Source of the DNA: Verrucomicrobiia bacterium
GTDB lineage: Bacteria; Verrucomicrobiota; Verrucomicrobiia; Limisphaerales; Pedosphaeraceae
Length of the DNA: 64,000 nt
Assembly (NCBI GenBank): GCA_036268055.1
Contig: DATAUW010000016.1
Coordinates: forward strand, 62,001 to 126,000
Direction: 5' to 3'
How positions within the stretch are numbered: position 1 is the stretch's first letter; each line of letters begins with the position of its first letter. A model generated the notes under the pieces. That model was not told the DNA's origin and made no database searches. It saw only the letters and a list, made by a program, of their open reading frames with translations. A program made the translations under genes and the position numbers. This document shows positions 1-64,000 of this stretch, in pieces.

Positions 1-1
1 C

Positions 2-499
2 GATATTGGGCCGGTGGCTATAAATGACGGCCCTTATTTCCATGACATCGGTGGCCTGATCGGCATTGGTGGAACGCCGGGAACTAATTCAGCATTCAAT
101 TTTCAATGGGGTTCATTCGATGCCACGACCAATGCCCCGGTGATTTATCCGAGCACAGCCAGTCTGATCAGTTTGGAGGCCGAGTTATATTTTCAAGTCA
201 CGACGCCACTTATGATGCCTTCGGGGAAAGTCGGCTCGGTTTACATCCCCAATGGATTGGGCATGGGAACCAATGGCTTCCAATTACAAGCGGCGGGAGC
301 CACGCAGTTTCTGCCGCCGCAATCACCGTATTTGTGGAGCACAAACGCGCCGGGCTTGCCAGCGGGCTTGATGCTTTCAACCACCGGAATCATTTCCGGA
401 ACGCCGACTACCGCTGGGACGAATCAGTTCACGGTGCAGGTGACAGATGCAGGGGCGCGGACGGCGTTCAAGTCATTGCAAATAATAATAACTCAATGA
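2..499 (+). CDS. C-terminal part of a secreted protein with a putative Ig-like (He_PIG) domain
   Basis: The reading frame is open to the left edge of the window, so the N-terminus is missing; the GTG at 14 is probably internal. The visible 165 or so residues end in a segment typical of bacterial putative Ig (He_PIG) domains, with the pattern GLPAGLMLSTTGIISGTPTT followed by FTVQVTDAGA. These domains occur in cell-surface or secreted adhesive and polysaccharide-associated proteins. The gene lies 43 bases upstream of another secreted protein on the same strand and heads a run of four surface-protein genes. The full function cannot be judged from this end. The domain call is fairly safe, the role is inference. 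Confidence 0.7.
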   Translation, partial: DIGPVAINDGPYFHDIGGLIGIGGTPGTNSAFNFQWGSFDATTNAPVIYPSTASLISLEAELYFQVTTPLMMPSGKVGSVYIPNGLGMGTNGFQLQAAGATQFLPPQSPYLWSTNAPGLPAGLMLSTTGIISGTPTTAGTNQFTVQVTDAGARTAFKSLQIIITQ

Positions 500-542
500 T
501 TTATAGAAGCGCGCATTTTCAAATTTGGATAATTAAGACGTT

Positions 543-3500
543 ATGAAGCGATTGTTACTTGCTGCGGTTTTTCTGTTGGAATTGTCCGGGCTGGCGTTCG
601 GCCAGGGAAGTTATACCAACTCCACCTTCTTTAACGCGCCGCCCAATCCGTATCCGCAAATTGACGCAACCAATTTTGTCAATGCCGCGCCTTTTAATAT
701 CATAGTGCCGGAAACTCTTTCATTTCAGCCCTTCGATTTTTCCGATGTTTTGACCTTCTCGAACAAGTCCACCATGACTTGCAACAGTGGTTTTATTTTT
801 GACACGGCACCGTCCATCTCCGGCGATCGCCGGGCCGCCGCGCTGTTTGGAAATGCTGCTCCCGGAATTATTGCCGCCGGCTCAGTGACCAATGGGATCA
901 ACTTGAGTCTGGTCGTTCCTTATGTCGGTTTCACGGGAGAGCTTCAAACCGCCTTCCTGCCGGAGCTGGACATCTATGCCACCAACGTCGTCAACAAAGG
1001 GTTGTTGGATGTGGGAATGGCGGGAATCATGAATGTCCAGGGCAACACACTCGATCTTTCCAGCGGTTCTTTGCATGTTGAAGGATTCGACGAAGTGGCG
1101 GCGGATTCTGCGTTCGGCGCCAGCATCAGCAATCTCATCGGAACCAACATTATAGTAGGCCAGTTTAATGCCAATGCGCTCGGCATCTTTAATCTTTATC
1201 AAGGCATCGGACTGCAAACCAATCTGATCTCGCTCGCGAATTTTACGCTGCCCTTTCCTGCAAGCCCCTTCTCCCGGGTGACCACTGCGAACGGGCAAGC
1301 CTTCGGTGGTGAGACGGTCATTTCTCCGAACGCGACTCCCTTCGTATTCGTCTCGCAGATCAATGCGTCCAACACCGGGATTCAGGTGGTTTTTATCAAC
1401 ACCAATCTGCCGGGTATTTCCACCGATGTTCGTTTTGAAGGTGGATTTGGCGACCTCTCGACTCCGGTCATCCAATGGACTTCATTGGCAACCAATCGCA
1501 ACGGTGTGCCCACGGCCACCAATCTGCTTTACGTCACCGATCAGTTTGGGTCTTTTCCGACCAATACGCTGATGACCAATAGTTATACCTTGAGTGGTGT
1601 GCCGGTGCTCTCGCCTTATAATTATTCTTTCTTCCGGTCGTTTGCGGGGTTCACCAACCTCCCCGGCAGCAATCAAAGTTTTGATACGCAAACGCTTTTT
1701 GCCAACATAGGCAGGGTTACCAACGCTTATGCGGCGCTGGGAATCAATGTCGCGGATGTTTCCTTCGCGCCCGACAGCACGACGGGACCCGCATCGCTGA
1801 CTAATTTCCCCGGTCGGATTTCGATCGTGGCCAGCAATTCGCTCAACTTGAGCCGGACAAAAATCACTGGCCCGAATTACATCAGCATCGCGGCGTCAAA
1901 CAATTTTGTCGGCAGTTCAAACGCCACGATCATCGTGCCGAACATGGATATTGATGTCGGCAGCACGACCGGTTTGTTGCAGATCACCAATCTCGTGGCT
2001 CCGAGCGTTCCTCGCATCAATGGGCCGATTGACCTGTGGAGCGGACGTTGGACCAATACCTTCATGGTCGGAACCAATGGACCCTTCACGAATACGTTCC
2101 ATATTTTAATCGTGGATAGCGGCCTGGCTCCGACGGCGCCGGTGAGCGTGCTGAATTTCACTGCCCGCAGCACCAATCAGATTACGGGCGAACCAGGCAA
2201 TGTGGTCATCAGCGATGTGCTTAATATCACCAACAGCTTTTTGATCGAAGCGGAAAGTCTGACCGTCACGACCAATGACGCCAGCGCTCTCAACCCAACC
2301 GGCGAAATCAACTTCTTCAACCAGACAGCGGACTTTTCCGTTAGTCTGCCTATCCTGCAAAACCTAACCAACTTTGGCGTGATTGATATTCCGGTAAACG
2401 CCAATTTCACTCGCGCGACTCCATATACCAGCTTCGTAAATCACGGCCTCATTGGCGGCGAAGGAATGAGCATATTTTCGGACTACGTTGAAAATACCAG
2501 CCTGGGCGTTGGCATTTTTCAGGTTGGCTCGGTTTTCTTAACCAACGATTCATTTGGCGCATTGCTGGATGGAGAAGATGGCACGATCACCGTGCAGGCC
2601 GGAACGGCGCGCCTGACCAACGACTCATTTCTATCTTTGGGTGATCAAACCCTTACGGCCAACGATCTGACGGTTATCGGCCATGTTTTTGAGACCAGCG
2701 GAGCGCTTACTCTTAGTGTTAGCAATAGCGCGGTGGACGGCGGAGCGGCTTCCAGCAATTTCTGGACGGCGGCCAACGGGATTAACCTGCTGGTCAAACC
2801 CATGTCAGGCGATTTCCTGGGTACGACAATAACGCTTACTTCACCCGCCGAATCGGAAGTGGATGACACCTGGGCAGGCTTGGATTTGGGGGCAACGTCA
2901 GCCGGGTTCGCGAACAACGGCGCAATCGGACGCCTCATACTGGATGGCGGCGATGCGCTATCACAATTCTTCTTCGCCGGCCTGGATACCAATCAGGCTT
3001 ATGCGTTGTATGTGGATCAAATCGTGTTGACAAATGGCGCCACGACGCGCACGACCGACAACGGCGCGCAAAACTTCTCGGCGTTCGACCTTGCGCCGAA
3101 TTTTAAGATTTATTATGCCGATGCCGTGATCGGAAATAACGACATCTCGGAAAAATTGCAACAGGGCAATAATCATCAACTCATTTGGGTCCCTTCCTTC
3201 GCCGGCGTTTTCAGTTCGACCAATCTGGTGGTTGACGGAGTGACCAATGCCTTCAATCGCGCGCTGGCTGAAAGCACAGACATTGATTCCAACGGCAACG
3301 GTATAGCCAATGCTTTCGATCCCGATCCGTTCTCCTTCTCCGCAAGCCAGGTGAACCTCACCATGAGCCTGGCCAATTCCGCGACCAATGCGGATCAAAT
3401 CTCTACTCTCTCCTGGTTCAGTTTGGCCAATGCGACGAACTATCTTTTGTACAGCACCAGCATGACGGGCACGAACTGGGTGCAGGTATTTTCCACCAAG

Positions 3501-3587
3501 CAGGGTCCGGTCAACGGCCCGATCACGGTTAAAAGAACGAACAGCGCGGGTTTTTACAGGGTGAAAGTCAATCCGTCGCAACCCTAA
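543..3587 (+). CDS. Secreted beta-rich repeat protein, 1014 aa, unknown function
   Basis: The protein opens with a clear Sec signal peptide (MKRLLLAAVFLLELSGLAFG, cleavage near residue 20) and so should leave the cytoplasm. The body is rich in Asn, Thr, Ser, Gly and short hydrophobic beta-strand patterns with no transmembrane helix, resembling a beta-helix or filamentous surface protein; I recognise no enzyme motif. Around residues 913-928 there is a calcium-loop-like run, DIDSNGNGIANAFDPDP, as in dockerin or thrombospondin type-3 repeats. The last 60 residues contain a W..V core and end in FYRVKVNPSQP. They resemble the ends of the next two genes and of the gene at 39193-39651. No convincing Shine-Dalgarno precedes the ATG. 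Confidence 0.85.
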   Translation: MKRLLLAAVFLLELSGLAFGQGSYTNSTFFNAPPNPYPQIDATNFVNAAPFNIIVPETLSFQPFDFSDVLTFSNKSTMTCNSGFIFDTAPSISGDRRAAALFGNAAPGIIAAGSVTNGINLSLVVPYVGFTGELQTAFLPELDIYATNVVNKGLLDVGMAGIMNVQGNTLDLSSGSLHVEGFDEVAADSAFGASISNLIGTNIIVGQFNANALGIFNLYQGIGLQTNLISLANFTLPFPASPFSRVTTANGQAFGGETVISPNATPFVFVSQINASNTGIQVVFINTNLPGISTDVRFEGGFGDLSTPVIQWTSLATNRNGVPTATNLLYVTDQFGSFPTNTLMTNSYTLSGVPVLSPYNYSFFRSFAGFTNLPGSNQSFDTQTLFANIGRVTNAYAALGINVADVSFAPDSTTGPASLTNFPGRISIVASNSLNLSRTKITGPNYISIAASNNFVGSSNATIIVPNMDIDVGSTTGLLQITNLVAPSVPRINGPIDLWSGRWTNTFMVGTNGPFTNTFHILIVDSGLAPTAPVSVLNFTARSTNQITGEPGNVVISDVLNITNSFLIEAESLTVTTNDASALNPTGEINFFNQTADFSVSLPILQNLTNFGVIDIPVNANFTRATPYTSFVNHGLIGGEGMSIFSDYVENTSLGVGIFQVGSVFLTNDSFGALLDGEDGTITVQAGTARLTNDSFLSLGDQTLTANDLTVIGHVFETSGALTLSVSNSAVDGGAASSNFWTAANGINLLVKPMSGDFLGTTITLTSPAESEVDDTWAGLDLGATSAGFANNGAIGRLILDGGDALSQFFFAGLDTNQAYALYVDQIVLTNGATTRTTDNGAQNFSAFDLAPNFKIYYADAVIGNNDISEKLQQGNNHQLIWVPSFAGVFSSTNLVVDGVTNAFNRALAESTDIDSNGNGIANAFDPDPFSFSASQVNLTMSLANSATNADQISTLSWFSLANATNYLLYSTSMTGTNWVQVFSTKQGPVNGPITVKRTNSAGFYRVKVNPSQP

Positions 3588-3661
3588 CCGGTTGAAGACT
3601 CGGGTGCGGCTGGCTGTTGTGTAGCCAGTCGAATATGGGGAATGGTCGAGTAAAATATTTT

Positions 3662-3667
3662 AGAAGG
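3662..3667 (+). promoter_or_regulatory. Ribosome binding site of the 3224-aa surface protein
   Basis: AGAAGG lies five bases before the ATG at 3673. It is one of few clear Shine-Dalgarno sites here. It supports this start even though it gives an unusually long signal-peptide N-region of about 20 residues before the hydrophobic stretch. Confidence 0.6.
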
Positions 3668-3672
3668 TAACT

Positions 3673-6600
3673 ATGTGTAAACTGGAATTTAATCGCCTGG
3701 GCAAGTTGTCTAGCCTGACAACCCGCTTAAAACTGGGCGTCGTCATGCTTTTCGGTTTGGCCGCCATCACGAGTTGGGCAGCGCCAACCAATGATAATTT
3801 CGCCAACGCTATAGTCATCCGGCAGCTTACCGGCACCACTACCGGCAGCACCGTGGGCGCGACTTCCGAGCCGCTGGAGCCTGTGGATGCCGGCGTGGGT
3901 GGCGGCAAAACCATTTGGTATAAGTGGACTGCTCCTGTTACCGGTACGGAACTTTTCAATACCGAAGGCAGCAGCTTTGACACGGTCATGGCGGTCTATA
4001 CTGGCACGAACGTGGCCAATCTGACGTTGGTGGCGCAGAATGACGATGTGGCTTTTCCCAGCGACATCACCAGTCAGACATCTTTCCCGACGATTGCCGG
4101 AACGGTTTATTATATTTCCGTGGATGGCAATGAAGGTGATAGCGGCTCGGTCATTTTAAATTGGCTTGCGACGGGTTCGCACTCGGGCGGCAGCGTTGGA
4201 TTTGCCTCCGGTGAAGCTATGAGCGACAGTGGGGCTCCGCTTTACATCGCCGTGGAATCTGACGGTTACGAGTTTCTTAACGAGGCAAGCGAAGCGCGTT
4301 TGCCACTCGCGGTGAGAGTGGATCGCACGGGCGGCTCCGCCGGCCGCATCCTGGTGGACTATACCATCGTTGCTTCCAACTACTACGATATCTACATCAC
4401 CAATCTCTATGGCACGAATATTTTAACCACCAATTCCGACGGCACGTTCACAAATATTTTCACGACCAACATCGTGGTTATGAGTGCCATCCAGACTTTG
4501 GCCGATACTCGGTTGACTTATAATCATTATACCAGTGGAAATACGGTTACATTCACCAATATCAACGGGCAGTCGCTTCCGCCGACCGTCGTTTCCCTGG
4601 GGACCAATTTTGCTCTGCCATTTCCGTGCATGAATTCCAATCTTCCGCCGGGACTAGCCACCAATGGCACGGTCGTCAGCACCATCACCACGAATATTTT
4701 CTGCCTTCCCGGGATGCCGTTCACGAATATCGTTCCCAGCGCCTTCGCCGGTTTAGATTTTCTACCTTCGAGTGGAACGGTTGCGCTCAATGATTTTCAA
4801 TCGGCGATTGATGTTCCATACACGGTCGGGGACGACCTTCCGAACCCGCTTGACATCACTCAGCTAAGAAATCCGTTTTTCCTGGTCACGCTTTCGAATG
4901 CGCGGCTCGACCCGCAGGAAGGAAACTCGGGAAACATATCGCCGCCGTCTATCGGGATAAGCAATGCATTTGTGCAGTTGCTGAATACCGAAGTGGGTGG
5001 TCCCGTCGGGAAGAATGTTGACGGCTTGCCCTCACCGCAGGGAACCCCGGCTGAGCCCGCCGTTTCCATCGCCAATTTCATTAATTCACGTTTTTGGGTG
5101 AAAGAAAATCCCAACACGAACACCACCCAAATCGTGCATCTAACGGTGATGCGCACCGGAACAAATTTTTCAGCGGGATTTACCGTGGATTTTACTGCGG
5201 ATGTCAATCCCGGCAATCAGGAAGCGAATGCTTATGATAGCTTTCCCTTGTCACCCGGTTCAGATTACGCCACGCCTTTCAATCCTGACCCGAACAGCAA
5301 GGATATGATCGCTCATTATTCCCTCACGAACGGCACGCTCTCGTGGGGTGCCGGTGATGGCCAGAACAAGGAAATTGTTTTGACGATCAATTATGATCCT
5401 GCGGTTCAATTCAACGAAGATTTTGTCGTGCAACTGCGCAATCCAAATGGTGGAGCAGTCGGTCTCAATGATACCGCCGTCGTGACGATCCTGTTCAACG
5501 ACCAGCCAGCCGGCGGGATTGATCGTGACCATAATCCGAACAACGCGCCGATCACCAACCCGCCGTTCAATGCTTCGCCAGGTGCGGGTGGCAGTAACGA
5601 CACGGTTTATGCCGTGGCGGTTCAACCGGACGGCAAGAGCGTGTTTGGCGGAGATTTTCGCGCATATAATGGAACGCCGCGCAACCGGGTTGCCCGCATG
5701 AATGCGGACGGGTCGTTGGACACCACTTTCATGGCGTCGCCGAATAATGGCGCAGACAATACGGTCAACTGCCTTGCGTTGCAGCCGGACGGCAATATTA
5801 TTATTGGCGGTGTCTTCGGTTCATTCAATTCCATCTCCCGCCCGCACGTTGCGCGGTTGAGTGGAGCGGACGGCAGTTTGGATGCGAGTTTCAATTCCGG
5901 CCTCGGACCCAACGGCACAGTATCCGCTGTGGCTTTGCAAGCGGACGGTCGTGTGGTCATTGGTGGAATTTTTACATCCGTGAACTCCACCAATCGCATC
6001 AATCTCGCGCGCTTGAATCCTGACGGCAGCCTCGATACGACTTTCGACCCGGGTATCGGGCCCAACGGCGTGATCAACGCGGTCGCGGTTCAACTCGACG
6101 GAAAAATTGTCATCGGCGGCGCCTTCACGACGATTGATAACATTCCTTTCCGCGGCATCGCGCGCCTCAATGCGGATGGTTCGCTCGACAGTTCCTTCAA
6201 TCCGGGACCTGGTGTGGACAACACCGTTTATGCGTTGGCGGAACAACCCGATGGACGCGTGCTCGTTGGCGGCAATTTCACCACCATCAATCTGATACCC
6301 CGCAATAACATCGCCCGGATGAATTCCGACGGCTCGACGGATTTGACTTTCGATCCCGGTACCGGCGCAGATGACATCATTTATACAATCGCCTTGCAAC
6401 CGGCGGACGGCAATGTCCTGGTCGGCGGCTTGTTTACTTCGATCAACAGCACGCGCCGTATTGGTGTCGCGCGCCTATTCAGTTTCGGCCCGGTGGACAC
6501 CTCGTTCATGGACACGGCTTACAATCAATTCGCCGGATTGATCAATCCGCTCGCCAATCAGTTGGTGCAACCCAAAAATTTCCTGCGTTCCATCGCCGTT

Positions 6601-9600
6601 CAGCCGGACGGCAACGTGATGATTGCCGGCCGGTTCAATCAGGTGGGCGGTGGCGTCAATTACAATTATAACACCATCAATAGTGGAACTTCCTTCGTCA
6701 ACGGCATCCCGACGCGCGACGCCGTTACACCGCGATTGAACGTCGCTCGACTGATTGGCGGAGCGACGCCTGGGCCCGGTAATATAGGTCTGGCCTTCGG
6801 CAGCTATAATGCCGATAAAGCGAATCAATCATTTTTCGTGAGTTTGATCCGAACCAACGGTTTCCTCGGAGCCGGAACGGTGACGTTCCAGCCGACGCCG
6901 TTGCACGCAGGCACGGGAAGCGCCGTACCCAATGTGGATTACCAGCAAACGGTTCAGAATCCTGTCTGGGGTCTGGACGGAGATTTAGATACGTGGAACG
7001 GTGGCTCCAGCGACGGTCTTTCCGGGCTGAACAATTTGCCGGTTGACGCCCTTAACCGCCGAACGGGCTTTGTCAATTCGCTGGTGAATTTCGTCACCAT
7101 CCTGGACAATACGAATACCGTCGGCAACCTGGGCGTGAACCTGCAGCTTACTCAACCCGTCAGTTCTATAACTCTCGGTGGTGAACCTATCGCCAGTGGT
7201 GTCGCACTCGGTATCGGCTCTGCGCCGCTGACGATTGTGGACAATAGTGTGCCGGCCGGCACGATTGGATTCAGCATGTCGAGCTATTTTGTGAGTGAAG
7301 GGGCGACGAATGCCGTCATTTCGATCACTCGCACGAACGGCAGCACCGGCCCGGTTTCCGTGCAATATCAAACCGTTCCCGGCACCGGCCCGCTGGGCGC
7401 ATTGCCCGGTGCGACGAATGATTATATCAACACTTCCGGAATCCTCACCTTCGAGTCCGGCGTGACCAACCTTACCTTCATGGTGCCGATCGTGGATAAT
7501 TTCATCGTGCGGCCTGACCGCTCGCTGACCTTGATCCTGACGAATATCACCGGCGGCGGCATCATTGGTGTCGGCAGCGCTTCGCTGACGATCATCAATA
7601 ACAATTTCAAAGCTGGAACGCTCAGCTTCCTGGCGAACAACGGCACGAACACGCCGAATTTCACCGCCAATGAAAATGCCGGAGTTGCGACCATCACGGT
7701 CACGCGGCAGGGTGGCAGTATCGGGACCGAAAAGATTTCTTTCGCCACGTCGGATGGCTCGGCCATGGCGGGACAGGATTATGATCCGACCAACGGCGTA
7801 CTAACGTGGGCCAACGGCGACACGGTGGACAAGACCTTCAATATTGTCCTGCACAATCGCGGCTCAGTCACCAGCAACCTGACGGTCAATCTCGCGTTGT
7901 CGAACGCCTTGACCAACGGTTTCGCGGCGCCAGCCGCATTCGGTGAATTCACGAATGCCGTCCTGACCATCATCAACGATAACTTCTTCGGCAACCCGAC
8001 GCTGAGCACTCCAACTTACACAGTGAACGACAACGCGGGCGCGGTGATCATCACCGTCAACCGTTTGGGCGGCAGTTCGCAATCCATCTCGGTTGATTAT
8101 GCGACCAGCGACGGCACCGCCAAGGCGGGCACGGATTATCAATTCACCAGCGGCACACTCACGTTCCTCGATGGGCAATTCAGCCAGTCGTTCAGTGTGC
8201 CGATCATTCAGAGCGGTTCACCGAATTCGAATGACCTTCAATTCAACGTCTCGCTCAGCAATCCGCAGCCATCGTCCGGCCCTGGCGGCGGGGTGATGCT
8301 CGGCAATCCTTCCAACGGCACGGTGACGATCGTCAATAGCCAGATTCAGGATCAACCGCCCGGCACGCCGGACACTACTTACAATGCGGCCGCCGCTTTC
8401 AATGCGCCGATCTTTACGATGGCGTTGCAGACCAATGGCAGCCTGCTCGTTGGCGGTGACTTCACGGAGGCGAATGGCATCCTGCGCAATCGCATCGCGC
8501 GCCTGGATGCGAATGGTTTCCTCGATGTGAAATTCTCTTCCGGCAACGCGGGGGCGAACGCTTCGGTCCGCGCGCTGGCCATCCAGTCGGACGGCGCGAT
8601 TGTCATCGGCGGTCTTTTCAATACGGTGAATGGTTTCACGGAAAATTATATCGCGCGCCTGAACTTCGACGGCTCGCTTGACTCGACTTTCAACACGGGC
8701 GTCGGCGCGGATAATCCGGTTTATTCCATCGCGGAAACCACCGGTAACACGCTCGTGGCCGGTTCGACCCGCAAGCTCGTCATCGGCGGCAGCTTCGCCT
8801 CGGTGGGCGGAGTGCCTTACCGTAGTGTTGCGCAGTTGAATCAGGACGGCTCGGTGGACACCACCTTCAACGCCGCTGGCGCGAACGGCACAGTTTACGC
8901 CGTGGCCGTTTATTCGACGAACGATGATATCAATGGCGGCAAGATCCTTATCGGTGGTGACTTCACTACGGTCAACGGAACCAATGTGAATCATATCGCG
9001 CGCTTGAATGCCGACGGCACGCTCGATGCCACCTTCAATGTCCCGGCGAGCGTTAATCAAAACTTTGGCCCGAATGATTCGGTCCGCTCCATCGCGATTC
9101 AGGTGGATGGAAAAGTATTGATCGGCGGCTTGTTCACGTCTGTGGCGGGCATTCCGCTCAACTACGTCGCGCGGCTCGATCCGCTGGGCCAGGTGGACCC
9201 GACCTTCAATGTTGGTCTCGGCGCGAATGACGCGGTGTCGGCCATCGTCATCCAGCAAGATCTGAAAATCCTTTTGGGCGGCATCTTCACTCAGGCGAGC
9301 GGCGTCACCCGCAATCGTCTTACCCGTTTGAATTCGGACGGCACGGTGGATTCCAGCATCAACTTCGGCCAGGGCGCGAATGACTTCATTGATGCGATCG
9401 CGGTCCAGGCGGACTCGAAGATTATTGTTGGCGGTGGTTTCACGCAGTTCGACGGCGAGAGCAAGCCCCGCATCGCGCGCATCTACGGTGGCAGCGAAAC
9501 GGGCACTGGCAGCATTCAATTCGTCTCGGCGAATTTCCAGGTCAACGAAAGCGCGACTAATATTGTCATCGGCATCCAGCGCATCGGCGGGACAAGTAAT

Positions 9601-12600
9601 ACCATCTCCGTCCTGGCGGGAGTCAGTAATGGAACCGCAATCGCGGGAGTGGATTACACCGCCGTGACGAATCTGATCACCTTCGGCGAAGGTGAAACCT
9701 TCGAGACGCTGACCGTGCCCATCCTGATTAACCCGGCGAATATGGGCCAGCTCGTCGCGAATCTGAGCCTGATCAATCCAGCCGACGGGAGCCTCATTGT
9801 CGGCAATCAATCCCAGGCGTTGCTCACTATTATCGGCGCGAACAGCACCGTGAGTTTCTCGACGGCGAATTACGCAGTGAACAAAATCGGCAGCGGCGGC
9901 ACTGCAACGATCACGGTCGTGCGCAACAACAGCACGATTGGAACTGCGTCGGTTGATTTCACGACGACGGATACCGGCACCGCGACTCCATTCGTGGATT
10001 ATACTCCGGTGACGAATACACTCGTCTTCGCAAACGGCCAGACGAACGCGACCGTCGTCATACCGGTTTCGACCAATGGCGTGGGCGAGGGCAACCTCAC
10101 CGTGGGGATGACTTTGCTCAATCCGACGAACACCGCCTTGAGCCCGTCGCTGCCGACCACGGCGACCTTGACCATCGTTGACAGCAGCCAGGCACCGGGC
10201 AACCTCGAGTTCTCCGCGCCGAGTTACTCCATCTCGCAGTTGGCCAGCAATGCGATCATTACCGTGGTGCGCACCAACGGCAGTCTTGGAACTGTCTCGG
10301 TGAATTTCTCGGCGAGCGGCGGCAGCGCAACGCCGAACGTGGATTATCTCCCGACCAACGGCACCTTGAGCTTCATTGACGGACAACTGACCAAATCGTT
10401 CAGCGTGCCCATCTTTGACAATACGAACCTGACTTCGGACGTCACGCTCAACCTGACGCTGACGCCCACAGGCAGTGGAAATATTGTCGGCCCCACAACC
10501 GTTCCGCTGACGATCGTGAATCAAAATCTCGATGTGAGCTTTGCCCAGGGCGGCTACTTTGTGGATGAAAACAACGGCAGCATCATCATCGGCGTGACCC
10601 GCAGCGGCAATACCAATGTGACTGCGGTGGTGAACTATGCCACTGCCGATGGGACGGCCAGCAACAATGTGGCTTATCTCGCAACCAGCGGCCAGTTGAC
10701 TTTCCTGCCCGGCCAGACTTTCGAGACGTTTGTGGTTCCGATTCTCCCGGATCCATCCATTACGGGTAACCGAATCTTCTTCATTAATTTGACGAAAGAT
10801 GCTAGCTCGCCAGCCGTGCAACTGATTAATCCAGTCACCACGACGGTCACGGTGTTGGACGATAATTCCGGCTTTGAACTCGGCGCTCCGGCGTTTGCCA
10901 TTCTCAAGGGCGCGACCAACATCATCATCCCGGTTCTGCGCAAGGGCAACACTGCCGGTTCGGCCACGGTCGGCTTCTCGGCCGGTGGCGGCACGGCGAC
11001 GCCAAGCGTGGAATACGTGGCGACCAATGGCGTGCTGACTTTCGTCAGCGGCCAGACCTCGAACTTCTTCATCGTCCAGATCCTGAATGACAACCAGATT
11101 GACGGTGATCGAACGGTTGAACTCGCCTTGGCGAATCCTTCGACCGGCACGCAACTGCTTCCGCCGAGCAGCGCGACGCTGACCATCTTTGACAACGAAT
11201 CCGGTGTCAGTTTCTCGAGTGCGAATTATGTCGTGAATGAAAACGGTGTGGACGCAACTATCACAGTTGTCCGCACTGGCGTGACGAACACGGCGGTCAC
11301 AGTCAATTATGCCACCGCCGACGGCTCCGCCATAGCGGGCGCGCAATACCGTTCGGCGAGCGGGACGTTGTCCTTTGCTCCAGGTGAGACCGGCAAGACG
11401 TTCCTCGTGCCGATCATTGACAACAACGTGACCGGGGGCAGCAAGACGGTGAATCTGCTCTTGTCCAATCCGTCGGCCGATACCACGTTGAGCAGTCCGG
11501 TGGCGGCTACGCTGACCATCTTCAATAACGACGGCAGCCTGATCGTCGCGGCGGGCGCGGCCTTGCTCACGCCGACGAATGGCATCATTACGCCGAACAC
11601 AAGTGTGACCGCGCTGTTCTCGTTGCTGAATATCGCCGGTTCCAACACCGCGGTGTCCGCCACATTGCTGGCGACCAACGGCGTCACAAATATTATCGTC
11701 GGCACGAATGATTACGGCACGCTGGCGGTCGGAGGACCTTCTGTCTTCCGTCCGTTCACGTTCAGTGTGAATGGGACCAATGGCAACTCGTTCAACGCCG
11801 TGTTGAAACTGTCCTTTGCCAATACCAATACGCTGGTCAGCTATACCTTCACGCTCGGCACCTCGACGAACTCTTATACGAACAACACACTCATCGCGAT
11901 CAATGACTTGACGAACGCCACGCCGTATCCGTCCAAGATCATCATCACGAACCTGAACGGCGTGATCAATAAGGTGACAGCCACAGTTTATAAAATGGGC
12001 CATGCCTATTCGTCCGATATTTCGATGCTGCTGGTCGGCCCGGCAGGCACGAATACTTTGCTCATGGAAGATGCCGGTGGGCCGTTCACCTTCACCAACG
12101 TGACGCTGACCTTCGACAGCGCCTCAACCAATCACCTGACTTCGACTAACGCGCCGACTACCGGCACATATCAACCGGCCGATTTGCAGACCGGCTCAGT
12201 ATTCCCGGCTGGAACGATGGGGATTTCGCCGCCGGCCGGACCTTACGGAACCAACCTGAATGATTTCACCAACACCAATCCGAACGGCACGTGGTCGTTG
12301 TTCGTGGATGATACCAAGTTCCTCGACACCGGTTCGATCAACCAGGGCTGGAGCCTGGCGCTCACCACATTGAACGTCGTGGCACCGAACGTGGATTTGT
12401 CCATCGGTATAACGGGCACGCCGAACACGGTGGTGGTTAGCAACACGCTTCTCTATACCATCAGCATCACCAACGCCGGGCCTTCGAGCGCCACGGGCGT
12501 TGTCGTCACGAATATCCTACCGCCGGGTGTCATTAATGCGCGCGTTCTTTCGCCGCTGGGCAGCAGCAGCATAAACAGCGCAGGCAACATCGTGACCTCA

Positions 12601-13347
12601 ATCGGAACCCTGGCCACCAACGAAACCGCGACGATCCAAATCTCCCTCACCCCGACTGCGGCTGACGAAGGCATGATCACCGACGTCGTCTTCGTCAGTT
12701 CTCACGAAGTGGAAGACAATCTGCCCAACAATACGGCAGCGCTCTCCACTACGGTCGAATCACCGAATGCGGACATCGGCGTCACCGCGCAGGCCAACCC
12801 GAATATCGTCCCGGTGGGCAATAATGTTACTTACACAATCACCGTAACCAACAGTGGTCCTGCATTGGCTCCGGGAGTCACCGTGACCAACAATCTGCCT
12901 GCGGGCGGCATGCTGGTGTCGGACACTGCCACGGGCAGATCGGTCACTAATAGCGACGGATTCCTGATTTCAAGTGTGGGCGATTTGGTGGTCGGCGGGA
13001 CGGCTACTTTCACCGTCACCGTGCAACAGACTCTGAGTGGCACGAATACCAGCACGTTCACCGCGGGTTCGGCGGCGGTTCCGGATCCTTTGAAGAGTAA
13101 TAACAGCATGACCGTCAAGGTCGTCGTCGAAAGCGGATTGACGCTGGGCGTCACGCGTTCCGGTTCATCATTGAACTTTAGCTGGCCAGCCACGGGCAAT
13201 TACGTATTGCAAACCACGAGCAGCCTGGTGCCGCCAGCGATGTGGATAAATGTGACTGGCAGCAGCCCGTCTTTGGTCGGTGGCGTGAATACGCAAACCG
13301 TAACGATCGGCAGTGGCAATGCCTATTTCCGGTTGAGCGCCCAATAA
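3673..13347 (+). CDS. Giant secreted surface protein: Calx-beta, delta-60 propellers, P-like domain, DUF11 (3224 aa)
   Basis: A long signal peptide has its hydrophobic core at about residues 24-37, ending near SWA-APTND. Domains in order are approximate. A PPC-like sugar- or protein-binding module covers 37-166. Seven delta-60 (DUF5122) repeats of the type AVQPDGKIVIGG...RIARLNADGSLDTTF cover 643-1033. Calx-beta domains cover 1050-1560. A second set of seven delta-60 repeats covers 1563-1943, and more Calx-beta domains cover 1943-2623. A proprotein-convertase P-like jelly roll (SSDISMLLVGPAG) covers 2733-2900. Two DUF11 domains cover 2903-3150. A short C-terminal module ends in AYFRLSAQ. Calx-beta and DUF11 domains are known in adhesion and surface proteins; delta-60 repeats are assigned a beta-propeller fold. 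No catalytic motif is visible. A role in adhesion or surface-layer structure is inference. Confidence 0.9.
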   Translation: MCKLEFNRLGKLSSLTTRLKLGVVMLFGLAAITSWAAPTNDNFANAIVIRQLTGTTTGSTVGATSEPLEPVDAGVGGGKTIWYKWTAPVTGTELFNTEGSSFDTVMAVYTGTNVANLTLVAQNDDVAFPSDITSQTSFPTIAGTVYYISVDGNEGDSGSVILNWLATGSHSGGSVGFASGEAMSDSGAPLYIAVESDGYEFLNEASEARLPLAVRVDRTGGSAGRILVDYTIVASNYYDIYITNLYGTNILTTNSDGTFTNIFTTNIVVMSAIQTLADTRLTYNHYTSGNTVTFTNINGQSLPPTVVSLGTNFALPFPCMNSNLPPGLATNGTVVSTITTNIFCLPGMPFTNIVPSAFAGLDFLPSSGTVALNDFQSAIDVPYTVGDDLPNPLDITQLRNPFFLVTLSNARLDPQEGNSGNISPPSIGISNAFVQLLNTEVGGPVGKNVDGLPSPQGTPAEPAVSIANFINSRFWVKENPNTNTTQIVHLTVMRTGTNFSAGFTVDFTADVNPGNQEANAYDSFPLSPGSDYATPFNPDPNSKDMIAHYSLTNGTLSWGAGDGQNKEIVLTINYDPAVQFNEDFVVQLRNPNGGAVGLNDTAVVTILFNDQPAGGIDRDHNPNNAPITNPPFNASPGAGGSNDTVYAVAVQPDGKSVFGGDFRAYNGTPRNRVARMNADGSLDTTFMASPNNGADNTVNCLALQPDGNIIIGGVFGSFNSISRPHVARLSGADGSLDASFNSGLGPNGTVSAVALQADGRVVIGGIFTSVNSTNRINLARLNPDGSLDTTFDPGIGPNGVINAVAVQLDGKIVIGGAFTTIDNIPFRGIARLNADGSLDSSFNPGPGVDNTVYALAEQPDGRVLVGGNFTTINLIPRNNIARMNSDGSTDLTFDPGTGADDIIYTIALQPADGNVLVGGLFTSINSTRRIGVARLFSFGPVDTSFMDTAYNQFAGLINPLANQLVQPKNFLRSIAVQPDGNVMIAGRFNQVGGGVNYNYNTINSGTSFVNGIPTRDAVTPRLNVARLIGGATPGPGNIGLAFGSYNADKANQSFFVSLIRTNGFLGAGTVTFQPTPLHAGTGSAVPNVDYQQTVQNPVWGLDGDLDTWNGGSSDGLSGLNNLPVDALNRRTGFVNSLVNFVTILDNTNTVGNLGVNLQLTQPVSSITLGGEPIASGVALGIGSAPLTIVDNSVPAGTIGFSMSSYFVSEGATNAVISITRTNGSTGPVSVQYQTVPGTGPLGALPGATNDYINTSGILTFESGVTNLTFMVPIVDNFIVRPDRSLTLILTNITGGGIIGVGSASLTIINNNFKAGTLSFLANNGTNTPNFTANENAGVATITVTRQGGSIGTEKISFATSDGSAMAGQDYDPTNGVLTWANGDTVDKTFNIVLHNRGSVTSNLTVNLALSNALTNGFAAPAAFGEFTNAVLTIINDNFFGNPTLSTPTYTVNDNAGAVIITVNRLGGSSQSISVDYATSDGTAKAGTDYQFTSGTLTFLDGQFSQSFSVPIIQSGSPNSNDLQFNVSLSNPQPSSGPGGGVMLGNPSNGTVTIVNSQIQDQPPGTPDTTYNAAAAFNAPIFTMALQTNGSLLVGGDFTEANGILRNRIARLDANGFLDVKFSSGNAGANASVRALAIQSDGAIVIGGLFNTVNGFTENYIARLNFDGSLDSTFNTGVGADNPVYSIAETTGNTLVAGSTRKLVIGGSFASVGGVPYRSVAQLNQDGSVDTTFNAAGANGTVYAVAVYSTNDDINGGKILIGGDFTTVNGTNVNHIARLNADGTLDATFNVPASVNQNFGPNDSVRSIAIQVDGKVLIGGLFTSVAGIPLNYVARLDPLGQVDPTFNVGLGANDAVSAIVIQQDLKILLGGIFTQASGVTRNRLTRLNSDGTVDSSINFGQGANDFIDAIAVQADSKIIVGGGFTQFDGESKPRIARIYGGSETGTGSIQFVSANFQVNESATNIVIGIQRIGGTSNTISVLAGVSNGTAIAGVDYTAVTNLITFGEGETFETLTVPILINPANMGQLVANLSLINPADGSLIVGNQSQALLTIIGANSTVSFSTANYAVNKIGSGGTATITVVRNNSTIGTASVDFTTTDTGTATPFVDYTPVTNTLVFANGQTNATVVIPVSTNGVGEGNLTVGMTLLNPTNTALSPSLPTTATLTIVDSSQAPGNLEFSAPSYSISQLASNAIITVVRTNGSLGTVSVNFSASGGSATPNVDYLPTNGTLSFIDGQLTKSFSVPIFDNTNLTSDVTLNLTLTPTGSGNIVGPTTVPLTIVNQNLDVSFAQGGYFVDENNGSIIIGVTRSGNTNVTAVVNYATADGTASNNVAYLATSGQLTFLPGQTFETFVVPILPDPSITGNRIFFINLTKDASSPAVQLINPVTTTVTVLDDNSGFELGAPAFAILKGATNIIIPVLRKGNTAGSATVGFSAGGGTATPSVEYVATNGVLTFVSGQTSNFFIVQILNDNQIDGDRTVELALANPSTGTQLLPPSSATLTIFDNESGVSFSSANYVVNENGVDATITVVRTGVTNTAVTVNYATADGSAIAGAQYRSASGTLSFAPGETGKTFLVPIIDNNVTGGSKTVNLLLSNPSADTTLSSPVAATLTIFNNDGSLIVAAGAALLTPTNGIITPNTSVTALFSLLNIAGSNTAVSATLLATNGVTNIIVGTNDYGTLAVGGPSVFRPFTFSVNGTNGNSFNAVLKLSFANTNTLVSYTFTLGTSTNSYTNNTLIAINDLTNATPYPSKIIITNLNGVINKVTATVYKMGHAYSSDISMLLVGPAGTNTLLMEDAGGPFTFTNVTLTFDSASTNHLTSTNAPTTGTYQPADLQTGSVFPAGTMGISPPAGPYGTNLNDFTNTNPNGTWSLFVDDTKFLDTGSINQGWSLALTTLNVVAPNVDLSIGITGTPNTVVVSNTLLYTISITNAGPSSATGVVVTNILPPGVINARVLSPLGSSSINSAGNIVTSIGTLATNETATIQISLTPTAADEGMITDVVFVSSHEVEDNLPNNTAALSTTVESPNADIGVTAQANPNIVPVGNNVTYTITVTNSGPALAPGVTVTNNLPAGGMLVSDTATGRSVTNSDGFLISSVGDLVVGGTATFTVTVQQTLSGTNTSTFTAGSAAVPDPLKSNNSMTVKVVVESGLTLGVTRSGSSLNFSWPATGNYVLQTTSSLVPPAMWINVTGSSPSLVGGVNTQTVTIGSGNAYFRLSAQ

Positions 13348-13363
13348 GCGGATTGCGGCGGTC

Positions 13364-13426
13364 GCAACCTTCGGCCGGAAGGTTGCAGGGAAGTTATGAA
13401 TGCCGGTTCCCGGTGGTGCCGGCATT
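13364..13426 (+). terminator. Two hairpins after the giant surface-protein gene
   Basis: GCAACCTTC (13364-13372) pairs with GAAGGTTGC (13378-13386). Then AATGCCGG (13399-13406) pairs with CCGGCATT (13419-13426), followed by TTGCCTTT. The second could act as a weak intrinsic terminator; there is no long T-run. Confidence 0.45.
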
Positions 13427-13524
13427 TGCCTTTGGAAGAGACAAAATCAGCGCGCGGGGTTTGGCCTGGCCATCTCCGGCGGGACATCCACTGAAAAGGG
13501 GATGTCGTTTGAGTGACACTTTAT

Positions 13525-16500
13525 ATGAAGATCTTAAAAGCTAGCGGTTCATCGCGGTCCAAAATCGTTAAACTTGCCGCGTTGGGGCTCACGTTTTTTT
13601 CCGGCATGCACACCGCGCTGGCCGACACTGGTCTCAGCACCAATGTCCAGGCGCAAATCCAAGCGTTTGAAGCCGAGAAAGCCTCTTTTACGCCGACTGA
13701 ACAGAAGATGGATTCGCAGTTGATCTTTGCCTACAAGCAGAGCAAGAACCTGCCCATCGCCGGCGGCGCGGTTCCGCAACTCAAGCTCGCGGTAAAGCCC
13801 GATGCGAGTGGCAATCTCAAAGTAGAAATCCGCGCCAGTTCGACGCCTGATTTGGTGAAACAAATCCTCAAGGCAGGCGGAACTGTGACCGGCAACTTCC
13901 CGCAGTTGGGCGTCGTCACCGCCACCATGCCGGTGACCCAGTTGGAAAATGTCGCGGCTTCTTCGTCGGTGGTCTTTATGAAACCGGCGGCGATTGCGGT
14001 GCATAACAATTCCGATCCGGAAGGCGTGATCGCGCATCGTGACGATACCGGCCGCAGCACATTTCGCCTGGATGGCAGCGGCGTAAAAGTGGGTGTGATG
14101 TCGGACAGTGTGGATTTTCTGAGCCAGGCACAATCGCTGGGCGCGTTGGGGGCCGTCACGGTGTTGCCCGGGCAGAGCGGTGTTCCCGGCACGGGCGAAG
14201 GCACGGCGATGCTCGAAATCGTTCATGCGATGGCGCCCGGCGCGCAATTATTTTTCTCCACGGGCGACGGCGGCGAGGCGGCTTTTGCGAACAACATCCG
14301 GCAACTGCGTTTCACCTACGGCTGCGATATCATCGTGGATGACCTCACTTATGCCGACGAATCGCCGTTTCAAGACGGCGTCGTGGCGCAGGCGGTCAAT
14401 GCTGTGACGGATAGCGGCGGCCTCTATTTTTCGTCCGCAGCGAATTCGGGTAATTTTGATGCCGGCACCTCCGGCACCTGGGAAGGTGATTTCGTCAGCG
14501 GCGGAGCGGCGGGCAGTCCGGTGAATGGCAAGGGCGGTGAGGTGCTTAGTTTCGGAACAAATAATTTCGACGTCGTGACGCAGGAAAGCAGCGAAGATGC
14601 TCCCACGGCGCTCTTCTGGTCCGACCCGCTCGGCGCTTCGACCAACGATTATGATTTGTTCGTTCTGGATTCGACCGGCGCAACCATCGTCAGCAGTTCC
14701 GTCACCGTGCAGAACGGAACGCAGGATCCTTTTGAAATCGTCGCGGCGCCTTTGCAGAACCAACAGATTGTCGTGGTGCTGGCCAGTGGCACGAACCGGT
14801 TTCTCCATATTGACACTGATCGCGCGGTGTTGTCCGTCGGCACGCAAGGCAGTACTCGCGGACATAATGCCGCGACCAACGCCTTCACCGTCGCGGCTGT
14901 GGACGTGGGCACTGCCGCGGGCAGTTTCTTCATCGGCGGCCAGGCGAACCCAGTTGAATTTTTCAGTTCGGACGGTCCGCGTCATATGTTCTATTTCGCC
15001 AATGGCAAACCGATCACTCCGGGGGATTTTTCGCTGACGGGCGGAACCGTTTTGCCCAAGCCTGACATCGCCGCGGCCAACGGCGTCACGACCACCTTGC
15101 CGCCGGATTCGGGATTGAATCCTTTCTTCGGCACGTCCGCTGCCGCGCCGCATGCCGCCGGCATCGCTGCGCTGATCAAATCGTATAATCCCAGCCTGAA
15201 TGAGGCGCAGATCCGTTCGGTCATGACCACCTCGGCATTGGACATCGGAGCCCTGGGGGTTGACCGCGATTCCGGTTCGGGCATAGTCATGGCGCTTCAA
15301 GGTTTGCAGGGTTCACCGGTTCCCGCGCCGACGCCAAATTTGCTGATTGTGACCAACATCGTTTCCGGCGGCAACGGCAACGGAATGATTGACAATGACG
15401 AATGTAATTCGATGGACATCGTGCTTACCAACGTGGGCACTGCGGCAGCGACGGATGTCTTCGCCACTTTGACATCGTCCACGCCGGGAGTGGTCGTCGC
15501 CATATCGTCGGCTTCCTACCCCAACATTTCGACCAATTCGAGCGCGACCAATGCCACGAGTTTTCACGTGAGCACGTCGCCCGCTTTTATTTGCGGCAGC
15601 ACGATCAATTTCTCGCTGGTGTTGAAGTCTGATCAATCCACCGTCACCAACGTGTTCACGGTTGCCACCGGCACGCCGGGTGTGCCGGTGCGCTTTGACA
15701 GCCTCGCGCCGGTGGCCATTCCCGATGACAACCCGGTGGGCACGAACTCGACGATCATCGTCAGTAATTTGACCTCGGGCATTGCGCATGTCTCGGTCTC
15801 GCTGAATATCATTCATCCGTTTGTTTCGGACCTGACTTTGCAATTAATCGGGCCGGACGGCACCTCCGTTGTGCTCGCAGAAAACGCCGGCGGCAGCGGC
15901 CAGGATTTCGGCGTGGATTGCAGCGACCCGGATCGCACCACGTTTGATGATTCCGCGGCAGTGTCCATCAACAACGCCATCGCACCTTTCATCGGTACCT
16001 TCCAACCACAGCAACAACTGGCCTCGTTCACCGGCAAGGCCGGTCTCGCGGCGAACGGCGCGTGGAGTTTGCAAATGGTGGACGGCGCACTGGGTGACAT
16101 CGGTTTCCTCCAATGCTGGTCGTTGAATATCACGCCGGCGCTTTGCGTAGATGGCGGCGGCCAATGCCCGGGAGTGGATCTGTCAGTCGGCATGAGCGCG
16201 TCGCCGAATCCGGTGACCGTGAATAGCAATTTGACTTACACCATCAGCGTGACCAACAACGGGCCGGACACCGCGAAAAATGTCGCGGTCAATCAATCAT
16301 TGCCGACTAATGTAGTTTTTGTTTCCGCGAACTCTTCGCAGGGAACCATCAATGTTGGCAGTGGCGCGGTAAGTTGCAATATCGGTACGCTTAATGTCGG
16401 TGATACCGCCAGTGTGACGGTGATCGTTAGCCCGCAATCACCCGGAACCATTTTCTCGACAGCCACCGTCGGCGCGCTCGAACCCGACGTGAATCCATTC

Positions 16501-19500
16501 AACAATACCGTGACCGTAAGCACCGTCGTGCGGCTCGCAAGTTCGGATTTGTCCGTGGTGTTGAGCCAGAATCCCAGCCCGGTATTGCTGGACGGCATTT
16601 TGACTTATACGGCGTTGGTCTTGAACAACGGCCCGACGATTGCGACGAACGTCATCGTCTCAAATACGTTGCCGCTGAATGTGGCTTTCGTTTCGGTCGC
16701 CACGTCGCAAGGCGGCGCGTTCAATTCGGCAAACAAAGTGATTGCCGGCCTGGGTAATCTTGCGGTCGGCAGCAACGCCACCGTTACGATTCAGGTGATG
16801 CCGCTGGTGTTGGGATCCATCACCGCATCGTCCACCGTTTCATCTGATTTACCTGACGAAGTCGCCGCCAATAATACTTCCATCATCACTGATAACGTCA
16901 CTGCCGCCGCGGATTTGCAGTTGACCTTGAACGGGCCGAAAGTCGCCGTGGTCGGAAGCAATATTGTTTATACCATTACGGCATTGAACGCCGGTCCGAG
17001 CATCTCGACCGGGGTGAGCATCAAAGACACTCTCCCAACCGGCGTGGCGCTGATTTCTGCGGTGTCAGCGCAAGGACCTTGCACGAACGTGGGCAGCGTG
17101 GTCACCTGCCAGCCGACTAATATCCCGGTGGGTTCCAATGTGACCATCACTATCACCGTCAGCACGGCCACCACGATGCTCATGAACGTCACCAACATGA
17201 CGTTGATTGATTCGGCGAGCATCGTCGGCGCGGAAGGCGATCCGAATATCGGCAACAACAGCGCGAGCTTGTCCACCATTCTTAGCATCCCGACGCTCAA
17301 TGTCATAGCTGCTGGTTTCTTCCTCGAAGCGGAAAGTTTCCGACCGGCCAACGGCATGATTGATCCGGGCGAACAAGTGACGATGCAGTTGCGCCTGCAA
17401 AATCTTGGCAATATTGATACCTCGAATCATTTGACGGCAACGCTGTTGAATTCCGGCGGCGTGGTCCCGGTGGGAACGCAATCGGCGGACTATGGCATGT
17501 TGACCGTCGGCGGTCCGGCGACGAACGAGCCGTTCACGTTCGTTGCCAGCGGAACCAACGGCAGGACGATCACGGCGAGTTTGCAGTTGATGAACGGCAG
17601 CGCGAATCTCACAGTGTTGAAATTCACCTTCACCTTGCCGACGACCAACGGTTTTGCGAACGCGAATAATATCATCATCCCCGATCATGGTCCGGGCTCG
17701 CCGTTCCCCTCGACGAATGTCGTGACGGGTGTGACCGGCTTGATCGGCAAAGTGACGGTGACGATGACGAACGTCAATCACACGTTCCCGGATGACGTGG
17801 ACATGCTGCTCGTCGGACCCAAGGGCCAGAATGTTTTGCTGATGTCGCACACGGGCTCAGGCGGATTGCTGACCAATGTGTCGCTGACGTTCGATGACGG
17901 CGCGCTCAATTCACTCGGCCAGATTAATTTCCTGCCGACGAACAGCCAGATTTTGTCCGGCAGTTATGCGCCGACCCAGAATGGTGACGTGAATTTCACG
18001 AACAACTTCAAGGGCACGATCACCGTGAATCCGAACAACCCGCCGCCGCAAGCGCCTTACGGCACGAACCTCGCCGTCTTCAACGGTACGGTCGCGAACG
18101 GAAATTGGGTATTGTATGTGTTTGATAGTGCGACGGGCGATGCGGGCGAAATCGTGGGCGGCTGGGCACTGGGCATTTCCTCCGGCAGCGAGGTCAACCC
18201 GGTGGTAGATTTGGGCATCACGGGCAAGGCTTCGTCCAACTCTGTGACCGCAGGTGATAATCTGACCTACACTTTCACCATCACCAATAATGGTCCGAAT
18301 CCCGCGAGTGTGGTGCAGTTCACGAACCAGTTGTCAACCAACGTGACGCTGATCTCGGCAACGAACAGCGCCCATGCGCTGACTGGCACGGACAATGGCA
18401 TTGTTGATTGCACATTCACCAACTTGAGCACGGGTACAAATATCACCGTGACCGTGGTGGTCACCGCGAAGGCTTCGGGAACGATGACCAACACCGCGAG
18501 CGTCACCGGCGCGGACAGCGATCCGAACCAATCCAATAATTCCGCGTCCGTCGTGACTTCTGTCTCCGCGCCGATCGCAGACCTGGCAATGGGTGTGACG
18601 GGTCCGACGAACTCCGTAGTCGGTAGCAATGTCACTTACGTGATTACGATCACCAACAACGGTCCGGGAATCGCGGTGAGCGCAAATCTCGCTGATATGA
18701 TGCAAACGGGTTTGCGTTTTGTGGCAGGCACTTCGACACTTGCGTCCACTTTCTCCACTACGACCAATGGCGTCACCTTGTGCACCCTGGGCAACCTGGT
18801 TTCGAACCAGACTGCCACCGTAACGGTGACGTTGCTTGCGACCAATTCGGGAACGCTTACCAACACTTTCTCTGTCAGCACCACCTCGACGGACTTGAAC
18901 ATCACCAACAATTCAGTTCCTCTGGCGACGACCTTCACCTTGCCTGCGCCGGACATCGTCGCGTCAGGCGCGCATTTGATCGGGGGTCCGGCGAATGGCA
19001 GCATTCTCGCTGGCCAGACTGTCACCATTTCGCTGCAACTGGCGAACGTCGGCACGGCAGACGCGACCAATCTTTCGGCGACCTTGCTTGCGGGCAACGG
19101 AGTGATGTTGTCCGGTGGGAACAATACGCAAAATTACGGCGTGCTGGTGCATGGCGGGCCTTCCATCGCGGAACCGTTCACCTTCACCGTTGGCGGCATT
19201 TCCAACAGCGCTTCAGTGGTGGCGACGTTGCAGTTGTCGGATGATAATAACGGCACGAACCTGCCGCCGGTCAGTTTCACGTTCAATCTGCCTCAAACGA
19301 ACTCGTATGCGAATGCCAATGGCATCGTGATTCCTGATCACGGTCCTGCGACACCCTATCCTTCCGTGATCACTGTGACCAACGGAACCGGCCTGGTAAG
19401 CAAAGCGACGGTGACGCTGAATAACTTCAGCCATCAATTCCCGAATGACGTTGAGATCATGTTGGTCGGCCCCGCTGGTCAAAGCGTGGTGCTGATGTCG

Positions 19501-20427
19501 GGCGTCGGCGGCGCGCGCGCGGTCACAAATATCACCCTGACCTTTGACGATGCCGCGACGAACCTGCTGCCGTCTTCGACGGATCAATTCTCGGTTAACA
19601 TGCGCCAGTTGGTTTCGGGCACAAACCTTCCGACCGACTTCGGTTTGGGCATGCCGTTCGCGAGTCCCGCGCCGGCCGCGCCTTCCGCTTCGGCTCTGAC
19701 AAACTTTGTTGGCAGCAATCCGGCGGGCACTTGGGCCTTGTATGTATTGGATGATTCTCCGGGCGATAGTGGCATTATCGCCGGTGGCTGGAGCTTGAAT
19801 CTGGCGACGGTCAGTCCTGTGAATTCCGCCGCGGATCTCGCGGTCAGCATAGTGAAATCATCGGGCGCGGTCGCTACGGGCGGCACGGCCACATTCACTG
19901 TCACTATCACGAATAAAGGTCCGTCGGCTGCGGCCAATGTGACCATCACGGACACGCCTTCGATCGGATTGACGTTCACTGGCACTTCGCTGGGCGTCTC
20001 CACGATCAATTCCAATAGCTCGGTGTTATTCAATATCGGCAGCCTCGCGGCGGGCAGCAATACGAGCTTCACTATTTCAACGAGTCCGACGGTTGGCGGC
20101 ACGCTGGCGAACGCGGTTGCGGTCAGTTCCGACCAGACCGATCTCAATCCGGGCGACAACACCGCGCAAGCCAGCTTCCAGGTGTTGCTCACTCCGCCAA
20201 CGCTGACCGCCACGGCGGGCAGCACGAATGGCACGTTCGCATTGACGCTGAACATCTCCGGGCCGGTGGGTATTTATAATATCTTTGCGACGACTAACAT
20301 CACCGACGCGTTCAGTACCTGGACGACGGTCGGCAGCGTGACCAACTCGTCCAGTTCGGTGCCATTCACCGATACGAACGCGGCGAATTTCCCATCGCGC
20401 TACTATCGCGCTGTGCTGGCCCAGTAA
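13525..20427 (+). CDS. Giant secreted subtilase-like protein with P-like and DUF11 domains (about 2300 aa)
   Basis: The ATG at 13525 gives MKILKASG... and a signal peptide ending near HTALA-DTG; an in-frame GTG at 13513 is an alternative. Residues about 175-565 form a peptidase S8-like domain. Asp194 lies in VMSDSVD. Glu225 lies in GEGTAMLEIVHAMAP, where classical subtilisins have the HGT histidine. Ser538 lies in FFGTSAAAPHAAG, and FSSAANSGN supplies the oxyanion Asn. Three P-like domains follow (LQLIGPDG, MLLVGPKG, IMLVGPAG), alternating with about six DUF11 modules. A C-terminal module ends RYYRAVLAQ. It is probably an exported peptidase or a peptidase-derived surface protein. Glu for His recalls sedolisins, but the rest is subtilase-like. 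It is co-directional with the two genes upstream. Confidence 0.88.
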   Translation: MKILKASGSSRSKIVKLAALGLTFFSGMHTALADTGLSTNVQAQIQAFEAEKASFTPTEQKMDSQLIFAYKQSKNLPIAGGAVPQLKLAVKPDASGNLKVEIRASSTPDLVKQILKAGGTVTGNFPQLGVVTATMPVTQLENVAASSSVVFMKPAAIAVHNNSDPEGVIAHRDDTGRSTFRLDGSGVKVGVMSDSVDFLSQAQSLGALGAVTVLPGQSGVPGTGEGTAMLEIVHAMAPGAQLFFSTGDGGEAAFANNIRQLRFTYGCDIIVDDLTYADESPFQDGVVAQAVNAVTDSGGLYFSSAANSGNFDAGTSGTWEGDFVSGGAAGSPVNGKGGEVLSFGTNNFDVVTQESSEDAPTALFWSDPLGASTNDYDLFVLDSTGATIVSSSVTVQNGTQDPFEIVAAPLQNQQIVVVLASGTNRFLHIDTDRAVLSVGTQGSTRGHNAATNAFTVAAVDVGTAAGSFFIGGQANPVEFFSSDGPRHMFYFANGKPITPGDFSLTGGTVLPKPDIAAANGVTTTLPPDSGLNPFFGTSAAAPHAAGIAALIKSYNPSLNEAQIRSVMTTSALDIGALGVDRDSGSGIVMALQGLQGSPVPAPTPNLLIVTNIVSGGNGNGMIDNDECNSMDIVLTNVGTAAATDVFATLTSSTPGVVVAISSASYPNISTNSSATNATSFHVSTSPAFICGSTINFSLVLKSDQSTVTNVFTVATGTPGVPVRFDSLAPVAIPDDNPVGTNSTIIVSNLTSGIAHVSVSLNIIHPFVSDLTLQLIGPDGTSVVLAENAGGSGQDFGVDCSDPDRTTFDDSAAVSINNAIAPFIGTFQPQQQLASFTGKAGLAANGAWSLQMVDGALGDIGFLQCWSLNITPALCVDGGGQCPGVDLSVGMSASPNPVTVNSNLTYTISVTNNGPDTAKNVAVNQSLPTNVVFVSANSSQGTINVGSGAVSCNIGTLNVGDTASVTVIVSPQSPGTIFSTATVGALEPDVNPFNNTVTVSTVVRLASSDLSVVLSQNPSPVLLDGILTYTALVLNNGPTIATNVIVSNTLPLNVAFVSVATSQGGAFNSANKVIAGLGNLAVGSNATVTIQVMPLVLGSITASSTVSSDLPDEVAANNTSIITDNVTAAADLQLTLNGPKVAVVGSNIVYTITALNAGPSISTGVSIKDTLPTGVALISAVSAQGPCTNVGSVVTCQPTNIPVGSNVTITITVSTATTMLMNVTNMTLIDSASIVGAEGDPNIGNNSASLSTILSIPTLNVIAAGFFLEAESFRPANGMIDPGEQVTMQLRLQNLGNIDTSNHLTATLLNSGGVVPVGTQSADYGMLTVGGPATNEPFTFVASGTNGRTITASLQLMNGSANLTVLKFTFTLPTTNGFANANNIIIPDHGPGSPFPSTNVVTGVTGLIGKVTVTMTNVNHTFPDDVDMLLVGPKGQNVLLMSHTGSGGLLTNVSLTFDDGALNSLGQINFLPTNSQILSGSYAPTQNGDVNFTNNFKGTITVNPNNPPPQAPYGTNLAVFNGTVANGNWVLYVFDSATGDAGEIVGGWALGISSGSEVNPVVDLGITGKASSNSVTAGDNLTYTFTITNNGPNPASVVQFTNQLSTNVTLISATNSAHALTGTDNGIVDCTFTNLSTGTNITVTVVVTAKASGTMTNTASVTGADSDPNQSNNSASVVTSVSAPIADLAMGVTGPTNSVVGSNVTYVITITNNGPGIAVSANLADMMQTGLRFVAGTSTLASTFSTTTNGVTLCTLGNLVSNQTATVTVTLLATNSGTLTNTFSVSTTSTDLNITNNSVPLATTFTLPAPDIVASGAHLIGGPANGSILAGQTVTISLQLANVGTADATNLSATLLAGNGVMLSGGNNTQNYGVLVHGGPSIAEPFTFTVGGISNSASVVATLQLSDDNNGTNLPPVSFTFNLPQTNSYANANGIVIPDHGPATPYPSVITVTNGTGLVSKATVTLNNFSHQFPNDVEIMLVGPAGQSVVLMSGVGGARAVTNITLTFDDAATNLLPSSTDQFSVNMRQLVSGTNLPTDFGLGMPFASPAPAAPSASALTNFVGSNPAGTWALYVLDDSPGDSGIIAGGWSLNLATVSPVNSAADLAVSIVKSSGAVATGGTATFTVTITNKGPSAAANVTITDTPSIGLTFTGTSLGVSTINSNSSVLFNIGSLAAGSNTSFTISTSPTVGGTLANAVAVSSDQTDLNPGDNTAQASFQVLLTPPTLTATAGSTNGTFALTLNISGPVGIYNIFATTNITDAFSTWTTVGSVTNSSSSVPFTDTNAANFPSRYYRAVLAQ

Positions 20428-20461
20428 CGAATTCGATCATTCAATTACGTCTTCGCCTGTA

Positions 20462-20482
20462 GCGGCGGTCTATGACTGCCGC
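20462..20482 (+). repeat. Dispersed hairpin element (GGCGGTC-TAT-GACYGCC family)
   Basis: GCGGCGGTC TAT GACTGCCGC forms a nine-pair stem with one G-T wobble, 34 bases after a stop codon, followed by ACTTTTC. Related copies lie at 31388-31404, 49931-49944 (partial) and 59470-59486. All lie 3' of genes, so it may serve as a terminator or mRNA-end structure. Confidence 0.6.
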
Positions 20483-20511
20483 ACTTTTCAAGCGCGAGCG
20501 CAATCCATCCC

Positions 20512-21090
20512 ATGAAAGTCTATGGCTTGACCGGTGGCATCGGCATGGGCAAATCCGTGGCCGCGACGACGCTTAGTGAACGAGGCATCGCGGTCGTGGA
20601 TACCGACCTTATTGCGCGTCAAATCGTCGAGCCGGGAGAACCGGCGTTGGGCGAAATTCAAGCCGCGTTCGGTCAGGAGTTGGTTGGCGCGGACGGACGA
20701 TTGCGCCGCGACGAACTGGCTCGGCGGGTCTTCGGCGATAACGCCGCACGGAAGCGTCTCGAAGAAATTCTTCATCCGCGCATCCGAACGATCTGGCAGG
20801 CGCAAGTCGAAGCGTGGTGCAAAGAGAATCGTCCGCTCGCGGTCGTGGTGATTCCATTGCTCTATGAAACCGCGGCGGAGAATTGTTTCGACGCCGTGAT
20901 TTGCGTTGCGTGCTCGGCTGCCACGCAAAAGCAACGCCTTCAAAATCGCGGCTGGGATGCGGATCAGATCAAAAAACGCATCGCCTCGCAATGGCCGGTG
21001 GAAAAGAAAATGGACCGAGCGAATTTCGTGGTGTGGACTGAGAGCAGTATTGAAGTTCACCAAGCGCAACTTTCGCGCGTCATTGGCTAA
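20512..21090 (+). CDS. coaE: Dephospho-CoA kinase
   Basis: This 192-residue protein has the normal CoaE length. It should catalyse the last step of coenzyme A synthesis, ATP-dependent phosphorylation of the 3' hydroxyl of dephospho-CoA, in the cytoplasm. The P-loop GGIGMGKS is at residues 8-15. The conserved VVDTDLIARQI segment follows, then the family-typical LHPRI motif (the usual HP.I) and a later V.IPLLYE. It lies 68 bases upstream of glgB on the same strand, which may be only an arrangement rather than a functional link. No strong Shine-Dalgarno is seen before the ATG. Confidence 0.95.
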   Translation: MKVYGLTGGIGMGKSVAATTLSERGIAVVDTDLIARQIVEPGEPALGEIQAAFGQELVGADGRLRRDELARRVFGDNAARKRLEEILHPRIRTIWQAQVEAWCKENRPLAVVVIPLLYETAAENCFDAVICVACSAATQKQRLQNRGWDADQIKKRIASQWPVEKKMDRANFVVWTESSIEVHQAQLSRVIG

Positions 21091-21158
21091 GGCATTTTGC
21101 GCCACAGGGCGCGCGAATTTCGGTATCAATTTTCGCGGGCTTTGATAAAGTTTCGGCG

Positions 21159-23357
21159 ATGCTTCTAACCCAAGACGAACTTCAAAGTCTCATCCACGCG
21201 CGGCATCGCACGCCCCATCAACTTCTCGGCATGCACCCGCTGGGCGACGGTTCCGGCGTGGTGGTGCGCGCGTTATTACCGAATGCGGCCAAGGTCGAAA
21301 TCGAGCCTACGCACGAGAAAAAAAAGCCGAAGTTTCAACTCAAGCAGTTGGACAAGTGCGGCCTTTACGAAGGCACGACCGCTGCGGCCAAGGACGTCTA
21401 TGCTTACGATTTGATCATCACCGATTACCAGGGCAATACGCGCCGCACGCGCGATGCCTATTCTTTTTTGCCGACGCTGAGCGAGACGGATTTGTATTTG
21501 TTCGGCAAGGGCGATGAGCGGCGCATTTACGAAAAGCTTGGGGCGCAATTAAGGACGATTGACGGCGTCGCGGGCACGAGCTTTGCGGTGTGGGCGCCGA
21601 ACGCGCAGCGCATGAGCGTGGTCGGCGATTTCAACGGCTGGGATGGGCGTTATCATGCGATGCGGCTGCTCGGCGCGTCGGGCGTGTGGGAATTGTTCGT
21701 GCCGGGCGTGGGCGAGGGCACGCATTATAAATACGAAATCAAGGGCGCGAACGGCGATTTGTTTTTGAAGACGGACCCGTACGGATTCTTTTTCGAGGCC
21801 GCGCCGAAGAATGCGTCCATCGTTTGGAACAACCAGAAATTTGCGTGGACGGACGACGCGTGGTGCAAGCGCCGCCGCGAGAGCAACGCGCTCAAATCGC
21901 CGATGAGCGTGTACGAATTGCATCTCGGTTCGTGGCGAAAAAAATCGGTGGCGGAGTCCTTCAGCTATCGTGAACTCGCCGGGATGCTGGTCCCGTATGT
22001 CACGCAAATGGGTTTCACGCATGTCGAATTGCTTCCCGTTTCCGAGCACGCATTTTATCCCTCGTGGGGTTATCAGGTGACGGGATTTTATTCACCGACG
22101 ACGCGTTACGGCACACCGGATGATTTTCAATATTTCGTGAACGCGCTGCACGAAGCGGGAATCGGCGTGCTCATTGACTGGGTTCCCGCGCATTTTCCGC
22201 GCGACGAATTTGCGCTGGCGAAATTCGACGGCACGGCGCTTTACGAGCACGAAGATCCGCGCAAGGGCGCGCATCAGGATTGGGGCACACTGATTTTTAA
22301 TTATGGCCGCCATGAAGTGAGCAATTTTCTCACGGCCAACGCGCTGTTCTGGTGCGAGCGTTATCACATTGATGGGCTGCGGGTGGATGCCGTGGCCTCG
22401 ATGCTTTATCTCGATTATTCGCGGCGGGAGGGCGAATGGGTTCCGAACCAATATGGTGGCCGTGAAAATCTGGAGGCGATTGAGTTTCTCAAAAAATTCA
22501 ATTACCTCACTCACACCGAACATCCGGGCGTGGTGACGATTGCGGAAGAATCCACCGCGTGGCCGCTGGTGACGCGTCCGCCGTATCTGGGTGGCTTGGG
22601 ATTTTCGTTCAAATGGAACATGGGCTGGATGCATGACACGCTGAATTATTTCCAGCGCGATCCGGTTTATCGCAGTCATCATCAGAACGATCTCACGTTC
22701 GCGATGCTGTATCATTACAACGAAAATTTTGTCCTGCCGCTTTCGCATGATGAAGTGGTGCATGGCAAAAGTTCGTTGCTTGGCCGGATGCCCGGTGATG
22801 ACTGGCAAAAATTTGCGAACCTCCGCTCGCTGCTGGGCTATCAATGGACGTTCCCGGGAAAGCCGCTGCTTTTCATGGGCTGCGAATTTGGACAGAGCGC
22901 TGAGTGGAATGCGAATGCTTCGCTTGATTGGCATCTGCTGGATCAGGGGCCGTATCATCGCGGGCTTCAACGATTTGTCGAGGACTTGAATCGCCTCTAT
23001 CTTTCAGAAGCGGGATTGTATGAATCGGATTACGACATCGGTGGATTTTATTGGATAGATTGCGCCGATCATCGCAACAGCGTGTTCAGTTTCATCCGGC
23101 AGAATCACGATCAGACGAGTGTGCTGCTGGTGGTGTTGAATTTGACGCCGTTGATGCGGACGCATTATCGGATCGGGCTGCCGCGTCCGGGGCGCTGGAG
23201 TGAATTGTTGAACAGCGACGCCGCGATTTATGGCGGCGGGAATCGCGGGAATTTAGGCGGGGTGATGTCGGAAGATTATAATGTTCACAACCAATCGTAC
23301 TCGGCCGAGTTCACGCTGCCGCCGTTGAGTATTTTGGTGTTCCGTCCCGAGCATTGA
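21159..23357 (+). CDS. glgB: 1,4-alpha-glucan branching enzyme
   Basis: The 732-residue protein has the usual GlgB architecture: an N-terminal branching-enzyme domain, a CBM48 module near residues 140-230 (FAVWAPNAQRMSVVGDFNGW), and a GH13 barrel. Asp410 in GLRVDAVASM is the nucleophile, Glu463 in TIAEEST the acid/base and Asp531 in PLSHDEVVHGK the third carboxylate. Their spacings match the E. coli enzyme. It creates alpha-1,6 branches in glycogen. No other glycogen gene is present in the window. A strong hairpin follows the stop codon. Confidence 0.97.
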   Translation: MLLTQDELQSLIHARHRTPHQLLGMHPLGDGSGVVVRALLPNAAKVEIEPTHEKKKPKFQLKQLDKCGLYEGTTAAAKDVYAYDLIITDYQGNTRRTRDAYSFLPTLSETDLYLFGKGDERRIYEKLGAQLRTIDGVAGTSFAVWAPNAQRMSVVGDFNGWDGRYHAMRLLGASGVWELFVPGVGEGTHYKYEIKGANGDLFLKTDPYGFFFEAAPKNASIVWNNQKFAWTDDAWCKRRRESNALKSPMSVYELHLGSWRKKSVAESFSYRELAGMLVPYVTQMGFTHVELLPVSEHAFYPSWGYQVTGFYSPTTRYGTPDDFQYFVNALHEAGIGVLIDWVPAHFPRDEFALAKFDGTALYEHEDPRKGAHQDWGTLIFNYGRHEVSNFLTANALFWCERYHIDGLRVDAVASMLYLDYSRREGEWVPNQYGGRENLEAIEFLKKFNYLTHTEHPGVVTIAEESTAWPLVTRPPYLGGLGFSFKWNMGWMHDTLNYFQRDPVYRSHHQNDLTFAMLYHYNENFVLPLSHDEVVHGKSSLLGRMPGDDWQKFANLRSLLGYQWTFPGKPLLFMGCEFGQSAEWNANASLDWHLLDQGPYHRGLQRFVEDLNRLYLSEAGLYESDYDIGGFYWIDCADHRNSVFSFIRQNHDQTSVLLVVLNLTPLMRTHYRIGLPRPGRWSELLNSDAAIYGGGNRGNLGGVMSEDYNVHNQSYSAEFTLPPLSILVFRPEH

Positions 23358-23369
23358 AGTACAAAGAAA

Positions 23370-23396
23370 CTGGTGGCCTGCTTTTACGGCCACCAG
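23370..23396 (+). terminator. Hairpin after glgB
   Basis: CTGGTGGCC (23370-23378) pairs perfectly with GGCCACCAG (23388-23396) across a nine-base loop, 12 bases after the glgB stop. No T-run follows in the plus direction, so it is a possible rather than proven terminator. Confidence 0.5.
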
Positions 23397-23684
23397 GAAA
23401 ATACTACTTTGGTTGAAGAACTTCACGCCCGAGGCGCGCCGTTTTTTCGCAGGTTAAAGACGGGTCTTTTCACCTTCACCATGATGATGAAGACGGAGAG
23501 AATTACAAAATCTCTTGTCACGGAGATGCTGGCTTTCTGCTGCATGAGAGGGAAAAAGCATGGCCCATACCAAGTGCGCGGGGGTTAAGTCCAAGCTCAA
23601 TTCTGCCGACATCATTCCGAGCGCCGCATTCCCCTTGTCCAGATTTGAAGACAGGTGTCCAGAATTGGCACGAGCGGCAGGGAA
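23397..23684. other. Intergenic stretch without a supported gene
   Basis: This stretch lies between the convergent ends of glgB and the gene at 23685-24389. The short open frames here have no domain, no ribosome site and no plausible coding pattern. I see nothing I can name. Confidence 0.5.
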
Positions 23685-24389
23685 TTATCGCGGAAACTGG
23701 TCGAATTTCGGCTCGGACATAAAACGATTGTCGCCCTCGAAGGTCACCACACCGTCATCAATCGTGAAGCGCGTCTTCCCCGCGAGCGAAAGCGCCTGCA
23801 AGGCTTCCCAGCCATTCAAATTCCAGCCGGCGAAGCTGTGGCGATAGAAGTGGAAGGAGTCGTAGGAATGAATCCGGGGAAGGAATTGCGCGCGGAGGTT
23901 TTTTCGCAGGATGGGCAGCAGGAAATCCCAATCGCGATCATTATAGAGCGCGTGTTGGATGAACGGGCGACCTTCGATGCGCGAGGCGGTGTCCAAATCT
24001 TTTATGGTGGCGAGAGGTTCGAGCGGGTCTTCGGTGGTGTGCAAGAGAAGCAGCGGCGGGCGAAAAGTGACCTGGATGAGAGTTTGATTGGTGAGGGCAT
24101 TGATGGCATCGAGCAGGGTTGGGGCGGCGTTGGTCAGCTTCGCGCGCGCGCGGCGGAACATGTAAAATTCATCGGTGGCGCCGGGCATGAAGACCAGGGC
24201 TTTCACGGTTGGGTCTTCGCGAAAAGCCGGGAGCAGGAGCTTGAGACAATTTGTGCGATTCAATTCGGCGACCGAAACGCCCAGCGGCATCCGGCTTAGG
24301 GCGTCCTGCCAGGTTTCACCGGCGCGAGCGGAGAATTGCGCCAGAAAAATTTCCAGCGCGAGCAACAGCAATGTAAGAAATGATTTCAC
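23685..24389 (-). CDS. Unknown exported protein, translationally coupled to hscB (234 aa)
   Basis: The chosen start is the GTG at 24389, because GTGA overlaps the hscB stop by four bases and the sequence then begins VKSFLTLLLLALEIFLAQFSARAG, a good signal peptide or membrane anchor. A longer upstream frame would run through hscB and is unlikely. The mature part is about 210 residues with alternating hydrophobic segments, and I recognise no known domain or catalytic motif. The overlap suggests co-translation with iscA-hscB, though an Fe-S role would be a guess; only one Cys (in NRTNCLKLLL) is seen in the mature part. It could simply be a downstream passenger of the operon. Confidence 0.7.
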   Translation of the reverse strand: MKSFLTLLLLALEIFLAQFSARAGETWQDALSRMPLGVSVAELNRTNCLKLLLPAFREDPTVKALVFMPGATDEFYMFRRARAKLTNAAPTLLDAINALTNQTLIQVTFRPPLLLLHTTEDPLEPLATIKDLDTASRIEGRPFIQHALYNDRDWDFLLPILRKNLRAQFLPRIHSYDSFHFYRHSFAGWNLNGWEALQALSLAGKTRFTIDDGVVTFEGDNRFMSEPKFDQFPR

Positions 24390-24988
24390 AAGGAGAGTCG
24401 CACGACACGTTCCTGAATTTGTTCCGACCAGCGTGTTAGATAGCCGAGCACGCGATACATTTCCTCGACGCGATCGAGTGGCCGGTTGGCGCTGGCAGTT
24501 GCGGTTTCCCACGCTGAATTCATGGCCTTGAGTTCTAGCAATAATTCTTCGCGCTGAGAATGAATCTTTTGCTGGCGCAAGGAAAGTTGTGCGACCCAAT
24601 TTTGCGCGCGTTCAAACCACGGGACTTTTAAAATCGGCGAGGTGACGCGCGAATATTCGAGGAGGAAGGCATCCACTTGTTTGCATAGCTGGCCGATCTC
24701 GAACATCGCGGTCATCAGGTTTTCCGGGACGCGCTGGATGTCGGCGGGTTTTGCACCGCGTTCCAATTCGAGCAAGTGGCGCAGGCGCTCCTTCGGTTCG
24801 CGCAAACATTGATACGCGGAATTCAATTCGGCGAAGCGCGCGCTGGCGGCGATGCGTTCGGGTTCGGGCGATTGATGGACGCGATCGGGATGGGTTTGCG
24901 TGGAGAGCGCGAGAAATTTTTCCTTGAGTGAATCGAGGTCGAGCCACGGGCGGCGCGGTTCGTTCAGCAGGGCGAAGTTGTCGGTCAT
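24386..24988 (-). CDS. hscB: HscB-like J-domain co-chaperone
   Basis: The 200-residue product starts MTDNFALLNEPRRPWLDLD; an upstream in-frame ATG is less likely as it runs towards iscA. The N-terminal J-domain has the HPD motif at residues 33-35 (QTHPDRVHQ), and a C-terminal helical region (LRHLLELERG...) matches the HscB substrate-binding domain in size and pattern. HscB normally delivers the IscU scaffold to the Hsp70 HscA during Fe-S cluster transfer. It sits 20 bases downstream of iscA, supporting this role, but no hscA or iscU is in the window. It overlaps the next gene by four bases. Confidence 0.85.
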   Translation of the reverse strand: MTDNFALLNEPRRPWLDLDSLKEKFLALSTQTHPDRVHQSPEPERIAASARFAELNSAYQCLREPKERLRHLLELERGAKPADIQRVPENLMTAMFEIGQLCKQVDAFLLEYSRVTSPILKVPWFERAQNWVAQLSLRQQKIHSQREELLLELKAMNSAWETATASANRPLDRVEEMYRVLGYLTRWSEQIQERVVRLSL

Positions 24989-25008
24989 GGCGAGCCGCCG
25001 CGGAAAAA

Positions 25009-25395
25009 TTACGCGCTGAAACTTTCGCCGCAGGAGCAACTGGTGGCGGCGTTGGGATTTTTCACTTTGAAGCCGCCTTCCTGCAAGGCATCCACGTAAT
25101 CGAGTTCGCTTCCGGTCACGTAAAGGGCGCTCTTGGGGTCCACAACCACGCGAATGCCGCAGGACTCGACGAGGATATCGCGGTTGGCGGGGCCGTCCTG
25201 CAAATCCATTTTGTATTGCAAACCGGAGCAGCCGCCGCCGACGACGGCGACGCGCAGAACGCCCTGGGCGCGACCCTGGCGGGCGAGGAGCGAGCCAACT
25301 TTTTTTGCGGCGCTTTCAGTGACTTTGATCAGGCGCTCATCGCCGACGCGAAAGGTGGCGGCGGGACGATTTTGGGTTGTGGATGCGGCGATCAT
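25009..25395 (-). CDS. iscA: IscA/HesB-type iron-sulfur cluster assembly protein
   Basis: The 128-residue protein has the three conserved cysteines of A-type Fe-S carriers: Cys56 in GGGCSGLQY and Cys120/Cys122 in SCSCGESF. The first 20 residues are a non-conserved extension, so a start a little downstream is possible. A-type proteins accept or pass on Fe-S clusters or iron in the cytoplasm. It heads the minus-strand group iscA, hscB, unknown exported protein. Whether it is IscA, ErpA or SufA cannot be settled from sequence alone. Confidence 0.93.
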   Translation of the reverse strand: MIAASTTQNRPAATFRVGDERLIKVTESAAKKVGSLLARQGRAQGVLRVAVVGGGCSGLQYKMDLQDGPANRDILVESCGIRVVVDPKSALYVTGSELDYVDALQEGGFKVKNPNAATSCSCGESFSA

Positions 25396-25455
25396 GTTTT
25401 ACTACGTTGTAATTGTATAGCGGGTGGGCGGGAGCGTCAATGAGGGGAAGTTTTT

Positions 25456-25481
25456 AGCCGCGGAGGCGCGGAGGCCGGAAG
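25456..25481 (+). repeat. Purine-rich dispersed repeat fragment (CGCGGAGG type)
   Basis: AGCCGCGGAGGCGCGGAGGCC resembles the start of the longer elements at 41405 and 44576. Confidence 0.45.
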
Positions 25482-25539
25482 GAGGGAATTAAAAATTAAA
25501 AATTTCGGACGAGCAGTTGGGTGTTTTTGGAAATGGTGG

Positions 25540-25761
25540 TCAGTAGTGGAAGAAAATGCGCATCACAATGACAAGGATCAGGATAAAGCAAATTATCAGC
25601 CATTCACGAAAACGCCTCCGGCTTCGCCACGCTGTCAGATTGTAATAAGGTTTTCCTTCCTTCCGATCGCTGTTTATCAAAATGACGAAGACGATCAGAC
25701 CAATCAAGACTGACGCGATCGCGTAACGAATTATTCTTTCTTTCGTTTCCATTGCAGTCAT
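25540..25761 (-). CDS. Small two-helix membrane protein, unknown
   Basis: The 73-residue product (or 70 from the second ATG at 25752, METKERII) has two hydrophobic segments, ASVLIGLIVFVILI and WLIICFILILVIVMRI, separated by a basic hydrophilic loop. It is probably an inner-membrane protein. It lies 25 bases downstream of another small membrane-protein gene on the same strand, so the two may be co-transcribed. No domain is recognised and the start codon is uncertain. Confidence 0.5.
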   Translation of the reverse strand: MTAMETKERIIRYAIASVLIGLIVFVILINSDRKEGKPYYNLTAWRSRRRFREWLIICFILILVIVMRIFFHY

Positions 25762-25786
25762 CCGCAGATAGCCGAAAAATAAGTAA

Positions 25787-26137
25787 TCAGCCAGGGAATT
25801 CAGAGGCGAGAAGGTCCTTTTTTGATTTGCGATAAATAAGGGCCACCGTACCGGCAGGAATCAATGCCATGGCTGTGAAAACGAGAAACAGGATGCTGAT
25901 GATTAGCATCTTTTCAAAGAAAGATGGCGAGTCTTGTGCCAGTGCGACTGGGTCATCTCCCCAGTCAATCATCATCCAGCTTGTTACCCATATTATGCCG
26001 CTAAAAACGGCGACGCGAAGGACGGTCCCTAAGATGGTCAAGCGATTCGACCGGCGGCGCAACATGAAAAATTGAATCAGGGCAGTCAGAATGAACATCA
26101 GCAGGAACAAGCCGCAGACTTTACCTGTTGTGTCCAT
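25787..26137 (-). CDS. Small membrane protein, unknown (116 aa)
   Basis: Three predicted transmembrane segments are visible: an N-terminal CGLFLLMFILTALIQFFML, a central VAVFSGIIWVTSWMMI, and IISILFLVFTAMALIPAGTV. They are connected by short charged loops, and the C-terminal tail is basic (IYRKSKKDLL). There is no recognised family. It is likely the first gene of a two-gene unit with 25540-25761. The composition is less GC-rich than in neighbouring genes, which may only reflect its hydrophobic codons. Confidence 0.55.
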   Translation of the reverse strand: MDTTGKVCGLFLLMFILTALIQFFMLRRRSNRLTILGTVLRVAVFSGIIWVTSWMMIDWGDDPVALAQDSPSFFEKMLIISILFLVFTAMALIPAGTVALIYRKSKKDLLASEFPG

Positions 26138-26230
26138 AAATCAGTTTTTTTGGTGAGCGACGATCTATCACGTCTGCGGGAAACAATATAGTGATGACGT
26201 GGAGTGTCAGCGAAAAAAGTTTGGTGAGGA

Positions 26231-26291
26231 AACCGCTGAAGCGGTTGGGAACGTACGTTGGTACTGGTTTTCCCCCAACTGAAGTTGGGGG
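26231..26291 (+). repeat. Pair of hairpins sharing a CTGAAG core
   Basis: AACCGC TGAA GCGGTT (26231-26246) and CCCCCAACT GA AGTTGGGGG (26272-26291) both have CTGAAG at the centre. They lie in the 384-base gap between purB (3' side) and the membrane-protein pair (5' side). Confidence 0.55.
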
Positions 26292-26384
26292 TTAATGAGA
26301 AGTGGTGAGACGGATTGCGCTTTGGAAAAAATGGCGATTAGTTAACTGACAATGCTGAGGCGAGAATTTGGCTTTTGGCGCGGA

Positions 26385-26470
26385 ATTGTGCCGCCTCCTG
26401 ACGGAGCTTGTTTTTTTTGGTTCGATAATTATAAACATGCCGGCCCTACGGGCCTTAGAGGAGGCACCGA
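26385..26470. repeat. Structured intergenic element downstream of purB
   Basis: GGCCC TAC GGGCC (26442-26454) is a short perfect hairpin. The outer parts GTGCCGCCTCCT and AGAGGAGGCACC are imperfect inverted copies, so the stretch could fold as one larger structure with an A/T-rich interior. It lies 50-140 bases past the purB stop. Confidence 0.4.
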
Positions 26471-26521
26471 GTGTTGGACATTTCCTATCTTCATCATCGG
26501 TTATGTTTTTCTTCAGCTAAT

Positions 26522-27835
26522 TCAAATGCCAAGCTTTTTGAAGCGGGCTTTTACTTGCTTGAAATGGAAGTCGAGGTTGCAGAGTTTGTCGAGTTCGGCG
26601 CGGGTGAGGAATTCGGCGACTTCGGGGTCGGCGAGGAGTTGGGTTTTGAAATCGGCATTAGCATCGCCGGCGTGCTTGGACTGCCAGGTTTTCATGGCGT
26701 TGCGCTGGACGAGTTCGTAGGCAGCTTCGCGGGTGAGGCCTTTGCGGATGAGCGCGAGCAAAATGGTTTGGGAATTCCACATGCCGAGCGTGAGCGCGAG
26801 GTTGCGCCGCATGTTCTCGGGATAAACGATGAGGCCCTCGGTGAGTTTGCGCAGCGTGACGAGCATGTAGTCGAGGAGCGTGCAGGAATCGGGAAAGATG
26901 ACGCGCTCGACACTGCTGTGGCTGATGTCGCGCTCGTGCCAGAGGGCGACATTTTCCAGGGCGGCGATGGCGTTGCCGCGCAGGACGCGCGCGAGGCCGG
27001 TGAGGCGTTCGCCGGTGATGGGGTTGCGTTTGTGCGGCATGGCGCTGGAACCTTTCTGGCCGGCGGCGAAAAATTCCTCGGCTTCCAAAACTTCGGTGCG
27101 CTGGAGGTGGCGGAATTCCGTGGCCCAGCGTTCGATGCTCGCGCCGACGAGGGCAATCGCACCGATGAATTCGGCGTGGAGATCGCGCTGGATGACTTGC
27201 GTGGCGATGGGCGCGGGACGCAGGCCGAGATTTTTGCAGACGAAGGCTTCGACTTGGGGCGAGAGATGCGCGCTGGTGCCGACGGCGCCGGAAAGTTTGC
27301 CGACGGCCACGGATTTTTTTACGGCAACGAGGCGTTGTTCAGCGCGGCCAAATTCGTCGTACATCAAGGCGAGCTTGAGGCCAAAGGTGGTGGGCTCGGC
27401 GTGGATGCCGTGACTGCGGCCGATCATGGGGGTGAATTGATATTTGCGGGCCTTGGCGGCGATGACTTCGCGCAGGGCTTTCACATCGGCGATGAGAAGT
27501 TCGGCGGATTGCGCCATCTGCACGGCGAAGGCGGTATCGCCGACGTCGCTGCTGGTGAGGCCGAAGTGGAGCCAGCGGCTGGCGGGGGCGCCGATGTTTT
27601 CGGCGACATTAGTGGTGAAGGCGATGACGTCGTGGTTCAGGGTGCGCTCGAGTTCCTTGCAACGCTCGAGGTTGAAGGCGGCGCGAGCTTTCATTTGCGC
27701 AAAATCTTTTTTGGGAACGAGGCCTTGTTTGGTGAGGGCTTCGCTGGCGAGGAGTTCGATTTGCAGCCAGATTTCCAGCTTGCGTTGCTCGCTCCAGATG
27801 TCGCGCATCTCGGCGCGGGAATACCGTTGTATCAT
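26522..27835 (-). CDS. purB: Adenylosuccinate lyase
   Basis: The 437-residue protein belongs to the fumarase/aspartase superfamily. The signature GSSAMPHKRNP is at residues 262-272 and carries the catalytic serine loop; SHGIHAEPTT at 141-150 contains the general-acid histidine. Length and motif spacing fit PurB. It cleaves adenylosuccinate and SAICAR in purine synthesis, releasing fumarate. It appears to be a single-gene unit with structured gaps on both sides. The start MIQRYSRAEM matches the usual PurB N-terminus. Confidence 0.96.
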   Translation of the reverse strand: MIQRYSRAEMRDIWSEQRKLEIWLQIELLASEALTKQGLVPKKDFAQMKARAAFNLERCKELERTLNHDVIAFTTNVAENIGAPASRWLHFGLTSSDVGDTAFAVQMAQSAELLIADVKALREVIAAKARKYQFTPMIGRSHGIHAEPTTFGLKLALMYDEFGRAEQRLVAVKKSVAVGKLSGAVGTSAHLSPQVEAFVCKNLGLRPAPIATQVIQRDLHAEFIGAIALVGASIERWATEFRHLQRTEVLEAEEFFAAGQKGSSAMPHKRNPITGERLTGLARVLRGNAIAALENVALWHERDISHSSVERVIFPDSCTLLDYMLVTLRKLTEGLIVYPENMRRNLALTLGMWNSQTILLALIRKGLTREAAYELVQRNAMKTWQSKHAGDANADFKTQLLADPEVAEFLTRAELDKLCNLDFHFKQVKARFKKLGI

Positions 27836-27878
27836 GCGAGGGAGGGTAGGGTGATGGGGGGGATGAGTCGAGTCTGGA

Positions 27879-27915
27879 AAGTGCGGAGTGCGGAATGCGG
27901 AGTGCGGAATGGGGG
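27879..27915 (+). repeat. Tandem octamer repeat (AGTGCGGA / ATGCGGAG)
   Basis: Four imperfect units of about eight bases: GTGCGGAGTGCGGAATGCGG and onward. A near-identical block lies at 32891-32930. Confidence 0.6.
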
Positions 27916-27995
27916 AAACAATGCGGGTGTGTGACGATTTGAAAGTGAAGTTACGGCTCGCGTGGCCGTTTGCCCCCCGATACAGGTTGAAAAGG

Positions 27996-28508
27996 TTATA
28001 GATTTACCGCCAACTCGATAAGTCTGCGGACGGTGTTCAGATTGCGCGCGGTTCCGGCGGTGGCGGCGGGAATTTTTAATTTGGAATCGGCCATGCCGTC
28101 GCCGTAGTGGACGTAGATCTCGCGCAGGCCCAATTTTATTTCTTCGTTTTTGTGGCCGGTGATTTCGTCGAGGGCATTGCGTGGCGGCGGGGCGTCGAGG
28201 AAAATGGCCACAGTGCGGTTGGATGCGGCGTTGGGAAAGGGATTTTGGGCTAGTATCTCTGACATCTCAACAGGTGTGCGAACGAGAACGCTTATGGGTT
28301 TACCTGCGTGCTTTTCGATTTGTGATTCGAGCAGAGCTTTGACCTGGGCTTCGGATTTTTTGCTTTTGAAGATGACGTTGCCGCTGGCGATGTAGGTTTG
28401 CGCGTTGGTGAAGCCGGCTTTTTCACACAAGGTCTTGAGGTCTTGCATGGGGAGTTTTCCGGTGCCTCCGACGTTTACGGCGCGCAGGAGAGCGATGAAG
28501 GTGTTCAT
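27996..28508 (-). CDS. DUF1697 family protein
   Basis: Starting at ATG 28508 (MNTFIALLRAVNVGGTGKLP) the product is 170 residues, the usual DUF1697 length, with the family's hallmark start ALLRAVNVGG and the later segment TYIASGNVIFKSKK. The C-terminus carries the typical TARNLNTVRRL motif. The biochemical function of DUF1697 proteins is not established. It lies 25 bases after the rhomboid gene at 28534-29421 on the same strand and may be the last gene of an apbE-rhomboid-rhomboid unit. Confidence 0.88.
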   Translation of the reverse strand: MNTFIALLRAVNVGGTGKLPMQDLKTLCEKAGFTNAQTYIASGNVIFKSKKSEAQVKALLESQIEKHAGKPISVLVRTPVEMSEILAQNPFPNAASNRTVAIFLDAPPPRNALDEITGHKNEEIKLGLREIYVHYGDGMADSKLKIPAATAGTARNLNTVRRLIELAVNL

Positions 28509-28533
28509 GGCAACCGTTAAAGAAAAAGAAATA

Positions 28534-29421
28534 TCAGCGTTTGGACATTTTGGCGCGGGCGGCCTGGAGGATTTCGCGTTCGCGGTCGGTGAGGCTTTGG
28601 ATGCCGTGGGCGGAAATTTTGTCGAGGATGGGGTCAACTTCCTTGCTGATGAATTCTGCGGAGGGCACGTCCTGGGCGGCCTGGCGCGAGCGGCGGCGCA
28701 TGGTGGAAAATGACGAACCGGCGACGGCGGCTTTAATCATGCGTTCGCTGCGCTCTTTTCGCTGGAAGGGATTCCATTGCGTGAAGGAGCGCGCGGGGTT
28801 CATGCCCCATTTGACGAAGGCGACGCCGGTGAGCAGGCCGCCGAGATGCGCGGCGTTGGCGGAGTCGTCAAAGGGAACGAGGGTGGCAAAGGCCGAATAT
28901 AAAAGCAGAAACCAAAAGAGATAGATGACGCGGATGGGAATCGGGATGAAGAAGAGGAAAAATTCCTGCATGGGAAAAATCATTGCGAAGGCGCCGAGCA
29001 AACCCATGATGCCGGCGGAAGCGCCGACGACCGGGGCGTCGAAATGATGCGGGAGGAAGGTGGCGAGCAATTCGAGTGCGCCACCGAGGGTGCCGCTGAG
29101 GAAATAGAGCGTGAGAAATTTTTGTTTGCCGAGGGTTTCTTCCATTGGCCGGCCGATGAAATAGAGGCCAATACAATTCCCGAGGACATGCCACGGCCAC
29201 GGGACCGAGTGCATGAATTGGAAGGTGATGATCTGCCAGAAATGTTTTTCACGAAAACCGTGGACGCTGAGGCCGAAGGTTTCGGTCGGGCGCAGGTTGG
29301 TGTAAAAAGTAAGAAAGGCCTGAATGACGAAGAGGACGAGCAGGGTGACGATCAGCGTGTTCGTCAATGACCGGCGAGAGTCATAAGACGGGCCGCGCAT
29401 GTATGAGCGATCGTCCAACAT
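28534..29421 (-). CDS. Rhomboid-family intramembrane serine protease (first of a tandem pair)
   Basis: The 295-residue membrane protein has about six hydrophobic segments. Ser135 lies in GASAG (133-137) and His192 in AHLGG, the rhomboid catalytic dyad; the helix-1 pattern FMHSVPWPWHVLGN matches the conserved FxHxxxxHxxxN region. The last 85 residues are a soluble, basic, helical tail not needed for the rhomboid core. Rhomboids cleave transmembrane substrates within the membrane. A second rhomboid gene begins just upstream, separated by 12 bases. Substrates are unknown. Confidence 0.92.
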   Translation of the reverse strand: MLDDRSYMRGPSYDSRRSLTNTLIVTLLVLFVIQAFLTFYTNLRPTETFGLSVHGFREKHFWQIITFQFMHSVPWPWHVLGNCIGLYFIGRPMEETLGKQKFLTLYFLSGTLGGALELLATFLPHHFDAPVVGASAGIMGLLGAFAMIFPMQEFFLFFIPIPIRVIYLFWFLLLYSAFATLVPFDDSANAAHLGGLLTGVAFVKWGMNPARSFTQWNPFQRKERSERMIKAAVAGSSFSTMRRRSRQAAQDVPSAEFISKEVDPILDKISAHGIQSLTDREREILQAARAKMSKR

Positions 29422-29433
29422 ATCGAGTTAAAA

Positions 29434-30207
29434 TTAGTCCGATGCGGGGTTGATGTTCAATGTACTTTTCACTTCGGGCTGGCGAAGGACCGGCGGCACG
29501 GTGCGGCGGCGGTTGCGCAATAATTTCCAAGTCAACCACGCGCCGGTCGCGATGCCGCCCAGATGCGCGGCGTGGGCCCAATTCCCCATCAGGCCGTCCA
29601 GTTGCAAGCCGATTGCGTGGGGCAGATGCGGCCCGATCCACGGCAGGAAAATTCCAAAGACGGAAAACGCGACTGAGAGCCAGATCAGCGTGCTCGCGCG
29701 CATGCGCAAGGGAATGATGAGAAAGAGCAGCAGATAAAGTTTTTGATTCGGATAGAGAACCGCAAAGGCCGCGACCAAGCCAAATACTCCGGCTGAAGCG
29801 CCGACGACTCCGGGAGTGCCAAATAAATTTGGAAGCAACCACGCGCCGAGCATTTGCACGAGGCCGCCGATCGCGCCGCTGAGGAGATAGAGTTGCAGCA
29901 TGCGGCGTTTGCCGAGAGTGAATTCGACGACGCGGCCAAAAATAAAAAGTCCCCACAGGTTCAGAATGATGTGGAGGAAACCGCCGTGCATGAATTGGAA
30001 GGTGAGCAGTTGCCAGAAATAGTGATGGCGCAAGCCGTCGAGGCTGAGGGCAAAATAATCATCCACGGGAAAAGCGGGATGAAATCGCCCGGCGTAAAGT
30101 TGAAAACCGAAGGCGATAATATTGAGGATGACCAGGGTGATGGTCACCGGTCCTCGGGGTCTGGCTGGCCGCTCGCTTGCGGGCTCGAAATCGTTTGTGT
30201 CTGCCAC
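29434..30207 (-). CDS. Rhomboid-family intramembrane serine protease (second of a tandem pair)
   Basis: The 257-residue membrane protein has an intact rhomboid core. FQFMHGGFLHIILNLWGL carries the conserved H...H...N pattern, Ser138 lies in GASAG (136-140) and His215 in AHLGG. The N-terminal 20 residues are hydrophilic. It is clearly related to the neighbour at 28534-29421 but diverged, so duplication is old. It is 46 bases downstream of apbE. Confidence 0.93.
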   Translation of the reverse strand: MADTNDFEPASERPARPRGPVTITLVILNIIAFGFQLYAGRFHPAFPVDDYFALSLDGLRHHYFWQLLTFQFMHGGFLHIILNLWGLFIFGRVVEFTLGKRRMLQLYLLSGAIGGLVQMLGAWLLPNLFGTPGVVGASAGVFGLVAAFAVLYPNQKLYLLLFLIIPLRMRASTLIWLSVAFSVFGIFLPWIGPHLPHAIGLQLDGLMGNWAHAAHLGGIATGAWLTWKLLRNRRRTVPPVLRQPEVKSTLNINPASD

Positions 30208-30253
30208 GGTGAAAACATAGCCGTGACTATTGAAAACACAAGTTTTCCAGCGG

Positions 30254-31201
30254 TTATATTAGGCGGTTGAGAAAATATCCCGGGCGTTCCGCTTCAGGAG
30301 AATCGGTGATGAACCAAGCGCGCATTTTGGGGCGTGAAGCGGCGATACTGACGAAAGCATGTGCGCCCATGAGAAACGCGGCGGTGGAGAGGGCGTCGGA
30401 TTCTGTGACGGAAGGCATTGCCACCGCTGCGAGCATGATGCCGGAGGCGGGCATACCGGGGCGGCTGTGCATGATGTGGCCATAAGTTTTGCCTTCCTGC
30501 TGAAATGATTTTTCCTGGTTGCCGGAGACGGACAGCGCTTCGTCGCGCAAGGTTACCAGCAGGTCGGATTTTTGCGGCTTTTCCGTACCTGCGGGCGGTT
30601 CGGGGCAATCCAAAGTGATTTGCCAGGCGTCCGTGCCGGGAGGGCTGCCGATGCCATAGACCGAACTCGTGCCGCCGTGAATCAGTGCACTGGTGATGCC
30701 GGCTTCGCGCAACAATCCCACGGCGCGTTCGATGGCGTAGCCTTTGCCGATGGCGCCAAGGTCGAGGATCACACCGGGAACTTTAAAACGAACGGTGAAA
30801 TTTTCGGGGTTCAGTTCGACGTGCCGCATGCCGGTGCGTTCGCGGGCGGTGTTGATTTCGTCGCTGGTGGGCACGCGTCCCAAGCCGCCCATGAAACCCC
30901 AACAGCGGGTAAGCGCGCCGAGGCTGATATCGAAAGCGTTTTTAGTTTCGTGGGTCAACTGGCGGCAGTGTTCGAGGAGGTGAAAAACATTGGGGCTGAC
31001 GCGCACGGGTTCGGCGGCGGCGCGGGCATTGACGTGGGCGATCTCGCTGGTGGGGAGGTAGAGGCTGAGTTGGCTTTCGACGCGGTCAATCTCGCCGAGG
31101 GCTTCTTCACCGGCGGCGCGCAGGGCAGCTTCATTCTCGCCGTGGAGGAGAAGCTCGAAACGGGTCGCCATGGCGTTGCGGGCGAGCGCGACGGTTTTCA
31201 T
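30254..31201 (-). CDS. apbE: FAD:protein FMN transferase (ApbE)
   Basis: The 315-residue product has ApbE hallmarks: AMATRFELLL near the N-terminus, VILDLGAIGKGYAIERAV in the middle, LIHGGTSSVYGIG, and a C-terminal SVTESDALSTAAFLMG segment. ApbE enzymes attach FMN covalently to a threonine of partners such as NqrB, NqrC or RnfG. No signal peptide or lipobox is visible, so this copy may be cytoplasmic or start elsewhere. No Nqr or Rnf gene is in the window. It heads a possible operon with the two rhomboids. Confidence 0.93.
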   Translation of the reverse strand: MKTVALARNAMATRFELLLHGENEAALRAAGEEALGEIDRVESQLSLYLPTSEIAHVNARAAAEPVRVSPNVFHLLEHCRQLTHETKNAFDISLGALTRCWGFMGGLGRVPTSDEINTARERTGMRHVELNPENFTVRFKVPGVILDLGAIGKGYAIERAVGLLREAGITSALIHGGTSSVYGIGSPPGTDAWQITLDCPEPPAGTEKPQKSDLLVTLRDEALSVSGNQEKSFQQEGKTYGHIMHSRPGMPASGIMLAAVAMPSVTESDALSTAAFLMGAHAFVSIAASRPKMRAWFITDSPEAERPGYFLNRLI

Positions 31202-31219
31202 AAAGTTGGGCCAGCGGTC

Positions 31220-31301
31220 TTTTTAGTTTATGGCTTCGTTTCGGCTCAGTCATCGGTCACCTGACCGACTCCTTCGCCGAAACCTCACCATAAACTAAAA
31301 A
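31220..31301. repeat. 82-base interrupted palindrome upstream of apbE
   Basis: Three pairs of perfect arms nest symmetrically. TTTTTAGTTTATGG (31220-31233) pairs with 31288-31301, GTTTCGGC (31238-31245) with 31276-31283, and CGGTCA (31254-31259) with TGACCG (31262-31267). Internal loops are equal in length on both sides. It could be a structured 5' leader of apbE or a small mobile-element remnant. Confidence 0.7.
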
Positions 31302-31340
31302 TCCTCGCTTGGGAGCGTCATACTATTTGTGCAAAAGCTA

Positions 31341-31374
31341 AACGGGTTTCGCGGCGTTGGCAGCGAAACCCGTT
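31341..31374 (-). terminator. Probable terminator of the Gfo/Idh/MocA gene at 31414
   Basis: AACGGGTTTCGC (31341-31352) pairs perfectly with GCGAAACCCGTT (31363-31374) across a ten-base loop, 40 bases past the stop. In the minus direction it is followed by TAGCTTTTGC. Confidence 0.6.
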
Positions 31375-31387
31375 GGTTGAATTGTTC

Positions 31388-31404
31388 GGCGGTCATAGAC
31401 CGCC
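31388..31404 (-). repeat. Dispersed hairpin GGCGGTC-TAT-GACCGCC
   Basis: This is a perfect seven-pair stem with a three-base loop, ten bases past the stop of the gene at 31414. It is the best-conserved copy of the family also seen at 20462 and 59470. Confidence 0.65.
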
Positions 31405-31413
31405 ATTACCGGT

Positions 31414-32811
31414 TTAAGATTCGGGTAATGTGCCGTAGGTGATGGCTTCGATTTTCTTGCCGGAGCCGTCGGTGATGGTGCGGGTCTTTTCGTCGAAGAG
31501 GCACATCGTGTTCAGGCGGTTCGACATTTCGGCGAGCGAGATGACGGTTTGCACGCGGACAGCGAGGTCGCTGTTGGCGTTCGTCGGCTTGCCGCTGCGG
31601 ATGCAATCGAAAAAGTTTTTTTCATGCACGCGGATGTCTTCGGGCTGCATGCCGTCCATCGTCGCGGGATCAATTTCTTCACTGAATTCGCGCTCGGGCA
31701 CGAGTTCGATGCGGTTGCCGCCGTCGCCGATGTTCAGCGTGGCTTTGTGGCCGTAAACAACGAAGCCAGGACTCTTGGCGTTGACCGTGCCGCAGGTGAG
31801 GGTGATGAGATAGCCGCTGGGGAATTCGGCGAGCAGTTGCTGATGCTCGGGAACTTCGCGCTCGATGGTATCGGGCGTGTTGCGATCGGCATGGACGTTG
31901 CGCGTGCCGAGACTGGTGACGCGCACGGGGAATTCCGGATTGCCGGACGCGAGCATGAGCGGGTGAAGGCGGTGCGGCGCGAGATCGCCGAGGACGCCCG
32001 CGCAGTAGGGATAATATTTGCGCCAGCGATGGAAGGCATCGGGATTGAAGGGGGTGTGTTTGTGAACGGGCTTCTGCCAGGTTTCCCAATCAATGTTTTC
32101 GGGCTTGTCGTAATCGGGGTCGAGGTTGAAGGGGTTGGAATTCCATTCGCCGCCGACACTGTTGCGGCAATAATAGCCCTGCGCCCAAACGAGAGTGCCG
32201 ATCTTGCCACCACTGACGAGTTCGGCGCATTTCTGCCAGCCGCCAGCGGAGCAGCCTTGCGAGCCGATCTGAAAAGTCTTGCCGGTGCGCTTGACGGCGT
32301 CGTGGACCATGAAAGCTTCGCCGAGATAACGGCTCATGGGTTTTTCGCAATAGACGTGTTTGCCGGCGTCGAGGGCATTAATAGAAATGGTCGAGTGCCA
32401 CGGATCGTGGGTGGCGATGACGACGGCGTCCACGTCCTTGCGGTCGAGGACCTTGCGGTATTCGAGATACACATCGGCGTCGGCGAGGCCGCAGTTGTCC
32501 TTGTTTTTAGCCCAATCGCGGCGTTTGCTGAAAAGGTCACAGGCGGCGACGACTTGCACGTTGTTCGCGCTTTCGTTGTCGTGGATGCCTTTCAAATGGT
32601 TCTGGCCGATGCCGACGCCGAGGCCGATGACGGCGACGGTGATGCGGTCGTTCGCGCCAATGGTTCGGCCGGTCGAGGGCGCCTGATTCTGGCCGTAAAC
32701 GGGCGTTTTAAAGAGGTTGGTGGTGGCCACAACTGCCGCGGCTGTGGAGGTTTTTTTGATGAAATCGCGGCGGGTGCTGACGGCAGCGAGTGGTTTGTTC
32801 GTATTATCCAT
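31414..32811 (-). CDS. Tat-exported Gfo/Idh/MocA family oxidoreductase
   Basis: The 465-residue product begins with a twin-arginine signal (STRRDFIKKTSTAAAVVATT, about residues 11-32). It then has a Rossmann NAD(P)-binding start VAVIGLGVGIGQNH and the family motif HVYCEKPMS near residue 153, whose Lys helps bind cofactor and catalyse. The C-terminal half is the GFO_IDH_MocA beta-sheet domain. Members oxidise or reduce sugars, inositols or other polyols; in Verrucomicrobiota and Planctomycetota many are exported and of unknown substrate. NADP carried through Tat in the folded state is plausible, as in glucose-fructose oxidoreductase. It is probably a single-gene unit with a terminator. Confidence 0.92.
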   Translation of the reverse strand: MDNTNKPLAAVSTRRDFIKKTSTAAAVVATTNLFKTPVYGQNQAPSTGRTIGANDRITVAVIGLGVGIGQNHLKGIHDNESANNVQVVAACDLFSKRRDWAKNKDNCGLADADVYLEYRKVLDRKDVDAVVIATHDPWHSTISINALDAGKHVYCEKPMSRYLGEAFMVHDAVKRTGKTFQIGSQGCSAGGWQKCAELVSGGKIGTLVWAQGYYCRNSVGGEWNSNPFNLDPDYDKPENIDWETWQKPVHKHTPFNPDAFHRWRKYYPYCAGVLGDLAPHRLHPLMLASGNPEFPVRVTSLGTRNVHADRNTPDTIEREVPEHQQLLAEFPSGYLITLTCGTVNAKSPGFVVYGHKATLNIGDGGNRIELVPEREFSEEIDPATMDGMQPEDIRVHEKNFFDCIRSGKPTNANSDLAVRVQTVISLAEMSNRLNTMCLFDEKTRTITDGSGKKIEAITYGTLPES

Positions 32812-32890
32812 ATATTATTGTTAAAAAAATGTGCCCGAGATTATTAGACGATTATTAGCGAAGAAAAATTCGCGGTCAATCATAGACGTG

Positions 32891-32955
32891 GAGAGTGCGG
32901 AATGCGGAGTGCGGAGTGCGGAATGGGGAAGTTTTCAGTTTCAAGTTTTCAGTTT
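32891..32955 (+). repeat. Octamer tandem repeat followed by GTTTTCAGTTTC element
   Basis: 32891-32930 repeats the AGTGCGGA/ATGCGGAG block of 27879. The adjoining 32931-32955, GTTTTCAGTTTCAAG then TTTTCAGTTT, recurs inverted at 36010-36033 with one mismatch over 24 bases. The element runs into the last codons of the gene ending at 32949. Confidence 0.55.
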
Positions 32956-34913
32956 GGGGAATTATTTGGACGGAGCGGCGGATTCTGTGGGGCGGAGGCT
33001 TTCATGGCCAGGGCGCGGGTGAGGTTTTTTTGGGCTCGGGGGTCGGTGGGATTTAATTTTATTGCGGTTTGGAATTCGGTGATGGCGTCGTCGAGGTGGC
33101 CGGTGACGCCGAGGGCACTGCCGAGGCTGTTGTGATGATCGGCGTTTTTGGGGTCTAGTTTGACGGCTTCCTGAAGCTCGGCGATGGCTTCGTTGTGACG
33201 GCCTTTGCGCATGAGCAGGGAGCCAAGGTCGGAATGGCGGGACGCATTATCGGGCTGAAGTTGCAGGGCGATTTGAAATTCGTTGATGGCTTCGTCGAGG
33301 CGTGAATCGTCTTTGGAGAGGATTTTGGCGATGTCATCGTGAGGCAAGGGGTCGGCGGGGTTGAGGCGGGCGGCTTGCTGGAATTGGGCGATGGCGTCGT
33401 CGTTGCGGCCGACGCCGATCAAGGCGACGCCGAGGCTGGAATAAGTATCGGCAATGCCGGAGCGTTGGGCGATGGCGGCTTTGAAATGTGCGATGGCTTC
33501 GTCGTATTTGCCTTGCTGGGAAAGGGCCTGGCCGAGGTTGTAGTGCGACTCGAAATAATTGGGGGAAACGATGAGCGAATGGCGATAGAGAGCAATGGCG
33601 GCGTCCAGTTGGCCGCGTTCGGCGAGGCAAATTCCAAGGCCGACATCGGCGAGAGTATTGTTTTCGGTGGTGTCAACGGCGCGTTGGAACATGGTTTCGC
33701 TGTTGTGCCAGTATTTGATTTGGTGTTCGGTGACAATGGCGCAAGCGAGGGCGCAAACTATCCCGAGGCCGGAGAGAGCGAGAGTGGCGCGGGGAGATTT
33801 ACGAAGGAAAGTTTGCACACTCCAAACCAGCGCTGCGGTAATGCCCAGCGAGGGAAGATAGGTATAGCGATCCGCCATGGATTGTTCTCCGATTTTGACG
33901 AGGCCGATGACCGGGACGAGCATGCCGAGAAACCAAAGCCAGCCAAATAAAAGCGCGGGCTGCGTTCGGCGAAGCGCGATCACGAAGATTGAAATGATTA
34001 CCAACAACGCGGCGGCTTCGGCTACGGTGGCTGTGGGAAGAGTGGCGGCAAACGGATACAGAGGAGATAGATTGGTGGGCCAAAATATTTTGCCGAGATA
34101 ATGGCAGTAAGCGACGAGGGCATTGGCGGTGCGAGCGCTCAGGGGAATCGCAGCGACCATCGCGGCGCCGTGGGCCTGGGCAAAAAATGCGATGAGGCTG
34201 AAGGCGATGGTGAGGAGGAAAAAGGGAATTTTTTCGACGAGCAGGCGAGAGAAGCCAAGCGTCGAAAAGCGATTCAGCGGCCAGTAATCCAGAAGCAATA
34301 AAACGCACGGCGTGGTGACGAGCATGGATTTGGACATGAGGCCGAGGCCGAAAAATATCAAGGCGAGCGCGTAATGGAATCGGCGTTTTGATCCGATGGC
34401 TCGTTGCGCGGAGACGTAACGCTCATACGCGAGCAGCGTGAGGAGGAAGAAAAAGGTGCTGAGCACATCTTTGCGTTCGGAAATCCAGGCGACGGATTCG
34501 ACGCGGAGTGGATGGAGGGCGAAAAGCAGGGCAATGAAGAAAGCGGGCCATCGGCGTCCGGTGAGCCGCGCAAATAAAAGAAAGACCAGTGACGCATTGA
34601 TGGCGTGGATGATAACGCTGCTGAGATGATGGCCCCATGGACGCAAGCCATAGAGCTGGCCATCGGCCATGTGGGAAATCCAGGTGACGGGATGCCAGTT
34701 GGCGCCGTGCGCGGCGAAGGCCCATTTGAAGCCGTCGAGGGTGAGACCTTGTTGGACGTAGGGATTGGCGGTGACGTACTCGGGGTCGTCGTAGGTGACG
34801 AAATCGTTTTTTATGGCGGGCGAAAAAACGAGGAAAGTGACGAGGAACAGGAGCAGACTGGCGAATAGAATGTTTTTGGCGGAAGCAGGTTTTGTTTCCG
34901 TGTCCGTATTCAT
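32949..34913 (-). CDS. TMTC-like polytopic membrane protein with C-terminal TPR repeats
   Basis: This is a 654-residue protein. The first 400 residues are a glycosyltransferase-like membrane region with about ten hydrophobic segments, including the pattern FVTYDDPEYVTANPYVQQG, then NWHPVTWISHMADGQLYGL and HPLRVESVAWISERKDVLS. This pattern is shared with TMTC and related O-mannosyltransferase-type (GT-C) proteins. Residues about 420-640 form six or more TPR units (e.g. ESHYNLGQALSQQGKYDEAI). A transferase role in protein O-glycosylation at the membrane is inferred from the family; substrate and donor are unknown. The DD in YDDPEY may be the acidic luminal motif of GT-C enzymes. Confidence 0.88.
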   Translation of the reverse strand: MNTDTETKPASAKNILFASLLLFLVTFLVFSPAIKNDFVTYDDPEYVTANPYVQQGLTLDGFKWAFAAHGANWHPVTWISHMADGQLYGLRPWGHHLSSVIIHAINASLVFLLFARLTGRRWPAFFIALLFALHPLRVESVAWISERKDVLSTFFFLLTLLAYERYVSAQRAIGSKRRFHYALALIFFGLGLMSKSMLVTTPCVLLLLDYWPLNRFSTLGFSRLLVEKIPFFLLTIAFSLIAFFAQAHGAAMVAAIPLSARTANALVAYCHYLGKIFWPTNLSPLYPFAATLPTATVAEAAALLVIISIFVIALRRTQPALLFGWLWFLGMLVPVIGLVKIGEQSMADRYTYLPSLGITAALVWSVQTFLRKSPRATLALSGLGIVCALACAIVTEHQIKYWHNSETMFQRAVDTTENNTLADVGLGICLAERGQLDAAIALYRHSLIVSPNYFESHYNLGQALSQQGKYDEAIAHFKAAIAQRSGIADTYSSLGVALIGVGRNDDAIAQFQQAARLNPADPLPHDDIAKILSKDDSRLDEAINEFQIALQLQPDNASRHSDLGSLLMRKGRHNEAIAELQEAVKLDPKNADHHNSLGSALGVTGHLDDAITEFQTAIKLNPTDPRAQKNLTRALAMKASAPQNPPLRPNNSPN

Positions 34914-34980
34914 ATCTCAATGGAAGAGAGTAGGGACGGGCGGGGGAACGGGAAAGTGCGAATTGAAGGCCGGAGCGGGT

Positions 34981-35418
34981 TCAGGGGGAAACGATTCGTG
35001 CACGAAGGTTTGGCGAAGCGATGGTTTGGAAGTGCGAAAGGTTGAAAGTATAAATGCGTTGGGCATTGCTTTTGGCCGCCGCCGCGAGGAGCAAGGCATC
35101 GTAGATTTTTCCGCCCTGAACATTAAATTTTGTGGCCGCCTCGATGGTTGTGGAATATTCCTTTGCCGATAGCGAAACCAAAGTGAAATCTTGTATGAGA
35201 TTTTCTGACAGGAGTTGCCAGGCGATGGGGGGTGGGACCTGGCTGGCTCCCGGCAGGCGCGTCAGCACGGCGTAAGATTCCGCCAGACTGTGCGCGGCGA
35301 TGAAACCCTGATCGGCGCGAGATTTGATGCGCTCCAAAATGGGCCGTGCGGCTTGATGATGCGGATGGTTTCCCACAAACGCCGCCACGAGGACGTTGGT
35401 ATCGCAAAAAACTTTCAT
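34981..35418 (-). CDS. vapC: PIN-domain toxin (VapC type)
   Basis: The 145-residue PIN domain has acidic residues Asp6 (FCDTNVL), Glu47 (SLAESYAV) and Asp107 (KIYDALLL); the fourth position is Asn (TFNLSHF), as in many PIN toxins. These proteins are Mg-dependent ribonucleases that often cut tRNA or rRNA. The start codon overlaps the stop of the antitoxin gene upstream by four bases (ATGA), a classic toxin-antitoxin arrangement. Confidence 0.9.
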   Translation of the reverse strand: MKVFCDTNVLVAAFVGNHPHHQAARPILERIKSRADQGFIAAHSLAESYAVLTRLPGASQVPPPIAWQLLSENLIQDFTLVSLSAKEYSTTIEAATKFNVQGGKIYDALLLAAAAKSNAQRIYTFNLSHFQTIASPNLRARIVSP

Positions 35419-35693
35419 CGCTTGGTGGTTGCGCGGCCGAGGACATCATCCATTCGCTCTTCGCGGGATGCGTCTGCGAAATCCTGATTGGTGAGGTGGC
35501 CGGGAGCGGTAAAGACGAGAACTCCGTTTATGCGTTTCAACTGGCCGACGGCGTTGGTGGGGCGAAGTTCGATGGCGCCTGCTTTGACTTCAATGGCCAG
35601 CATATCGCCGCCACGAAGATGAAATCTATCGCGCAGAGTTTTCGGGAGCACAACCCGGCCAGCGCGATCCATTTGGACATTGGTTTCTTTCAT
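35415..35693 (-). CDS. vapB: AbrB/MazE-type (SpoVT) antitoxin of the VapC toxin
   Basis: Starting at ATG 35693 the product is 92 residues: MKETNVQMDRAGRVVLPKTL, a swapped-hairpin AbrB fold with the hallmark RAGRVVLPK...R. The second half (LIAI-like core, then VFTAPGHLTNQDFADASREE) is the toxin-binding tail. An upstream ATG would add 12 residues that read through the operator and is unlikely. Antitoxins of this kind bind their own promoter, and the palindromes just upstream fit this. Confidence 0.88.
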   Translation of the reverse strand: MKETNVQMDRAGRVVLPKTLRDRFHLRGGDMLAIEVKAGAIELRPTNAVGQLKRINGVLVFTAPGHLTNQDFADASREERMDDVLGRATTKR

Positions 35694-35703
35694 GGATGGA
35701 TAA

Positions 35704-35741
35704 TACCATTTCCGAATGGTAAATACCATTTAAAATGGTAT
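35704..35741. promoter_or_regulatory. Operator palindromes of the vapBC pair
   Basis: TACCATT-N4-AATGGTA (35704-35721) is followed directly by the perfect palindrome ATACCATTTAAAATGGTAT (35723-35741); a third half-site AATGGTGGTA starts at 35751. All lie within 60 bases upstream of the antitoxin ATG and overlap where its promoter should be. Confidence 0.75.
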
Positions 35742-35813
35742 ATTTGGCCGAATGGTGGTATTTTCGTGCGAGGGGGTTTTTCGTCTCTGTTGGGCTTGGT
35801 GGTCATTTAAGAA

Positions 35814-35859
35814 CCCCTCTCTTCAACTATCTCCCCACGCGGTCGTGGGGAAAGAGGGG
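35814..35859. repeat. Compound inverted repeat
   Basis: An inner stem CCCCACG (35833-35839) / CGTGGGG (35844-35850) is enclosed by an outer stem CCCCTCT (35814-35820) / AGAGGGG (35853-35859). It lies between the divergent vapBC and the isomerase gene. It could be an RNA structure or a small repeat. Confidence 0.55.
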
Positions 35860-36009
35860 CGGAGTGCGTTCGGTTGGCGATTGCAGGTGACTAAAATGGC
35901 GTTTGTTAGATATTTGATTTTGGTCATCCTGCGGGACTTCGGCGGCCGCGGTGGCATCGTCGTGCCATTTTAAAGGCAGTGCGGATGGGGCCGATGTGCC
36001 TGGCTGGTG

Positions 36010-36033
36010 AACTGAAAACTTGAAACGGAAAAC
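36010..36033 (-). repeat. Inverted copy of the GTTTTCAGTTTC element
   Basis: On the minus strand it reads GTTTTCCGTTTCAAG then TTTTCAGTT, matching 32931-32954 at 23 of 24 positions. Confidence 0.5.
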
Positions 36034-36073
36034 TTTGCCCATTACTTTAAATGCGATTCACCAAAAAGTGTTT

Positions 36074-36949
36074 ATGAAAACCAAACTTTCCCGCCGTTCT
36101 GTTTTGAAGACCACCGCTGTCGCCGCCGCTGTCACCGCTCTTGGGCATCGTCTTAGTGCCGCCGAAGCGGCTTCGGGCGCGGCGCTCAAGGGGCGCATCA
36201 ATCATTCAGTTTGCAAATGGTGTTATGACAAGATCCCGCTGGAAACCTTGTGCCAGGCGGGCAAGGAAATGGGTTTGCAATCCATCGAACTGCTCCTGGT
36301 TTCGGATTTTCCCACGCTCAAGAAATATGATTTGAGTTGCGCGATGGTCACGGGCGTGCCCGGCGGCATCACGAGCGGGCTCAATCGCGTCGAGAACCAT
36401 GATAAGATTGTTGAGTATTTTGAGCAGACGATTCCGGCGACGGCGGAGGCGGGTTATCCGAACATCATTTGTTTTTCCGGCAATCGCAAAGGCATGAGCG
36501 ATGAGGAGGGGTTGAAGAATTGCGTCAAGGGTTTGCAACGCATCACGCCGATTGCGGAGAAGCATAAGGTCACGATTTGCATGGAATTGCTCAACAGCAA
36601 AGTGAATCACAAGGATTATATGTGCGATCACTCGGCATGGGGCGTGGAGCTTTGCAAGCAGACCGGCTCGGAGCGGTTCAAGCTGCTTTACGATATTTAT
36701 CACATGCAGATCATGGAGGGCGATGTCATCCATACGATCCGCGATAATCATCAATATTTCGCGCATTATCATACGGGAGGCGTGCCGGGGCGGCATGAGA
36801 TTGACGAGACGCAGGAGCTTTATTATCCCGCGATCATGGAGGCGATCATTGCGACGGGTTTCAGGGGGCATGTGGCGCAGGAATTTATTCCGGCGCGGGC
36901 GGATGCGATTGCTTCATTGAAGCAGGGTGTGACGATTTGCGACGTTTGA
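36074..36949 (+). CDS. Tat-exported sugar isomerase/epimerase (hydroxypyruvate-isomerase-like)
   Basis: The ATG at 36074 gives 291 residues beginning MKTKLSRRSVLKTTAVAAAV, a twin-arginine signal. An upstream ATG would lengthen the N-region without reason. The rest is an AP-endonuclease-2-like TIM barrel as in hydroxypyruvate isomerase and xylose isomerase-like enzymes. Glu in CMELLNSK, Asp/His in LLYDIYHMQIMEGD, His in YFAHYHTGGVPGRHE and Glu in HVAQEFIP fit the metal-binding site. The substrate is unknown. Such exported isomerases often accompany Gfo/Idh/MocA oxidoreductases in these bacteria; two of those are in the window but not adjacent. Confidence 0.9.
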   Translation: MKTKLSRRSVLKTTAVAAAVTALGHRLSAAEAASGAALKGRINHSVCKWCYDKIPLETLCQAGKEMGLQSIELLLVSDFPTLKKYDLSCAMVTGVPGGITSGLNRVENHDKIVEYFEQTIPATAEAGYPNIICFSGNRKGMSDEEGLKNCVKGLQRITPIAEKHKVTICMELLNSKVNHKDYMCDHSAWGVELCKQTGSERFKLLYDIYHMQIMEGDVIHTIRDNHQYFAHYHTGGVPGRHEIDETQELYYPAIMEAIIATGFRGHVAQEFIPARADAIASLKQGVTICDV

Positions 36950-36968
36950 TACGCCGCTACGGTCGAAT

Positions 36969-38243
36969 TTAAGGGATCAACAATCCAGCAATCGTCGCGC
37001 TTAGGTAGCAGGAAATTAATCCGCCGATCATGGCGCGGAAACCGTAGCGGGCGAGGTCGGAACGGCGGGTGGGCGCGATGGTGCCGATGCCGCCGATCTG
37101 AATCGCGATGCTGCTAAAGTTCGCGAAACCGCAGAGCGCATAGGTCGCGAGAGTAATGCTGCGAGGGCTCAAGGCCGCGGGCTGGCCGTTCATGGTTTGC
37201 GTGTGGATGATGCTGGAGAGGTCGAGGTAGCTGATGAATTCGTTGAGGAGAATGCGTTCGCTGAGAAGCTGGCCGAAGATTTGGCAATCGTGCCACGGCA
37301 CTCCCATCAGCCACGCGAAGGGCGCGTTGATCCAGCCGAGCGCCACTTGCATCGTGAGCGGATGGTCCACGCCGAATTTGCGTTGCATCCAGCCGAGCGA
37401 AAAATTCACCAGCCACACGATGGCGACGAAGGCCATGACCATCGCCATGACATTTATGGCGAGCATCATGCCATCGCCGGCGCCGCGGCACAGGGCGTCA
37501 ATGCCGTTCACGGTGTGCTTCTCGGTCTTGAGTTTTGCGGCGGCGGTGGTTTCGCTGCGCTCGGTTTCGGGAAACATGATTTTGGCGATGAGCAATGCGC
37601 CGGGCGCGCTCATGACAGACGCAGTGAGCAAATGGCCCGCGCTCATGCCGAGTTGGGCGTAGGTGATCATCACGCCGCTGGCGATGGTGGCCATGCCGAT
37701 GGTCATGAGGGCGAACAATTCGCTGGCGGTCATGCCGGCGAGATACAATTTGATGACCAGCGCGGATTCGTCCTGGCCGACGAACATGTTCACGCCCGCC
37801 GCGAGACTTTCGCTGCCGCTGGTGCGCATGGTTTTTTGCATGATGATCGCCATGAAATGAACGATGCGTTGCAAAATTCCGTAGTGATAAAAAAACGAGG
37901 ACAAGGCCGACACGATGACGATGGAGCTGGTGACGGAGATGACGAAGATGAACGCGTGGTCGGAGCCGAATTTGTCGTTCATGATGGCGGACGTGGCGAG
38001 CGGGCCGAAGACAAACATCGCGCCCTGGTTGGCGGCGTCGAGGAGTTTGTTGAAGACCAGCTGGATGTAACCGAAGAAGCGCTGGCCAAAGGCGGTTTGC
38101 AGGATGAAGACGGCGAAACCGAATTGCAGCGCGAGTCCGCAGAGCACGGTGCGCCAGGGAAAAAATTTCCGATTGTTGGAGAGGGCCCAGGCGATGCAGA
38201 TGAAGATCAGCAGTCCGCACAGGCTAACCAGCTTGTTTCCCAT
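36969..38243 (-). CDS. Concentrative nucleoside transporter (CNT/NupC family)
   Basis: This is a 424-residue inner-membrane protein from MGNKLVSLCG; an ATG 36 bases further upstream is the alternative. The N-terminal domain, the gate region (FVFGPLATSAI, NMFVGQDESALVIK) and the C-terminal nucleoside-binding half (ERILLNEFISYLDL, CGFANFSSIAIQIGG) follow the CNT layout. CNT proteins import nucleosides with Na+ or H+. The HP1 motif is normally GQTEAPL; here it is GQDESALV, with Asp replacing Thr and no Pro. This may mark altered substrate choice. It is convergent with the isomerase gene, 19 bases between stops. Confidence 0.93.
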   Translation of the reverse strand: MGNKLVSLCGLLIFICIAWALSNNRKFFPWRTVLCGLALQFGFAVFILQTAFGQRFFGYIQLVFNKLLDAANQGAMFVFGPLATSAIMNDKFGSDHAFIFVISVTSSIVIVSALSSFFYHYGILQRIVHFMAIIMQKTMRTSGSESLAAGVNMFVGQDESALVIKLYLAGMTASELFALMTIGMATIASGVMITYAQLGMSAGHLLTASVMSAPGALLIAKIMFPETERSETTAAAKLKTEKHTVNGIDALCRGAGDGMMLAINVMAMVMAFVAIVWLVNFSLGWMQRKFGVDHPLTMQVALGWINAPFAWLMGVPWHDCQIFGQLLSERILLNEFISYLDLSSIIHTQTMNGQPAALSPRSITLATYALCGFANFSSIAIQIGGIGTIAPTRRSDLARYGFRAMIGGLISCYLSATIAGLLIP

Positions 38244-38337
38244 GCGCCGCAGGTTACGAAACGCAAACGCAAAAGGCAAAAGTTATTCTCGGCGGAATGC
38301 AGAAGAAGGCACGAGGAAAAAATTTCTAGACGGGGTT

Positions 38338-38640
38338 TCATAAGTGTCGGAGAGTGATAATGAGGCAAGCGAGGTGAAAGAAGGCTCGATACATTTTGAT
38401 TTGATGATCCTAGCGCACCAACCATCTTCTGAAGCTGCCCAGCCAGGCAAAAGTCCGTTCGATTTTCCACCGCTTGCGGTAGCGCCGCAGAGCGCGGCCA
38501 TCGTTGAGCGAGGGTTTGATTCGGTTTTTCCGATGCGGACTGATGAGCAGAATGCCCTTGTCCAGCAAGCGCCCGTCTTGAGCACACACAATCTCGCTGA
38601 GGGGAAACAGCCGACGGATTAGCCGGACGGTTAGTATCGG
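38338..38640 (-). pseudogene. C-terminal remnant of an IS5-family transposase
   Basis: Read on the minus strand the frame gives ...[20 protein letters not shown], then [24 protein letters not shown], a TAG stop (38410-38412), then DHQIKMYRAFFHLACLI and ITLRHL before the real stop. This matches the last 90 or so residues of IS5-group DDE transposases, including the WK(I/V)ERTF motif with the third catalytic Glu. The rest of the element is gone and the in-frame stop replaces a Tyr codon, so it is dead. Confidence 0.85.
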
Positions 38641-38661
38641 GAAAAAATCCGGTAACCTGTT

Positions 38662-38685
38662 TCGCGGACACGATGGTGTCCGCGA
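38662..38685. repeat. Perfect 10-pair hairpin at the edge of the AT-rich island
   Basis: TCGCGGACAC (38662-38671), loop GATG, GTGTCCGCGA (38676-38685). It marks the junction between the GC-rich IS relic and the AT-rich segment. Confidence 0.6.
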
Positions 38686-38728
38686 TTTACTTTAGGAAGC
38701 AAACGTGAGTCAGATAAAGTAAAATAAA

Positions 38729-39025
38729 TCACTTTAGAATAAGTTTCTGAATACCGTTTCGAAGTATAATTCCAATTAAAAAATACCAAACAGAGCCGAT
38801 CATAATATAAATAAATGAAATAGCAAAAATACCCACATTCCACTTATCAACTAATTCATTCACAATGAAATCAGACAGAATTGATGCAGGATAATCAGCT
38901 ATAGTTACAAGGATAGCAAGACCCGAGCTGTCCTTTGATTGAGAGGAAGACACGCTAAAAATAGTGACCGCAAATACAAAGTGAACAATAACCAAAAGAA
39001 AAGGAATTCTTTTAACAATTTGCAT
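38729..39025 (-). CDS. Small membrane protein in AT-rich island (98 aa)
   Basis: The 98-residue product has two or three hydrophobic segments: IPFLLVIVHFVFAVTIFSV near the N-terminus, a middle SGLAILVTIADYPASIL, and FAISFIYIMIGSVWYFLIGI. There is no known domain. The 400 bases around it are markedly AT-rich against GC-rich neighbours, and the island is bounded by two direct copies of a transposase end, so transfer is likely. No Shine-Dalgarno is visible; expression is uncertain. Confidence 0.6.
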   Translation of the reverse strand: MQIVKRIPFLLVIVHFVFAVTIFSVSSSQSKDSSGLAILVTIADYPASILSDFIVNELVDKWNVGIFAISFIYIMIGSVWYFLIGIILRNGIQKLILK

Positions 39026-39067
39026 ATCAATGAAAGGCGTGTATCACTAAATTGACTCGAAGCGGTT

Positions 39068-39178
39068 TCATAAGTGTCGGAGAGTGATAAAGAGGCAAGC
39101 GGCGTGAAAGAAGGCTCAATACATTTTGATTTGATGATCCTGGCGCACCAACCATCTTCTGAAGCTGCCCAGCCAGGC
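39068..39178 (-). pseudogene. Second IS5-family transposase end (37 codons)
   Basis: [20 protein letters not shown] then TGA (39116-39118) then AFFHAACLFITLRHL and the true stop. The nucleotide copy at 39064-39178 matches 38334-38448 at about 110 of 115 positions in the same orientation. The two copies carry different in-frame stops, so they decayed separately. Confidence 0.85.
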
Positions 39179-39192
39179 TTATCAAGCCGCTT

Positions 39193-39651
39193 CTACGGAC
39201 TGACGAGGCGGAAATATTCGTTGCCGCCGACGGGGAAGGTCACGGTGTTGAGGCCGTTGGTCGCGACGATGGGAAAGGAGGTGGTGTTCACGTTGACCCA
39301 GTTCGTGGTGGCAAGGCTGGCGTTCTGTTGCAGAACGAAACCGGTCGAGGCCGACGACCAGGAGATGACGACGTGATTCGCGACAGTAGAAGTGCCGATG
39401 GAAAGCAAGGGTGAACCGACGACTTGCACCGCGGAGATGATTCCCCAGAAACCGCCGGTCAACGAATAAGAACCGCCGGAAAGATTGCCCGCAGCGGGTT
39501 GCCCAATGGTTCCGGTCACGGAATAGGAGCCGCCGGAGCTTGTGCCGCCGCCGCCCGCGATGGTGTGCCAGGAAATGTCGTAGGTCTGGGCAAAGGCGGT
39601 CGAGGCGGAAATTCCAGCCGCGATTAAGAGGGCAGCAAATGAGCGTCTCAT
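39193..39651 (-). CDS. Small secreted protein with terminal beta module (152 aa)
   Basis: A signal peptide (MRRSFAALLIAAGISASTAFA) is followed by a glycine-serine-rich segment with two copies of GGSYS(V/L)TG...G, as in a recurring verrucomicrobial/planctomycete secreted-protein N-module. The last 65 residues (VVISWSSASTGFVLQQNASL, then TTNWVNV, ending GNEYFRLVSP) match the C-terminal module seen in the giant proteins at the start of the window. Function is unknown; probably a surface or secreted protein. The second IS relic lies only 15 bases past the stop. Confidence 0.8.
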   Translation of the reverse strand: MRRSFAALLIAAGISASTAFAQTYDISWHTIAGGGGTSSGGSYSVTGTIGQPAAGNLSGGSYSLTGGFWGIISAVQVVGSPLLSIGTSTVANHVVISWSSASTGFVLQQNASLATTNWVNVNTTSFPIVATNGLNTVTFPVGGNEYFRLVSP

Positions 39652-39758
39652 GGCTGCCAGACCGTCTCACATCCATGTAAAAATGGCAAGTTTATAGTGG
39701 GTGAGGTTCCGCAGTGGGACGCATCTTGACATTATTCTTGAATGCAGGAGGGCGATTT

Positions 39759-39952
39759 TATTCCCGGGGAACGCGTGTGTCCTGAAACATAAAGCGGAAA
39801 GGTTTGGAAATAGTTTCCCGGGAGCGCACGCGTTCTGCACGGCAGTCCGGTTTAAAGATTTTTTTTGAGAAAGAGACGGAAAAGATGTGGCCGGCGAGGG
39901 CGCCAGCCACTGCACGCGAGGGCGCGTGCGCTCCCCGGGAACAAGATGACCA
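39759..39952. repeat. Inverted and direct copies of a TTCCCGGGGAGCGCACGCG element
   Basis: TTCCCGGGGAACGCGTGTG (from 39761) and TTTCCCGGGAGCGCACGCG (from 39814) are in the same orientation; GCGCGTGCGCTCCCCGGGAA (39922-39951) is inverted. The 347-base gap between the secreted protein and moaE holds no supported gene. Confidence 0.5.
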
Positions 39953-39998
39953 ATCGTTCGCTGCGGCGGGTTCTTCCTTCCGGCGTTCAAACAGGCTT

Positions 39999-40388
39999 TT
40001 AGAGAAGCGGTTTTTTCCAGATGGGCACGACGCGTTTCATTTCGTCCACGAGCCATTGGGCGGCGGCGAAGGCTTCGGCGCGGTGGGGCGCGATGATTTC
40101 CAACCACAATGAGGCTTCGCCGACTTTTACCTGGCCAATGCGGTGGACGAGGCGCACGGATTCGATGGGCCAGCGTTTTTCCATTTCGTCGAACAGTTTG
40201 TGGAATTGATGGATGGCCATTTTCTCGAAGGTCTCGTAATCGAGGGCTTGAATGGGAGCGTCGTGTTCCATCGCGCGGACGACGCCGGTGAAATGCACGA
40301 CCGCGCCCATGCGATCCGACAAGGCGCGTTGCGAGACGAGCGCGGGCTCGTGGATGGGTTCGGCAGAAATGGTGAGTTGGCGTTTCAT
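39999..40388 (-). CDS. moaE: Molybdopterin synthase catalytic subunit
   Basis: The 129-residue protein matches MoaE: VVHFTGVVRAMEHD, the LDYETFEKMA segment, VRLVHRIGQVKVGEASL, then APHRAEAFAAAQWLVDEMK and the C-terminal WKKP with the active-site lysines. With MoaD it converts cyclic pyranopterin to molybdopterin. It follows moaD by seven bases in the operon hpt-moaD-moaE. No molybdoenzyme gene is nearby. Confidence 0.94.
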   Translation of the reverse strand: MKRQLTISAEPIHEPALVSQRALSDRMGAVVHFTGVVRAMEHDAPIQALDYETFEKMAIHQFHKLFDEMEKRWPIESVRLVHRIGQVKVGEASLWLEIIAPHRAEAFAAAQWLVDEMKRVVPIWKKPLL

Positions 40389-40395
40389 GGGCGCG

Positions 40396-40641
40396 TCAAC
40401 CGCCTTGCACTGGCGGAAACAGTGAGACTTCGTCGTTGGACTTTAGCGCATAGTCGCGGGTTTGGTATTCCACGCCGACAGCGATGAGGGAGGAATTTTG
40501 CATCGCGGCCCATTTGGGAAAGCGAACGGCGACTTGCGCGAGCAGATCGTTGAGCGTGGCGTTCTCGGGCAAGGTCACTGAGGTTTGCGCGACGCCGGTC
40601 AACTCTTTGAAGTACGAATAAAAATGGACCTCGATTTGCAT
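40396..40641 (-). CDS. moaD: Molybdopterin synthase sulfur carrier subunit
   Basis: The 81-residue beta-grasp protein ends in the required GG (FPPVQGG), which receives thiocarboxylate sulfur for molybdopterin formation. The start MQIEVHFYSYFKELTG is typical. It is in the operon between hpt (12 bases upstream) and moaE. Confidence 0.94.
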   Translation of the reverse strand: MQIEVHFYSYFKELTGVAQTSVTLPENATLNDLLAQVAVRFPKWAAMQNSSLIAVGVEYQTRDYALKSNDEVSLFPPVQGG

Positions 40642-40653
40642 CGCGGCGCGCGG

Positions 40654-41292
40654 CTATTTGCGCCGGGCTTTTTTTCGTTGCGGCTTGACGGCTTGTTGCG
40701 AGACGAGTTTGTAAACCTGCGGATGCAACACGCCGACGAAGGGCAGATTGCGGTAGCGCTCGGCGAAATCCAAACCGTAACCGACGACAAAAAAATCGGG
40801 GATCTCAAAGCCGACGTAATCGGCCTGAACGGGTTCGACGCGGCGGGCGGCTTTGTCGAGCAGGACGCAGGTCTTGATGCGGCGCGGCTTGAGGAGGCGC
40901 AGTTTGGCCATGACTTTATGAAGCGTTTTGCCGGTGTCCAAAATATCGTCCACGAGGAGGACATCGCGGCCGCGAACGTCCAGGCGGAGTTCCTTGGTGA
41001 AAACGAGGTCGCCGGATTCGGTGCCGACGCCGTAGCTGGAGACGCCCATGAAATCCAAGCGCAGAGGCAGCGACATGTGCCGGATCAAATCGGCGAGGAA
41101 CATGACGGTGCCGTTAAGCAGGGAGACGACGACCATTTCGTGATCGCGAAAGTCGGCTTCGATCTCGGCGGAAAGTTCCTTGATGCGGCGGGCGATTTGT
41201 TTGTCGCTGATGAGGACGCGTTCGACTTCATTGCGCCAGCGGGGCGGAACGGGTTGGGCTCGGACGGATGGAATGGCGGGCGGAGTTTTCAT
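40654..41292 (-). CDS. hpt: Hypoxanthine (guanine) phosphoribosyltransferase
   Basis: The 212-residue product has the PRPP-binding motif VLLVDDILDTGKTL at residues 111-124, plus VVVSLLNGTVMFLADL and the C-terminal FVVGYGLDFAERYRNLP typical of HPRT. It salvages hypoxanthine and guanine. The N-terminal 20 residues and basic C-terminal tail (PQRKKARRK) are extra. It heads the unit with moaD and moaE; a regulatory link is not evident. Confidence 0.94.
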   Translation of the reverse strand: MKTPPAIPSVRAQPVPPRWRNEVERVLISDKQIARRIKELSAEIEADFRDHEMVVVSLLNGTVMFLADLIRHMSLPLRLDFMGVSSYGVGTESGDLVFTKELRLDVRGRDVLLVDDILDTGKTLHKVMAKLRLLKPRRIKTCVLLDKAARRVEPVQADYVGFEIPDFFVVGYGLDFAERYRNLPFVGVLHPQVYKLVSQQAVKPQRKKARRK

Positions 41293-41404
41293 TTCAGTGC
41301 TCAGGGCGGCGATTCGAAGCCATGCGAAATACTAGGCGACTTGGATGAGTTGTCCAGTCATCAAAGGGAGGGCGGATTAAAAACGTCGGAGGGAAAACGG
41401 ATTG

Positions 41405-41500
41405 ACGCAGAGACGCAGAGGCGCAGAGGCGCAGAGGCGCAGAGGTCCTTGCGGACGGCCACTGGGAGAAGGGGAGTTTAGTCATGGATGGGACACTGGA
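41405..41500 (+). repeat. Dispersed repeat: CGCAGAGG array, GTCCTTGCGGACGGCCAC and ATGGATGGGACAC
   Basis: Five units of roughly CGCAGAG(G/A) lead into AGGTCCTTGCGGACGGCCAC and then GGGAGAAG and CATGGATGGGACACTGG. The same order appears at 44576-44655. The 370-base gap between hpt and the methyltransferase otherwise holds nothing recognised. Confidence 0.65.
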
Positions 41501-41662
41501 AAATATTTTTTAAAATCGGTGTTTGATCCGTGTACAATCCGTGGCTTCAAGTTTTTTGTATTTCTCTGTTCCAATTTAGATATGCAATTCGAGGTGCGGG
41601 GTAATTTGAAGGTTGGCAATCGATTGATTTTTGTTTTTCATGCAAGGTGTCGAATCAAAGCC

Positions 41663-42349
41663 ATGAAAGCGAAACGTCCTGCCAAGCCGCCGGCGAAGTA
41701 TACGCGCCTTAATGACCGCAGTTACGCTTATGTGTGCGCGTGCCGGAGCCATGCGCGCGATCCGGTGCTGGATGCGTTGCGCGCCACGACTGAGGCGCTG
41801 GGGGAAATCGCGCGGATGCAGATCGGGCGCGAGCAGGGGGCGTTCATGACGCAACTCGTGAGGGCGATCGGCGCGCGTGAGGCCATCGAGATCGGCACGT
41901 TCACGGGCTACAGTTCCATTTGCATTGCGCGCGGATTAGGCGCGAATGGGCGTCTATTGTGCCTGGATATGAGCGAGGAGTGGACGAATATTGCGCGAAA
42001 ATTTTGGAAGCGCGCGGGGGTGGCGGGAAAGATTGAATTGCAACTGGGGCCGGCGATGGAATCGCTTCGCGAGTTGCCGCGTGCGCGCAAATTTCAATTT
42101 GCTTTTATTGACGCGGACAAGCCGGGTTACGATGCGTATTACGAAGCGGTGTTGCCGCGCATGCAGAGGAACGGACTGATTCTTTTCGATAATATGATGT
42201 GGGGCGGACGGCTCGAAGGGCAGCGTCACATCAAGGATGAAAATGGGCGCGCGATTGATAAGTTGAATCGCAAGCTGGCGAAAGATAAGCGCGTGGAATC
42301 GGTGCTGTTGCCGCTGGCGGATGGCATTCATATTTGCCGGGTGGTTTGA
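41663..42349 (+). CDS. O-methyltransferase, caffeoyl-CoA/catechol type
   Basis: The chosen ATG at 41663 gives 228 residues (MKAKRPAKPPAKYTRLNDRS). The product is a class I SAM-dependent Methyltransf_3 enzyme. The SAM motif AIEIGTFTGYSSICIARGL is followed by LLCLDMSEEW, then FAFIDADKPGYDAYYE with the metal-binding Asp, then LILFDNMMWGG. Family members methylate catechol-like hydroxyls; the substrate here is unknown. It is a single gene upstream of mscS on the same strand but 116 bases away. Confidence 0.93.
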   Translation: MKAKRPAKPPAKYTRLNDRSYAYVCACRSHARDPVLDALRATTEALGEIARMQIGREQGAFMTQLVRAIGAREAIEIGTFTGYSSICIARGLGANGRLLCLDMSEEWTNIARKFWKRAGVAGKIELQLGPAMESLRELPRARKFQFAFIDADKPGYDAYYEAVLPRMQRNGLILFDNMMWGGRLEGQRHIKDENGRAIDKLNRKLAKDKRVESVLLPLADGIHICRVV

Positions 42350-42465
42350 AGTGATCTTCACGGGCCGCAGCCGAGGGTTCGGTGGAATTCTTAATTGCGC
42401 GCATTTTCAAAATGGTTAGGCTGGCATAACGAGAAATTTTTCGTCGGGAACCTCATGGGAATTTT

Positions 42466-43314
42466 ATGAACAATACAAATGTCGTGGCACTCAATACGTC
42501 CGTGGATCATATAAAAACAAAGCTCGAGGATTTTGCGTTTGCGAACGGGCCGGGAATTCTGGCGGCGATTTTGATCCTTATCGCGGGTGTCATCCTGGCG
42601 CGCTGGGTGGACCGGATTTTGATGCGCTCGCTCAACAAGAAGGACATGGAGCCGCCGGTCAAGATGCTGATCTCGCGCATCGTCAAGTTGCTTGTGATCG
42701 GTTTTGCGCTGGTGGTGGCGCTCGGCACGGCGGGGGTGAATGTGATGGCGCTGGTGGCGGGCATCGGTGTCGCGGGCGTGGGTGTGGGACTGGCGATGCA
42801 GGGCGTCCTCAGCAATCTGTTCGCGGGGCTCACGATTATTTTTACGAAGCCGTTTCGCGTGGGTGAATATATCGAAATCGCGGGCGTGCAGGGGCAGGTG
42901 AAGCAGATCGAATTATTTTCGACGGTGCTTTTGCACGGCGACCTTTCGCGGGTCGTGATACCGAACCGAAAAATCGTCGGCGAGATTTTGCATAATTACG
43001 GAAACATCCGGCAGCTTGATTTGTCGGTGGGGGTTGGTTATGCGAGTAATATCAACGACGTGCTCGCCGAGGTAAAACAAATCCTGGCGAATAATCCGCG
43101 CGTGATGAAAGATCCCGCGCCGGGGATTGGCGTGACCTCGCTGGGGGAATCGTCCATCACCATCGCGGTGAAGCCGTGGACGACGCTGGCGGATTTTGGT
43201 CCGGCGCAGGTGGAAATTTATCAGGCGATCCTGGCGCAGTTCCGGGCGAAGAAAATCGAGATTCCATTCCCACAACGCGAGGTGAAATGGTTGACTCCGG
43301 CGCCGGTGGCGTGA
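42466..43314 (+). CDS. Small-conductance mechanosensitive channel (MscS family)
   Basis: The 282-residue protein has an N-terminal helix GILAAILILIAGVILARWVD, a second helix, then the pore helix with the glycine/alanine pattern MALVAGIGVAGVGVGLAMQG, followed by the LSNLFAGLTIIFTKPFRVGEYIE beta domain start and a C-terminal alpha/beta cytoplasmic vestibule. It opens under membrane tension to release solutes on osmotic downshock. Size and layout match the compact E. coli MscS. It is convergent with 43397-44503. Confidence 0.95.
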   Translation: MNNTNVVALNTSVDHIKTKLEDFAFANGPGILAAILILIAGVILARWVDRILMRSLNKKDMEPPVKMLISRIVKLLVIGFALVVALGTAGVNVMALVAGIGVAGVGVGLAMQGVLSNLFAGLTIIFTKPFRVGEYIEIAGVQGQVKQIELFSTVLLHGDLSRVVIPNRKIVGEILHNYGNIRQLDLSVGVGYASNINDVLAEVKQILANNPRVMKDPAPGIGVTSLGESSITIAVKPWTTLADFGPAQVEIYQAILAQFRAKKIEIPFPQREVKWLTPAPVA

Positions 43315-43396
43315 GTCAGCAGTTTGAGCTTTTTCTGACGGTGAATCAGAGGCGGTTGAAATTTTTGCGGACTATCCAAAAATGCCGCCGACGGCG

Positions 43397-44503
43397 TTAC
43401 TTCAAGAAGTGATAGAGATGGTGGAGAAAGGCGACGTTGTCGGATTGTAAGTAGTGCATCGCGCCGCCCATGCGGGAAAAGCTTTTGCAGAAGCGCAGGT
43501 AGTAGGCGGGGTTATCTTTCGGCGGTTCGCCTTTTGTCCAATCCCAGTTGCCGCCGTCCTGCAAGTCCACGACGTAAATCGTATGGCCGTGGACGATGGC
43601 GCGGCTGTCCTGGATGCGCAGGTTGTTCACACAACTAATGCTTTTCTCGAAGATTTGCGGCGCCATGATCGCGGAACCGACGGAAAGGACGACGCCATTA
43701 TCGAGCGTATCCACCGACGCGCCGAACATGCGAAAATCCAGGTCCGCCGCGCGACCGATGACGGCTCCGTTGAACATGGGATGATTCGAAATGATGTCGT
43801 AGCCGATGCCGGGATGCACGGTCAGCGGAACGCCTTGGACGAACGCTTGCGCGAGAACGGAATTCTGTTTCCACGGGTGTTGGACTTCGATGCGGCCATT
43901 CGGCAAGCCGTGGGTGAGCATGGCTTGAAGCAATTCGGCGCGCGCGGGGGCGAGCGGATGATCGGGCTCGGCGCGAAGCAATTCGACGAGGGATTTGTAT
44001 TCGGGCAGCGTGACGCCATCTTCGGCGATGAACCGGCCGAGCGCGTGGCCGTAGCCTTCGCCCTGCAACGCACCGGCGAGCATCGCAAGGTGCAGGGAAC
44101 GGCTGGTTTCGTTCCAGGTGCCGAAGGTGCCGGTGGCGACGTTGCGCTTCACGCTTTCGGTCGAGCGTCCAAGAAAGGAAAATTCCCAATCGTGGATCGT
44201 GCCCGCGCCGTTGGTGGAGAGATGGGTGACCCAGCCGAGTTCGATGAGCTTATTGAGGATTCGCTGGCCGCCGTTCTTGATGAGATGCGCGCCGTAGAGG
44301 AGCATGACGCCGGCTTTGCGCTGATGCGCGGTGGCGATTTTTTTGGCGGTGTCGCGAATGGCGTGATGAAGCGGCGGCGGCAAAACGGGCGGCGCGCTTT
44401 CGGGGTCAATGAGGATTTCTTCGAGGTTGCTTTCGCTTTGGCGTTCCGCGAGCGGAAAAACTTTTAGGCGCTTGAGATCGAGGGGCTGCGGAAGTTTTTT
44501 CAT
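43397..44503 (-). CDS. Conserved protein, deoxyhypusine-synthase-like fold suggested
   Basis: The 368-residue protein is not confidently assigned. The region VMLLYGAHLIKNGGQRILNK followed by ELGWVTHLSTNGAGTIHDWE resembles the NAD-binding core of deoxyhypusine synthases, where a similar segment ends in TxxGGxxxD. The C-terminal half (SNHPMFNGAVIGRAADLDF, then SVGSAIMAPQIFEKSI) shows no lysine motif I recognise. No signal peptide is seen. Bacterial homologues of this kind lack eIF5A and are of unknown function, so a spermidine-linked role is inference. It is a single-gene unit. Confidence 0.5.
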   Translation of the reverse strand: MKKLPQPLDLKRLKVFPLAERQSESNLEEILIDPESAPPVLPPPLHHAIRDTAKKIATAHQRKAGVMLLYGAHLIKNGGQRILNKLIELGWVTHLSTNGAGTIHDWEFSFLGRSTESVKRNVATGTFGTWNETSRSLHLAMLAGALQGEGYGHALGRFIAEDGVTLPEYKSLVELLRAEPDHPLAPARAELLQAMLTHGLPNGRIEVQHPWKQNSVLAQAFVQGVPLTVHPGIGYDIISNHPMFNGAVIGRAADLDFRMFGASVDTLDNGVVLSVGSAIMAPQIFEKSISCVNNLRIQDSRAIVHGHTIYVVDLQDGGNWDWTKGEPPKDNPAYYLRFCKSFSRMGGAMHYLQSDNVAFLHHLYHFLK

Positions 44504-44575
44504 CTTTCAGTTATTGTGCCAGTAAAAGGAAATCCTGGCGAACAGTCAATGGGTGGGTTTGTGAAAGATGTTTTA

Positions 44576-44655
44576 ACCGCGGAGACGCGGAGGCGCGGAG
44601 GTCCTTGCGGACGGCCACGGGGAGAAGGAGTCACGGATGGAACACTGATTTAAAA
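44576..44655 (+). repeat. Second copy of the CGCGGAGG / GTCCTTGCGG / CACGGATGGAACAC repeat
   Basis: CCGCGGAGACGCGGAGGCGC leads into GGAGGTCCTTGCGGACGGCC, then GGGAGAAGG, CACGGATGGAACACTG and an A/T-rich tail, the same order as at 41405-41500. Confidence 0.65.
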
Positions 44656-44686
44656 CTATTTTTTTGTGTTCAACTGTTGTCGTGGC

Positions 44687-45046
44687 TTAAAGCCAGCCAG
44701 AACGGCAGGTGAAATCTTCGTTGCCGTGTTTTTCCAAAACTTCGATGAGCCGGCGGATGAGTCCGCGGGTATCGGTTTGCCGAAGTTTTTTGCTATCGGC
44801 ATAGATCACGCCGGCGTGGGTTTTTCCGGCGGCAACCCGGGTTTTGGTATGGCCTGGCATGGTGTTCACATCGCGGGTGACCAACACGCGATCCTCCGTG
44901 TCCAGCAGTTCGAGCAACACTTCATCAGGCAAAGCGGCCCAATCGGTTTCATGAATGCTTTTGACATCCAGGTCCGGGAAACGGCGTCGCAGCGCGACCG
45001 CTACTTCCGGAGAGAGATGCACATCGAGCAAAATTTTTATTCTCAT
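44687..45046 (-). CDS. DUF5615 PIN-like toxin
   Basis: The 119-residue protein has the DUF5615 features: IKILLDVHLSPEVAVALRRR, a central HETDWAALPDEVLLELLDTE and VLVTRDVN, then a later VIYADSKKL. The family is PIN-like and is usually paired with a DUF433 antitoxin. It lies 20 bases downstream of such a gene on the same strand. It probably acts as a ribonuclease toxin; the acidic residues Asp8, Glu46-Asp60 and Asp59-type positions fit but are not all certain. Confidence 0.78.
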   Translation of the reverse strand: MRIKILLDVHLSPEVAVALRRRFPDLDVKSIHETDWAALPDEVLLELLDTEDRVLVTRDVNTMPGHTKTRVAAGKTHAGVIYADSKKLRQTDTRGLIRRLIEVLEKHGNEDFTCRSGWL

Positions 45047-45066
45047 ATTGTTACGGGTTGCTCACC

Positions 45067-45489
45067 TCATAACAATTCGAGTTCGGGCAGAAATTCCCTG
45101 GTTCCAGTAAAATCACGCTGGCCGTGGAGACGGAGGCAATCCTTGATTTCCCCCGGATGCGCGTCAGCGTAGGCGAGCGCCATTTTGACCAGTCCGGCGG
45201 GTTTGCGGATTTGCGCGGAGGCGGTTTTAATGTCGCCCTTCAATTCTTTTACGAGGGCGACGATCATCCAGACCGGCCAGCGGCTGCCGATCAGGTACGC
45301 CACCCGGCCCGGCGAGCCGTTGCGAAACTCGACGGCGGGAAATTGGCTGCGTCGCACGCCCTCGGAGATGTAAGCGGCGGCGGCGGTGCCGGAGGGAATA
45401 CCCTTCATACGGGCGTCGGCGTCCAGGCTGCCTTTTTCCAACGCGGTAAGGCGTACGGACACGGTGGCGTCTTTGGTCATGGTTGCCAT
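45067..45489 (-). CDS. RHH/DUF433-like antitoxin of the DUF5615 toxin
   Basis: Starts are ATG 45489 (140 aa, MATMTKDATVSVRL) or 45480 (MTKD...). The N-terminus, VSVRLTALEKGSLDADARMK, looks like a ribbon-helix-helix DNA-binding start. The second half, PGRVAYLIGSRWPVWMIVAL and MALAYADAHPGEI, fits DUF433. The combination of a DNA-binding ribbon-helix-helix with DUF433 is noteworthy. A regulatory and toxin-neutralising role is inferred from the family and neighbour. Confidence 0.7.
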   Translation of the reverse strand: MATMTKDATVSVRLTALEKGSLDADARMKGIPSGTAAAAYISEGVRRSQFPAVEFRNGSPGRVAYLIGSRWPVWMIVALVKELKGDIKTASAQIRKPAGLVKMALAYADAHPGEIKDCLRLHGQRDFTGTREFLPELELL

Positions 45490-45555
45490 ACAAAGAATAC
45501 ATTCGCACACGAGCGACTGCCTGACAAGAAGCAGATGCGGAAGAAGGAAAAATCT

Positions 45556-45589
45556 AGCCACGGATGGAACACGGTTAAACACGGATGAG
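45556..45589 (+). repeat. CACGGATGGAACACGG repeat fragment
   Basis: GCCACGGATGGAACACGGTT then AAACACGGATGAG, the tail part of the family at 41405 and 44576. Confidence 0.5.
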
Positions 45590-45857
45590 AATAATCTTTG
45601 GGTTGATACAGGTGAGTCGTCATCACAAAGCAACTTTTGTTGTTTGTGGAAATTGTTTGGATAGCGATGGAGGAGTTTGGATTTCCGGGACTTTTTTTCG
45701 TTTTAGGGGCCGTCCTGTCGTGTTTTGAACGAGTTGGCAAAAGCGGTTGAACTCGTGCGTCCGGCGATTTTGCGCACAATCTTGCAACTCCTGTGACGTT
45801 CCGTTAACATCCGTGTTAAGTCCGGATTAACCGGCAGAACACAACGCACAACTGAGC

Positions 45858-47105
45858 ATGTCCGACAATTATATCCAGAATCTTTTCGCCGAACGCATCG
45901 GCGGGCGCCAATACGGCAAGTCCACCGCGATTTATAAATTCGAGAAAATCAAGCGCGCCAAACGCGCCGCCCTGGCCGCGAATCCCGGCAAGGAGATCAT
46001 TGACATGGGGGTGGGCGAGCCGGATGAGATGGCGTTTCCTGAAGTGGTGGCGAAATTGCATTCGGAGGCGTTGCGACCGGAGAATCGCGGTTACTCGGAC
46101 AACGGCGACGACCAACTCAAGCAGGCGGCGGCGCGTTATCTCGAACGCGTCTGCGGCGTGAAGGGCATCAATCCCGAGACGGAGGTTTTGCACTCCATCG
46201 GCAGCAAGGCGGCGCTCTCGATTTTGCCGGCGGCGTTGATCAATCCTGGCGATTATGTCCTGATGACGATACCCGGGTATCCGGTCTTCGGCACCCACTC
46301 CAAGTATTATGGCGGATTGGTTCATAACTTGCCGCTGACCGAGGCGAATCGTTTTCTGCCGGATCTGGCGAGCATTCCGGCGGAGGTCTTGAGCAAGGCG
46401 AAGGTTTTGGTGATCAATTATCCGAACAACCCAACTGGGGCGAGTGCGACACCGGAATTTTTCGCGCAAGTGGTTGACTTTGCGAAGAAAAACAACCTGG
46501 TAGTCATCCACGATGCTGCTTATGCCGCGCTTGTGTTTGAAGGCAAGCCACTTAGCTTTCTGGCAACGCCCGGGGCGAAGGATGTAGGCATTGAACTGCA
46601 CTCGACCAGCAAGACGTTTAACATGACCGGATGGCGTTGTGGGTTTGTGGCGGGCAATGAATTGCTCGTAAAAGCCTACGGTGACGTTAAAGATAATACG
46701 GATTCGGGTCAATTTCTGGCAATTCAGCATGCGGGAGCTTATTGCTTCGATCATCCTGAGATTACGGAAAAGATTTCGGCGAAATATTCCCGTCGCATGG
46801 AAGCCTTGGTTAAAGTGCTGCGTCAGAATGGCTTTGCCGCGCATAAACCGAAAGGCTCGTTTTTCCTCTATGTTCCAGCTCCCAAAGCGGCGGTTCGCGC
46901 GGATGGCACGCGGGTTGAGTTCAAAAATGCCGAGGAAGTTTCGCAATGGCTGATCACGGAAAAGCTCATTTCCACCGTGCCTTGGGATGACGCTTGCGCC
47001 AATTTGCGGTTTAGTGTAACTTTTGCAGCCAGAGACCCCAATGATGAACAGCGCGTGCTGGCGGATATTGCCGCGCGCTTGGGTGATGTGAAGTTCCAGT
47101 TTTAG
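45858..47105 (+). CDS. dapL: LL-diaminopimelate aminotransferase
   Basis: The 415-residue class I/II PLP aminotransferase has the Schiff-base lysine at 252 in STSKTFNMTGWRCGF, IPGYPVFGTHSKYYGG near residue 140 and the INYPNNPTG segment near 190. The region IIDMGVGEPDEMAFPEVV at about 47-64 is typical of DapL. The enzyme converts tetrahydrodipicolinate straight to LL-diaminopimelate for lysine and peptidoglycan synthesis, the route used in Verrucomicrobiota and chlamydiae. It is a single-gene unit followed by a hairpin. Confidence 0.9.
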   Translation: MSDNYIQNLFAERIGGRQYGKSTAIYKFEKIKRAKRAALAANPGKEIIDMGVGEPDEMAFPEVVAKLHSEALRPENRGYSDNGDDQLKQAAARYLERVCGVKGINPETEVLHSIGSKAALSILPAALINPGDYVLMTIPGYPVFGTHSKYYGGLVHNLPLTEANRFLPDLASIPAEVLSKAKVLVINYPNNPTGASATPEFFAQVVDFAKKNNLVVIHDAAYAALVFEGKPLSFLATPGAKDVGIELHSTSKTFNMTGWRCGFVAGNELLVKAYGDVKDNTDSGQFLAIQHAGAYCFDHPEITEKISAKYSRRMEALVKVLRQNGFAAHKPKGSFFLYVPAPKAAVRADGTRVEFKNAEEVSQWLITEKLISTVPWDDACANLRFSVTFAARDPNDEQRVLADIAARLGDVKFQF

Positions 47106-47135
47106 GCCGGAACGGCATCAGCCGATAGACCTGTA

Positions 47136-47153
47136 GGCAGTTTGTTGACTGCC
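47136..47153 (+). repeat. Hairpin GGCAGT-TTGTTG-ACTGCC after dapL
   Basis: A six-pair stem lies 31 bases past the dapL stop and shares the leading CTGTA with the elements at 20462 and 59470. It is a possible terminator or a diverged member of that family. Confidence 0.4.
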
Positions 47154-47187
47154 AGTGACGGTTCATCTTGAGGTTGATGGAGTTGGC

Positions 47188-47583
47188 ATGACTGATCAAA
47201 GTAGCGCAGAAAAGCCCAAGCGTTTGCTCGTGGTGGATGATAATCCAGAACTTGCGCAAACGTATCAGGAGTTGTTCGAGGCGAATGGTTACCAGGTCAG
47301 CCTCGCCCGCAACGGCGTTCAGGGTCTCAAGCATATCCTTGAGCATGCCGTGGATGCCATCCTCTGCGACCTTTCCATGCCTCAACTGGGCGGCGACGCC
47401 TTTCACCTGACCGTCCAACGTGTCCGCCCGCAACTTGGCGAGCGTTTTATTTTTGTGACCGGGAACTCGGATAATCCCAAGTACGAGAAGTTCCTCAAAA
47501 TGGTCACTTGTCCCGTCCTTTACAAACCGGTCGCTGTGGATAAGTTATTGGAGACCCTCAGAAGGCTGGTTGCGACTGTATGA
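47188..47583 (+). CDS. Single-domain response regulator (CheY-like)
   Basis: The ATG at 47188 is preceded by GGAG six or so bases upstream; an earlier start would add 11 residues. The 131-residue receiver has acidic Asp17-Asp18, phospho-acceptor Asp61 in ILCDLSMP, Thr91 in FVTGNSD and Lys113 in YKPV. No output domain is present. It may work as a phosphate sink or protein-interaction switch; no kinase gene is nearby. Confidence 0.93.
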   Translation: MTDQSSAEKPKRLLVVDDNPELAQTYQELFEANGYQVSLARNGVQGLKHILEHAVDAILCDLSMPQLGGDAFHLTVQRVRPQLGERFIFVTGNSDNPKYEKFLKMVTCPVLYKPVAVDKLLETLRRLVATV

Positions 47584-47619
47584 ATTTTTTAGGAAGGTGG
47601 TTTTAACACTGTCATCATA

Positions 47620-48189
47620 TTGACAGAAAACTTGTCTCTAGCCGTGAATCAGACGATCGAACAAAAAAGCGGTGTCCTCGTGAAGGTCGGGTCCGCCGAT
47701 GCGTCCGCAAGAGCGCATCATGCCCCGCTGGGGTTGCAGACCGTGGCCGTCTTTGAAGCAGCCAAGGGCTTGATTGTTTTGATTGCGGGCCTCGGATTGC
47801 TTTCGCTGGTGCATCGCGACGCCCAGATCGTGGCGGAAGAAATCGTCCGCTTGTTGCACTTGAACCCGGCGCATCGGTACCCGAACATCTTTATTGATTT
47901 CGCGGGCAATTTGAATGACGGACGACTCTGGTCCATGGCCTTTGCCGCGCTGGCTTATTCTACCGTGCGGCTGGTTGAGGCTTATGGTCTCTGGCATGAG
48001 CGTTCCTGGGCAGAGTGGTTTGCGGTGCTGTCGTCGGGAATTTTTCTGCCGGTGGAGTTGCATCATATCATCGCAAAGCCAAATTTCCTGAATGTCATCA
48101 TTTTCCTCGGCAACATCGGCATCGTCGTTTATTTGGCTTACGTGCTGGCCACGAACTCGAAGCACAAAAAAAATTCGGCAGCGCAATGA
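47620..48189 (+). CDS. DUF2127 family membrane protein
   Basis: The product is 189 residues from TTG at 47620, or 181 from GTG at 47644 (VNQTIEQKSG); neither has a clear ribosome site. The N-terminal region (PLGLQTVAVFEAAKGLIVLI) and the later VEAYGLWHERSWAEWFAVLS and VYLAYVLATNS match DUF2127, a small membrane family of unknown function. About four hydrophobic segments are visible. It lies 36 bases after the response regulator. Confidence 0.8.
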   Translation: MTENLSLAVNQTIEQKSGVLVKVGSADASARAHHAPLGLQTVAVFEAAKGLIVLIAGLGLLSLVHRDAQIVAEEIVRLLHLNPAHRYPNIFIDFAGNLNDGRLWSMAFAALAYSTVRLVEAYGLWHERSWAEWFAVLSSGIFLPVELHHIIAKPNFLNVIIFLGNIGIVVYLAYVLATNSKHKKNSAAQ

Positions 48190-48239
48190 AGGGAAAAGAA
48201 TCCGTGTCGAAGTGCTGAACTCGGCGCGTATAAAAATCC

Positions 48240-48536
48240 ATGAAGAAAAAAGGCCGAACGATTACCCTATCCGCAACAAGCGTCGAAAAAATCATAAATG
48301 ATTTAAGTTTGCTTGTTGTTTCAATGGATCGAATTGGATCAACTTATTATAATAAACCAAGGAAGCAGGCTCTGGAATTGGATAACTTCTTAGCGGAAAT
48401 AAATGCCTTCAAACGGTTAGCGCAAGCGCGCGGTGTTCTATCTGAAGCTTATGAAAACCAAAGCTCTAAATTGCTTGTTACTCGCTCTGAAGAAAAAGCC
48501 GAGGCCTTACCTTATTGGCGCTGCAAAAAAACTTAA
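48240..48536 (+). CDS. Small hypothetical protein (98 aa)
   Basis: The product is soluble and basic with a likely helical core (ALELDNFLAEINAFKRLAQAR). No family is recognised and no Shine-Dalgarno is present. Coding sequence is relatively AT-rich beside its GC-rich neighbours. It may be a real recent acquisition or a chance frame. Confidence 0.4.
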   Translation: MKKKGRTITLSATSVEKIINDLSLLVVSMDRIGSTYYNKPRKQALELDNFLAEINAFKRLAQARGVLSEAYENQSSKLLVTRSEEKAEALPYWRCKKT

Positions 48537-48581
48537 ATATTTCTGCGATTCATAAGTTGCATATTGCTGATTGTAAATTCA

Positions 48582-48665
48582 TGAATCCGTGTTTAGTCCA
48601 TGTTTCAACCGTGGCAAAAAAAATTCCTGGTGGCCATACGCAAGGACCTCCGCGGTTTCGCGGTA
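48582..48665 (-). repeat. Inverted copy of the CACGGAT.../CGCGGAGG repeat family
   Basis: Read on the minus strand: CCGCGGAGGTCCTTGCGTAT, then GGCCACC, then CCACGG...ATGGACTAAACACGGAT, the same modules in the same order as at 44576. It sits just upstream of the Ste24-type gene. Confidence 0.55.
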
Positions 48666-48675
48666 AAATGCCTGC

Positions 48676-49929
48676 ATGAATAATTCCCAAATGGTTGCGA
48701 TTGCCGCTCTCGCATTAATCGTCCTTCGGTGGGCCGCGCAACTCTGGCTTGAGCGCATCAACCAAGCCAACGTCCGCGCTCACGCCGGCACTGTGCCCGA
48801 TGCTTTCAAAGACGTCGTGGATGCTCCGACTTACACCAAGTCGGTCGAATACACCCTCGCCAAAGGCCGCGTTTCGCAATGGGAAATGGCCTATGATGTC
48901 TTTGTGCTGATAGCGGTGCTTTTCAGCGGCGTGCTGCCGTGGGCATTTCAAATTTTTAGCCATTCGTTCGGCAATTCGGCGTGGGCTATGGCGGTCTTTC
49001 TTTTCGCCGTGGGATTTGCGCTCACGCTGCCGGGAATTCCCTTTGAATGGTATTCGCAATTTCGTCTTGAGGAACGGTTCGGCTTTAACACCACCACGCT
49101 CAAGCTTTGGCTGCTGGATCGCATCAAAGGTTTCGCGCTGGCCATTGTGCTTGGCTATCCCTTGCTCGTGCTCATTCTCAAACTCGTCGAATGGACGGGG
49201 GCGTTTTGGTGGTTGTGGGCGTGGGCTTGCATGATGGGATTTCAACTGCTCATGGTCGTGCTCGCGCCGGTTTTGATCATGCCACTCTTCAATAAATTCA
49301 CGCCGCTGCCCGAGGGCGATTTGCGCGAACGCCTGCTGGCGCTTGGCCAGCGCACCGGTTTTCGCGCGAGCACGATTCAAGTCATGGACGGCAGCAAACG
49401 CTCGCGCCATTCCAATGCGTTTTTTACCGGGTTCGGAAGTTTCCGCAAAATCGTTTTGTTCGATACGCTCATCACGCAGCTTACCGCGCCGGAATTGGAA
49501 GCCGTGCTCGCCCACGAAATCGGCCATTACAAAAAACGCCATATTCCCAAGATGCTGCTGTGGTCCGCCGTGACGATGCTCGCGGCGTTCTGGTTTATTT
49601 CCGTGCTCGCGCGAGCGCCGTGGTTTTATCATGCATTCGGTTTTGAGCCGGGGAGCATCGCGCCCGCGCTGCTTCTGTTCGTACTGCTCTCGGGGGTCGT
49701 GACTTTTTGGTTTTCGCCGCTCGCCCACTTGTGGTCGCGACGCCATGAATATGAGGCCGATGCCTTTGCCGCCCAAACGATGCACGAAACGCAATCGCTG
49801 GTCGGCGCCTTGCGAAAGCTCAACGAAAAAAATCTGAGCAATCTCACGCCGCATCCGTATTACAGCGGCTTTTATTATTCGCACCCGACGCTGCTCGAAC
49901 GCGAACAAGCCCTCGCCGCCGCACTTTAG
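48676..49929 (+). CDS. M48 (Ste24/HtpX-type) membrane metalloprotease
   Basis: The 417-residue protein has a zinc motif HEIGHYKKRH with His280, Glu281 and His284, and a third-ligand region HEYEADAFAAQTM near residue 358. About seven hydrophobic segments occur before and after the catalytic site, as in Ste24-type CAAX proteases; the N-terminal region IPFEWYSQFRLEERFGFN is a family hallmark. It likely degrades or processes membrane proteins; a prenyl-protein role is not implied in bacteria. It is single-gene, with a partial dispersed hairpin right after the stop. Confidence 0.93.
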   Translation: MNNSQMVAIAALALIVLRWAAQLWLERINQANVRAHAGTVPDAFKDVVDAPTYTKSVEYTLAKGRVSQWEMAYDVFVLIAVLFSGVLPWAFQIFSHSFGNSAWAMAVFLFAVGFALTLPGIPFEWYSQFRLEERFGFNTTTLKLWLLDRIKGFALAIVLGYPLLVLILKLVEWTGAFWWLWAWACMMGFQLLMVVLAPVLIMPLFNKFTPLPEGDLRERLLALGQRTGFRASTIQVMDGSKRSRHSNAFFTGFGSFRKIVLFDTLITQLTAPELEAVLAHEIGHYKKRHIPKMLLWSAVTMLAAFWFISVLARAPWFYHAFGFEPGSIAPALLLFVLLSGVVTFWFSPLAHLWSRRHEYEADAFAAQTMHETQSLVGALRKLNEKNLSNLTPHPYYSGFYYSHPTLLEREQALAAAL

Positions 49930-50269
49930 TGGCGGTCTATGACCTTTGAAATCGGGTCACTTTGCGCACGTAGCGCTTGTAAATAGGATGGCGCAAGCTC
50001 CCGCCCGTGCCGGTTTCTTTCAGCGAAAATCCGTGTTCATTCCGTGTTCCATCCATGGCAAAACTCTCGTTTTTGCGCTTCCGACGTCAGCGCGTGCCTG
50101 GCGTTGCCCTCCTCGATAATGACGATTGACGTTTCCGGGGCGTCATTGCATTTTTATTGTATGAAAGCAAAAACTCGCATGGCCCACGCCACGGTTCTCG
50201 TCGCGTACCGGTTGCGGGAAGTTGAATTCGGTAACCTGAACAGCCGCATCTTCGTCTTCAATTATAATT
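49930..50269. other. Intergenic stretch with repeat fragments
   Basis: It contains a partial GGCGGTCTATGACC hairpin element (49931-49944) and an inverted ATCCGTGTTC...CCATCCATGG fragment (50026-50060) of the CACGGAT family. An open frame at 50044-50295 has no support. Confidence 0.55.
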
Positions 50270-51703
50270 ATGAGCAATTCCCTGTCTCGTCGTGATTTTA
50301 TCAAGCGCACCGCTCTCGCTGCGGGTGCTGCGTCCACCGCCGGTTTTATCACCCAAAGCGCCTGGGCCGCGCCGCGTCCGCTCGGCGGCGATAAACTGAA
50401 TTGTGTGCAGGTCGGTTGCGGCGGCCGCGCCATGAGTCACCTGGACGCCGTCATTGGAACCAATGCGCAAAATCTTTATGCCATCGTTGATGCGGACGAA
50501 ACGCAATTCGCGAAGGTGATGAAGTGGCTTAAGAAAAAGAATCTTGATTCGATCAAGCCGCAGTTCTTCACCGATTACCGCGTGATGTACGACAAAATCG
50601 GCAAGAATGTGGACGCCGTTTTTGTCACTACGCCGAACCATCATCATGCCACGGTCGCCATGATGGCCATTCAGGCGGGCCGCAATGTTTATTGCGAAAA
50701 ACCTTTGGTCCATGACGTGTCCGAAGCGCGGCGGTTGCGCAAAATGGCCGCGGACAATCCCAAGATCGCCACGCAGATGGGCAACCAGGGACATTGCGAG
50801 GAAGGTTATCGCCGTCTTTGCGAATACATCTGGTCAGGCGCCATCGGCAATATCACCGAGACGCATAGTTGGACGGACCGCGCCAATGGCGGCATCGGGC
50901 CGCGTCCGCCGGTTCTTCCCGTGCCCAAAGGCATGAATTGGGATAGCTGGATCGGGCCCGCGCCGTACCGCGATTTCCATTCCGACTTGCACCCGCATGA
51001 ATGGCATGGCTGGTATGATTTCGGCAACGGTTCGATCGGCAACATGGGTTGCCATATTCTCGATGGCGTGTTCTGGGCGCTCAAGGTTGGCGATCCCGAC
51101 AGCATCGAGGTTGAAGTGCAACGCGGCGGCAGCCCGGAGCGTTACCCGACCGGTTGCCGGTTGCGCTGGGATATTCCCGCGCGCGAAGGCATGGTTCCGT
51201 TCAAGGCTTATTGGTATGAAGGCTTGAATCAAAATACCAGCGCCAGCGCCGACGGCAGCTTGCGCACGGCCAAAGGCGACTCGCGCAATCTTCCGCCGCT
51301 GTTCAAGGAACTTCAGGCGAAATATCCCGACGAAGAATTCGATAGCAACGGCACGTTCTACGTAGGCGACAAGGGCATCCTTTACACCGGCACTTATGGC
51401 GAACACATGCGCATGGTTCCGCGCGAAAAGATGACGGAAATGCCCGCGCCGCCGAAGACGTTGCCGCGCCCCAAGGATGTGTTCACGAACTTCGTTCAGA
51501 CTTGCCTGGCCGGCCGCACCGATACGGCGACGCCCTTTGAATACGGCGCGCGCCTGACCGAGTTTGCCATCCTCGGCAATCTCGCCCAGCACATCGGCCC
51601 GGGCGTGAAACTCGAGTGGGACGGCCCCAACATGAAAGTCAAAAACATCCCCGCACTCAGCGCCTGGCTGCATCGCAATCCGCGCGAAGGCTGGGCGGTT
51701 TAA
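50270..51703 (+). CDS. Tat-exported Gfo/Idh/MocA family oxidoreductase (second copy)
   Basis: The 477-residue product starts MSNSLSRRDFIKRTALAAGA, a twin-arginine signal, followed by VQVGCGGRAMSHLDAVIG (Rossmann fold) and NVYCEKPLVHDVSEARRLRK near residue 150. The C-terminal half carries HEWHGWYDFGNGSIGNMGCHILDG. This subgroup often acts on sugars outside the cytoplasm; substrate unknown. It is related to, but distinct from, the enzyme at 31414-32811 in its C-terminal half. A strong terminator follows. Confidence 0.92.
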   Translation: MSNSLSRRDFIKRTALAAGAASTAGFITQSAWAAPRPLGGDKLNCVQVGCGGRAMSHLDAVIGTNAQNLYAIVDADETQFAKVMKWLKKKNLDSIKPQFFTDYRVMYDKIGKNVDAVFVTTPNHHHATVAMMAIQAGRNVYCEKPLVHDVSEARRLRKMAADNPKIATQMGNQGHCEEGYRRLCEYIWSGAIGNITETHSWTDRANGGIGPRPPVLPVPKGMNWDSWIGPAPYRDFHSDLHPHEWHGWYDFGNGSIGNMGCHILDGVFWALKVGDPDSIEVEVQRGGSPERYPTGCRLRWDIPAREGMVPFKAYWYEGLNQNTSASADGSLRTAKGDSRNLPPLFKELQAKYPDEEFDSNGTFYVGDKGILYTGTYGEHMRMVPREKMTEMPAPPKTLPRPKDVFTNFVQTCLAGRTDTATPFEYGARLTEFAILGNLAQHIGPGVKLEWDGPNMKVKNIPALSAWLHRNPREGWAV

Positions 51704-51731
51704 GCAAAATCATCATTCTTATCCGTTTATC

Positions 51732-51761
51732 AAAAGCCCAGCCGATTGCGGCTGGGCTTTT
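51732..51761 (+). terminator. Rho-independent terminator
   Basis: AAAAGCCCAGCCG (51732-51744), loop ATTG, CGGCTGGGCTTTT (51749-51761): a 13-pair perfect stem ending in T residues, 28 bases past the stop of the oxidoreductase. Confidence 0.92.
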
Positions 51762-51826
51762 CGTTTTGTGCCGACGCACATAAAAATTTCCGTGTGCTTC
51801 TTTTGCGCCCAACGTAATCTTCTCCC

Positions 51827-53113
51827 ATGACTTCGCGTCCTAAATCCGAGCAGCTTTTTGCCGAAGCCCTGCGTTACATTCCCGGCGGTGTTAACTCGCC
51901 GGTGCGCGCGTTTCGCGCCGTTGGCGGCACGCCTTTCTTCGTCAATCGCGCTGAGAAGGCGCATGTCTTTGATGTGGATGGCAACGACTATGTGGATTAC
52001 GTCGGCACCTGGGGACCGGCGATTCTCGGGCATGCGCATCCGAAAATTATTTCCGCAGTACAAAAAACTGCGGCGAACGGCACGAGCTTCGGCATTCCGA
52101 ATCCGCTCGAAGTCACGATGGCTAAACTCATTTGCGAAGCGGTGCCGAGCGTCAAAAAAGTTCGCATGTGCAATTCCGGCACTGAGGCAACGATGTCTGC
52201 GATCCGGCTCGCGCGGGGTTTCACCAAGCGCGACAAGATCATCAAGTTCGACGGCTGTTACCACGGCCACGCGGATTCGTTGCTCGTCAAAGCCGGGTCG
52301 GGCGCGCTGACGTTTGGGCATCCCGATAGCGCGGGCGTTCCTGCCGCGTTCACCGAACACACGATTGTGCTTCCGTTCAACGATGAAGATGCCGTCCGCG
52401 CCGCCTTCGCCGCGAACGACGGAAAAATTGCCGGAATTATTGTCGAGCCCGTGCCGGGGAATGCGGGTCTTTATTTGCCGAAACCGGGCTATCTGGAATT
52501 CCTCAGCAAGATCACGAACGAATACTGCGCGCTGCTCATTTTTGACGAAGTCATGACCGGGTTTCGGCTTGCGCGCGGCGGGGCGCAGGAGCGTTATCAC
52601 ATCACGCCCGACCTCACGTGTTTTGGAAAAATCATCGGCGGCGGTTTGCCGGTGGGGGCGTTTGGCGGGCGCGCGGAAATTATGGATTGCCTCGCGCCGC
52701 TCGGGCCGGTTTATCAGGCGGGCACGCTCAGCGGGAATCCGCTTGCGATGGCTGCGGGGATCGCGGCGCTGGAGGAATTGCTTTACGGCGGCGCTTATTG
52801 TGAACTTGACGACCGCGCCGAACAACTCGAAGCGGGCCTCAAGTCCGCGGCCAAATCCGCGAATATTCCCGTCCAACTGAATGTCTGCGGTTCGATGTTT
52901 TGCGGTTACTTCACCGACAAGCCTGTGCATAATCTTGCCGACGCGATGCACAGTGATCGCGCGCGCTTCGCGAAATATTTTCATGGCATGCTGGATGAAG
53001 GTATTTACCTCGCGCCCTCGCAATTCGAAGCCGGTTTCATGTCCGTGGCTCATACCACCGCTGATATTGAGAAAACTGTGCAGGCTGCGGCGAAGGTGAT
53101 GAAAACTTTATAA
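51827..53113 (+). CDS. hemL: Glutamate-1-semialdehyde 2,1-aminomutase
   Basis: The 428-residue class III PLP enzyme has Lys268 in [33 protein letters not shown] near 145-160 and the [12 protein letters not shown] start at 63-74, all HemL features. It makes 5-aminolevulinate from glutamate-1-semialdehyde for tetrapyrrole synthesis. The stop TAA shares its last A with the ruvX ATG, so the two are co-translated. No gltX-hemA is in the window. Confidence 0.96.
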
Positions 53114-53520
53114 TGCGCATCCTCGGCATAGATCACGGAACGAAACGCATCGGCATCGCGATCAGCGATGAGTTGGGCATGATCGCGCAACCGCTTGAAT
53201 TCATTCCCGCTGAGCCACTCAATGATTCGCTCGCGCGTCTGAAAAAAATTATCGAGGAGCGTGGCGTCGAACTTTTGCTCGTCGGCATGCCGCGCAATAT
53301 GGACGGCACTTACGGTCCCGCCGCCCAGAAGGTGAATGATTTTATTGCCACATTGAAAACCGTGATCGCCACGCCGGTGAAACTTTGGGATGAACGCCTT
53401 ACTTCCGCGCAGGCCAATCGGGTTCTTATCCAGGCCAATGTCCGCCGGGACAAGCGCAAAGAAAAAGTGGATATGACCGCCGCCGCGATTCTGCTGCAAA
53501 GTTATCTCGATAATTTGTGA
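53113..53520 (+). CDS. ruvX: YqgF/RuvX-type Holliday junction resolvase or rRNA-maturation nuclease
   Basis: The 135-residue RNase-H-like protein begins [20 protein letters not shown] with the first acidic residue Asp7. It has VGMPRNMDGTYGPAA and the VKLWDERLTSAQA segment, and ends in MTAAAILLQSYLD with the last acidic residues. Family members act in pre-16S rRNA processing and were named as resolvases. The start overlaps the hemL stop by one base. Confidence 0.95.
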   Translation: MRILGIDHGTKRIGIAISDELGMIAQPLEFIPAEPLNDSLARLKKIIEERGVELLLVGMPRNMDGTYGPAAQKVNDFIATLKTVIATPVKLWDERLTSAQANRVLIQANVRRDKRKEKVDMTAAAILLQSYLDNL

Positions 53521-53542
53521 CGCCTTCGCGCTCCGCAACGCC

Positions 53543-54352
53543 GTGTTGAAATTCAAACTCATCATCGCCTACGACGGCACGAATTACGCCGGTTGGCAGG
53601 TGCAGACCAGCGGTATCGGCGTGCAGCAACGTGTCGAGGAAGCGCTCGCGAAATTATTTCCCAGCGTCGGCCGCATCCACAGTTCAAGCCGCACGGACAC
53701 TGGCGTTCACGCGCTGGGTATGGTCGCGCATGTCGAGATTACGCCCACCGAGTTCAAGATGACGCCCGAAAAACTTGCGCTGGCCATCAACGCGCATTTG
53801 CCGGAGGACATTCGCATCCTTTCCGCGACCCGTTGCCCCGCGAATTTTCATGCGCGATTCGACGCGGCCGGGAAACAGTATCGTTACTTCGTTTGGAACC
53901 ACACGGCGATGAATCCGTTGTTGCGCCATCAGGCGTGGCAAGTTCCGCGCAAGCTCGACCTCGCCGCGATGCGCGCCGCCGCGAAATTATTTATTGGCAA
54001 GCATGATTTCAAATCGCTGGCGGGCACGCGCGATTACGAAATGGAATCCACCGTGCGCACGCTTCATCGCTGTGAAATCAAACGCAGCGGGCCGCTGATC
54101 ATGTTCATCATCGAGGGCGATGGTTTTCTTTACAAAATGTGCCGCGGCATGGCGGGGACGCTCGTGCAAGTCGGCCAGGGAAAAATTCCGGCGGATGAGA
54201 TCAAAAAAATTCTCGCGAGCAAAGACCGGCGCGTTGCGGGCATGACCGCGCCCGCATGCGGGCTCGTTCTCTGGCGGGTTTTTTACAAAAAATCTCCGCG
54301 CCCGCCAAAGTCGCAATCCAATTCCAGCGCCGCCGCCAAGCGCCGCAAATAA
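53543..54352 (+). CDS. truA: tRNA pseudouridine(38-40) synthase
   Basis: The 269-residue product starts at GTG 53543 (or TTG at 53546) and reads LKFKLIIAYDGTNYAGWQVQ. The catalytic Asp52 is in SSRTDTGVHALG. It modifies uridines in the tRNA anticodon stem. It follows ruvX by 22 bases. The last 70 bases overlap the 3' end of the convergent aat gene. Residues after about 250 are Lys/Ser-rich and not conserved. Confidence 0.96.
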   Translation: MLKFKLIIAYDGTNYAGWQVQTSGIGVQQRVEEALAKLFPSVGRIHSSSRTDTGVHALGMVAHVEITPTEFKMTPEKLALAINAHLPEDIRILSATRCPANFHARFDAAGKQYRYFVWNHTAMNPLLRHQAWQVPRKLDLAAMRAAAKLFIGKHDFKSLAGTRDYEMESTVRTLHRCEIKRSGPLIMFIIEGDGFLYKMCRGMAGTLVQVGQGKIPADEIKKILASKDRRVAGMTAPACGLVLWRVFYKKSPRPPKSQSNSSAAAKRRK

Positions 54353-54957
54353 TCCGTGCGCGAAATTTCCACCGCGCCAACTTGCCGGGTGGCGGGCGTG
54401 ACCATCTGGATGTCGAACAGCACAAACCCGCGCTCGCGCAGATGCATCACCAAATGATGGAGCGCGACTTTTGAGGCGTTGCTCACGCGGTGAAACATGG
54501 ATTCGCCGGCGAATAATCCGCCGGCTACCACGCCGTAAATTCCTCCGGCCAATTCGCCATCCTGCCAGCATTCGACGCTGTGCGCGTGTCCCAGTTTATG
54601 CAACTGCATGTACGCCTGAATAAAATCCGAAGTGATCCACGTGCTCTCGCGCCCTTTCGCGCGCTCCGCGCAACCGGCCATGACTTCACCAAAGGCGCGA
54701 TTGCGCGTGACGTTAAAAACTTTTCGGCGCAGCACCCGTTCGAGGCTCGCGCTCATACGAAATTGATCCAATTCAAAAATTCCGCGCGGATCGGGCGACC
54801 ACCAGCTTACGGGATTCGCCGTCCACGGAAATATTCCGCGGCGATAAGCCGCCAGCAAACGCGATGGCGAAAGGTCTCCGCCCACCGCGACCAATCCATC
54901 CGCGTCCGCCGAGCGCGGATCGGGAAATTCGAGTTGCGAATGGCGCGGCAGATGCAT
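54283..54957 (-). CDS. aat: Leucyl/phenylalanyl-tRNA-protein transferase
   Basis: The 224-residue protein has Aat signatures: FPDPRSADADGLVAVGGDLS, AYRRGIFPW, WWSPDPRGIFELD and a C-terminal GG(I/V)YGV...FAGESMFHR...FDIQ pattern. It transfers Leu or Phe to N-termini starting with Lys or Arg, tagging proteins for ClpS-ClpAP. It is 9 bases downstream of the DUF2017-like gene and in one unit with clpS. Its end overlaps truA. Confidence 0.96.
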   Translation of the reverse strand: MHLPRHSQLEFPDPRSADADGLVAVGGDLSPSRLLAAYRRGIFPWTANPVSWWSPDPRGIFELDQFRMSASLERVLRRKVFNVTRNRAFGEVMAGCAERAKGRESTWITSDFIQAYMQLHKLGHAHSVECWQDGELAGGIYGVVAGGLFAGESMFHRVSNASKVALHHLVMHLRERGFVLFDIQMVTPATRQVGAVEISRTDYLRRLAAALELDCDFGGRGDFL

Positions 54958-54966
54958 GGAAAATCT

Positions 54967-55449
54967 TCACTCCGCGTCGCCCGCGTTTCCGGCGCGCTCC
55001 GCGGCATTCACCAGTTGGAACAAAAAAAGTCCCGCCACGTGCGACGCTAAAAAATACGGCACATTTTTTTCGGCCAAGTCCGGCGGCAACTCGTTAATGT
55101 CTTCAGGCGAACCGCTTATCACCCAGCCGCCGACGCGCACATCGTTGAGCACTTGCAGCAGCCATTCGATCTGTGAGACGGGCAGGGTAAAACGGCAGCC
55201 CTTTTCGTGATCGCGAAAAACTTTGTCCGACTTGAGGAAGGCCGCCATGAGATTTTTGTTTTCACGGCGTTGTTCGGCCAGCGCTTCGCCGAGCAATTTT
55301 TGGCTCTCAGCATTGTCGGAGGATTTGCTCGGGCGCTCGTACGCCTCCGGCATCAACGGATATAGCTGAAGCACTTGGAGGAGCAACTGCTTCTCCCTCC
55401 AGTCGAGAGCGAAAACGATTTGTTCCGCGCCGGCCGAGATAAGTTTCAC
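54967..55449 (-). CDS. DUF2017-like protein between clpS and aat
   Basis: The start is GTG 55449, immediately after the clpS TAG. The 160-residue product is helical and acidic, with LLLQVLQLYPLMPEAYE and WLLQVLNDVRVGGWVISG, the latter like the LNDLRL..GT.L end of DUF2017 proteins. In actinobacteria a DUF2017 gene commonly follows clpS, and the same order is seen here in another phylum. The function is unknown; a role linked to N-degron recognition is inferred from location only. Confidence 0.65.
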   Translation of the reverse strand: MKLISAGAEQIVFALDWREKQLLLQVLQLYPLMPEAYERPSKSSDNAESQKLLGEALAEQRRENKNLMAAFLKSDKVFRDHEKGCRFTLPVSQIEWLLQVLNDVRVGGWVISGSPEDINELPPDLAEKNVPYFLASHVAGLFLFQLVNAAERAGNAGDAE

Positions 55450-55755
55450 CTATTCACGCTCCAGGGTTGCGTGCAGGCTGTACTTCTGAAGCTGATGCAC
55501 GTAATGTTCCGCCTTTTCGAGGGCTTCGCGCGCCAGGACGCTCTTGCCCTGGTTGTGAACCTGCAACATGTGAAATTCCGCCTTGGTTTTTTTCCATTTG
55601 AAAACGGTTTGGAAAACGTGCGTGACGAAATCCATCGTATTGATGGGATCGTTCCAGCACACGACAAGATAGCCCGGCTCGAGCGCCTTTTGCCCGCGCG
55701 TTTTTTCCTCCAGTTCAATGCCCGGCAAAACTTCAGGTGCAGCTATCTCAGCCAT
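55450..55755 (-). CDS. clpS: ClpS adaptor protein
   Basis: The 101-residue product has the ClpS core: YLVVCWNDPINTMDFVTHVF, where the usual NDD is ND, then VHNQGKSVLAREALEKAEHY with the VH..G pattern, and the C-terminal LQKYSLHATLERE. ClpS binds N-degron substrates and hands them to ClpAP or ClpCP. It heads a unit with the DUF2017-like gene and aat. Confidence 0.92.
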   Translation of the reverse strand: MAEIAAPEVLPGIELEEKTRGQKALEPGYLVVCWNDPINTMDFVTHVFQTVFKWKKTKAEFHMLQVHNQGKSVLAREALEKAEHYVHQLQKYSLHATLERE

Positions 55756-55808
55756 GCCAGAAAATAGAATAGGGCGGGGGAATTGTCGAGCGGCGGGCCG
55801 GAAAATGA

Positions 55809-55841
55809 AATAGGCGGGCAGATTTTCATCGCCCGCCTATT
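55809..55841 (-). terminator. Terminator between the FKBP gene and clpS
   Basis: AATAGGCGGGC (55809-55819) pairs with GCCCGCCTATT (55831-55841). On the minus strand it follows the FKBP stop by about 60 bases and is flanked by A/T-rich runs on both sides, so it could work in either direction. Confidence 0.75.
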
Positions 55842-55900
55842 TTTTAATTCGTGTTTAATCCGCGACCAAATTTCCACGATCAAACATCAAAAAATTTGAA

Positions 55901-56854
55901 TCAATTCGATTGATTCGTCTTCGCGCGTTCCTTGTCGAGGTCTTCAGCCTTGATGGTTTCGATCTTCGCGCCTTTCTTGATCTCTTCGGCGGAAGGAACT
56001 TTGATGATGTCGCTCGTCAACGGCGCGCTTGGAGCCGTCGGATGGATTGCGGCGCTGGCCGGTTGCGGCGTGGTGGACAGCAACTCGATTTCAAAAACCA
56101 GCACGGCATTCGGCAGGATGGTCGGGGGGCGTCCGCTGGGGCCGTATGCGAGTTCGGAGGGAACATAGATTTCCCATTTCGATCCGGTCTTCATGAGTTC
56201 CAAGGCTTCTGTCCAGCCCTTGATGATGCCGCCTTCGACCTTCGTATTGAACGGCTGGTTGCGCTTGTAGGAACTGTCGAATTCGGTGCCGTCAATCAAG
56301 GAGCCGCGATAATTGACCGAGACTTCATCCGAGCCTTTGGGAATTTCGCCGGTGCCTTCCTTGAGCACTTTATATTGCAAGCCGTCCGGCAAAGTCACGA
56401 CGCCGGGCAGGGTTTTGTTCTTTTCCAAAAATGCGGTTCCTTCCGCTTTATTCTTTTCGCCCTTGATGCGATTTTCTTCGGCCTGCATTTTGCGCTTCTC
56501 TTCCATCTTGGCGCGCATCTGGCGGTCCAGGTCTCGCAATACTTCCATCTTCTGTTCCTGCGTGATCATGGTGTTGCTGGTGGTCACGAGGTCAGTGAAG
56601 CCTTTGATCATCATGTTCGTGTCGAACTCGATGCCTTGGGCGGTGAGGCGGTCCTTGATCGCGGCGGCATACATGCCGACGGCGTAACCCACCTTTTCCT
56701 TATCATCTTTAAAAATCTTCGAGAAGTCGGTGGCCGGAGGCATGGTCATGGCGGTGGGGGGAATGGGACCGGGAGACGCGGGTTTTCCATTCTGGGCAAC
56801 CGCCGGAGCGGCAATCAAAGCCAAAGTCAAAAAAGAGATGATATGTCGTTTCAT
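55901..56854 (-). CDS. Exported FKBP-type peptidyl-prolyl isomerase
   Basis: Starting at ATG 56854 the product is 317 residues with a signal peptide (MKRHIISFLTLALIAAPAVA). An N-terminal FKBP_N dimerisation-like region (VGYAVGMYAAAIKDRL) and a charged helical linker lead to the FKBP domain near 165-270 with VSVNYRGSLIDGTEFDSSY and WTEALELMKTGSKWEIYVPS. It catalyses prolyl isomerisation of exported proteins in the periplasm. The C-terminal tail is Ala/Pro/Lys-rich. It is divergent from the Prc-like protease 184 bases away. Confidence 0.93.
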   Translation of the reverse strand: MKRHIISFLTLALIAAPAVAQNGKPASPGPIPPTAMTMPPATDFSKIFKDDKEKVGYAVGMYAAAIKDRLTAQGIEFDTNMMIKGFTDLVTTSNTMITQEQKMEVLRDLDRQMRAKMEEKRKMQAEENRIKGEKNKAEGTAFLEKNKTLPGVVTLPDGLQYKVLKEGTGEIPKGSDEVSVNYRGSLIDGTEFDSSYKRNQPFNTKVEGGIIKGWTEALELMKTGSKWEIYVPSELAYGPSGRPPTILPNAVLVFEIELLSTTPQPASAAIHPTAPSAPLTSDIIKVPSAEEIKKGAKIETIKAEDLDKERAKTNQSN

Positions 56855-57038
56855 AATGTTATCGTCGCATGATTTACTGAAAGTCCGCGAGATTTCAATC
56901 GAATTTTTGCTATCCAAGGGAAAAAACTGGCAGTTTGGGCCAAGTTGGTGAATTATTAACGAAGGCTCTGAACATCCCGGGTTCGGATTCGTCCAATCAC
57001 GGGATTGATGACTCGAACACGCAGTCCAAAAATTTATT

Positions 57039-59441
57039 GTGATACGCCTATTATCGTTTCTTTGCGCCGGACTTCTCCTGCCCCTTCAATTTGTCCGGGC
57101 GGATGTCCCCACCAATTCCTTTCGTCTCGAACCCGGCCCGAATGACGGGCGCATTGCGCCCACGGCGGCGGAAATGCTTGAGCAATTCCATTATTTGCAT
57201 CTCGTTTTCGACAAGGATGTTTCGAGCAAATGCTTCGACCTTTACATCAATACCTTCGACCCCCAGCACCTGCATTTTCTTCAATCCGACACGAATGATT
57301 TCGAGACTTACCGTTTTCGGCTGGGTGAATTGACCAAGGTGGAGCACGACACGCGCCCGGCGTATGTCATCTTCAATCGTTACATGGAACGGCTTGAGGA
57401 ACGCTCGGCTTATGCGAAGGAGTTGCTCAAAACGGAGGACTTCGAGTTCACGGCCAAGGAACAATTTAATCTCAATCGCAAGACGGCGCCGTTTCCCAAG
57501 GACATCAATGAGGCGCATCAAATCTGGCGCGACCGATTGCGCTACGAATATCTTGAGGAAAAGTTGAATCGTGAAACTCCCGAGGCGATGGCCGGATGGA
57601 TGGCGAGCCGCCATTCGTTGGTGGGTCTGGCGCTCGCGGGGCACGATCTTCATCGCGACATCGTCTCGGTCATTGACAAGCGTTATAATCGCGTCCTGCG
57701 CAATTTCCACGAATGGGAAAGCGATAAGGTGCTCGAGACTTATTTGACCGCCCTTGCGCGCGTGTACGATCCGCATTCCGATTACGAGGACAAGGAAACG
57801 CTCGAAGGTTTTTCGATCCAGATGAGCCTTTCGCTTTTTGGCATCGGCGCCGTATTGGGCACGGACGACGATGGCTATTGCCAGATCATGAGCCTTCAAC
57901 CGGGCGCGCCGGCTGAAAAGAGCGGAAAGATCAAACCCAACGACCGCATCGTGGCGGTCGCGCAGGGGACGAATGAACCGGTGGACACCATTCAAATGCC
58001 TTTGACCAAAGTGGTGGATATGATTCGAGGGCCGAAGGGAACCGTGGTTCGTCTTACAATCATTCCCGCGGGCGCCGATACTTCAACGCACCGGATAGTC
58101 AGCATCACTCGCGATGAAATCAAACTGGAAGATCAGCAAGCCAAGGCCAAGCTCATCGAAATGCCGGGCGACGATGGCAAGGTTCGGCGCCTGGGGGTCA
58201 TTGACCTGCCATCGTTCTACGCGAGCTTCAATCTTATGGGTTCGCGAAGCCGCCGCGACGTCAAGAGCGCCACGGTGGATGTGGACCGGTTGCTTGAAAA
58301 ATTGAAATCAGAAAATGTGGACGGCGTGATTTTGGATCTGCGGCATAACGGCGGCGGTTCGTTGCCGGAGGCGATTGACATCACCGGCCTTTTCATCAAG
58401 GAAGGTCCGGTGGTTCAAGTGGCCAGTTCCGACGGCAGTGTGACGGTAGATGAAGACCGCGATCCGCGCGTGCAATATGACGGGCCGCTGGTGGTCTTGA
58501 CGAGCCGGTTCAGCGCTTCGGCCTCGGAAATCGTGGCGGGCGCATTGCAGGATTATGGCCGCGCGGTGATTGTCGGCGGCGCTTCGACGCACGGCAAGGG
58601 CACGGTCCAAAGCATTTCTCATCTCGCGCCCTTTTTGTTCATGCACGGCGATTTTATCGCCTCGAACCCGATTGACCTTGGCGCGCTAAAATACACGACG
58701 AATAAATTTTATCGCGTTACCGGCTCTTCCACACAGTTGAAAGGTGTGGTTCCCGACATCATCCTGCCTTCGACTTATGATTACATGGAAACTGAGGAAA
58801 GCTCCGAGGAATACGCGTTGAAATGGGATGAAATCAAACCAACCGAATTCGATAAACTGAATCGCGTCCAGCCCTATCTTCCTCAACTCGAAAAACGCTC
58901 GACGGCGCGCGTCGCCAAGTCGAAAGATTTTGCCTACGTGACCGAAGACATCGGCCTCGTCAAAAAAGCGATGGCGGACAAGAGTGTTTCGCTCAACGAA
59001 AAACAGCGCCTTAAGGAAAGCGGTGAAAACGAGGAGCGCAAACGGGTTCGTGATGCCGAATTGAAGAGCCGCAAGCCTTCGACGGAAAAAATTTACGACC
59101 TCACGCTCAAACCCGATGAAGTCTTGATGGTTGAAGAAAAGAAGCCGGATGAAACGTCGGCTCTTTCGACGAATAGAGTTGGATTTGATACGAACTCAGT
59201 CGCGACGGTGAGCAATAATGTGACTTCGTTCATCGGCAGGACCAACGTCGCCGCTCCGCTGGCAGTTTCGGCGACGAATAACCTTTCACTCACCAACGAT
59301 GTCGCCGTCAAGCCGCCGGTGCCGGACGTGCCGACGCCTGAAGAAAAAGCGCCGATGGATGAAGCGGAGCACATTCTCAACGACTACATTTCGTTGATTC
59401 GCGCCAGCCAGCCGTTGACCGCGCAACAGCCCACGTCTTGA
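57039..59441 (+). CDS. prc: Tail-specific (Prc/CtpA-type) protease
   Basis: The start is GTG 57039, giving a signal peptide (IRLLSFLCAGLLLPLQFVRA) and 800 residues. A Prc-like N-terminal helical region (FDPQHLHFLQSD) is followed by a PDZ domain near 270-340 (PGAPAEKSGKIKPNDRIVAV) and an S41 domain with Ser494 in RFSASASEI and Lys520 in THGKGTVQ. C-terminal helices (EEYALKWDEIKPTEFDKLN) also match Prc. The last 100 residues are Thr/Asn-rich and low in conservation. It degrades periplasmic proteins with non-polar C-termini. Confidence 0.93.
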   Translation: MIRLLSFLCAGLLLPLQFVRADVPTNSFRLEPGPNDGRIAPTAAEMLEQFHYLHLVFDKDVSSKCFDLYINTFDPQHLHFLQSDTNDFETYRFRLGELTKVEHDTRPAYVIFNRYMERLEERSAYAKELLKTEDFEFTAKEQFNLNRKTAPFPKDINEAHQIWRDRLRYEYLEEKLNRETPEAMAGWMASRHSLVGLALAGHDLHRDIVSVIDKRYNRVLRNFHEWESDKVLETYLTALARVYDPHSDYEDKETLEGFSIQMSLSLFGIGAVLGTDDDGYCQIMSLQPGAPAEKSGKIKPNDRIVAVAQGTNEPVDTIQMPLTKVVDMIRGPKGTVVRLTIIPAGADTSTHRIVSITRDEIKLEDQQAKAKLIEMPGDDGKVRRLGVIDLPSFYASFNLMGSRSRRDVKSATVDVDRLLEKLKSENVDGVILDLRHNGGGSLPEAIDITGLFIKEGPVVQVASSDGSVTVDEDRDPRVQYDGPLVVLTSRFSASASEIVAGALQDYGRAVIVGGASTHGKGTVQSISHLAPFLFMHGDFIASNPIDLGALKYTTNKFYRVTGSSTQLKGVVPDIILPSTYDYMETEESSEEYALKWDEIKPTEFDKLNRVQPYLPQLEKRSTARVAKSKDFAYVTEDIGLVKKAMADKSVSLNEKQRLKESGENEERKRVRDAELKSRKPSTEKIYDLTLKPDEVLMVEEKKPDETSALSTNRVGFDTNSVATVSNNVTSFIGRTNVAAPLAVSATNNLSLTNDVAVKPPVPDVPTPEEKAPMDEAEHILNDYISLIRASQPLTAQQPTS

Positions 59442-59469
59442 GAGATTTCTCGCCGTCTCTATCTGTAAC

Positions 59470-59486
59470 GGCGGTCTATGGCCGCC
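59470..59486. repeat. Dispersed hairpin GGCGGTC-TAT-GGCCGCC
   Basis: A seven-pair stem with one wobble lies between two converging genes, 29 bases past the protease stop. It shares a leading CTGTAACG-like part with the copy at 20462. Confidence 0.6.
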
Positions 59487-59510
59487 GAGCGCAGTTACAA
59501 TAGAAATAGA

Positions 59511-62390
59511 TTAGGCAAGCGCGTCCGCGAGGATTTCCGCGAGATGCTTTGGCTGCACATGCGCGAGATGTTCGATCTGATGGCGGCAACTCGTTCCGGA
59601 TGCCACCACGACCGCGCCATTTCCTTGAGCGCGAATTTTTTCCACGAGCGGTTGCGCGACTTTCAGCGATAAATCGTATTTCGATTCCAGCGCGCCGAAC
59701 GCTCCGGCCATTCCGCAACAGCCTGTTTCGAGCAGCGTCACTTTTCGTTCCGGCAATCGCCGCAACAAACGCGGCATGAATGCCGGGTCACGCAATGACT
59801 TCGCATGGCAATGCGCGTGGATGGCAATTTCGGCGGGTTCGCGATTGAATTTCAATGCGTCCGGCTCTCGCGCCAAAAGGTTCTCGATGAATTCCTCGAA
59901 CAGAAAACAGCGCTTCTGGATTTCTTCCGCGCCCGGCAATTTCAATTCGCGATAATCTTCGGCGAACATCGAGTAACACGATGCTTCCAAAAATAAAATC
60001 GGTGCGTTGCTTTTATCGCGCGAGAGGATTTCAAGATTATGCCGTCCGAGCTTCGCGGCGTAATCCAGGTTGCCCTGGCTGAAGGCGGGCCGTCCGCAGC
60101 ATTGGCGGTCGCGAGGGAGAATGACTTCGAAGCCGGCGGCTTCCAGCACGGCGACCGCTGCGTGGCCGATGTTCGGCTCGTGATAACGCACGAAGGTATC
60201 GTCCCATAACACGACCCGGCCGCGCGACGTGCGGCGCGGAATTGGATGTTGCGCGAACCAATGGTCGAATCGTTCGCGCGCATAGGGCGGCAGCGGACGT
60301 TGGGCGGCGATGCCCAGGAATTTTTCCATCACGCGCCGGAGCCACGGCCAGCGCAAACTGGCATTCGCCACGCCGGGTGCGAGGCATCCGAGTTTTCCCA
60401 GCAGATCCACCGAACTGAGCATCCGTTCGCGCAACGGCAAGCCATCACGCCGATGGCGCGCGTGCAATAATTCCGCCTTGAGCAGCGCGAGATTCACGTT
60501 TGAGGGGCATTCGCTGGTGCATGCTTTACACGACAGGCAATTACTCAACGCCACGTCGAGTTCTGCGGAGTGCAACGCGTCTCCGATGATACCACGCAAT
60601 TCCAGCGCGGCGCGGATGGCGTTCGCGCGTCCGCGCGTGGACATGATTTCCTCGCCCGTCGCGACGAAGGTCGGGCACATCGTGGGCGCGTCTTTGCGGC
60701 AGCCGCCACAACCGTTGCACTGTTCGAGATTGCCGACGAACGAATGGTCCTTGGCCGCAAAAGCCAGCATCGGCTCAAATGGCAATGCCAATTCGTATCC
60801 ACCGCCCAGGCGCAGTTGCGTGTCAATCCGGTAGCGTCCGTCGGGAATAATTTTTCCGGGATTGAAATTATTTTTGGGATCAAAAGTGTTTTTGACTGCG
60901 CGCGTGAGTTGCATCAATTCCGCGCCGAGATGTTCCGGCACATATTCCGTGCGCGCGATGCCCACTCCGTGCTCGCCCGCGAGCGAGCCCTTGAATTGCC
61001 GGACCAGCGCCGATACTTCATCGCTGAGCTGGCGCATTTTTTTCAAGTCTTGCGCCGAATGCAAATCGAGCACGGGTCGCACGTGCAGCAACCCCGAAGC
61101 GGCGTGGCCGTAAAATGAGCCGCGCAATCCCAGCGGTTTCATCAGGCCTTGAAGACCCGCGACGTAGGCCGGCAACTGCTCGGGCCGGACGGCTGTGTCT
61201 TCAATGCACGTGACGGGTTTTGCCGCGCCCGCGCAACCGGTCAGCAGCGAGAGTCCCGCTTTGCGCATGCCCCAGACGAGACCGATCTCGGCCGTGTTTT
61301 TCAAAATCCTGGTGCGCAATCCGAGATGCTTTTTTTCCACCGCCGCGAGTCGTTCCGGCACGTTCTCATCAAAGAATTCGATGGCGAGAATGGATTCGCA
61401 GGGCCGGTGGTCGAGGTCGAGCAGATCGCGAGCGGCCTGGAATTGTAGTTGCCCGCGCGTCTGGTCAAACAGCACGCGGTCCACGTGCTCGATGGCCGCC
61501 GGTTTCAAATCGAGCAACTCGACGGTCGCTTGCATCGCCTCCGCGACTGACGCGAAAAAAATCAAGCCCACGCCTTTGCTTTTTGGCAGCGGAACCATTT
61601 TTACTTCTGCGGAAGCGATCGCGGCCAACGTGCCTTCGCTTCCGGCAAATAAGTGCGCCAGATTTTTTGGCTCGCGCAAAAACCGGTCGAGGCCATAACC
61701 GGGATGGCGCTTTAACAAGCCGGTGGAAAAATACTCGCGGATGGCCGGGGCGCATGCGTCAAAATATTTTTCCAGCACGACCCGCTTGTCCGCGAGCGAT
61801 TCGTTTTGCGCCTGGATGAATTCGATGCGCCCATCGGCCAGCACGATTTCAAGCCCGAGCACATGATCGGCGGTCACACCGTAAAACGGCACGTGCGAGC
61901 CGGAAGAATTATTCGCGATCATTCCGCCGAGCGTCGCACGCGAACTCGTGGCCACATCGGGCCCGAAACAAAATCCGTGCGGCTTGAGGAAGGCGTTGAG
62001 CTGGTCGAGCACGACGCCGGCTCCGACCCGGACGGTGCGGCGTTCCAAATCCAAACCGGTGATCTGGCGGTTGTGCCGCGAGAAATCCACGACGAGGCCC
62101 GCGCCGATCGCGCCCCCGACCAGCCCGGTGCCCGCGCCGCGCGGGATGATGGAGATGTCCGCTGTTGCCGCAGCGCGAATGACCGAAGCCGCCTGGCGGG
62201 CGTTGCGAGGAAACGCGACGGCGATGGGTTCGATTTGATAAAGCGACGCGTCCGTCGCGTAAAGCTGGCGGGTCAGGTTGTCAAAGGCCACGTCACAATC
62301 CGCCGCGGCGAAGGCAGAGTGATCGAGAGCGCGAGGCGCGGGAGCGGAAGTATGGGGAGCCGGATTGGGATGAGCGCGAACGCCGGTCAT
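59511..62390 (-). CDS. FAD- and Fe-S-binding D-2-hydroxyacid dehydrogenase (YdiJ type)
   Basis: The 959-residue protein combines three parts. An FAD-linked oxidase domain (ISIIPRGAGTGLVGGAIGAG) and FAD-oxidase C domain occupy the first 520 residues. A ferredoxin-like region has CNGCGGCRKDAPTMCP (about 557-572) and CLSCKACTSECP (about 618-629). A CCG domain has CCGRPAFSQGN (about 761) and CCGMAGAFG (about 891). This architecture matches E. coli YdiJ, a D-2-hydroxyglutarate dehydrogenase, and D-lactate/glycolate dehydrogenases. The actual substrate is not known here. Electrons likely enter the respiratory chain. Confidence 0.93.
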   Translation of the reverse strand: MTGVRAHPNPAPHTSAPAPRALDHSAFAAADCDVAFDNLTRQLYATDASLYQIEPIAVAFPRNARQAASVIRAAATADISIIPRGAGTGLVGGAIGAGLVVDFSRHNRQITGLDLERRTVRVGAGVVLDQLNAFLKPHGFCFGPDVATSSRATLGGMIANNSSGSHVPFYGVTADHVLGLEIVLADGRIEFIQAQNESLADKRVVLEKYFDACAPAIREYFSTGLLKRHPGYGLDRFLREPKNLAHLFAGSEGTLAAIASAEVKMVPLPKSKGVGLIFFASVAEAMQATVELLDLKPAAIEHVDRVLFDQTRGQLQFQAARDLLDLDHRPCESILAIEFFDENVPERLAAVEKKHLGLRTRILKNTAEIGLVWGMRKAGLSLLTGCAGAAKPVTCIEDTAVRPEQLPAYVAGLQGLMKPLGLRGSFYGHAASGLLHVRPVLDLHSAQDLKKMRQLSDEVSALVRQFKGSLAGEHGVGIARTEYVPEHLGAELMQLTRAVKNTFDPKNNFNPGKIIPDGRYRIDTQLRLGGGYELALPFEPMLAFAAKDHSFVGNLEQCNGCGGCRKDAPTMCPTFVATGEEIMSTRGRANAIRAALELRGIIGDALHSAELDVALSNCLSCKACTSECPSNVNLALLKAELLHARHRRDGLPLRERMLSSVDLLGKLGCLAPGVANASLRWPWLRRVMEKFLGIAAQRPLPPYARERFDHWFAQHPIPRRTSRGRVVLWDDTFVRYHEPNIGHAAVAVLEAAGFEVILPRDRQCCGRPAFSQGNLDYAAKLGRHNLEILSRDKSNAPILFLEASCYSMFAEDYRELKLPGAEEIQKRCFLFEEFIENLLAREPDALKFNREPAEIAIHAHCHAKSLRDPAFMPRLLRRLPERKVTLLETGCCGMAGAFGALESKYDLSLKVAQPLVEKIRAQGNGAVVVASGTSCRHQIEHLAHVQPKHLAEILADALA

Positions 62391-62421
62391 TGGGCAAGCG
62401 AAAGTAAACCCAAAGACGAAA

Positions 62422-62937
62422 TCATTTCTGTCCTGGGTCCGCAGGCTTTGGCTGCGCGGCTTTCGGCGCGGCAGCGTCGGCTGACGAACTGTTCGTTGAC
62501 GCGGGAGCCGTGCCGGGAGGACGCATGTCCCGGGTCGCTTTCATCCACATCGTGAATTGTTCGGGCGAAAAAATTCCCTTCAAAGTAGCGTCGGTGTCAT
62601 CAAGAATTTCGCGAATTTTGTCGAGTTGGTTGGCTTGGGTGACGGAAGGGTCATTGCGGAGCATCACAATCCGGCGGCCTTGATTCTTAAGCGCGTCATT
62701 AATTTGCGCCCGTTGAAGCGGCGTGAGCGTGAAGTTGGCGAGCATTTTTTGCAAAGCCGCGTTACGAGCGGCACGGGCCTCCGGACTGTGGTCGCCGGGG
62801 GCAGGCGGCGGCGGCGGGGCGGAAGCGGACGGCGGGGCGGGAGAGGGGGTCGTGCCGTCCTGCGCATAGCCGCTCAGTGCGCATAATAAAACAAGGATGG
62901 AGAGGGTGAGCGAAAATTTGAATGGATTGGCTTTCAT
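62422..62937 (-). CDS. Small secreted protein with LTxxQ-like helical core (171 aa)
   Basis: The ATG at 62937 gives MKANPFKFSLTLSILVLLCA, a signal peptide ending near GYA-QDG. A Pro/Ala/Ser-rich linker is followed by a helical core with FTLTPLQRAQINDALKNQGR and LKGIFSPEQFTMWMKA, as in LTXXQ/Spy-like periplasmic proteins, and an Ala/Pro-rich tail. Function is unknown; a stress or metal-related periplasmic role is a guess. It lies 31 bases upstream of the dehydrogenase gene on the same strand. Confidence 0.75.
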   Translation of the reverse strand: MKANPFKFSLTLSILVLLCALSGYAQDGTTPSPAPPSASAPPPPPAPGDHSPEARAARNAALQKMLANFTLTPLQRAQINDALKNQGRRIVMLRNDPSVTQANQLDKIREILDDTDATLKGIFSPEQFTMWMKATRDMRPPGTAPASTNSSSADAAAPKAAQPKPADPGQK

Positions 62938-63027
62938 AAAAAAATTGCGGCAAAGCGGAGCAACTCTGCATCGGCAGCGGCGGATGATGACTGCCGACTC
63001 CGCCGGGAACATAAAACTAACGAAGCA

Positions 63028-63603
63028 TCACTTCTGGTACACACTCACGCGCGCGGGCGGCAAATTCAGCCAGATCAAGTCCGACGCCACGTTCTGAAAA
63101 TGCGCCGCGGCCTTGGGTTGCTGGTTGCCGAGATGATAACTGTATTGCACGAGCTTGCCCTGGTCGGGCAGCAGGGCGCGAATCTTCCGGGCGAGCATGT
63201 CCGCGATGTGCGCCTCAAAATTCAGCAGCGGCAGGCTCGAAAAAACGACGCCGATCTTTTTTCCGGGAGCGTGTTTGGCGAGCAGTTCGTCGAGTTCAAA
63301 AGCGTCGCCGGTGATGATCGTCGCGCGAGGAAAACTGGAACGCAAATGGTCGGCCATCTTCGGGGATTTTTCGATCGCGATGAGGCGGTCTTCGCGCAAG
63401 CCGCGTTCCAGCAGCGCGTGGCTGACGACACCCGTGCCGGGCCCGAGTTCGAGGGCATAACTGTCGCCGTGGGGCGGCAGCCAGCGGGCCATGGCCACCG
63501 CGAGTTTTTTTGAACTCGGAAGAATCGCGCCGACCTGCCGCGGTGCGTTAACGAGTTCCTGAAGGAAAAGAGTCGTGGAGTTCAATTTCGCGAGCAACTG
63601 CAT
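63028..63603 (-). CDS. SAM-dependent methyltransferase, PmtA-like
   Basis: The 191-residue class I methyltransferase has VGAILPSSKKLAVAMARWL, a SAM motif ALELGPGTGVVSHALLERG and VVFSSLPLLNF, a pattern of rRNA-adenine-dimethylase-like and phosphatidylethanolamine N-methyltransferase (PmtA) families. The substrate cannot be told from sequence alone. It lies 90 bases upstream of the LTxxQ-like gene on the same strand. An overlapping frame upstream is not supported. Confidence 0.85.
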   Translation of the reverse strand: MQLLAKLNSTTLFLQELVNAPRQVGAILPSSKKLAVAMARWLPPHGDSYALELGPGTGVVSHALLERGLREDRLIAIEKSPKMADHLRSSFPRATIITGDAFELDELLAKHAPGKKIGVVFSSLPLLNFEAHIADMLARKIRALLPDQGKLVQYSYHLGNQQPKAAAHFQNVASDLIWLNLPPARVSVYQK

Positions 63604-63773
63604 GTTATTAGTAATAGACGTTTATTGCGCCGACAGGCCACCGCGGTTATTTGACGCAAATATCTGGCATTTGTTCGATTAGAGAATCGTGTTCTCCTGG
63701 GTCGCCGAAAACATAGACCACAACCAAATGCCGGGCGAGGAAAAAGTTCGGCCAATTTTGGCGTCCCTTCGAT

Positions 63774-63822
63774 AAAAAAACGCGGCGCATTCCGCTCAGC
63801 ATCAAGCTGTAGAATGCGCCGC
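63774..63822 (-). terminator. Rho-independent terminator of the gene ending at 63858
   Basis: GCGGCGCATTC (63782-63792) pairs perfectly with GAATGCGCCGC (63812-63822). On the minus strand the hairpin is followed by seven T residues (63774-63780). Confidence 0.9.
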
Positions 63823-63857
63823 ACGCAAATTCCTTAAATTAGTTCAGGGCTTCGGTA

Positions 63858-64000
63858 TTATTTGCCTTCCTTGCCGGTGAGGCCGGCTTTTTGCAAAGCA
63901 TCAAATACGTCCTTGTCATTGAAATCGCCAGTGACGGTGAAGGAGGTCGCGTTCTTGGTGGCGTCATCACCGGTCACACCGGCAACGGATTTCACGGCTT
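63858..64000 (-). CDS. C-terminal part of a small HMA-like (heavy-metal-associated) protein
   Basis: The frame is open at the window edge; the start lies outside. The visible 46 residues (AVKSVAGVTGDDATKNATSF, VTGDFNDKDVFDALQKAGL, TGKEGK) follow the second half of HMA-type domains, with V..GV, a beta strand ending in VTG and D(V/A)..AL...G. The CxxC half, if present, would be beyond the window. A metal-binding or redox role is inferred. Confidence 0.6.
   Translation of the reverse strand, partial: AVKSVAGVTGDDATKNATSFTVTGDFNDKDVFDALQKAGLTGKEGK

Follow-up and report, generated by a model that had tools for sequence, protein, structure and literature searches.

In ClpS of Escherichia coli, the pocket residues N34 and H66 are the Asn and His that bind the alpha-amino group, and the position of the NDDxT loop, or of a DP loop in its place, at this pocket is taken from the same available text (PMC8346999). 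According to the available part of PMC7966870, ClpF, which carries uvrB/C and YccV domains, is a proposed co-adaptor of plastid ClpS1, a second protein that works with ClpS toward delivery to ClpC. The same source describes acetylated HspQ and MgtC as ClpS anti-adaptors, proteins that either compete with ClpS or change which substrates it selects. In actinobacterial operons, Iyer et al. (2006) noted an "uncharacterized helical protein" beside ClpS, for which the available text proposes no function. Their operon 4d, listed there for actinobacteria only, combines ThiS/MoaD, JAB, cysteine synthase, ClpS, and the helical protein. An annotated Tsukamurella record contains the same gene set, and the helical protein is therefore most likely DUF2017. 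The DUF2017 family is nowhere mentioned by name in the literature that was searched. Here we analyze a DUF2017-like gene located between clpS and aat in a 64,000-nucleotide stretch of DNA from a Verrucomicrobiia bacterium (the window).

Layout of the unit and identity of the middle protein

Positions 54283 to 55755 of the window contain exactly clpS, a middle gene, and aat (Table 1). An earlier note, made from the sequence alone, had described these genes as one tight unit, and the coordinates confirm this, with junctions of 0 bases between clpS and the middle gene and 9 bases between the middle gene and aat, all on the minus strand. The products of the outer genes were identified by matches above the cut-off: ClpS to PF02617 (69.2 bits, E = 2.6e-19, cut-off 23) and Aat to both PF03588 (229 bits, E = 3.1e-68) and TIGR00667 (206.9 bits). 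The middle reading frame is maintained next to clpS in relatives with 21 to 46% protein identity, which indicates that it is more than a chance ORF. No natural fusion was found in the loci examined, where zero ORFs combined two of the three genes.

Table 1. Features of the clpS-aat unit, in window coordinates
Feature	Position	Strand	Description
clpS	55450..55755	-	101 aa; N-degron adaptor, DP subtype; PF02617
DUF2017-like gene	54967..55449	-	160 aa; GTG start immediately after the clpS stop codon
aat	54283..54957	-	224 aa; leucyl/phenylalanyl-tRNA--protein transferase; PF03588, TIGR00667
DP loop, ClpS residues 35-41 (NDPINTM)	55633..55653	-	degron-pocket entrance; aligned to NDDYTPM in canonical ClpS
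Helix 91-111 of the DUF2017-like protein	55117..55179	-	contains LLQVLNDVRVGGW, including Arg105

The top Pfam match of the middle protein was DUF2017 (PF09438; E = 0.0026). Its score of 18.4 bits is below the cut-off of 25, and we therefore refer to a divergent homologue rather than to a formal member of the Pfam family. The scan, extended to an E value of 10, returned besides DUF2017 just Dymeclin (0.13) and CSTF_C (3). The relation that the earlier note had suspected was borne out by profile comparison, since hhalign aligned the middle-protein profile with actinobacterial DUF2017 over 150 columns (99.3%, E = 1.7e-20). When 103 relatives of the window protein were scored one by one, 90 gave a DUF2017 match at an E value of ≤0.1 (best, 3.1e-22). 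In the opposite direction, a profile of 141 rows that is free of actinobacteria was compared with 80 fetched actinobacterial loci. It recognized the gene that follows clpS in 79 of them, and the remaining locus is interrupted by a contig end; 16/16 of its aligned actinobacterial matches also match PF09438. On the strength of these profile comparisons, the middle protein is a DUF2017 homologue.

The two groups of proteins share about 150 homologous columns, the position behind clpS, the order of strands and helices predicted for the window protein and for an actinobacterial representative (L222), and the Arg of the LNDxR helix. This residue, Arg105 in the window, is Arg in 98% of 142 rows from the phylum of the window and in 100% of 100 actinobacterial rows. 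They differ in that identity in the profile alignment is 19% and that actinobacterial proteins have extra residues after the first helix and before the long one. The neighbors also differ, with aat in the window and JAB, MoaD/ThiS, and cysteine synthase genes in the Tsukamurella record. An AF2 model of the DUF2017-like protein had a pLDDT of 91.9. Foldseek searches with this model gave nothing at an E value of ≤0.001 (best, 0.7), and VIA gave a best Z score of 5.1, to a mitofusin, which is in the usual range for helical bundles; the fold may still be a known one. Sequence profiles compared with the PDB found no solved DUF2017 and nothing convincing, the best match being RecA at 0.0067 over 27 columns.

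Linkage of the DUF2017-like gene to clpS and aat

The survey of clpS neighborhoods covered the phylum of the window and the Actinomycetota, plus five control genomes, and the conserved linkage in distant phyla that the earlier note had proposed was observed. The DUF2017-like gene lies directly behind clpS in 141 of the 147 clpS-bearing genomes of the window's class (28 plus 113, the latter being 112 and a further locus, L146, whose ORF is 304 aa long). Within the window's order, 33 genomes were examined; clpS and the middle gene are both present in the same 27 and both absent from the same 6. A whole-genome search blind to position placed 43 of 49 DUF2017 matches directly behind clpS (compared by eye), and none of the 49 genomes with a match lacked ClpS. 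The single window protein used as a query against genome contigs gave no match.

Among 149 sampled Actinomycetota, 69 genomes contained both ClpS and DUF2017, 0 contained DUF2017 only, 21 contained ClpS only, and 59 contained neither. DUF2017 is thus found in 69 of the 90 ClpS-bearing genomes of this sample, and 69 of 70 DUF2017 matches are immediately downstream of clpS. Of five ClpS-bearing controls (E. coli, Caulobacter, Synechococcus, Deinobacterium, and Corynebacterium glutamicum), C. glutamicum alone had DUF2017 at an E value of ≤0.001. Viral contigs searched with an actinobacterial DUF2017 alignment gave no match, and plasmids searched with one actinobacterial DUF2017 gave a single weak match, in Nonomuraea.

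The gene could have a function of its own and merely be cotranscribed with clpS, for example, within the actinobacterial unit that also contains the JAB peptidase, MoaD/ThiS, and cysteine synthase genes. This would agree with those neighbors and with the genomes that hold the gene apart from clpS, namely, all six genomes of family f61 in which it was found, G013, and G290. However, each of these unlinked cases (8/8) still carries a DP-type ClpS (described below), and DUF2017-positive genomes without ClpS were 0/69 in the Actinomycetota and 0/49 in the position-blind search. We therefore regard an independent function as improbable.

The earlier note had also treated linkage to aat as part of a shared N-degron unit, and this part of its proposal was not supported in that form. 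The neighborhood suggests a specific accessory of Aat in Leu/Phe transfer: in the order, aat adjoins the gene in 19 of 27 genomes, and among the other class genomes examined it does so in one, G004; in G013, the gene stays with aat while clpS is elsewhere. Nevertheless, of the 142 class genomes that carry both clpS and the DUF2017-like gene, 41 have no aat. Within the order, Aat is found in 21 genomes, compared with 27 for clpS and the middle gene, and 6 of these 27 lack aat. It is also missing from 10 of the 12 genomes of the actinobacterial set, and 12 class genomes contain aat and give no ClpS match. The DUF2017-like gene follows the occurrence of clpS and not that of aat, which is a local addition to the unit. 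The Aat-centered reading was rejected and is close to refuted.

Co-occurrence with the DP subtype of ClpS

The nearest solved relative of the window ClpS is that of Mycolicibacterium smegmatis (53.6 bits, compared with 31.8 bits for E. coli ClpS). In the alignment, the window protein retains both pocket residues, the Asn in NDPINTM and the His in HMLQVHNQG. The canonical NDDxT loop is not present and is replaced by NDPIN, an example of the (N/D)DP(V/I)N pocket loop that defines the DP subtype. The loop Pro is found in 240 of 247 ClpS proteins encoded beside DUF2017, compared with 2 of the 45 ClpS loci that were fetched and in which no DUF2017 was recognized. The fetched set leaves aside the second, weaker ClpS matches of class genomes G030, G039, and G135 and the ClpS-only genomes G286, G308, G318, and G433. 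In these samples, DUF2017 accompanies DP-type ClpS, and no case of DUF2017 with a canonical NDDxT ClpS was seen. Exceptions to this rule are the 7 of 247 ClpS proteins beside DUF2017 that are not of the DP type and one locus (L086) with a DP-type ClpS and no recognized DUF2017. One change suffices to explain the DUF2017 label on the ClpS tree, and the rule may reflect a single old event inherited jointly.

At L086, in genome G132, the ORF downstream of the DP-type clpS was matched by no profile.

The solved M. smegmatis ClpS, with the loop WDDPVNLM, was deposited with PheAla and TrpSer dipeptides, which indicates that a DP-type ClpS is a working N-recognin. By their titles, these crystals hold ClpS alone, and DUF2017 is thus dispensable for dipeptide binding.

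Candidate roles of DUF2017 in the ClpS pathway

The occurrence of DUF2017 almost always behind one kind of ClpS in two distant groups suggests a standing partner. We consider it reasonably likely that the product of the middle gene is a permanent partner dedicated to one ClpS subtype, for which it serves as a cofactor in delivery to ClpC. The DUF2017 relation and the clpS linkage in two phyla make an accessory factor of the ClpS pathway probable, as the earlier note had suggested, with the action on N-degrons following by inference. Its description of that factor as unrecognized holds in part: the actinobacterial neighbor of ClpS had been seen by Iyer et al. (2006), with a function left unassigned in the available text.

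In the proposed complex, the DUF2017 helix bundle would pack on ClpS beside the degron pocket and leave the pocket usable, and the complex, rather than ClpS alone, would pass N-degron substrates to ClpC. DUF2017 might then set substrate choice or delivery as a co-adaptor, by analogy with ClpF and plastid ClpS1. In the window's order, where aat is in the unit, the cell would make the adaptor and its partner together with the enzyme that generates Leu/Phe N-degrons. A Clp_N search of the window's genome (96% complete) found a ClpC-like protein as the sole unfoldase of the ClpA/ClpC kind, with a UVR-motif match of 20.5 bits, slightly below the cut-off. Unlike ClpF and HspQ, the DUF2017-like protein lacks uvrB/C and YccV domains (Pfam scan to an E value of 10), and it matches neither the HspQ nor the MgtC family in Pfam and NCBIfam scans.

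The genomic evidence would be identical for an anti-adaptor or regulator that blocks or gates N-degron binding, or detaches ClpS from ClpC, and that the cell removes when stressed. Acetylated HspQ and MgtC are precedents (PMC7966870, available text), and the 4-base overlap of clpS and the DUF2017-like gene in 18 of 28 loci suggests translational coupling, which would yield the near-equal amounts that suit a stoichiometric inhibitor. However, near-constant co-occurrence with DP-type ClpS, L086 being unclear, is better suited to a fixed part than to an optional brake, and we judge such a regulator to be unlikely.

Support for direct contact between the partners was sought in structure prediction and coevolution. 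A read-through co-fold of ClpS and DUF2017 joined by the 23-aa natural spacer gave a pTM of 0.85, in a run without a negative control, PAE, or coordinates; simple arithmetic gives an expected pTM of about 0.62 to 0.71 if placement were uncertain by 12 to 20 Å. When sequences were re-paired within three broad clades, the mean of the top 30 interprotein scores was 1.055 for the true pairs versus 0.680 ± 0.030 for 20 re-pairings. Phylogeny-aware simulation removed most of this apparent signal (n = 30 null alignments; top 30, 1.055 versus 0.992 ± 0.039; top 10, 1.186 versus 1.156 ± 0.063), and the contacts suggested between the first ClpS helix and the LNDxR helix are consequently not counted as evidence, serving just as a lead for the heterodimer considered below. 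The counts of pairs above 0.7, 0.8, and 0.9 were the only coevolution measures that exceeded all 30 null alignments.

Packing on ClpS, as predicted by the co-fold without a control, and the small size and direct linkage of the partner would also fit a factor that stabilizes or folds DP-type ClpS and has no role in substrate choice. We give this explanation little credence because the titles of the M. smegmatis crystals name ClpS and ligand only, which implies that DP-type ClpS folds without DUF2017.

Returning to the co-adaptor reading, we tentatively put forward, as a possibility that we would not yet favor, that there are two kinds of N-recognin: canonical ClpS, which stands alone, and a fixed heterodimer of DP-type ClpS and DUF2017. 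Docked against the first helix of ClpS and its DP loop, DUF2017 would reshape both the range of N termini accepted and receipt by ClpC, and many actinobacteria, as well as the phylum of the window, would as a rule use this heterodimer. If ClpS has a constant partner in actinobacteria and a second phylum, assays with ClpS only have missed a subunit. Such a partner would bear on the difference between the mycobacterial and E. coli ClpS pockets, a question raised in the available text of PMC5515868, and would offer a testable function for the DUF2017 family. In one genome (G263), the clpS-DUF2017 pair is tandemly duplicated.

The clpS-DUF2017-aat unit

As the earlier note had claimed, clpS, a middle gene and aat form one tight unit on the same strand, with gaps of 0 bases between clpS and the middle gene and 9 bases between the middle gene and aat. 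The middle protein matched the Pfam family DUF2017 at E 0.0026 and 18.4 bits (cut-off, 25); no other Pfam family matched it below E 0.1. Converging from opposite strands, aat (stop at 54283) and truA share 70 bases at their 3' ends (54283-54352).

Coordinates of the clpS unit and of the convergent truA gene in the window
Gene	Position	Strand	Length	Match
clpS	55755-55450	minus	101 aa	Pfam family, over cut-off
Middle gene	55449-54967	minus	160 aa	DUF2017, weak
aat	54957-54283	minus	224 aa	Pfam family (over cut-off) and TIGR00667
truA	53543-54352	plus		TIGR00071, over cut-off

An actinobacterial ClpS consensus was used to fetch 80 clpS loci, all with actinobacterial titles except L233, from a MAG titled Acidobacteria. 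A profile built only from the window's class matched the ORF that follows clpS in 79 of the 80 (38 to 70 bits); in the remaining locus (L189), the contig stops 40 bases past clpS. PF09438 was matched by 16/16 aligned examples from these loci, and of 103 family members in the window's class, 90 matched DUF2017 individually at E ≤ 0.1. When the window-class and actinobacterial alignments were compared by hhalign, they matched with 99.3% over 150 columns, and Arg105 of the window protein is Arg in 98% of 142 rows and 100% of 100 rows. By sequence comparison, then, the middle protein is a DUF2017 homologue, and the hhalign and class-profile results bear out the family named in the earlier note.

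Linkage to clpS and to aat

A protein search found the middle gene in 29 of 188 class genomes, 27 of them among the 33 genomes of the window's order, with clpS upstream on the same strand in 28 of the 29 loci. With script-chosen start codons, 18 of these 28 loci have a 4-base overlap, and two have gaps of 151 and 159 bases. Profile A1 (28 rows), in a search blind to position, matched 47 of the 188 genomes; 20 matches fell outside the order, 18 of them directly downstream of clpS (positions compared by eye). The profile was iterated over six-frame ORFs of 119 further ClpS surroundings (one each from 118 class genomes, plus the unlinked clpS of G013), and new members were admitted only directly behind clpS. 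The ORF behind clpS was a family member in 112 of the 119 loci and also in L146 (304 aa, same start), while just one match lay elsewhere (E 0.0082, in a single iteration round). Since admission was restricted by position, a position-blind check was important. Profile A2, searched this way over 240 phylum genomes, matched 49, with one match each; all 49 contain ClpS, 43 matches lie directly behind clpS (compared by eye), and the six unlinked matches are all in family f61. The pair is thus present in 141 of 147 ClpS-bearing class genomes, the exceptions being G013, where the gene is present but lies away from clpS, four genomes of f39, whose ClpS is atypical, and G132, where the ORF behind clpS was not recognised.

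The f61 relatives (L287-L292) do not adjoin clpS; in L289 and L291 they adjoin what we take to be a FolE2-like GTP cyclohydrolase gene. The relative in L146 (G135) carries a charged, low-complexity C-terminal tail of >100 residues.

In a separate sample of 149 Actinomycetota genomes, 90 have ClpS and 69 have DUF2017 (both, 69; DUF2017 alone, 0; ClpS alone, 21; neither, 59; Fisher p 7e-24, relatedness ignored). All but one (G290) of 70 DUF2017 matches start 10 to 143 bases behind a ClpS match. The clpS linkage is both stronger and wider than had been claimed. The tandem arrangement clpS-DUF2017-clpS-DUF2017 in G263 (L321, G263:C50, contig 1525-3127) indicates that clpS and DUF2017 were copied together. 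Of the two ClpS copies in G263, one is degenerate and lacks the pocket His, reading FTREAQAEG where others show VH. One of these two pairs may have a new role.

The actinobacterial link has already been published by Iyer et al., apparently without a function; the gene order in an annotated Tsukamurella record (clpS, DUF2017, M67 peptidase, MoaD/ThiS, cysteine synthase) corresponds to their operon type 4d. A search of mainly open-access literature returned no paper that contains the word DUF2017 and none that mentions ClpS together with Rv1332.

The earlier note had paired the gene with both ends of the N-degron pathway. This holds for clpS, but the link to aat is weaker than claimed. Aat was found in 117 of the 188 class genomes, ClpS in 147 and both in 105, and of the 142 class genomes that contain both clpS and the middle gene, 41 lack aat. 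Within the order (n = 33), clpS and the middle gene occur in 27 genomes, aat in 21, and aat adjoining the middle gene in 19; outside it, aat adjoins the middle gene in G004. It was not found in any of the 119 further loci (fetched stretch, up to ~2 kb downstream) and is present in 2 of 12 genomes of an actinobacterial set. We conclude that aat is a local addition to the clpS/middle-gene unit. Neither the near-universal pair in the class nor its independence from Aat was found in the literature searched.

Twelve of the 188 class genomes have aat without a ClpS match at E ≤ 0.001 (G019, G028, G037, G046, G053, G061, G065, G082, G095, G100, G157, and G166), so that the maker of N-degrons is present and the known recogniser is not matched. 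Eleven belong to genus g28, and several are one-contig genomes.

A subtype of ClpS

Pocket-loop positions are those of E. coli N34-D35-D36-Y37-T38-P39-M40 (numbering partly from PMC8346999). ClpS adjoining DUF2017 mostly reads (N/D)DP(V/I)NLM (DP type), with Pro as the third loop residue in 240 of 247 sequences: 134/141 from the class, 6/6 others, and 79/79 and 21/21 from actinobacteria, the 79 being a biased sample since the query contained the DP motif and the 21 coming from 20 genomes hand-picked out of 69. The DP type was also found in 8/8 genomes whose DUF2017 is unlinked from clpS. Among ClpS loci of genomes in which no DUF2017 was recognised, it was found in 0/20 from the phylum, 1/20 from Actinomycetota (18/21 genomes fetched) and 1/5 from the class (L086; the four f39 loci are not). 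In the actinobacterial case (L312), the ORF behind clpS reaches 20.0 bits with the family profile, compared to 11.1 for the best of 400 shuffles; the ORF behind L086 (G132) was not recognised. DUF2017 thus marks a subtype of ClpS, an association not found in the literature searched.

In a weakly supported ClpS tree built from 230 rows and 88 columns, with L312 scored as DUF2017 present and L086 as absent, DUF2017 presence is explained by one change. The association may therefore go back to one ancient change, and its strength is inflated in any test that counts genomes as independent. The solved M. smegmatis ClpS is of the DP type and, by entry titles, was deposited with Phe-Ala and Trp-Ser dipeptides, which indicates that the DP loop is compatible with degron binding.

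The divergent ClpS of the f39 loci (L167, L168, L178, and L179) has the loop NDDTHTY, DDDTHTY or DDNEHSF and no DUF2017 behind it; the next ORF in three of the four presumably encodes a secreted EF-hand protein. Eleven Actinomycetota genomes (G210, G225, G240, G252, G264, G275, G286, G297, G308, G318, and G329) have 2 to 3 clpS matches each and no DUF2017 match, and the ClpS loops fetched from them are non-DP.

Predicted structure and proposed role

The window protein was predicted with a pLDDT of 91.9 as two beta hairpins and four helices, in the order hairpin, short helix, long helix, hairpin, long helix, long helix; fold and sequence searches gave no clear solved relative. For co-folding, the query was a read-through of an Aldersonia locus with clpS and DUF2017 in frame across a 66-base spacer, aligned with 32 of the 33 such paired rows found and with 16 rows for ClpS and 21 for DUF2017. 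The model had a pLDDT of 87.8 and a pTM of 0.85, with linker and N-terminus disordered. By our own calculation, which assumes ~187 ordered DUF2017, 75 ordered ClpS and 45 disordered residues, a ClpS misplaced by 12 to 20 A would give a pTM of ~0.62 to 0.71, so the model is apparently confident of the packing. This supports, rather than proves, packing of the two proteins on each other. Most of an inter-protein coevolution signal between them disappeared once phylogeny was simulated.

Constant pairing with one ClpS subtype, tight coupling and the co-fold together suggest that the middle protein is probably a ClpS co-factor. It could act as a co-adaptor, helping ClpS deliver to ClpC, or as an anti-adaptor, like HspQ and MgtC, which are among the ClpS modulators of both signs described in PMC7966870 alongside ClpF, a proposed plastid co-adaptor. 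The gene near DP-type ClpS is constant, not optional, and for this reason we lean towards the co-adaptor. ClpS of M. tuberculosis binds ClpC1 (PMC6274998), a review describes pocket residues of mycobacterial ClpS as replaced (PMC5515868), and the M. smegmatis ClpC1 interactome does not include ClpS itself (PMC10433963) and is thus silent on DUF2017.

The window genome measures 5.1 Mb in 41 contigs, at 96% completeness. It has a single ClpS match, and two of its proteins carry Clp_N as a double repeat. One of these matches the UVR motif at 20.5 bits (cut-off, 21.5), and the clpC-like gene that encodes it lies directly downstream of a gene for protein arginine kinase (McsB; NF002194, over cut-off; G000:C2:58617-59000, locus L341), on which grounds we read this protein as ClpC. 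The second protein, from truncated reads, fits ClpB best, and ClpC is therefore the likely unfoldase in this genome. The McsB-clpC adjacency may place a phosphoarginine route to ClpC beside the N-degron route.
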